Source of the DNA: Multifurca ochricompacta
Lineage: Eukaryota; Basidiomycota; Agaricomycetes; Russulales; Russulaceae
Length of the DNA: 26,801 nt
NCBI GenBank assembly: GCA_022496185.1
Contig: WTXG01000388.1
Span: 1 to 26,801, forward strand
Direction of reading: 5' to 3'
In this document: positions 1 through 26,801 of the stretch, piece by piece
Layout of the letters: every line of letters begins with the position of its first letter
How positions within the stretch are numbered: position 1 is the first letter of the stretch
Position numbers and translations under genes: made by a program
Notes under the pieces: generated by a model
Database searches by the model: none
What the model was told of the DNA's origin: nothing
What the model saw: the letters and a program-made list of their open reading frames with translations, nothing else

Positions 1-220
1 CGATGCTGCTTGATGACAGCAGCAGGACTATCTTGACTTCCAAACTCAATTTGGAGTTGACACAAAGAAGGGAAAGACTTGAGAACAATGGAAGACAGCA
101 TTTGGAGTCAAACCAACGCACACTACCCAGAGGGATCCCAATGCTATGGATACCTCAGCAGACAGAGTCAGGGCAAGAGCCATGCTCACAGAAGATGAAC
201 GACAGACACTGATGAAGGAA
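1..220 (+). pseudogene. gag: Gag C-terminal fragment of the outermost retroelement (I)
   Basis: Reading from base 2, the translation matches the Gag segment around residues 353-425 of element B: a QQQDYLDFQT stretch, GVDTKKGKT, then NAMDTSADRVRARAMLTEDERQTLMKE. There are two adjacent TGA codons near the start and a third at the arginine of the GKTRDQW stretch, all where sister copies carry arginine, so the copy is dead. The frame is cut after MKE, just before the zinc knuckle, by the LTR that starts at 221. The other half should lie beyond the right end of the window, after the end of element C. Its similarity is closest to the B/C subfamily. Confidence 0.85.
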
Positions 221-809
221 TGTTACAAACCCCACCAAGCATACCTCTTTTCTTCACTCTCCCCAATGCAAACCCAGCCCTCCCACCTATGCTACACTTT
301 CGATTACGTCTCCATCCTGGGATCTGTCACATGCTCTTTGCCCATCCCCATGACTTGTTGATGCCTGTTGACCATCTATTTACTCATGTTTACTTCTTGT
401 CTCTTATCCGTTATCTTCTTATCTTTATGACTGGACATTTACTTAATACCCTATCAGAAGCCAGGCTTTACGCCCTCTGCTTTTGTATATTCAGGCCCAC
501 CTGACTCCATTATCATTATCTCGTAGACACCCATCTGATTATGTATATAAGTCCGCTGTAACTACAATGTAGGCCTCAGACTCAACTTATTGAATACATT
601 GGTGTTTGTCTTCTGGACTTCCCCTTGAAACCTCTGACTTGGTTGTCTCAGTGTTTTTGACACTTCCGCTTAACATTGTCATCAGGGAGCAGCCCCTGTG
701 ACTTTGACTCATCCCCTTAAACTCCAAGAAGTCTTATTGGCTTCTTATCCGAATACGCGAACAAAGCTGTCACACAAGTCATGTGGAACATCCCGCACCG
801 GACGTAACA
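221..809 (+). repeat. 5' LTR of element C (589 bp)
   Basis: Starts TGTTAC and ends GTAACA. The left boundary follows AGGAA (216-220) in element I gag, and the right boundary is followed by the primer-binding site at 812-822. It carries a CTTATC-rich U3, a TATA box at 544 and the presumed transcript start at 578. It is similar throughout to the B LTRs (587 bp) and to solo LTR G (585 bp), with shared blocks such as the GGCTTTACGCCCT box and the GGCCCAC(A/C/T)TGACT box upstream of TATA. It carries several CpG-to-TpG/CpA changes. Confidence 0.92.
544..588 (+). promoter_or_regulatory. LTR promoter of C: TATA box and presumed transcript start
   Basis: TATATAA at 544-550. AGACTCAACTT at 578-588, 34 nt downstream, is the reverse complement (one CpG-type mismatch) of the primer-binding site just outside the LTR. 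By analogy with Tf1/sushi elements this places the 5' end of the RNA at or near 578. Confidence 0.7.
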
Positions 810-811
810 TC

Positions 812-822
812 AAGTCGAGTCT
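812..822 (+). other. Primer-binding site of C, self-priming type
   Basis: AAGTCGAGTCT, two bases after the LTR. It does not begin with TGG as tRNA-primed sites usually do. It is complementary to 578-588 in the same LTR except at one position that has decayed from CG to CA. Known parallel: Tf1/sushi elements prime reverse transcription with the first 11 nt of their own mRNA. Confidence 0.75.
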
Positions 823-828
823 CTCACA

Positions 829-1888
829 GTGGCTCCCAGCCGCAGTCAGACCCTCTTCCAAGAAGAGCTCATTGAACGCAGAGACAAGAATAATCTTTCA
901 CAGCAAGTACTTGGCTCTGCCACCTGGAAAGACTTTGAGTCTGAGTTTGGATACTACGTCTATCACAACGGAAGATACCAACCAGTAGAATACAACAACG
1001 AGAAAAGAGTTTGGTATTGCATCCAATACTCAGAAAGCCGACACTCTTGGGTCACTATGGGACCTGCCCCACCTGAATTTGGACTAGGCCCATGGAGAGA
1101 AAACCCTCCGGCCATTGTCATGGACTCCGAACCAGAGGAGTATGTAGAAGAACCAAGTGAAGAAGAAGCACCGGCATTAGCAGTGACTATGTCTCCAGTT
1201 GCACCCGCAGTTGTCACGTTCAGAGCCCCTGCTTTGACAACTCCCCAGATATCAATACAATCCACAAGCACTGTCACCCCATCCCACCAGCCCATGTCTA
1301 CCATTGCTGCCCAACTCCCAGACCCTGCCCCACCAGCCCCAGTGGTGGCACCACCAAACATCCCCCCCCTTCCGGACATTTGTCAGGAGTGCTACCCCAG
1401 ACATTTAGTGGGGACCGCTCGCAAAGCAAGAAGTTCATGTTGGAGTTCACAACCTTCAAGAACTTCAATCATGATGTCCCACAGATTGTCAACCCATTCC
1501 AGTGTGCCAATCTGTTCCTATCCTTAATTCAAGGGGATGCAGTAGACGACTGGACCATGGAGCAGTTGGAGTGGTTAAATGAGCAGGTTGAAAGCGGGCA
1601 TTGTACTACAAGTGAAGGTCTTTGGGAGACCATCACCCAAAAGTTCAAAGATGCCTTCATGGATGGGCAGGCCAAGCAGAAGGCAGCCCAGGAATTGAAA
1701 TCCCTCAGAATGGAGAAAGGTGAACTAGATGCATATGTTGCCAAGTTCAGGAGCCTGGCCAATAGAGCCAGCTACAACACAGACAAGGAGGCGATGCTAG
1801 ACCTCTTCTCACAAGGACTACCCAACCCACTGGTCAAAAACATCATCCAGTTCCATCACCCTCATGATTGGGACAGTTGGGTCGATGC
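829..1888 (+). pseudogene. gag: Gag, N-terminal part, element C
   Basis: The frame opens at a GTG at 829 (ACAGTGG context) and aligns with residues 1 to ~354 of element B Gag. It carries the W/Y-rich N-terminal region (WKDFESEFGYYVYHNGRY), a serine/proline-rich linker, then a retrotransposon Gag capsid-like domain (ANLFLSLIQGDAVDDWTMEQLEWLNEQ to GLPNPLVKNIIQFHHPHDW). A run of eight C at 1362-1369, where intact B has nine, shifts the frame in the proline-rich linker, so the capsid part is read in another frame from about 1380. The gene is cut at WVDA by solo LTR F and resumes at 9908. Methionines at VTMGP, IVMDS and VTMSP replace conserved threonines and look like ACG-to-ATG decay. Confidence 0.88.
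1884..1888. repeat. Target-site duplication of F (left), GATGC
   Basis: Identical to 9903-9907. The C gag frame continues across once one copy is removed (WVDA then the QQQDYLDF region). Confidence 0.85.
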
Positions 1889-2229
1889 TGTCATGAACTG
1901 ACACCCTAGAAAACCTCCTGACCCCCCAGAAATCCCCAGACGCTCCCAGAGACCTTGTAGAACCCTCAGAGACGAAGATAACCCTAGATTAAGACCAGAG
2001 AAGGGCCGGTCCAGACCAGGGCCAGACTCCTGCCAAATTGGAGACCTGTGGGAAGAGTACTAACAGAACCCCACAATGCCTAAACAGCAGTCCACAAACT
2101 GCGGACTGTGGACTGCAGATTTCTAAGCCCAAAAGTGGGGCTATTCTCATTGGTGGATCAGTAGGGAGTTAAAGCGAAGTTAACCTCCCCTAAAGTGGTG
2201 CACAGACCAAAGTCCCGGTTGTAATTATG

Positions 2230-2237
2230 TATATAAA
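2230..2237 (+). promoter_or_regulatory. TATA box of solo LTR F
   Basis: TATATAAA preceded by TATG in the F LTR. It could still start transcription reading toward element E's 3' LTR. Start site not determinable. Confidence 0.45.
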
Positions 2238-2435
2238 CCCTTTGGGAATAGAATGGACAGCTCCAGACTGTCCACTTGTGATCTGGTTCCTGATTACCTA
2301 GGAGATTAGCCCCACCTTGTGGAAGGCTTCTCATCCCTTGCCCTTGAGCTGTTCACTTCGTCTCCCTTGCACTTTCACCCTCACTCTCATCCTTTGCCCA
2401 CTTCCAAATCCCTTCCCCTTCGCATACAACCCACT

Positions 2436-2440
2436 GTCCA
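2436..2440. repeat. Target-site duplication of E (left), GTCCA
   Basis: Identical to 9874-9878. The two copies flank the outer LTR ends exactly. Confidence 0.9.
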
Positions 2441-3015
2441 TGTTACGTCCAGTGCGGGACGTTCCACACGACTTGTGTGACAGCGTGATACAGGGGTTCG
2501 GATAAGAAACCAACAAGGTCTCTTGGAGTGAAGTGTGACGAGTCAAAGTCAAAGAGGCTGTACTCTAAGACGATGGTGAGCGGAAAGTGCCAGAAGCACT
2601 TGAGACAGACAGATGTTTCAAGAGGACAAGTCCAGAAGACTAGCACTGATGTATTCAATAAGTCAAGTCTGAGGTCTACCGGTTGGCTACAGCGGACTTA
2701 TATACGTAAGGCAGTGGGCGTCTACGAGATAAGGGTACGGAGTCAAGTGGGCCCAAATATCTGAAAGCGGAGGGCGTAAAGCCTGGCTTCTACTGATAGG
2801 GGATTAAGTAAATGTCCGATCGTATGATAAGGAGATAAGCGATAAGCGAAGAAGTAAATAGGTAAACATGAACAAGCAGACGAGTCACGGGGATGGACGA
2901 AGGGCATGTGACAGATCCCACAATGGAGACGTGATCTGGTAGTGAAGCGTGGGTGGCAGGGAGGGGTTGTCGTTGGGCAAGAAAAAGAATATGGGAAGCG
3001 ATGGGGTTCGTAACA
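2441..3015 (-). repeat. 3' LTR of element E (575 bp)
   Basis: Reads TGTTACGAACCCC...GTAACA on the minus strand. Seven differences from the 5' LTR, at 2455, 2571, 2665, 2726, 2739, 2930 and 2954, each changing a CG in one copy to TG or CA in the other. Contains a GATAAG cluster (2826-2846). Confidence 0.93.
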
Positions 3016-3017
3016 TC

Positions 3018-3029
3018 ACCCCCTCTTCT
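3018..3029 (-). other. Polypurine tract of element E
   Basis: AGAAGAGGGGGT on the minus strand, two bases before the 3' LTR, the usual place for plus-strand DNA priming. The same tract occurs at the same place in B. Confidence 0.75.
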
Positions 3030-3046
3030 GGTTCTAGCAGTCCCGG

Positions 3047-4330
3047 CTAGAAACGACTCGTACCATCATCATCTTGGACCAGCTCTAGGTAGTCGTCAGC
3101 TACATTACGGTCATCCATGCTGTACGACTCCAACTCCTGCGGGCATGCGTGGGTACAGAGGAATCCATATGGGCCATGCTGACCACATGCGCGGCACAAG
3201 TCATAGACAGGGCAGTCGATCTCTTTATGCCCAGCATTGTGATGAAGACACTTGCCACACCATCCCGACGGGTTGGTGATCGTCGGGGCCACCCCTACTT
3301 GCCAGAAGATGCAGTGTCGGCTCCAATGGAGATTGCTACGGCAGTGGCGACACCATTTGCGATTGAGTGGGCAGTTCCAACTAATGTGGTACCTGCTGTC
3401 GCAACGCCAGCAAGTCTCTCCGCGGGGGTTTTCATGTAGGCGTGGCATCTCAAGTCAGCTTGGCAGCAGCGTCGGGGCCGCGCCCAAGGTTCGAGGGGGA
3501 GGGGCGCGCATAAGTGTCAGCGTACCTTTCAGCGATCGTTTGATACGCGTCTCCTTTTCCAACCTCTTCCTGATCTCAACAATCTCCTGTTCCAACTGGA
3601 ACATCCCATTCGTAAGCCTGGCCATCATCTTCGCGTGCTCTTTGTACTGCTGGTTCAATGTCCTTCGCAACGTGATGTTCTTCCTCAATCTCATGACTTC
3701 TGCCTTCAGGCGCGGGAGCCTCATATCGTTCATCACTTCGTCAATCGCAAAGGCACGGCAATCCTCCGCGGCAAGGTGGCCCAACTGTTCATCAGTCAGC
3801 GTGTGATGAAGCCGACCTGTGTACCTTTCATCCAGATACACAGGTGCCCCGTAGACCGGCCCATTCTTTTTCATACATCCCGCCACATCCATTCCTCCAT
3901 TGGTATAGTAAATGTACTTCGCGATGGCTGTGGTTCCGTCGGCCATGGTGATCTCTAAGGGGAAATACATTGAGGAATTGGGGTTGTTGGGAATGAAAGG
4001 GAACTTGGGGGCTTCATCGTCAATCTCCCGTTGAGTAGGTCGTTGGGATGGGGGTCTTCACTGTGAGTGAAATCATCGTTTGGGTTCGGGGATTGGTTCT
4101 TGATACGGGCCTCTGCAGCTTCATAATCGATGGGGGAAGAGGGACGAGTGGACGGGTGAGTAGACGGGAAGTTTTCGACAATAGTCATGGGAGAAGCAAA
4201 AGTGTCGATGGCAGCAGAGGCGGCGATGAAAGACATGATGGACTGTTCTGTGGTAGTAATTCACTGGGGGAGCATATACTGGGGAATCAAGAGAGTCTGG
4301 GACTGTTCTTTTAACTGTTTTTGGGTGCTT
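3047..4330 (-). pseudogene. ORF3 of element E: coiled-coil, four-knuckle protein, decayed
   Basis: Homologue of the intact B ORF3 (14258-15541), in the env position between pol and the polypurine tract. The C-terminal 133-codon piece (3047-3448) keeps every metal-ligand residue: CWRCDSRYHISWNC, CRHCRSNLHWSRHC, CGKCLHHNAGHKEIDC and CRACGQHGPYGFLCTHAC. Upstream, 3455-3970 holds the YTNGGMDVAGCMKK region and the coiled coil, and 3955-4236 the MSFIAASAAID region. Lesions are a TGA after the PQYMLPQ stretch, a frameshift near 4025, two compensating 1-nt shifts around 3500-3540, and TGA at 3452-3454 where B has CGA. The ATG that opens B ORF3 at the pol stop is not present here. The frame is conserved enough to infer that it was a real gene before E died. 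Confidence 0.82.
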
Positions 4331-7300
4331 TGGGTGCCGGGTATGGAACTCCGTGATAAGGACCGGGGCAAAGATATCTCGGCTGGTTCCCACGAGTTGT
4401 CAGAGGTGGGAATCCCTTCCACTTGACTAGGTAGTACAGTTTGCACCCTCGGCCTTGTGCTTGGAATCTAGAATGCGTTCCACTTCCCACTCTTCTTCTC
4501 CATCAATAAGGTCAGGTGGGGGTCTCGAGAAGTTTTCTCCATGCAGGGACGTTTCCTTATATGGTGTGAGCAGTCTGGCATGGAAGACCGGATGAATGCG
4601 CCATGTAGGGGGGAGTTCAAGTTCGTATGACACATCTGACAGCTTCCTTGTTATTTTGAAAGGTCGTGACGTCGGGGCGCCAACTTGGCTGTTGGATGTG
4701 ACGTGTGAATGTTCTTCCCTTCCAACCATACCAGGTCATTGGTCTGATAAGGCATAAACCTTGTCGGCTTCTCTGCAGGGTCTTTTGCGCCTTCAACAGG
4801 TTCTCATTGGCTGATTTCCTGACCTCTTCCCATTGGCTGATACGCTGCGTGGCTGAAGGGACGTTCACCATTTTCCTGTCCATGTGGCTCGAGGTGTCCA
4901 TCCCATGATAAGTGAGAATGGGGAATGTTTTGTAGTGCCATTGGGCCAGGAGTTGTGTGCAAATTCTGCTGTTGCAAGCCAGTCTCCCAATCGTCCTGAT
5001 GTCCGTTACACCAAAAGCGAAGATACTGCTCGAGCCACTGATTTGTTCTTTCTGATTGTCCATCTGTCTGTGGGTGGTATGCCGTAGAGATGTTTTGGGC
5101 AATATTCAGCGTCTTGCAGAGTGCTCTGGCGAATCGGATGTGAAGCGTGGGTCACGGTCTGAGATAATCTTTTCGGGGAGACCATAGTGTCTGTAGACAT
5201 GATCCAGGTAGAGTTTGGCCACTCCTTCTGCTGTAATGGACTCATTGCAGGGTATGAACAGCGCCGCCTTTGAGCAATCATGGTCAGTGATGGTCAGGAT
5301 TGAGTCGAAACCTCTGGAGTTGGGTAGTTTGACTATGAAGTCCATGGCGATGGTCTGGAATGGTTGTGAAGCTGTTGGCGTAATTGGGAATGGCGCCGGT
5401 GGATGTGGGTGCGTATTCACTTTGTTAGCCTGGCATTCGGCGCATCCCTTCACGTACTCTTCCACATCCTTTTTCATATTCGGCCACCAGTAGTCTCGTT
5501 TGGCAAGCGCGTAGGTGTTAGCAATGCCTGGGTGTCCTGCGGAGGGGAGGTCGTGGTGAAAATGGATCACCCCCCTCTTAATGTTGTCACCACCAGTGAC
5601 AACAAGTCGATCCCCGTCCTTCCACCAGAGGCCGTCATCCTCTTCAGGTTATGTGCCTCCGCCCATGTTTCGCATAACTGTTGATTCATGTTTTGCGAGA
5701 CCTGGGCCCATAGATCCATGTCGTGAAGACTGACAATGGCTGTCCTCGCAAAAACTTCCTCTGGGAGTACCGTCACATCATTGTTGTCTTCTGCACCATT
5801 ATTCAGATCCGGTCGCCTTGATAGGGCGTCTGCACGAGCATTACGACTTCCAGCAATGTGCTTCAGTTCAAAGTTGTATTCTTCGAGCTCTAGGACTTCA
5901 CGAGCAACCCGTCGGCTTATTTTGTGCAGTTCCTTCCAATAGAGTAGGTTGGAGTGATCAGTATGAATGATGGTTTGTAGGAAGTCCCTGCTAAGTACGG
6001 CCGCCAGTGTCGTAACGCTTTTACTATGGCCAATAGTTCTCTATCCCAAATGTCATAATTTCGTTCTGCTGGCGAGAATGTTTCTGAATAAAAGGCTACA
6101 GGGTGGAGAAGTCCCATCGCGTCTCATTGATTCAGTATGGCACCATTCGCGAAGTGAGATGCATCAACTTCAAGTTCGAAGGGTTTCTGCAGATCTGGTT
6201 GTAAAAGGACCGGTTCTGAGCTGATGATGTCGCGAATTTGTTCAAAAGCCGTTTGATGCTCCTCCGTCCAATGCCAAGGGACGTCTTTCTTCAGTAATCC
6301 GTTCAGTGGTTGGGCGATCCCTGAGAATCCCCGAACGAAGCGTCGATAGAAGTTACAGAAACCAATAAAAGACCGCACGTCCTTGACACACATAGGCACT
6401 GGCCATTCCCGGACTCCTTGCACCTTTACAGGGTCCATCCGTACTTGTCCTCCCTCTAGGATAACTCCTAGGTACTCTACACTTGGCTGTTCGAATGAGC
6501 ATTTGGCGGGTTTAAGGTACAGATGTGTTCGCGAAGGGTGTCCAACACCTGATGCACTCGTTCTCTATGGTGGGTCAGGTCATTCATGGTGGCAACCAAT
6601 ATGTCGTCCATGTAAACCACTACTTCGCCAGTAAGAATGAGGTCGCAGAAGATGTGGTTCATCATCGATTGGAAGGTAGCAGGTGAATTGGTAAGGCCAA
6701 AAAACATAACATTTGGTTCAAACAGCCCCTGATTGGTCTTGAAGGCCGCTTTACATTGATCCCCATCTTTGATTCGAATGTTATTGTATCCCCAGCGGAC
6801 ATCCATTTTGGAGAATAAGGACTTATCCCTCATGGTGTTGATGAGTTCCGAAATAAGTGGCAAGGGGTAGGCATTTTTCACAGTATAGGCGTTTATCCGT
6901 CGGTAATCTTGAACAGGTCGAAGTTTGCCATCTTTCTTCTTGATAAAGAAGAACGGCGATGCGTATGGTGATTTTGACGGTCTAATGTATCCCTTTGCAA
7001 GATGTTCTTCCAGGAATGCTGTAAGCGCAGTTTGTTCTGCCTGTGACAACGGGTAGATTTTGCAGTCGATTGCCGATGGGGTATCAGGTATGAAGTCAAT
7101 GGCGTGATCCCATGGTCGCGTGGGGGGGAAGCATTGCGATTCCTCCTCTGAGAACACTTTCCAGTGTCTGTGGTATTCTGCTGGTACCACTTCTTCAAAT
7201 GTCTTCTCCGTACGCCCCTCTACTGCCTTCTGCGCGAGCTCTGATGCTTTGGTAACGAAACAGCAGCTTGGGTCCTCCTCTTTTGTTACTGCCGCTGTAG

Positions 7301-7775
7301 AGTGTCGGGCTGCGTAGTCATATCCCATAGATGTAATGAGCACAGGGTAGGAGTCCTTGCTCATTGTCGCATCGCCCCAATTGATCTTGGGTTCGAATGC
7401 AGCGAGCCAGGGATATCCCAGAACTAAGTCTTCTCCGCCTAAGTTGGTGACTAGGAAGCGTATTGTTTTTGTCTTCTCCCCCACTTGGACGTTCAGGTCG
7501 GTGTAATGTGTAATTTTTCCTGCCCGATTGGCAGTCCCGTCAATATTCCAGATATTCTTTTCTTGAGGGAGTGCCAGCATTCCTAATCCCATGGTTTTTA
7601 CCATTCGTGGGCTGATGAAATTGTTGGTAGCTCCTGAGTCAATCAGGATGTCGCGATCGGCCGTTCTCTGTGTAGTCTCAAAATGTACTGGTATTTTCAA
7701 CGATTTGAAGCGACTAGTATACACAGAGGTTACATGTAGTGCTCGTGCCCAGGCCGATGGGTTTGAGCCGATCAA
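4311..7775 (-). pseudogene. pol: Pol of element E (protease, RT, RNase H, integrase, chromodomain), decayed
   Basis: The first part is open (6477-7850 in the pol frame, overlapping the end of gag): GSNPSAWARALHVTSVY, protease DSGATNNF, then RT with FFGLTNSP and YMDDILVA. A 1-nt loss near 6520 breaks the frame after YMDD. Segments 6124-6438 (RT end, start of RNase H, FELEVDASHF; ends in TGA where B has CGA), 5917-6117 (RNase [16 protein letters not shown]), 5567-5776, 5106-5570 (integrase zinc module and core, [18 protein letters not shown]) and 4427-4729 (GPF-type module, EEWEVERILDSK chromodomain start) follow in different frames. The pol stop is TAA at 4311-4313. Multiple indels mean no functional polyprotein. 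Confidence 0.9.
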
Positions 7776-9279
7776 AAATCCTTTTTTGCGAATGCCTTTT
7801 CCACTAGGATGGCTCGCACTTCTTCGCTTTCCTTCATCATGCCCGTCCATATTTCCTGCGCCTTTTCTTCCTTCGTCTTTTTGTTGACGGTCGGTGGATT
7901 GTTATGGACTGGTGCAACCGTCGCTTCCGCCGCTCGTACTCCCTTTTTCGGGCATTCCTTGGACATGTGCCCTTGCGCCTTGCAGCGAAAGCACCTTCCT
8001 TCTTTCATCAACGTTTGCCGTTCATCCTCCGTGAGCGCAACCTGGGCTCTGGTTCTGTCAGCAGAGGTGTCCATGGCATTCGGATCCCTCTGACTAGTAT
8101 GTGCGGGTTTGACTCCAAAGGCGGCCTTCCATTGGTCGCGGGTCTTTCCCTTCTTTGTGTCGACCCCAAAACGCATCTGGAAATCGAGGTAATCTTGCTG
8201 CTGTCAGCGAGCAGCATCGACCCATGTATCCCAATCATTGGGATGATGAAACTGGATGATGTTTTTCACCAGTGGATTGGGCAACCCCTGGGAGAAGAGG
8301 TCCAGTGTGGCCTCTTCATCGGTGTCATAGCCGGCTCTGTTGGCCAGACTTCTGAACTTTGCTACATAAGCGTCGAGTTCTCCCTTCTCCATTCTAAGGG
8401 ACTTAAGCTCTTGAGTGGCCTTCTGTTTGGCCTGCCCATCCGTGAATGTGTCTTTAAATCTTTGGGCAATGGTTTCCCAAAGGCCCTCGCTAGTGGTACG
8501 ATGGCCACTTTTGATTTGTTCGTTCAGCCACTCCAGCTGTTCCATGGTCCAATCATCTACAGCCTCCCCTCGGATCAGAGAGAGGAAGAGGTTTGCACGT
8601 TGGAAAGGGTTAATGATCTGGGGGATGTCATGGTTGAAGTTTTTAAAAGTCGTGAATTCCAGCATAAATTTCTTGCTTTGCGACCGATCCCCAGTGAACG
8701 TTTGGGGCAGTACTCCTGACAACCGCCCCGATGGTGGGGGAATGTTGGGTGGTAACATGGCTGGCAGAGGTGGGGGGGAGGTGCTGGGTCTGGGAGCTGG
8801 GCGGCGATAGTGGACATGTTTTGGTAAAATGGGGTGACGGTGTCGGTGGACTGTATTGAAATCTGGGGAGTTGTCAAAGCAGGGGCTCTGATCGTGACAA
8901 CTGCCGGTGCAACTGGGGTTGTAGTCGATGCTAATACCAGTGCTTCTTCACTATGTTCTTCTATGTACTCTTCTGGCTCAGAGTCCGTAACGATGGCCAG
9001 GGGATTCTCTCTCCACGGTCCTAAACCAAATTCAGGAGGAGCGGGTCCTGTAGTAACCCAAGAGTGTCGGCTGTCCGAATATCGGATACGATACCAAACT
9101 CTTTTCTCGTTGTCGTATTCTACCGGTTGGTATCTTCCGTCGTGATAGACGTAGTATCCAAACTCGGACTCAAAATCTTTCCAGGTGGCAGAGCCAAGTA
9201 CTTGTTGTGAAAGGTCAGGCTCGTCCCTTCGTTCGATGGGTTCTTCTTTGAACAGGGTCTGACTGCGGCTGGAAGCCAC
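7772..9279 (-). pseudogene. gag: Gag of element E, decayed
   Basis: The frame opens at GTG 9279 (ATCGTGG context) with no ATG until codon 155 (CAT on plus at 8815-8817). The N-terminal region is EEPIERRDEPDLSQQVLGSATWKDF. A missing base in the proline-rich linker (C-run at 8772-8778 on the complement) shifts the frame; the capsid-like domain continues at 8204-8758. A TGA at 8204-8206 replaces arginine at DAAR/R. The zinc knuckle CFRCKAQGHMSKEC lies in the C-terminal piece (7772-8176). The frame ends KKDF then TGA, with pol continuing in the -1 frame. Confidence 0.9.
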
Positions 9280-9285
9280 GATGAG

Positions 9286-9296
9286 AGACTCGACTT
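9286..9296 (-). other. Primer-binding site of E, self-priming type
   Basis: AAGTCGAGTCT on the minus strand, two bases inside the 5' LTR boundary. Perfectly complementary to the presumed RNA start at 9518-9528 in the 5' LTR. The 3' LTR copy has one CpG-type mismatch (2665). Confidence 0.78.
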
Positions 9297-9298
9297 GA

Positions 9299-9873
9299 TG
9301 TTACGTCCAGTGTGGGACGTTCCACACGACTTGTGTGACAGCGTGATACAGGGGTTCGGATAAGAAACCAACAAGGTCTCTTGGAGTGAAGTGTGACGAG
9401 TCAAAGTCAAAGAGGCTGTACTCTAAGATGATGGTGAGCGGAAAGTGCCAGAAGCACTTGAGACAGACAGATGTTTCAAGAGGACAAGTCCAGAAGACTA
9501 GCACTGATGTATTCAATAAGTCGAGTCTGAGGTCTACCGGTTGGCTACAGCGGACTTATATACGTAAGGCAGTGGGCGTCTACAAGATAAGGGTACAGAG
9601 TCAAGTGGGCCCAAATATCTGAAAGCGGAGGGCGTAAAGCCTGGCTTCTACTGATAGGGGATTAAGTAAATGTCCGATCGTATGATAAGGAGATAAGCGA
9701 TAAGCGAAGAAGTAAATAGGTAAACATGAACAAGCAGACGAGTCACGGGGATGGACGAAGGGCATGTGACAGATCCCACAATGGAGATGTGATCTGGTAG
9801 TGAAGCGTGGGCGGCAGGGAGGGGTTGTCGTTGGGCAAGAAAAAGAATATGGGAAGCGATGGGGTTCGTAACA
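9299..9873 (-). repeat. 5' LTR of element E (575 bp)
   Basis: TGT...ACA ends. Followed inward by the PBS and outward by TSD GTCCA (9874-9878). Contains the GATAAG cluster, TATA and presumed start. About 98.8% identical to 2441-3015 by direct comparison. Confidence 0.93.
9518..9562 (-). promoter_or_regulatory. LTR promoter of E: TATA box and presumed transcript start
   Basis: TATATAA on the minus strand (9562 down to 9556), with AGACTCGACTT starting at 9528, 34 nt downstream. The 11-mer is the exact partner of the primer-binding site. Confidence 0.7.
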
Positions 9874-9878
9874 GTCCA
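9874..9878. repeat. Target-site duplication of E (right), GTCCA
   Basis: Partner of 2436-2440. Confidence 0.9.
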
Positions 9879-9902
9879 GGCAGTTGACAGTGAGTTGTAA
9901 CA
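9879..9902 (+). repeat. Solo LTR F, right end
   Basis: The last 24 bp of F, ending TTGTAACA, followed by TSD GATGC (9903-9907). It is separated from 1889-2440 by element E, whose TSD GTCCA was copied from F. Confidence 0.78.
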
Positions 9903-9907
9903 GATGC
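9903..9907. repeat. Target-site duplication of F (right), GATGC
   Basis: Partner of 1884-1888. Confidence 0.85.
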
Positions 9908-10361
9908 TGCCCAATGGCAGCAACAAGACTACCTAGACTTCCAGACACAGTTTGGAGTCGACACCAAGAAAGGAAAAACCCAAGACCAGTGGAAGGCCAC
10001 CTTCAGAGTAAAACCTGCCCAGCATACCCAGTGGGATCCAAACGCCATGGATACCTCTGCGGATTGAGCCCGAGCTCAGGCAATGCTTATGGAAGATGAG
10101 CGACAGATGTTAATGAAAGAGGGGTGATGCTTTTGTTGTAAAGCATTAGGACATATGTCTTGGGATTGTCCCAAGAAGGGAGCATGTGTTGCTACAGCAA
10201 CCATCACACCAGAACCCCCTGCTCAGAACAACCCACCCACTGTGGACAAGCGATCAAAGGAGGAAAAAACTCAGGATATATGGGCTAACATGATGAAAGA
10301 GAGCAAGGAAGTGCGTGCCATCTTAGTAGAGAAGGCATTTACGAAAAAGGATTTTTGTTAG
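9908..10361 (+). pseudogene. gag: Gag, C-terminal part, element C
   Basis: Continues C gag after solo LTR F: QQQDYLDFQTQFGVDTKKGKT, then NAMDTSAD, TEDER, the zinc knuckle CFCCKALGHMSWDC (ligands C, C, H, C kept), and the conserved tail KRSKEEKTQDIWANMMKESKEVRAILVEKAFTKKDFC before TAG at 10359-10361. In-frame TGA codons at 10065-10067 and 10125-10127 sit at arginine positions of B. The last bases, A5-GG-A-T5-G, match the gag/pol overlap of B, D and E. Confidence 0.88.
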
Positions 10362-10606
10362 GCTCAAACCCATCGGCCTGGGCATGAGCACTCCATGTCA
10401 CCTCTGTGTATGCTAGTCGATTCAAGTCATTAAAAATACCAGTCCATTTTGAAACTACACAGAGGATGGCTGACCGAGACATTTTGGTGGACTCTGGAGC
10501 CACAGATAATTTCATTCACCCATGACTAATCAAAACAATGGCTCTGGGAAGGCTGGCACTTCCCCAGGAAAAGAACATTTGGAACATTGATGGAACGGCC
10601 AATCAT
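10351..10606 (+). pseudogene. pol: Pol start and protease N-half, element C
   Basis: Pol frame, -1 relative to gag, beginning in the gag tail: GSNPSAW, LHVTSVYASRFKSLKIPVHFETTQRMADRDILVDSGATDNFIHP. The aspartic-protease signature DSGA is intact. TGA codons at 10385-10387 and 10523-10525 replace arginines that are CGA in B. The segment ends at the solo LTR G insertion after IDGTANH, 33 codons after HP. Confidence 0.88.
10602..10606. repeat. Target-site duplication of G (left), ATCAT
   Basis: Identical to 11192-11196, exactly flanking the LTR. Confidence 0.92.
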
Positions 10607-11191
10607 TGTTACAAACCCCGTCTCTTCCGGTCTTTTTCTTCCTACCCCATGACGACCCCTCTCTGCCGCCTACCTTACATTACCAGATCACGTCTCCCTC
10701 GTGGGATCCGTCACGTGCTTTACTTCCCTCCCGTGACTGACTTTGTCTCTGCTTGCCTCGCTTTGTACATGATTGACTCTTTATCTCTTATCTCTTATCC
10801 CTTATCGTACGACCGGACACTTACTTAGTTCCCTATCAGAAGCTAGGCTTTACGCCCTTCGCTTTCGTATATTTGGGCCCACATGACTCCGTTTCTTTAT
10901 CTAGTAGACGCCCATTCGATTACGTATATAAGTCTGCTGTAACTACCATGTAGACCTCAGACTCAACTTATTGAATACATCGGTGTTTGTCTTCTGGACT
11001 TCCCTTTGAACCCTCTGACTCGATCATCTCAGTGCTTTGGGCACTCTCTACTTAACATTGTCATTCGGGAACAGCCCCGTTGACTTTGACTCATCCATTT
11101 ACACTCCAAGAGGCCTTGTTGGTCTCTTATCTGAACATACGAACCAAGCTGTCGCACAAGTCGTGCGGAACGTCTCACACCGGACGTAACA
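10607..11191 (+). repeat. Solo LTR G (585 bp), B/C subfamily
   Basis: TGTTAC...GTAACA flanked by perfect TSD ATCAT (10602-10606 and 11192-11196), with C protease continuing directly on both sides, so no internal region remains. TATATAA at 10925-10931 and AGACTCAACTT at 10959-10969 keep the 34-nt spacing. Very similar to the C and B LTRs. Best explained by recombination between the two LTRs of a full element. Confidence 0.93.
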
Positions 11192-11196
11192 ATCAT
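11192..11196. repeat. Target-site duplication of G (right), ATCAT
   Basis: Partner of 10602-10606. Confidence 0.92.
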
Positions 11197-13634
11197 GCTG
11201 GAAAGATCACCCACTATATGGACCTGAAAGTCCAGGTTGGAGAGATAACAAAGACTATTCACTTCTTGATTACCAATCTAGGAGGTGAAGACCTCATTTT
11301 GGGATACCCATGGCTTGCTGCCTTCGAACCAAAAATTAACTGGGCTGATGCAATGATGGATAAAGACTCATACCCAACCATTATCACATCGCTTGGCTAT
11401 GATTATGTGATCAGGCATCCTGTAGTAAGGACCACACATACAGAAGAGGAAAATGACCCTGGTTATTGTTACACCACCAAAGCGTCAGAGCTGGCCCAGA
11501 AGGCAGTACAAGGACAGGTTGAGAAGACTTACCACAACGTAGTGCCAAGTGTTTATCAGCGGCATTGGAAGGTATTCTCCAAAGAGGAGTCACATCACTT
11601 TCCCCCAAAGCAACCATGGGATCATGCCATTGATCTTCTCCCTGATACGCTGGCTGCTATAGATTGCAAAATCTATCCGCTGTCCCAATCTGAGCAGGTT
11701 GCACTCACTGAGTTCCTGGAAGAGCATCTGGCCAAAGGATATATTCACCCATCCAAGTCACAGTATGCCTCACCCTTCTTCTTCATCAAAAAGAAGGATG
11801 GCAAGCTGCGACCAGTCCAGGATTACCGGAAAATTAACACATACCCTGTAAAGAACACCTACCCCCTACCACTTATTTCTGAACTTGTTGACACCATGCG
11901 GGACAAGTCCCTCTTTTCAAAAATGGATGTATGCTGGGGCTACAATAATGTCAGGATCAAAGAGGGCAACCAATGCAAAGTGGCATTTAAAACAAACCAA
12001 GGGTTATTCGAGCCGAATGTCATGTTTTTCAGACTTACAAACTCGCCAGCAACATTCCAATCCATGATGAATCACATCTTTTGAGATCTCATCCTTACTG
12101 GCGAGGTGGTAGTCTACATGGATGACATCCTGGTTGCCACCACTGATGATTTAAATCACCATCGAGGGCAAGTGCACCAGGTGCTGGATATACTGCACGA
12201 GCATGATCTGTATCTCAAACCAGCAAAGTGTTCCTTTGAACAACAAAGTGTCGAGTACCTAGGAGTTATCCTGGAGGGAGGGCAAGTGCATATGGACCCA
12301 GTCAAAGTACAGGGAATCCGAGAATGGCCAGTGCCAACTTGTGTCAAAGATGTCCAGTCTTTCATCAGATTTTGCAACTGACACTTCATCAAAGGGTTCT
12401 CAGGTATTGTGCAACCGTTAAATGACCTCCTGAAAAAGGACGTACCCTGGCATTGGAATACTGAACAGCAACGAGCATTTGAACAGATTAGGGACTTGGT
12501 CAGCTCAGAGCCAGTGCTCATCCAACCCGACCTGAGCTGCCCCTTCGAATTAGAAGTGGACACCTCCCACTTTGCAAATGGGGCAGTATTGTATCAAAGA
12601 GATGGCCTACAAATACCTCACCTGGTGGCATACTATTCAGAGACCTTTTCATCTGCAAAACGAAACTATGACATTTGGGATAGAGAACTCCTGGCCATAG
12701 TTAAAGCATTGTGACACTGGTGACCTTACCTTGCGGGAAGTCCACATAAGACGGTCATTTACACTGACCATTCCAACCTATTGTACTGGAAGGAACCCCA
12801 TAAGATCAGTCGATGTGTGGCACAAGAGGTCCTGGAGCTCAAAGAATACAACTTCACCCTAAAGCACATCGCAGGGAGTCAGAATGCACAGGCAGATGTG
12901 CTATCACGAAGACCAGATATGCACACAGGGGAGGACGACAATGACAACATAACCATCCTCCCAGAAGAGGTGTTCGCAAGAACGGCTGTAGTCAGCCTCC
13001 ATGATATGGACCTATGGGCACAAGTCTCACAAAACATGAACCAAGAACTGTGTCGCTCATGGGCCGATGCACATAATCTGAAAGAGGTTGACAGCCTCTG
13101 GTGGAAAGATGGAGACTGACTTGTTGTCACTGGTGGTGACAACATTAAGAGGGGGGTAATCCATTTTCACCATGACCTCCCCTCTGCTGGCCACCCTGGC
13201 ATCACCAACACCTATGTCCTTGCCAAACATGACTATTGGTGGCCCAACATGAAAAAGGACATTGAAGACTATGTAAAAGGATGCACGGCATGTCAAGCAA
13301 ATAAAGTCAACACACATCCGACAACCCCACCAATGCATCCAATCGCCCCCATCTCATTGACCCCATTCCAGACCGTTGCCATGGATTTCATCGTCAAACT
13401 ACTGGAATCACGAGGCTTTGACACCATTCTCACCATCACCGACCACAACTGCTCCAAGGCAGCCCTGTTCATACCCTGCAAAGAGACCATTACAGCCGAG
13501 GGAGTAGCAAAACTATACTTGAACCATGTCTATCGCCATTACAGACTCCCCAAGAAGATCATATCTGACCGAGATACCCGGTTCACATCAGCATTTGCTA
13601 AGGCCCTATGCCAGACGTTGGATATTACACAGAA

Positions 13635-13639
13635 CATAT
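13635..13639. repeat. Target-site duplication of B (left), CATAT
   Basis: Identical to 21130-21134. The C integrase frame ([15 protein letters not shown]) is continuous when one copy is removed. Confidence 0.95.
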
Positions 13640-14226
13640 TGTTACGTCCGGTGCGAGACGTTCTGCACGACTTGTGCGACAGCCTGTACGCGTGTGTTCA
13701 GATAAGAGGCCAATAGGACCTCTTGGAGTTTTAGGGGAGAAGTCAAAGTCAAAGGGGCTGTCCCTTAATGACGATGTTAAGTAGAAAGTGCCGAAAGCAC
13801 TGAGATGGTCGAGTCAAGAGTCCAAGGGGAAGTCCGAAAGACAAACACCGATGTATTCAATAAGTCGAGTCTGAGGTCTACAGCGTAGCTACAGCGGACT
13901 TATATGCATAACTCGACGGGCGTCTACACGATAAGGATACAGAGTCAAGTGGGCCCGAATATACGGAAGCGGACGGCGTAAAGTCTAGCTTCTGATAGGG
14001 TATTAAGTAAGTGTCCGGTCGTAAAGATAAGATGATAAGGAAGATAAGGAATCAAGCATAAGTAAACAGCGCATCAATAGGTACAAAGTGAGTCACGGGG
14101 ATGGAAGCAAGGCACGTGAGGGATCCCACGATGGGGACGTGATCGAGAAGTGCAAGGTGGGCGGCAAGGAGGGGTCGTCGTTGGGAATGTGAAAGAAAAC
14201 GGGGACGGATGGCAGAGGTCGTAACA
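13640..14226 (-). repeat. 3' LTR of element B (587 bp)
   Basis: TGTTACGACC...GTAACA on the minus strand. Apparently identical to 20543-21129. Preceded on the minus strand by the polypurine tract. Confidence 0.95.
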
Positions 14227-14228
14227 TC

Positions 14229-14240
14229 ACCCCCTCTTCT
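14229..14240 (-). other. Polypurine tract of element B
   Basis: AGAAGAGGGGGT on the minus strand, two bases upstream of the 3' LTR and about 20 nt after the ORF3 stop. Same as in E. Confidence 0.78.
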
Positions 14241-14257
14241 GGTTCTAGCAGACCCAG

Positions 14258-15541
14258 CTAGAAACGACTCGTACCGTCATCATCCTGGACCAACTCCAAG
14301 TAGTCGTCAGCTACATTACGATCGTCCATTGTATAATTCTCCTTGTCCTCGTCTTGGGGGCACTGGTGAGTACGGAGGAACCCATAGGGGCCGCGTCGAC
14401 CACACATGCGGCATAGGTCATGGACCGGGCAGTCCAGCTCTCGATGTCCTGCGTTATGGCGCAGGCACTTGCCACACCATGCGGACGGGTTGTTGATCGT
14501 TGGAGCGACTCCCAGTCGACGGAAGATGCAAAACCTGCTCCAGTGCAGGTTGCTACGACAATGCCGACACCACTTGCGATTGAGGGGGCAGTTCCAGCTG
14601 ATGTGATACTTACTATCACAACGCCAGCATGTCTCGCCCCGAGGGTTCTCGTGCATACGCGGCATCTCAAACCGATTCGGCAGCAGCACAGGGGCAGCCC
14701 CCAATGATCGTGGTGGCAGGGGTCGGGCATATGTGTCGGCGTACCTTTCCGCAATTGTCTGATACGCATCCCCCTTTTCCAGCCTCTTTCGAATCTCTAC
14801 CAACTCCTGTTCCACCTGGAACATCCCGTTCGTCAGCCTTGCCATCATCTTCGCATGCTCTTTATACTGTCTGTTAAGCGTTGTGCGCAATGTCAAGTTC
14901 TTCCGCAGCCTCATTACCTCGGCTTTGAGGCGCGGAAGTCGCATGTCACTCAACACCTCGTCGATGGCAAAAGCTCGCGAATCTTCAGCAGCTAGGTGCC
15001 CCAGCTGCTCGTCGGTCAGGGTGTGATGCAGACGACCAGTGTACCTTTCTTCCAGATATACCGGAGCCCCATAAACAGGGCCGTCCTTCTTCATGCATCC
15101 GGCCACGTCCATCCCTCCGTTGGTGTAGAAAATGTATCTGGCGATCGCAACTGTCCCGTCACCCATGGTGATCTCCAATGGGTAGTACGTGGAGGAGTTC
15201 GGGTTGTTAACGAAAAAGGGGAATTCGGGGACCTCGTCATCCGACTCCATACCTATCAGGTCATTTGGATGCGGTTCTTCACAGTGTTCAAAGTCGTTGT
15301 TAGGGTTGGGAGACTGGTTCTTGACTCGGGCTTCAGCAGCCTCATAGTCGATGGGTGAAGAGGGACGTGTAGAGGGGTGTGCGGAAGGGAAGTTCTCGAC
15401 GGCTACGGTGGGAGCGGCGAAGGCGTCAATGGCGGCGTTGGTAGCGATGAAAGACATGATAGATTCGATAGTTGTAGGACGTTGCTGTGGGAGCATGTAC
15501 TGGGGAATCGATGGGGGGTCTGGGGCAGTTCTTTTAAGCAT
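14258..15541 (-). CDS. ORF3: coiled-coil protein with four C/H zinc knuckles, after pol (427 aa)
   Basis: A third ORF in the env position. The start chosen is ATG 15541, which overlaps the pol stop (ATGCTTAA). The same frame is open upstream to at least a TTG at 15595; internal ATGs at 15496 and 15457 (MSFIA, which also exists in E with A at -3) are alternative starts. Residues ~1-120 are acidic and proline-rich. Residues 124-200 contain FYTNGGMDVAGCMKKDGPVYGAPVY. Residues ~201-257 are a charged heptad-like coiled coil. The C-terminus has four clusters: C305/C308/H313/C318 and C325/C328/H333/C338 (both CX2CX4HX4C), C356/C359/H366/C371 (CX2CX6HX4C) and C377/C380/H392/C394. The end is acidic (DDYLELVQDDD). 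No signal peptide or membrane segment, so it is not an envelope. Nucleic-acid binding is inferred from the knuckles; I do not recognise a named family. Confidence 0.85.
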   Translation of the reverse strand: MLKRTAPDPPSIPQYMLPQQRPTTIESIMSFIATNAAIDAFAAPTVAVENFPSAHPSTRPSSPIDYEAAEARVKNQSPNPNNDFEHCEEPHPNDLIGMESDDEVPEFPFFVNNPNSSTYYPLEITMGDGTVAIARYIFYTNGGMDVAGCMKKDGPVYGAPVYLEERYTGRLHHTLTDEQLGHLAAEDSRAFAIDEVLSDMRLPRLKAEVMRLRKNLTLRTTLNRQYKEHAKMMARLTNGMFQVEQELVEIRKRLEKGDAYQTIAERYADTYARPLPPRSLGAAPVLLPNRFEMPRMHENPRGETCWRCDSKYHISWNCPLNRKWCRHCRSNLHWSRFCIFRRLGVAPTINNPSAWCGKCLRHNAGHRELDCPVHDLCRMCGRRGPYGFLRTHQCPQDEDKENYTMDDRNVADDYLELVQDDDGTSRF

Positions 15542-18437
15542 TCTTGGGCGCTTCTGGATGTCGGATGTGGAACTCCGAGATAAGGTCTGGGGCAAAGATA
15601 TCCCCGGCTGGTTCCCACGAATTGTCAGAGTCTGGGAATCCCTTCCACTTGATTAGGTAGTGCAATTTGCGCCCTCGGCCTTGTCGCTTGGAGTCTAAAA
15701 CACGCTCCACTTCCCACTCTTCCTCGCCATCGATAAGGTCAGGCGGGGGTCTTGGGAAGTTTTCTCCGTGAATGGAGGTTTCCTTGTAAGGGGTTAGAAG
15801 CCTGGCATGGAAGACTGGGTGGATCTTCCATTTCGGCGGCAATTTCAATTCGTATGATACATCCGACAGCTTCCTTGTGATCTGGAAGGGTCCGTGACGT
15901 CGGGGCGCTAGTTTGGCTGAGGGGTGTGACGTGTGAATGTTCCTGCCCTCGAGCCATACCCAGTCATTGGTCCGATAGGGTGTGAACATGCTTGGTCGTG
16001 CTATCAGAAGCTGTTGCGCCTTTGCCAGATTCTCATTGGCCGATTGTCGCAATTCCTCCCATTGGTTGATCCTCTCGGTTACTGACGGGGCGTTGGCGGG
16101 CTTATCTGTCCACGTGGTGCGTGGGGTCCAGCCCATGATAAGGGAAAAAGGGGTAGCTTTTGTCGTGCCATTGGGCCACGAGTTATGGGCGAACTCCGCG
16201 GTCGATAGCCATTCTGCCCAGTCATCTTGCCTGTTGTTGCACCAGAATCGGAGGTACTGCTCGAGCCATTGGTTTGTCCGTTCCGACTGTCCATCCGTTT
16301 GGGGGTGGTATGCCGTCGAAATATTCTGTGTGATGTCCAATGTTTTGCATAAGGCCCTTGCGAACGCCGACGTGAAACGAGTATCCCTGTCAGAGATAAT
16401 CTTCTTGGGGAGTCCGTAGTGGCGGTATACGTGGTTCAGGTAGAGTTTTGCCACTCCTTCGGCTGTGATGGTTTCGTTACAGGGGATGAAGAGGGCCGCT
16501 TTGGAGCAATCATGGTCCGTAATTGTGAGGATAGTGTCAAAGCCTTGTGACTTGGGCAGCTTGACAATGAAGTCCATGGCGATGGTCTGGAATGGGGTCG
16601 ATGCGACAGGAGTGATGGGGTACATTGGTGGGATCTTTGGGTGTGTGTTCACCTTATTTGCTTGGCATGATGCACATCCTTGTACGTAGTTTTCAATGTC
16701 CTTCTTCATGTTGGGCCACCAATAGTCTCTTTTAGCCAGGGCATAGGTGTTGGCGATACCTGGATGGCCAGCTGAGGGAAGGTCATGATGAAAATGGATC
16801 ACCCCCCTCTTAATGTTGTCGCCACCGGTGACAACGAGTCGATCCCCGTCTTTCCACCAAAGACCGTCAATCTTCTTTAAGTTGTGAGCGTCGGCCCATG
16901 AAAAGCACAGGTCTTGGTTCATATTTTGGGAGACTTGCGCCCAAAGGTCCATGTCGTGGAGACTAACCACGGCCGTTTTTGCAAAGACCTCTTCCGGGAG
17001 GACGGTGATGTCATTATTATCGTCCTCTCCTGTATGCATATCCGGTCTTCGTGATAAGGCATCTGCTCTGGCGTTCTGGCTTCCTGCAATGTGTTTCAAC
17101 GTAAAGTTATATTCCTCCAACTCCAAGACCTCTCGTGCCACGCGTCGACTGATTTTGTGGGGCTCTTTCCAATATAATAGATTGGAATGGTCCGTGTGGA
17201 CGATGGTCTTGTGCGGGGTTCCTGCCAGATAGGGTCGCCAGTGTCGCAATGCCTTGACGATGGCTAAGAGCTCTCTGTCCCAGATGTCATAATTTCTTTC
17301 GGCTGAGGAGAAGGTTTCCGAGTAGTATGCCACTGGATGAAGTACTTGCGTGGCGTCTCTCTGATATAACACTGCCCCGTTCGCGAAGTGAGAGGCGTCC
17401 ACCTCTAGTTCAAAGGGGCGGCTTAGATCTGGCTGGATAAGTACTGGTTCTGACCCAACAAGATCCCTAATCTGCTCAAATGCTTGCTGTTGTGGTGCAC
17501 CCCAATGCCATAGTACGTCCTTTTTCAGTAGGTCATTCAGTGGCCGCGCTATGCCTGAAAATCCCTTGACAAATCGTCGGTAGAAGTTGCAGAATCCGAT
17601 GAACGACCGGACATCTTTGACGCAAGTCGGCACTGGCCATTCTCGAATCCCTTGTACTTTAATGGGATCCATACGCACTCGTCCTCCTTCCAAAATGACC
17701 CCTAGGTACTCAACACTCCGTTGTTCAAAGGAACATTTGGCCGGTTTGAGATACAGGTCATGTTCTCGTAGTATGTCCAGTACCTGGTGCACTCGGTCTC
17801 GATGGTGGTCTAAGTTGTCTGAGGTAGCGACCAGGATGTCGTCCATGTAGACCACTACTTCTCCAGTGAGAATAAGATCGCGGAAAATGTGGTTCATCAT
17901 CGACTGGAATGTTGCCGGCGAATTTGTGAGACCAAAGAACATGACATTGGGTTCGAATAACCCTTGGTTCGTCTTGAACGCTGCCTTGCACTGGTCTCCT
18001 TCCCTGATTCTAACGTTGTTGTAGCCCCATCGCACGTCCATCTTTGAGAAGAGGGATTTATCCCTCATAGTGTCGATAAGTTCAGAGATGAGCGGCAGGG
18101 GGTAGGCATTTTTCACGGTATACGCATTAAGTCGTCGATAATCCTGGACCGGCCGCAGCTTACCATCCTTCTTCTTGATGAAGAAGAAGGGCGAGGCGTA
18201 CTGCGACTTGGAAGGGCGAATATAACCTTTTGCCAAATGTTCTTCGAGGAATTCCGTCAATGCTACCTGCTCTGACTGGGACAGTGGGTAGATTTTACAA
18301 TCTATGGCAGTTGGTGTATCCGGGAGTAGGTCTATAGCATGGTCCCATGGTCTGGAGGGCGGAAAACGCTGGGATTCCTCCTCGGAAAATACCTTCCAAT
18401 GCCGATGGTAGGTCTGCGGTACTATGTCGCTGTAGGT
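15534..18437 (-). CDS. pol: Pol of element B: RT, RNase H, integrase, chromodomain
   Basis: Open from the frameshift at 18437-18441 to TAA at 15534-15536. Numbering from codon 18260: RT with FFFIKKKDGKLRPVQDY (26-41), FFGLTNSP (108-115) and catalytic YMDD (138-141). RNase H with acidic residues D288, E330, D357 and the ADALSR aspartate D400. Integrase with an HHCC module (histidines in HHDLPSAGHPG, cysteines C529 and C532) and a D563-D624-E660 core, giving the D,D35E spacing. A GPF-type module at ~790. A chromodomain at ~848-900 (EEWEVERVLDSK, LIKWKGFPDSDNSWEP), which in known chromoviruses directs integration to marked heterochromatin. No stop interrupts it. Expected to be made as Gag-Pol by -1 frameshifting, then cut by the element's protease. 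Confidence 0.93.
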   Translation of the reverse strand, partial: TYSDIVPQTYHRHWKVFSEEESQRFPPSRPWDHAIDLLPDTPTAIDCKIYPLSQSEQVALTEFLEEHLAKGYIRPSKSQYASPFFFIKKKDGKLRPVQDYRRLNAYTVKNAYPLPLISELIDTMRDKSLFSKMDVRWGYNNVRIREGDQCKAAFKTNQGLFEPNVMFFGLTNSPATFQSMMNHIFRDLILTGEVVVYMDDILVATSDNLDHHRDRVHQVLDILREHDLYLKPAKCSFEQRSVEYLGVILEGGRVRMDPIKVQGIREWPVPTCVKDVRSFIGFCNFYRRFVKGFSGIARPLNDLLKKDVLWHWGAPQQQAFEQIRDLVGSEPVLIQPDLSRPFELEVDASHFANGAVLYQRDATQVLHPVAYYSETFSSAERNYDIWDRELLAIVKALRHWRPYLAGTPHKTIVHTDHSNLLYWKEPHKISRRVAREVLELEEYNFTLKHIAGSQNARADALSRRPDMHTGEDDNNDITVLPEEVFAKTAVVSLHDMDLWAQVSQNMNQDLCFSWADAHNLKKIDGLWWKDGDRLVVTGGDNIKRGVIHFHHDLPSAGHPGIANTYALAKRDYWWPNMKKDIENYVQGCASCQANKVNTHPKIPPMYPITPVASTPFQTIAMDFIVKLPKSQGFDTILTITDHDCSKAALFIPCNETITAEGVAKLYLNHVYRHYGLPKKIISDRDTRFTSAFARALCKTLDITQNISTAYHPQTDGQSERTNQWLEQYLRFWCNNRQDDWAEWLSTAEFAHNSWPNGTTKATPFSLIMGWTPRTTWTDKPANAPSVTERINQWEELRQSANENLAKAQQLLIARPSMFTPYRTNDWVWLEGRNIHTSHPSAKLAPRRHGPFQITRKLSDVSYELKLPPKWKIHPVFHARLLTPYKETSIHGENFPRPPPDLIDGEEEWEVERVLDSKRQGRGRKLHYLIKWKGFPDSDNSWEPAGDIFAPDLISEFHIRHPEAPKNA

Positions 18438-19015
18438 TTTTCTATCTGCCCCTGTATCGCCTTTTGAGCTAGTTCTGATGCTTTGGTGACATAGCAGTAG
18501 CCTGGGTCTTCTTCCTCTGTACTGGTAGCCTTTATTGCTGGATGTCTGACTGCGTAATCATATCCCATCGACGTGATGATGGTGGGATATGATTCCTTGT
18601 CCATTGTCGCATCTGCCCAATTAATCTTTGGTTCGAACGCAGCGAGCCACGGGTATCCAAGAATGAGGTCTTCGTCTCCCAGATCCGTGATTAGGAAGCG
18701 AATGTTTTTTGTAGCCTCCCCAACCTGGACCTTCAGATCTGTGTAATGAGTGATCTTTCCTGCACGATTGGCCGTCCCATCAATGTTCCAAATGTTCTTC
18801 TCCTGGGGAAGTGCCAGCCGTCCCAAACCCATTGTTCTAAGTAGTCGCGGGTGAATAAAATTATCTGTGGCTCCTGAGTCCACTAAGATGTCTCGATCGG
18901 CCGTCCTCTGTGTAGTTTCAAAATGAACTGGTATTTTCAACGATTTGAATCGACTAGCATACACAGAGGTAACATGGAGTGCTCGCGCCCAGGCCGATGG
19001 GTTTGAGCCTAACAA
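18422..19015 (-). CDS. pol: Pol of element B, 5' part: aspartic protease, ending at a 1-nt frameshift
   Basis: The frame is -1 relative to gag and begins in the gag tail. TTG 19015 is only the first start-like codon, not a likely initiator. It reads LLGSNPSAWARALHVTSVYASRF, then DILVDSGATDNF with catalytic DSGA at residues 46-49 and the flap-like ILGYPWLAAFEPKINW. Five A (18441-18437) follow GQIE, where D and E indicate one more base, so the frame runs to a false stop at 18422 instead of joining RT. Either a true 1-nt deletion or a sequencing error; other copies are in frame here, so it is not a programmed site. Confidence 0.9.
   Translation of the reverse strand: MLGSNPSAWARALHVTSVYASRFKSLKIPVHFETTQRTADRDILVDSGATDNFIHPRLLRTMGLGRLALPQEKNIWNIDGTANRAGKITHYTDLKVQVGEATKNIRFLITDLGDEDLILGYPWLAAFEPKINWADATMDKESYPTIITSMGYDYAVRHPAIKATSTEEEDPGYCYVTKASELAQKAIQGQIEKPTAT
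18437..18441 (-). other. Single-base deletion in pol of element B
   Basis: A run of five A on the minus strand between protease and RT. Aligning with C (GAG AAG ACT TAC) shows one base missing. Downstream codons (TAC AGC GAC ATA GTA, then HRHWKVF) return to the RT frame at once. Confidence 0.8.
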
Positions 19016-19032
19016 AAATCCTTTTTCGCAAA
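19009..19032 (-). promoter_or_regulatory. Gag-pol -1 frameshift region
   Basis: The gag tail reads GCG AAA AAG GAT TTT TGT TAG, and pol is open in the -1 frame through GAA AAA GGA TTT TTG TTA GGC. The A5-GG-A-T5-G block just before the gag stop is kept, apart from small changes in the A-run, in C (10352-10357 area), D (~23485-23497) and E (~7774-7785). The T-run (T TTT before the stop codon) and the A-run are candidate slip sites. No downstream structure was assessed. Confidence 0.6.
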
Positions 19033-20523
19033 CGCCTTCTCTACTAGTAGGGCGCGCACTTCCTCACTTTCCTTCATCATATTAGCCCATATATCCTGAG
19101 CCTTTTCTTCTTTGGATCGCTTGTCTACCGTCGGTGGGTTATTCTGCACAGGATGTTCTGGCGCCATAGTGGCGGCAGCGACTCGTGCTCCCTTCTTGGG
19201 GCAGTCTCGAGACATGTGCCCCAATGCCCTGCAACGGAAACAACGTCCTTCTTTCATGAGGGCTTGTCGCTCATCCTCCGTAAGCGTTGCTCGAGCTCGG
19301 ACTCGATCTGCGGAGGTGTCCATAGCGTTTGGGTCCCGCTGGGTGTGATGGGCAGGCTTGACTCCGAAGGCAGCCTTCCACTGATCTCTGGTCTTTCCCT
19401 TTTTTGTATCGACTCCAAATCGTGTTTGGAAGTCCAAGTAATCTTGTTGTTGCCGTCGGGCGGCGTCGACCCAGGTGTCCCAATCATGGGGATGATGGAA
19501 CTGTATGATGTTTTTGACCAGGGGGTTGGGTAGTCCCTGGGAGAAGAGGTCCAGCGTGGCCTCCTCATCTGTGTCGTAGCCGGCTCTGTTGGCTAAACTT
19601 CTGAACTTGGCAACGTATGCGTCAAGTTCTCCCTTTTCCATCTTAAGGGACTTTAGTTCCCGGGCTGCTTTCTGCTTGGCCTGCCCGTCTGTGAAGGCCT
19701 CCTTGAACCTCTCTGCTATGGTCTCCCAAAGACCCTCGCTCGTGGTCCTGCGCCCACTCTCAACCTGCTCGTTCAGCCACTCCAACTGCTCCATTGTCCA
19801 GTCATCTACTGCATCCCCTCGGATCAGAGACAGAAACAGATTGGCCCTTTGGAATGGGTTAACAATCTGCGGAACATCATGATTGAAGTTCTTGAAGGTG
19901 GTGAACTCCAACATGAACTTCTTGCTCTGCGAGCGATCCCCAGAGAATGTTTGGGGTAAAACTCCAGACAGACGTCCCGAGGGGGGGGGAATGTTTGGCG
20001 GTGGTGCCACGGGGGCTGGTGGGGCAGGGTCTGGAAGTTGGGCGGCAATCGTCGACATGTTCTGATAGAATGGGGTTACTGTGTTGGTGGATTGTATCGA
20101 TATCTGTGGAGTTGTCAAGGCAGGGGCTCTGATCGTGACAACTTCGGGTGCAACCGGAAACGTAGTCGCTGCTAATGCCGGTGCTTCTTCTTCGCTAGGG
20201 TCTTCTACGTACTCCTCAGGTTCGGAGTCCGTGACAATGGCCGGAGGGTTTTCTCTCCACGGGCCTAGTCCAAATTCGGGTGGGGCAGGTCTGGTTGTGA
20301 CCCAAGAGTTTCGACTGTCCGAGTATCGGATACAATACCAAACTCTTTTCTCGTCGTCGTATTCTACTGGTTGGTATCTTCCGTCGTGATAGACGTAGTA
20401 TCCAAACTCGGACTCAAAGTCTTTCCAGGCGGCAGAGCCAAGTACTTGTTGTGAAAGATTATTCTCGTCTCTGCGCTCGATGAGCTCTTCTCGGAAGAGG
20501 GTCTGACTGCGGCTGGAAGCCAC
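19009..20523 (-). CDS. gag: Gag of element B (504 codons, no ATG at the head)
   Basis: The frame opens shortly after the PBS; the first start-like codon is GTG 20523 in ACAGTGG context (A at -3, G at +4). The first ATG in any frame after the presumed RNA start is Met156 (20056-20058). Residues ~33-80 are a W/Y-rich conserved region (WKDFESEFGYYVYHDGRY), 100-190 acidic then proline-rich. About 205-345 is a retrotransposon Gag capsid-like domain (NLFLSLIRGDAVDDW to LPNPLVKNII). A CCHC zinc knuckle at C428/C431/H436/C441 (CFRCRALGHMSRDC) binds the RNA in related Gags. It ends KKDFC then TAG, overlapping pol. Product: structural protein of the cytoplasmic particle. Either a GTG-initiated full form or an ATG-initiated short form (349 aa) is possible. 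Confidence 0.9.
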   Translation of the reverse strand: MASSRSQTLFREELIERRDENNLSQQVLGSAAWKDFESEFGYYVYHDGRYQPVEYDDEKRVWYCIRYSDSRNSWVTTRPAPPEFGLGPWRENPPAIVTDSEPEEYVEDPSEEEAPALAATTFPVAPEVVTIRAPALTTPQISIQSTNTVTPFYQNMSTIAAQLPDPAPPAPVAPPPNIPPPSGRLSGVLPQTFSGDRSQSKKFMLEFTTFKNFNHDVPQIVNPFQRANLFLSLIRGDAVDDWTMEQLEWLNEQVESGRRTTSEGLWETIAERFKEAFTDGQAKQKAARELKSLKMEKGELDAYVAKFRSLANRAGYDTDEEATLDLFSQGLPNPLVKNIIQFHHPHDWDTWVDAARRQQQDYLDFQTRFGVDTKKGKTRDQWKAAFGVKPAHHTQRDPNAMDTSADRVRARATLTEDERQALMKEGRCFRCRALGHMSRDCPKKGARVAAATMAPEHPVQNNPPTVDKRSKEEKAQDIWANMMKESEEVRALLVEKAFAKKDFC

Positions 20524-20529
20524 TGTGAG

Positions 20530-20540
20530 AGACTCGACTT
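20530..20540 (-). other. Primer-binding site of B, self-priming type
   Basis: AAGTCGAGTCT on the minus strand, two bases inside the 5' LTR. Perfect 11-nt complement of 20765-20775 in the same LTR. Confidence 0.8.
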
Positions 20541-20764
20541 GATGTTACGTCCGGTGCGAGACGTTCTGCACGACTTGTGCGACAGCCTGTACGCGTGTGT
20601 TCAGATAAGAGGCCAATAGGACCTCTTGGAGTTTTAGGGGAGAAGTCAAAGTCAAAGGGGCTGTCCCTTAATGACGATGTTAAGTAGAAAGTGCCGAAAG
20701 CACTGAGATGGTCGAGTCAAGAGTCCAAGGGGAAGTCCGAAAGACAAACACCGATGTATTCAAT

Positions 20765-20809
20765 AAGTCGAGTCTGAGGTCTACAGCGTAGCTACAGCGG
20801 ACTTATATG
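20765..20809 (-). promoter_or_regulatory. LTR promoter of B: TATA box and presumed transcript start
   Basis: CATATAA on the minus strand (20809 down to 20803), with AGACTCGACTT starting at 20775, 34 nt downstream, the same spacing as in C, E and G. From 20775 to 20059 there is no ATG in any frame. Confidence 0.7.
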
Positions 20810-20928
20810 CATAACTCGACGGGCGTCTACACGATAAGGATACAGAGTCAAGTGGGCCCGAATATACGGAAGCGGACGGCGTAAAGTCTAGCTTCTGATA
20901 GGGTATTAAGTAAGTGTCCGGTCGTAAA

Positions 20929-20951
20929 GATAAGATGATAAGGAAGATAAG
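20929..20951 (-). promoter_or_regulatory. Triple GATAAG cluster in U3 of B
   Basis: GATAAG on the plus strand (CTTATC in element sense) at 20929-20934, 20937-20942 and 20946-20951, about 150-175 nt upstream of the presumed start. Every LTR of this group has a similar cluster (E: 2826-2831, 2834-2839, 2841-2846). Fungal GATA factors bind such sites; use here is inferred. Confidence 0.45.
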
Positions 20952-21129
20952 GAATCAAGCATAAGTAAACAGCGCATCAATAGGTACAAAGTGAGTCACG
21001 GGGATGGAAGCAAGGCACGTGAGGGATCCCACGATGGGGACGTGATCGAGAAGTGCAAGGTGGGCGGCAAGGAGGGGTCGTCGTTGGGAATGTGAAAGAA
21101 AACGGGGACGGATGGCAGAGGTCGTAACA

Positions 21130-21134
21130 CATAT
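21130..21134. repeat. Target-site duplication of B (right), CATAT
   Basis: Partner of 13635-13639. Confidence 0.95.
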
Positions 21135-21387
21135 CCACTGCATATCACCCGCAAACTGATGGACAATCAGAACAAACGAACCAATGGCTAGAACAATACC
21201 TCCAGTTCTGGTGCAATGGATGACAAGACAACTGGGCAGAATGGCTGCCAACCACAGAGTTTGCACATAACTCATGGCCCAATGGGACGACAAAGGCCAC
21301 CCCCTTCTCCCTTATCATGGGTTGGATGCCGCATACAACGTGGACTGATAAGCCCACTAATGTCCCATCCGTCACCCAACAGGTTGG
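21135..21387 (+). pseudogene. pol: Integrase core remnant, element C
   Basis: Continues C integrase after element [26 protein letters not shown], then [27 protein letters not shown] and NVPSVTQQ. The third catalytic acid (E in DGQSE) is kept. A TGA at 21221-21223 sits where D has CGA. The segment ends where element D enters, after GTTGG (21383-21387). Confidence 0.9.
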
Positions 21388-21965
21388 TGTTACGAACCCC
21401 GTCTCTTCCTATCTTCTTTTTTCTACCCAATGACGACCCTTCCCTGCCACCCACTCTCCACTACCAGATCACATCTCCATCATGGGACCCGTCACATGCT
21501 CTTCGTCCATCCCCGTGACTCCTCCGTTTACTTATGTTTGTTCACTATCATCTTTGCTTATCACTTATCTTCTTATCGTATGACCGGACATTTACTTAAT
21601 TCCCTATCAGTAGAAGCCAGGCTTTACGCCCTCCGCTTCCAGATATTTGGGCCCACTTGACTCTGTGATCCTTATCGATAGACGCTCACCTTGTTACGTA
21701 TATAAGTCAGCTGTAGTTTACACTGTAGAGCTCAGACTCGACTTATTGAATACATCGGTGCTTGTCTTCCAGACTTCCCATTGATCCTTAAGACCCAGTT
21801 GTCTCAGTGCTTCTGGCACTTCCTGCTTACCATCGTCTTAGAGTGCAGCCTCTTTGACTTTGACTTGTCACACTTCACTCCAAGGGATCTGATTGGTCCC
21901 TTATCTGAATCCACATACCGCACTGTCACACAAGTTGTGTGGAATGTCCTGCACTGGATGTAACA
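21388..21965 (+). repeat. 5' LTR of element D (578 bp)
   Basis: TGTTACGAACCCC...GTAACA. Collinear with the E LTR (575 bp) in its CTTATC cluster, CTTTACGCCCTCCGC box, GGGCCCACTTGACT box and TATA. Two leader ATGs (GGAATGTCC and GGATGTAAC) sit where E has ACG. Confidence 0.92.
21699..21744 (+). promoter_or_regulatory. LTR promoter of D: TATA box and presumed transcript start
   Basis: TATATAA at 21699-21705, and AGACTCGACTT at 21734-21744, about 35 nt downstream. Confidence 0.68.
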
Positions 21966-21967
21966 TC

Positions 21968-21978
21968 AAGTCAAGTCT
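21968..21978 (+). other. Primer-binding site of D, self-priming type
   Basis: AAGTCAAGTCT, two bases after the LTR. It pairs with 21734-21744 at 10 of 11 positions; the mismatch is a CG-to-CA change. Confidence 0.75.
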
Positions 21979-21984
21979 CTCATC

Positions 21985-23499
21985 GTGGCTTCCAGCCGCA
22001 GTCAGACCCTCTTTAAAGAAGAACCCATCGAACGAAGGGACGAGCCTGATCTTTCACAACAAGTACTTGGCTCTGCCACCTGGAAAGATTTTGAGTCTGA
22101 GTTTGGATACTACGTCTATCACAATGGAAGATACCAACTGGTAGAATACAACAACGAGAAAAGAGTTTGGTATCGTATCCAATATTCGGACAGCCAACAC
22201 TCTTGGGTTACTACAGGACCCGCCCCACCCGAATTTGGATTAGGACCGTGGAGGGAGAATCCCCTGGCCATTGTTACGGACTCCAAACCAGAAGAGTACA
22301 TAGAAGAACACAGTGAAGAAGCACTGGTATTAGTGTTGACTACAACCCCAGTTGCACCCAAAGTTGTCACGTCCAGAGCCCCTGCTTTGACAACTCCTCA
22401 GATTTCCATCCAGTCCACTGACACCGTTACCCCATTCTATCAGACCATGTCCACCATCGCCGCTCAGCTCCCAGACCCAGCCCCTCCCCCTCCCCCACCT
22501 CCAGCCATGTTACCTCCGAACATTCCCCCACCCTCAGGACACCTATCAGGAGTACTGCCACAGACGTTCACAGGGGATCATTCACAGAGCAAGAAGTTCA
22601 TGCTGGAGTTCATGACATTCAAAAATTTCAACCATGACGTCCCCCAAATCATCAACCCCTTCCAACATGCTAACCTCTTCCTGTCTCTGATCAGGGGGGA
22701 GGCAGTGGACGATTGGACGATGGAGCAGCTAGAGTGGCTAAATGAACAGATTGAGAGTGGTTGCCGTACCACCAGCAAAGGGCTTTGGGAAACTATTGCC
22801 CAACAATTCAAAGACGCGTACACAGATGGGCAGGCCAAGCAGAAGGCTGCTCGAGAACTTAAGTCCCTGCGAATGGAGAAGGGAGAATTGGACGCCTATG
22901 TGGCGAAGTTCAGAAGTCTGGCTAACAGGGCAGGCTACGATACAGACAAAGAAGTGATGCTGGATCTCTTCTCCCAGGGGCTACCCAACCCACTGGTAAA
23001 GAACATTATCCAGTTTCATCATCCCAACGACTGGGACACATGGGTAGATGCTGCTCGATGACAACAGCAGGATTACCTGGATTTCCAGATGCGCTTTGGG
23101 GTCGACACCAAGAAGGGAAAGACCTGCGACCAATGGAAGGCCACCTTTGGGGTCAAACCTGCGCATGCTAGTCAAAGAGACCTGAATGCCATGGATACTT
23201 CGGCAGACAGAACCTGTGCCAGGGCCACGCTCACTGAGGATGAGCGGCAAACACTGATGAAAGAAGGGTGGTGCTTTTGTTGCAAAGCACAAGGACATAT
23301 GTCGAGGGAATGCCCAAAGAAGGGAGCGCGAGCGGCTGAGGCTACAACTGCTCCAGTACATAACAACCCACCAACCATTGAAAAGAAAACGCCGACAAAA
23401 GAAGAGAAAGCACAAGAAATATGGGCCAATATGATGAAGGAAAGTGAGGAAGTGTGAGCCATTCTAGTAGAGAAGGCATTTGCAAAGAAGGATTTTTGA
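21985..23499 (+). pseudogene. gag: Gag of element D, two premature stops
   Basis: The frame opens at GTG 21985 (ATCGTGG context) and runs through the W/Y-rich region (WKDFESEFGYYVYHNGRY), a proline run (PDPAPPPPPPP), the capsid-like domain (NLFLSLIRGEAVDDWTMEQLEWL) and the zinc knuckle CFCCKAQGHMSREC to KKDF and TGA at 23497-23499. TGA at 23059-23061 (DAAR/R) and 23455-23457 (EEV/R) replace arginines. Length is like B Gag. There is no frameshift, unlike C and E, so D shows the proline linker intact. Confidence 0.9.
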
Positions 23500-26400
23500 C
23501 TGGCTCAAACCCATCGGCCTGGGCACGAGCATTACATGTAACCTCTGTGTACACTAGTCGCTTCAAGTCTTTGAAAATACCAGTACATTTCGAGACCACA
23601 CAGAGGATGGCCAACCGTGACATCCTGATTGATTCAGGAGCCACAGATAACTTCATCAGTCCACGAATGGCAAGAACCATGGGACTAGGGATGCTGGCAC
23701 TTCCCCAGGAAAAGAATATCTGGAATATTGATGGAACTGCCAACCGAGCAGGAAAAATCACACACTATACCGACCTCAAGGTCCAAGTGGGGGAGAGAAT
23801 GAAGATTATCCGTTTCCTAGTCACCAATCTGGGTGACGAAGATCTGGTTTTGGGATATCCCTGGCTTGCTGCCTTCGAACCAAGGATCAATTGGAGTGAT
23901 GCAACCATGGACAAAGATTTCTACCCTGTCCTCATCACATCGATAGGATACGACTATGCCGTGCGACATTCGGCAGTGCGTAGGATAGAAGGAGAAAGTG
24001 AAGATCCAGGCTACTGCTTCACTACCAAAGCATTGGAACTTGCACAAAAGGCAGTTGAGGGGCACACGGAAAAGACGTTTGAGGAGGTAGTACCAAAGGA
24101 GTATCATCAACATTGGAAGGTATTTTCCAAGGAGCAGTCCCAACATTTTCCGCCTGTGTGGCCATGGGACCATGCCATTGACTTCATACCCGACACTCCA
24201 TCAGCAATTGACTGTAAAATCTACCCGTTGTCACAGGCAGAACAAACCGCGCTCATGACATTCCTTGAGGAACATCTTGCAAAGGGGTACATTTGTCCAT
24301 TGAAATCACCATACACATCACCATTCTTCTTTATCAAAAAGAAGGACGGCAAACTTCAACCTGTTCAGGATTACCAACGGATAAATGCCTACACTGTAAA
24401 GAATGCCTACCCCTTGCCACTCATCTCGGAACTTATTGACACCATGAGGGATAAATCCCTGTTCTCCAAAATGGACGTCCGTTGGGGTTACAATAATGTT
24501 CGGATCAAAGAAGGAGACCAGTGTAAAGCAGCTTTTAAGACCAATCAGGGCCTCTTTGAACCGAACGTCATGTTCTTTGGTCTTACTAACTCGCCCGCCA
24601 CTTTCCAATCGATGATGAACCACATTTTCCATGACCTTATTCTCACAGGCGAAGTGGTGGTGTACATGGACAACATACTAGTGGCCACCACTGATAACTT
24701 GACCCATCATCGGAGACGAGTGCACCAGGTGCTAGACATCCTGCATGAACATGACCTGTACCTCAAACCAGCCAAATGTTCATTTGAACAGTCAAGTGTG
24801 GAATATCTGGGAGTTATCCTGGAAGGAGGACATGTGCAAATGGATCCGGTGAAAGTACAAGGAATTCGGGAATGGCCTGTACCCACATGTGTCAAAGATG
24901 TGCAATCCTTCATTGGGTTTTGCAACTTCTATCGGCGATTTGTCCAGGGGTTTTCAGGCATCGCCCAACCATTGAACGGACTATTGAAAAAGGATGTACC
25001 CTGGCATTGGGGGGACAAACAACAATGAGCTTTCAAACAGATTCAGGATATTGTTGGCTCAGAACCAGTTCTCTTACAACCCAATCTGGAAAAGCCCTTT
25101 GAACTAGAAGTGGATGCATCCCATTTCGCCAATGGCGCTGTACTGAATCAGCGAGACACAACCGGGCTCCTTCACCCAGTTGCCTTCTACTCCGAGACAT
25201 TCTTGCCAGCAGAACGAAATTACGACATTTGGGACAGAGAACTACTGGCCATTGTCAAGGCACTACGACACTGGTGACCATACCTAGCGGGAACCCCCCA
25301 TAAGACCATTATCCACACTGACCATTCTAATCTACTCTACTGGAAAGAACCCCATAAGATCAGTCGATGGGTCGCCCGCGAAGTCCTGGAGCTGGAAGAA
25401 TATAACTTCATGTTGAAACATATTGCAGGCAGTCGTAATGCACAGGCGGATGCCCTGTCACGACGACCGGATTTGAACAATGGACAAGGAGACAACAATG
25501 ATATCACAGTACTCCCCGAAGAGGTCTTTGCAAAGACAGCGGTCATTAGTCTCCATGACATGGACCTGTGGGCCCAGGTGTCACAAAACATGAACCAACA
25601 GTTATGCGAGTCATGGGCAGAGGCACATAACCTAAAGAAGGTCAACGGCCTATGGTGGAAGGACGGGGAGCGTCTCGTTGTCACCGGTGGCAACAACATT
25701 AAGTGGGGGGTGATCCATTTTCACCATGACCTTCCCTCTGCAGGACATCCAGGTATTGCCAACACATACGCCTTAGCTAAACGAGACTATTGGTGGCCGA
25801 ATATGAAGAAGGACGTGGAGGAATATGTGAAGGGATGCGCAGACTGCCAGGCTAACAAAGTAAACATGCACCCGCACCCACCAGCACCATTCCCAATCAC
25901 ACCAATGGCATCACAACCATTCCAGACTATCGCCATGGACTTTATTGTCAAACTCCCTACCTCCAGAGGTTTTGACTCCATCTTGACCATCACTGACCAC
26001 AATTGTTCGAAGGCGGCACTGTTCATACCATGTAACAAGTCCATCACGGCAGAGGGAGTAGCCAAACTCTACCTAGACCATGTCTACCAACACTATGGCC
26101 TCCCTGAGAAGATCATCTCAGACTGCAACCCATGTTTCACCTCCGTGTTTGCCAGAGCGCTCTGCAAGACACTGAACATAACCCAAAATATCTCTACGGC
26201 ATATCACCCACAAACAGATGGACAATCAGAAAGGACGAACCAATGGCTCGAGCAATATCTTTGGTTCTGGTGCAATGGACGACAGGATGATTGGGCTGAC
26301 TGGCTCACCACGGCAGAATTTGCACACAATTCCTGGCCCAATGGTACCACAAAAAGCTCTCCATTCTCTCTCATCATGGGGTGGACACCCTGAGCCACAT

Positions 26401-26801
26401 GGACTGGGAAACCCACAAACATCCCATCAGCCATGCAGCGTATCGGCCAATGGGAGGAGATCAGGAAATCGGCCAATGAAAACCTGCTAAAGGCGCAAAG
26501 GACCCTGGCCGAGAAGTCCTCAAAGTTTACACCTTATCGGACCAATGACCTGGTATGGTTAGAAGGGAAGAACATTCACATGTCACATCTGACAGCCAAA
26601 TTGGCACCCCGACGTCACAGGCCCTTTAAGATAATGAGGAAGCTGTCAGATGTGTCGTATGAGCTCGGACTCCCTCCTTCATGGCGCATTCATCCGGTCT
26701 TCCATGCCAGACTATTGACACCCTACAAGGAGACGCCCCGTTCATGGAGAAAACTTCCCAAGACCCTGCCTGACCTCTTTGATGGAGAAGAAGAGTGGGA
26801 A
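23489..26801 (+). pseudogene. pol: Pol of element D: protease to start of chromodomain, decayed and cut by window end
   Basis: The pol frame overlaps the gag tail and is open to 25028: GSNPSAWARALHVTSVYTSRF, protease DSGATDNF, ILGYPWL-type LVLGYPWLAAFEP, RT with FFGLTNSP and YMDN (24663-24674), where the second catalytic aspartate is asparagine. TGA at 25026-25028 (RNase H entry) and 25275-25277 (HW-R-PYLAG), then open 25410-26393: ADALSRR, the HHDLPSAGHPG and CADCQANK zinc module, AMDFIVKLP, a damaged SDCNPCF in place of SDRDPRF, and [12 protein letters not shown] at 26391-26393 (MGWTP-R). The end reads RRHRPFKIMRKLSDVSYEL, then a frameshift near 26735 and DGEEEWE, the chromodomain start. 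Confidence 0.9.

What the first reader, a model, noticed from the sequence alone, without database searches (positions are those of the whole stretch)
14258..15541. A third, non-envelope ORF with four zinc knuckles follows pol
In the sequence, a 427-codon ORF lies between the pol stop and the polypurine tract of B, with a predicted coiled coil followed by four Cys/His clusters, two of them canonical CX2CX4HX4C. It has no signal peptide or transmembrane stretch. Ty3/gypsy elements that carry a third ORF here usually carry an env-like gene. Gag already supplies one CCHC knuckle, so this may be a second nucleic-acid-binding factor (RNA packaging, reverse-transcription chaperone, nuclear import, or defence against host silencing). 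I recognise no named family.
Basis: partly seen in the sequence, partly recalled or inferred. Interest (0 to 1): 0.88.

Follow-up and report, generated by a model that had tools for sequence, protein, structure and literature searches.

The report
Conserved zinc-knuckle gene in a retrotransposon
A retrotransposon family in what is likely a fungal genome carries a third gene after its enzyme gene, whose protein selection has kept nearly unchanged between copies that differ widely at silent sites; the protein has four Cys/His clusters predicted to bind zinc and nucleic acid, would help the element copy itself, and had no relative in the protein databases searched.

Summary
The ORF is real and is a gene. 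Element B is a chromodomain Ty3 element with identical 587-bp LTRs; ORF3 lies between pol and the polypurine tract. In 30 copies from the same genome median dN/dS is 0.034 (pol tail of the same copies 0.066; wrong frames 2.2 and 3.0); two copies not chosen by ORF3 score give 0.042-0.048. All 16 cluster Cys/His are invariant in 20 of 20 uninterrupted copies. The start is 15 codons later than read (ATG 15496): before it lies a 38-44 nt spacer of random frame ending in near-invariant CCCCAGTAC. The AG precedes 434 of 435 exact copies of the start, which looks like a 3' splice site; splicing is predicted, not shown. Sister families in the genome carry a homologous third ORF (core residues 88-263); the three read lack knuckles and have an Arg-rich tail, so the knuckles look like a branch-specific module on an older ORF3. 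No significant Pfam, PDB or protein-database relative was found. Best reading: a separately expressed nucleic-acid-binding replication cofactor; the role is untested. Additional ORFs of unknown function are in print for fungal chromoviruses; no description of this protein appeared in the searches made.

The parts
14258..15496 (-). ORF3 as conserved: ATG 15496 to stop, 412 codons
   Evidence: dN/dS 0.034 over 30 copies, wrong frames 2.2 and 3.0
14708..15235 (-). Core, residues 88-263, shared with sister third ORFs
   Evidence: hmmsearch 26.6 bits, best of 2000 shuffles 9.6; hhalign E 8.4e-7
14729..14935 (-). Predicted helix, residues 188-256 (possible coiled coil)
   Evidence: AlphaFold single sequence, low confidence
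14360..14629 (-). Four Cys/His clusters, residues 290-379
   Evidence: 16 ligands invariant in 20 of 20 uninterrupted copies
14276..14299 (-). Acidic C-terminal motif LELVQDDD, SUMO-interacting-like (recalled consensus)
   Evidence: similar ends IDLTQDD in L057 and VDLTQDDD in L058; not clear in L052
15500..15501 (-). AG just before TAC-ATG: predicted 3' splice site
   Evidence: AG before 434 of 435 exact copies of the start; 30 of 30
15497..15533 (-). Non-coding spacer between pol stop and ORF3 ATG
   Evidence: length classes 11, 10, 9 over three frames; in-frame stops in several copies
15531..15537 (-). TTAAAAG holding the pol stop TAA
   Evidence: 29 of 30 copies
20207..20212 (-). Candidate 5' splice site GTACGT in the leader (weak)
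   Evidence: GTACGT in 14 of 18, GTACAT in 2, GTATGT in 1, no GT in 1
15534..18557 (-). pol open frame from before RT to the chromodomain
   Evidence: Pfam RVT_1, RNase H, integrase, SH3_Tf2-1, Chromo; frame map
18422..19063 (-). pol frame with the protease part; one frameshift separates it from the RT part in B
19009..20058 (-). gag from its first ATG (349 codons, one knuckle)
   Evidence: Pfam Retrotrans_gag and zf-CCHC
13640..14226 (-). 3' LTR of B
   Evidence: 587 bp, 0 differences to the 5' LTR
20543..21129 (-). 5' LTR of B
   Evidence: target duplication ATATG
14227..14240 (-). Polypurine tract AGAAGAGGGGGTGA
3047..3970 (-). Broken ORF3 of element A
   Evidence: two ORF pieces; 2 in-frame stops and 7 gapped codons against B

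Best explanation
ORF3 is a genuine third gene of a chromodomain Ty3 retrotransposon lineage, held under strong purifying selection, that is predicted to be translated from its own spliced mRNA and likely works as an oligomeric nucleic-acid-binding cofactor of the element's own replication. Predicted steps: the full-length RNA makes Gag and Gag-Pol; a donor in the 5' leader joins to the AG at 15501-15500, which would make the ORF3 ATG the first one in the shorter mRNA, the leader being nearly free of ATG; the protein oligomerises through core and helix and binds element RNA or cDNA through the four clusters, as a second nucleocapsid-like factor in packaging, self-primed reverse transcription or handling of the cDNA; the acidic C-terminal motif would dock on a host partner, possibly SUMO. 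Shown: the gene, its selection, its start, the near-invariant AG, the shared core in sister families. Inferred: splicing, zinc and nucleic-acid binding, oligomerisation, the role.
For: Selection: dN/dS 0.034 in 30 copies, against 0.066 for the pol tail of the same copies and 0.025 for gag in 18 copies (64 unsaturated pairs); 0.042-0.048 among B, L053 and L054, of which L053 and L054 were fetched by their pol. 16 of 16 cluster ligands invariant in 20 of 20 uninterrupted copies. Spacer of random frame before a start with CCCCAGTAC in 30 copies with two single changes; AG before 434 of 435 starts; CCCAG or CCAAG right before the aligned methionine in 3 of 3 sister ORFs. Leader with no ATG in 7 of 18 copies, about 9.5 expected by base composition alone. 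Sister ORFs carry an Arg-rich tail where B has clusters. Self-priming complementarity, a step that an annealing factor could serve: 11 of 11 in 14 of 18 copies, 10 of 11 in 4. Non-env ORF3s from spliced messages are described in bdelloid elements (PMC5408684, passages read).
Against: No RNA evidence. The only GTRNGT donor in the leader is not universal (14 of 18 GTACGT) and is of a kind expected by chance about once in such a length; no spliced retrocopy was found. In sister ORFs the frame upstream of the AG looks coding, so part of the CCCAG likeness may be ancestral coding sequence. Pfam does not see the clusters as knuckles; the best PDB match, a nucleocapsid, has E 0.024 and is not significant. 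The structure model is too poor to use. Gag already has a knuckle, and sister ORFs do without them. The ATG expectation ignores that the leader itself looks coding.
Confidence: 0.42

Rival explanations
1. ORF3 is a host-directed factor: it would bring the cDNA or integration complex to chromatin through the SUMO-like C-terminal motif, or blunt silencing by binding small RNAs.
For: Acidic C-terminal motif resembling a SUMO-interacting motif (recalled consensus) in B and in two sister ORFs; a separate gene outside Gag-Pol.
Against: dN/dS as low as about that of gag and lower than pol's is unlike a factor in an arms race (inference). The motif is short and was not tested; L052 lacks a clear one.
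Confidence: 0.25
2. The same kind of replication cofactor, but not spliced: it would be made by reinitiation after the pol stop or from an internal promoter in the pol tail.
For: The ATG lies 38-44 nt after TTAAAA; TTAAAAG is kept in 29 of 30 copies; the sister element L052 has a long pyrimidine tract before its ORF.
Against: 6 of 30 copies have an ATG in the spacer before the ORF3 start; an invariant AG before TAC-ATG is not needed for either route; Pol itself sits behind a frame change, so few ribosomes would reach its stop (inference).
Confidence: 0.2
3. ORF3 is a captured host gene or a decayed envelope gene.
For: Third ORFs after pol are often env-like or captured (PMC5408684 and PMC11963269, passages read).
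Against: No transmembrane stretch; no Pfam family above its cut-off in 20 copies or 2 sister ORFs; no match in about 5.8 billion proteins with one sequence or a 20-row profile, while pol has 7195 matches. A diverged host copy in this genome cannot be excluded, because only the best-scoring candidates are reported.
Confidence: 0.06

Closest known systems
Additional ORF of unknown function in fungal chromoviruses (PMC2864245; passages and section 5 read; figure and supplement not seen)
   Same: Chromodomain Ty3 elements, fungi, an extra ORF without assigned function
   Different: Which element carries it, where, and what it encodes could not be seen; may be the same thing or not
Non-env ORF3s of bdelloid rotifer LTR elements (PMC5408684; passages and section 3.3 read)
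   Same: Third ORF after pol, not env, described there as expressed from spliced messages
   Different: They encode GDSL esterases or DEDDy exonucleases; no Pfam match of that kind here
Antisense TRP28 ORFs of plant Retand elements (PMC11963269; passages read)
   Same: ORF between pol and 3' LTR, predicted there to bind DNA
   Different: Antisense in Retand; sense here; another domain
Tf1-type self-priming elements (recalled)
   Same: 11-nt primer site complementary to the predicted RNA start; SH3_Tf2-1 and chromodomain matches
   Different: Separate gag and pol frames and a third ORF
Retroviral nucleocapsid and LINE ORF1 proteins (recalled architecture)
   Same: Possible coiled coil plus CX2CX4HX4C clusters
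   Different: No significant sequence match; own reading frame after pol

Membership tests
Chromovirus (Ty3/gypsy) | RT, RNase H, integrase and a C-terminal chromodomain in Pol | tested here: met
   Chromo E 9.6e-15 at residues 785-834, after RT, RNase H and integrase matches
Env-like third ORF | Signal peptide or transmembrane stretch | tested here: not met
   Best 19-residue Kyte-Doolittle mean 1.33; no signal-peptide program was at hand
zf-CCHC zinc knuckle (PF00098) | CX2CX4HX4C spacing | tested here: met
   2 of 4 clusters; the other two have longer spacings
zf-CCHC zinc knuckle (PF00098) | Match to the Pfam model | tested here: not met
   No zf-CCHC match at E up to 1 in 20 members; gag's knuckle does match
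Nucleocapsid-like RNA chaperone | Binds and anneals nucleic acid | not testable with these tools
   Bench work needed
ORF3 family of sister elements in this genome | Shared core at the same place after pol | tested here: met
   Residues 88-263, 26.6 bits against 9.6 for the best of 2000 shuffles; 330-375 nt after the SH3 match in four examples
Spliced retroviral-type third gene | Donor and acceptor used in vivo | tested here: inconclusive
   Acceptor-like AG in 434 of 435 starts; donor weak; no RNA data
Self-priming element (Tf1 type) | Primer site complementary to the start of the element's own RNA | tested here: met
   11 of 11 in 14 of 18 copies, 10 of 11 in 4; paired changes in 4 copies; RNA start is predicted from the TATA box
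Bdelloid-type GDSL or DEDDy ORF3 | Match to the enzyme families | tested here: not met
   No such Pfam match

The most novel reading that the evidence does not exclude
A lineage of fungal chromoviruses has its own fixed third gene, expressed like env from a spliced mRNA but encoding a replication protein: an old core of unknown fold to which one branch added a four-knuckle second nucleocapsid (others an Arg-rich tail), with a SUMO-docking end that hands the self-primed cDNA to chromatin.
Probability: 0.22. Interest if true: 0.78.

Novelty: new variant of a known kind. Interest (0 to 1): 0.6.

Why it matters
Third ORFs of LTR elements are usually read as env or as passengers. This one has a dN/dS near that of gag, follows pol at 489 exact junctions in one genome, and belongs to a wider set of third ORFs in sister families. 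A Ty3 lineage may thus need a protein that, as far as I recall, no model of Ty3 replication includes. Clusters in one branch and an Arg-rich tail in the others, on one core, give a natural experiment on what such a factor needs.

Tried and rejected
Envelope: no hydrophobic stretch. Chance ORF or passenger: rejected by dN/dS and the frame control. Named families: nothing above a Pfam cut-off (weak coiled-coil-type matches only), no significant PDB match (best nucleocapsid at E 0.024, then malaria P48/45 at 0.21 and Lin28 at 0.44), no protein relative; nothing in viral contigs for ORF3 or a sister ORF. The protein database may hold few fungi; the pol control (7195 of 7972 scored candidates, best 63% identity) shows that related elements are in it, not that their third ORFs were called as genes.

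Structure: one single-sequence AlphaFold job, too poor to use; no fold search was made. The GTACTT site in the leader was dropped as a donor because several copies lack the GT. Spliced retrocopies: none by the patterns tried. The gag/pol overlap was not pursued. Rfam and tRNA scans of the window were empty. Rows left out before counts: codons with gaps, and pairs with dS under 0.02 or saturated, in the dN/dS medians; of the 98 scored rows (2238 candidates) only the 30 best, which came with loci, were analysed; for the 5' leader 18 of 24 sequences searched could be aligned, two of them (L042, L049) from a neighbouring element on the other strand. In one search pairs with the decayed copies A and L055 gave 0.037-0.059 where dS was defined and no value for two saturated pairs. 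The 30 copies were chosen by ORF3 score, which pulls dN down; hence the check with L053 and L054.

Full report
What is there. The window is contig C321 of an unnamed 53.8-Mb genome in 605 contigs, taken here as fungal because of genome size and kind of element (inference; no name was available). It is a nest of Ty3 elements. Element B has 587-bp LTRs at 13640-14226 and 20543-21129 without a difference and a 5-bp duplication ATATG, so it likely inserted recently; its gag is open, its pol is interrupted by one frameshift between protease and RT, and its ORF3 is intact. Pol ends in a chromodomain.

The ORF is a gene. In 30 copies taken from the genome by ORF3 similarity, the mean minor-base fraction over most of the ORF is 20-30% at third codon positions and 0.1-3.9% at second positions. 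Median dS is 1.02, dN 0.034, dN/dS 0.034; the last 450 codons of pol in the same copies give 0.066, gag in 18 copies 0.025 from 64 unsaturated pairs. Read in the other two frames the ORF3 alignment gives 2.2 and 3.0. Because these copies were chosen by protein score, B was also compared with L053 and L054, which were fetched through their pol: 0.044 and 0.042, and 0.048 between those two. 20 of 30 copies are uninterrupted for 412 codons. A pattern for the pol/ORF3 junction occurs 489 times in the genome, its reversed control once.

Where it starts. From the pol stop to this ATG lie 38-44 nt (counted from TTAAAA) whose lengths fall evenly on the three frames (11, 10, 9 of 30), with in-frame stops in several copies. 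The nine bases before the ATG are CCCCAGTAC in 30 copies but for two single changes, and the AG precedes 434 of 435 exact copies of the start sequence genome-wide. In three of three sister ORFs read, the aligned methionine also follows CCCAG or CCAAG closely; there the upstream frame looks coding, so part of the likeness may be ancestral coding sequence. Together this looks like a 3' splice site just before the start codon. A donor is not established: the one conserved GTRNGT in the leader is GTACGT at 20212-20207 (14 of 18 copies). If it were used, ORF3's ATG would be the first in the spliced mRNA, because the leader is nearly free of ATG (7 of 18 copies have none, about 9.5 expected by base composition alone). 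No spliced retrocopy was found by the patterns tried. All of this is prediction.

What the protein looks like. An acidic N-terminal part (pI 4.2), a predicted beta part, a basic helical part (pI 9.8), four Cys/His clusters and an acidic end. All 16 cluster ligands are invariant in the 20 uninterrupted copies. Pfam sees no knuckle. A profile search of the PDB gives a retroviral nucleocapsid first at E 0.024, then malaria P48/45 at 0.21 and Lin28 at 0.44; none is significant. A search of about 5.8 billion proteins found nothing with one sequence or a 20-row profile, whereas pol found 7195.

A wider family in the same genome. Six other elements, picked from the 150 best SH3_Tf2-1 matches, were read beyond pol. 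Three are of B's kind (L053, L054, and the decayed L055); two distant ones (L051, L056; 39-45% in this region) show no ORF3 match; one, L052 (58%), has its own 397-codon third ORF. That ORF has 107 matching rows in the genome at 43-100% identity, 49 of 107 without stops, some of them fragments. Four examples (C568, C583, C4, C147) lie 330-375 nt after an SH3 match. Two more were read, L057 and L058. A profile of the three matches ORF3 residues 88-263 at 26.6 bits; the best of 2000 shuffled ORF3s gives 9.6, pol 0.5, gag -2.4; hhalign gives 91.6% and E 8.4e-7 over 169 columns. The three sister ORFs have no knuckles. They have an Arg-rich stretch instead, and L057 and L058 end in IDLTQDD and VDLTQDDD, like B's LELVQDDD; L052 does not keep that end clearly. 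So ORF3 seems older than the split of these families, and the knuckles are a module gained in, or kept only by, B's branch.

How it likely works. A rate near gag's argues for a part of the replication machinery and against a factor in an arms race with silencing (inference). Clusters or an Arg-rich tail on one core, next to a possible oligomerising helix, point to binding of the element's RNA or cDNA. The element likely primes reverse transcription on its own RNA: the primer site pairs with the predicted RNA start at 11 of 11 positions in 14 of 18 copies and 10 of 11 in 4, with paired changes in 4 copies; an annealing factor would serve that step. I therefore favour a nucleocapsid-like cofactor made from its own mRNA (0.42) over a host-directed factor (0.25) and over an unspliced route to the same cofactor (0.2). 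Not shown: expression, splicing, zinc, RNA binding, oligomers.

What is known. The listings of the paper searches (open-licence papers only) showed no description of this protein. [quoted passage not shown] figure and supplement were not seen, so it may be the same thing. Bdelloid elements have non-env ORF3s, said there to come from spliced messages (PMC5408684), and plant Retand elements have antisense ORFs with a predicted DNA-binding domain after pol (PMC11963269). Hence: a new variant of a known kind.

Noticed in passing
20059-20523 (-): The 155 codons before gag's first ATG are in gag's frame and under purifying selection (dN/dS 0.165 in 18 copies), and begin at a GTG kept in 18 of 18 copies with A at -3 and G at +4, just after the primer site. 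This predicts a longer Gag started at a non-ATG codon, comparable to the CUG-started Gag of murine leukaemia virus (recalled).
   Followed up: partly
20530-20540 and 20765-20775 (-): Primer site AAGTCGAGTCT is complementary to the predicted RNA start AGACTCGACTT, with a covarying pair in 4 of 18 copies: likely Tf1-type self-priming.
   Followed up: yes
20059-20523 (-): Silent sites in this leader are less variable than in gag (pooled pS 0.32 against 0.72), which suggests an RNA-level signal such as packaging.
   Followed up: no
19009-19063 (-): gag and pol overlap with pol in the -1 frame; I saw no standard slippery heptamer by eye.
   Followed up: no
L052:516-1706, L057, L058: Sister elements carry knuckle-free third ORFs; L052 has a long pyrimidine tract between pol and its ORF.
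   Followed up: partly
L001-L030, ORF3: All 11 in-frame stops after methionine 16, in 9 of 30 copies, are TGA, as C-to-T decay of CGA codons would give; the cause was not tested.
   Followed up: no
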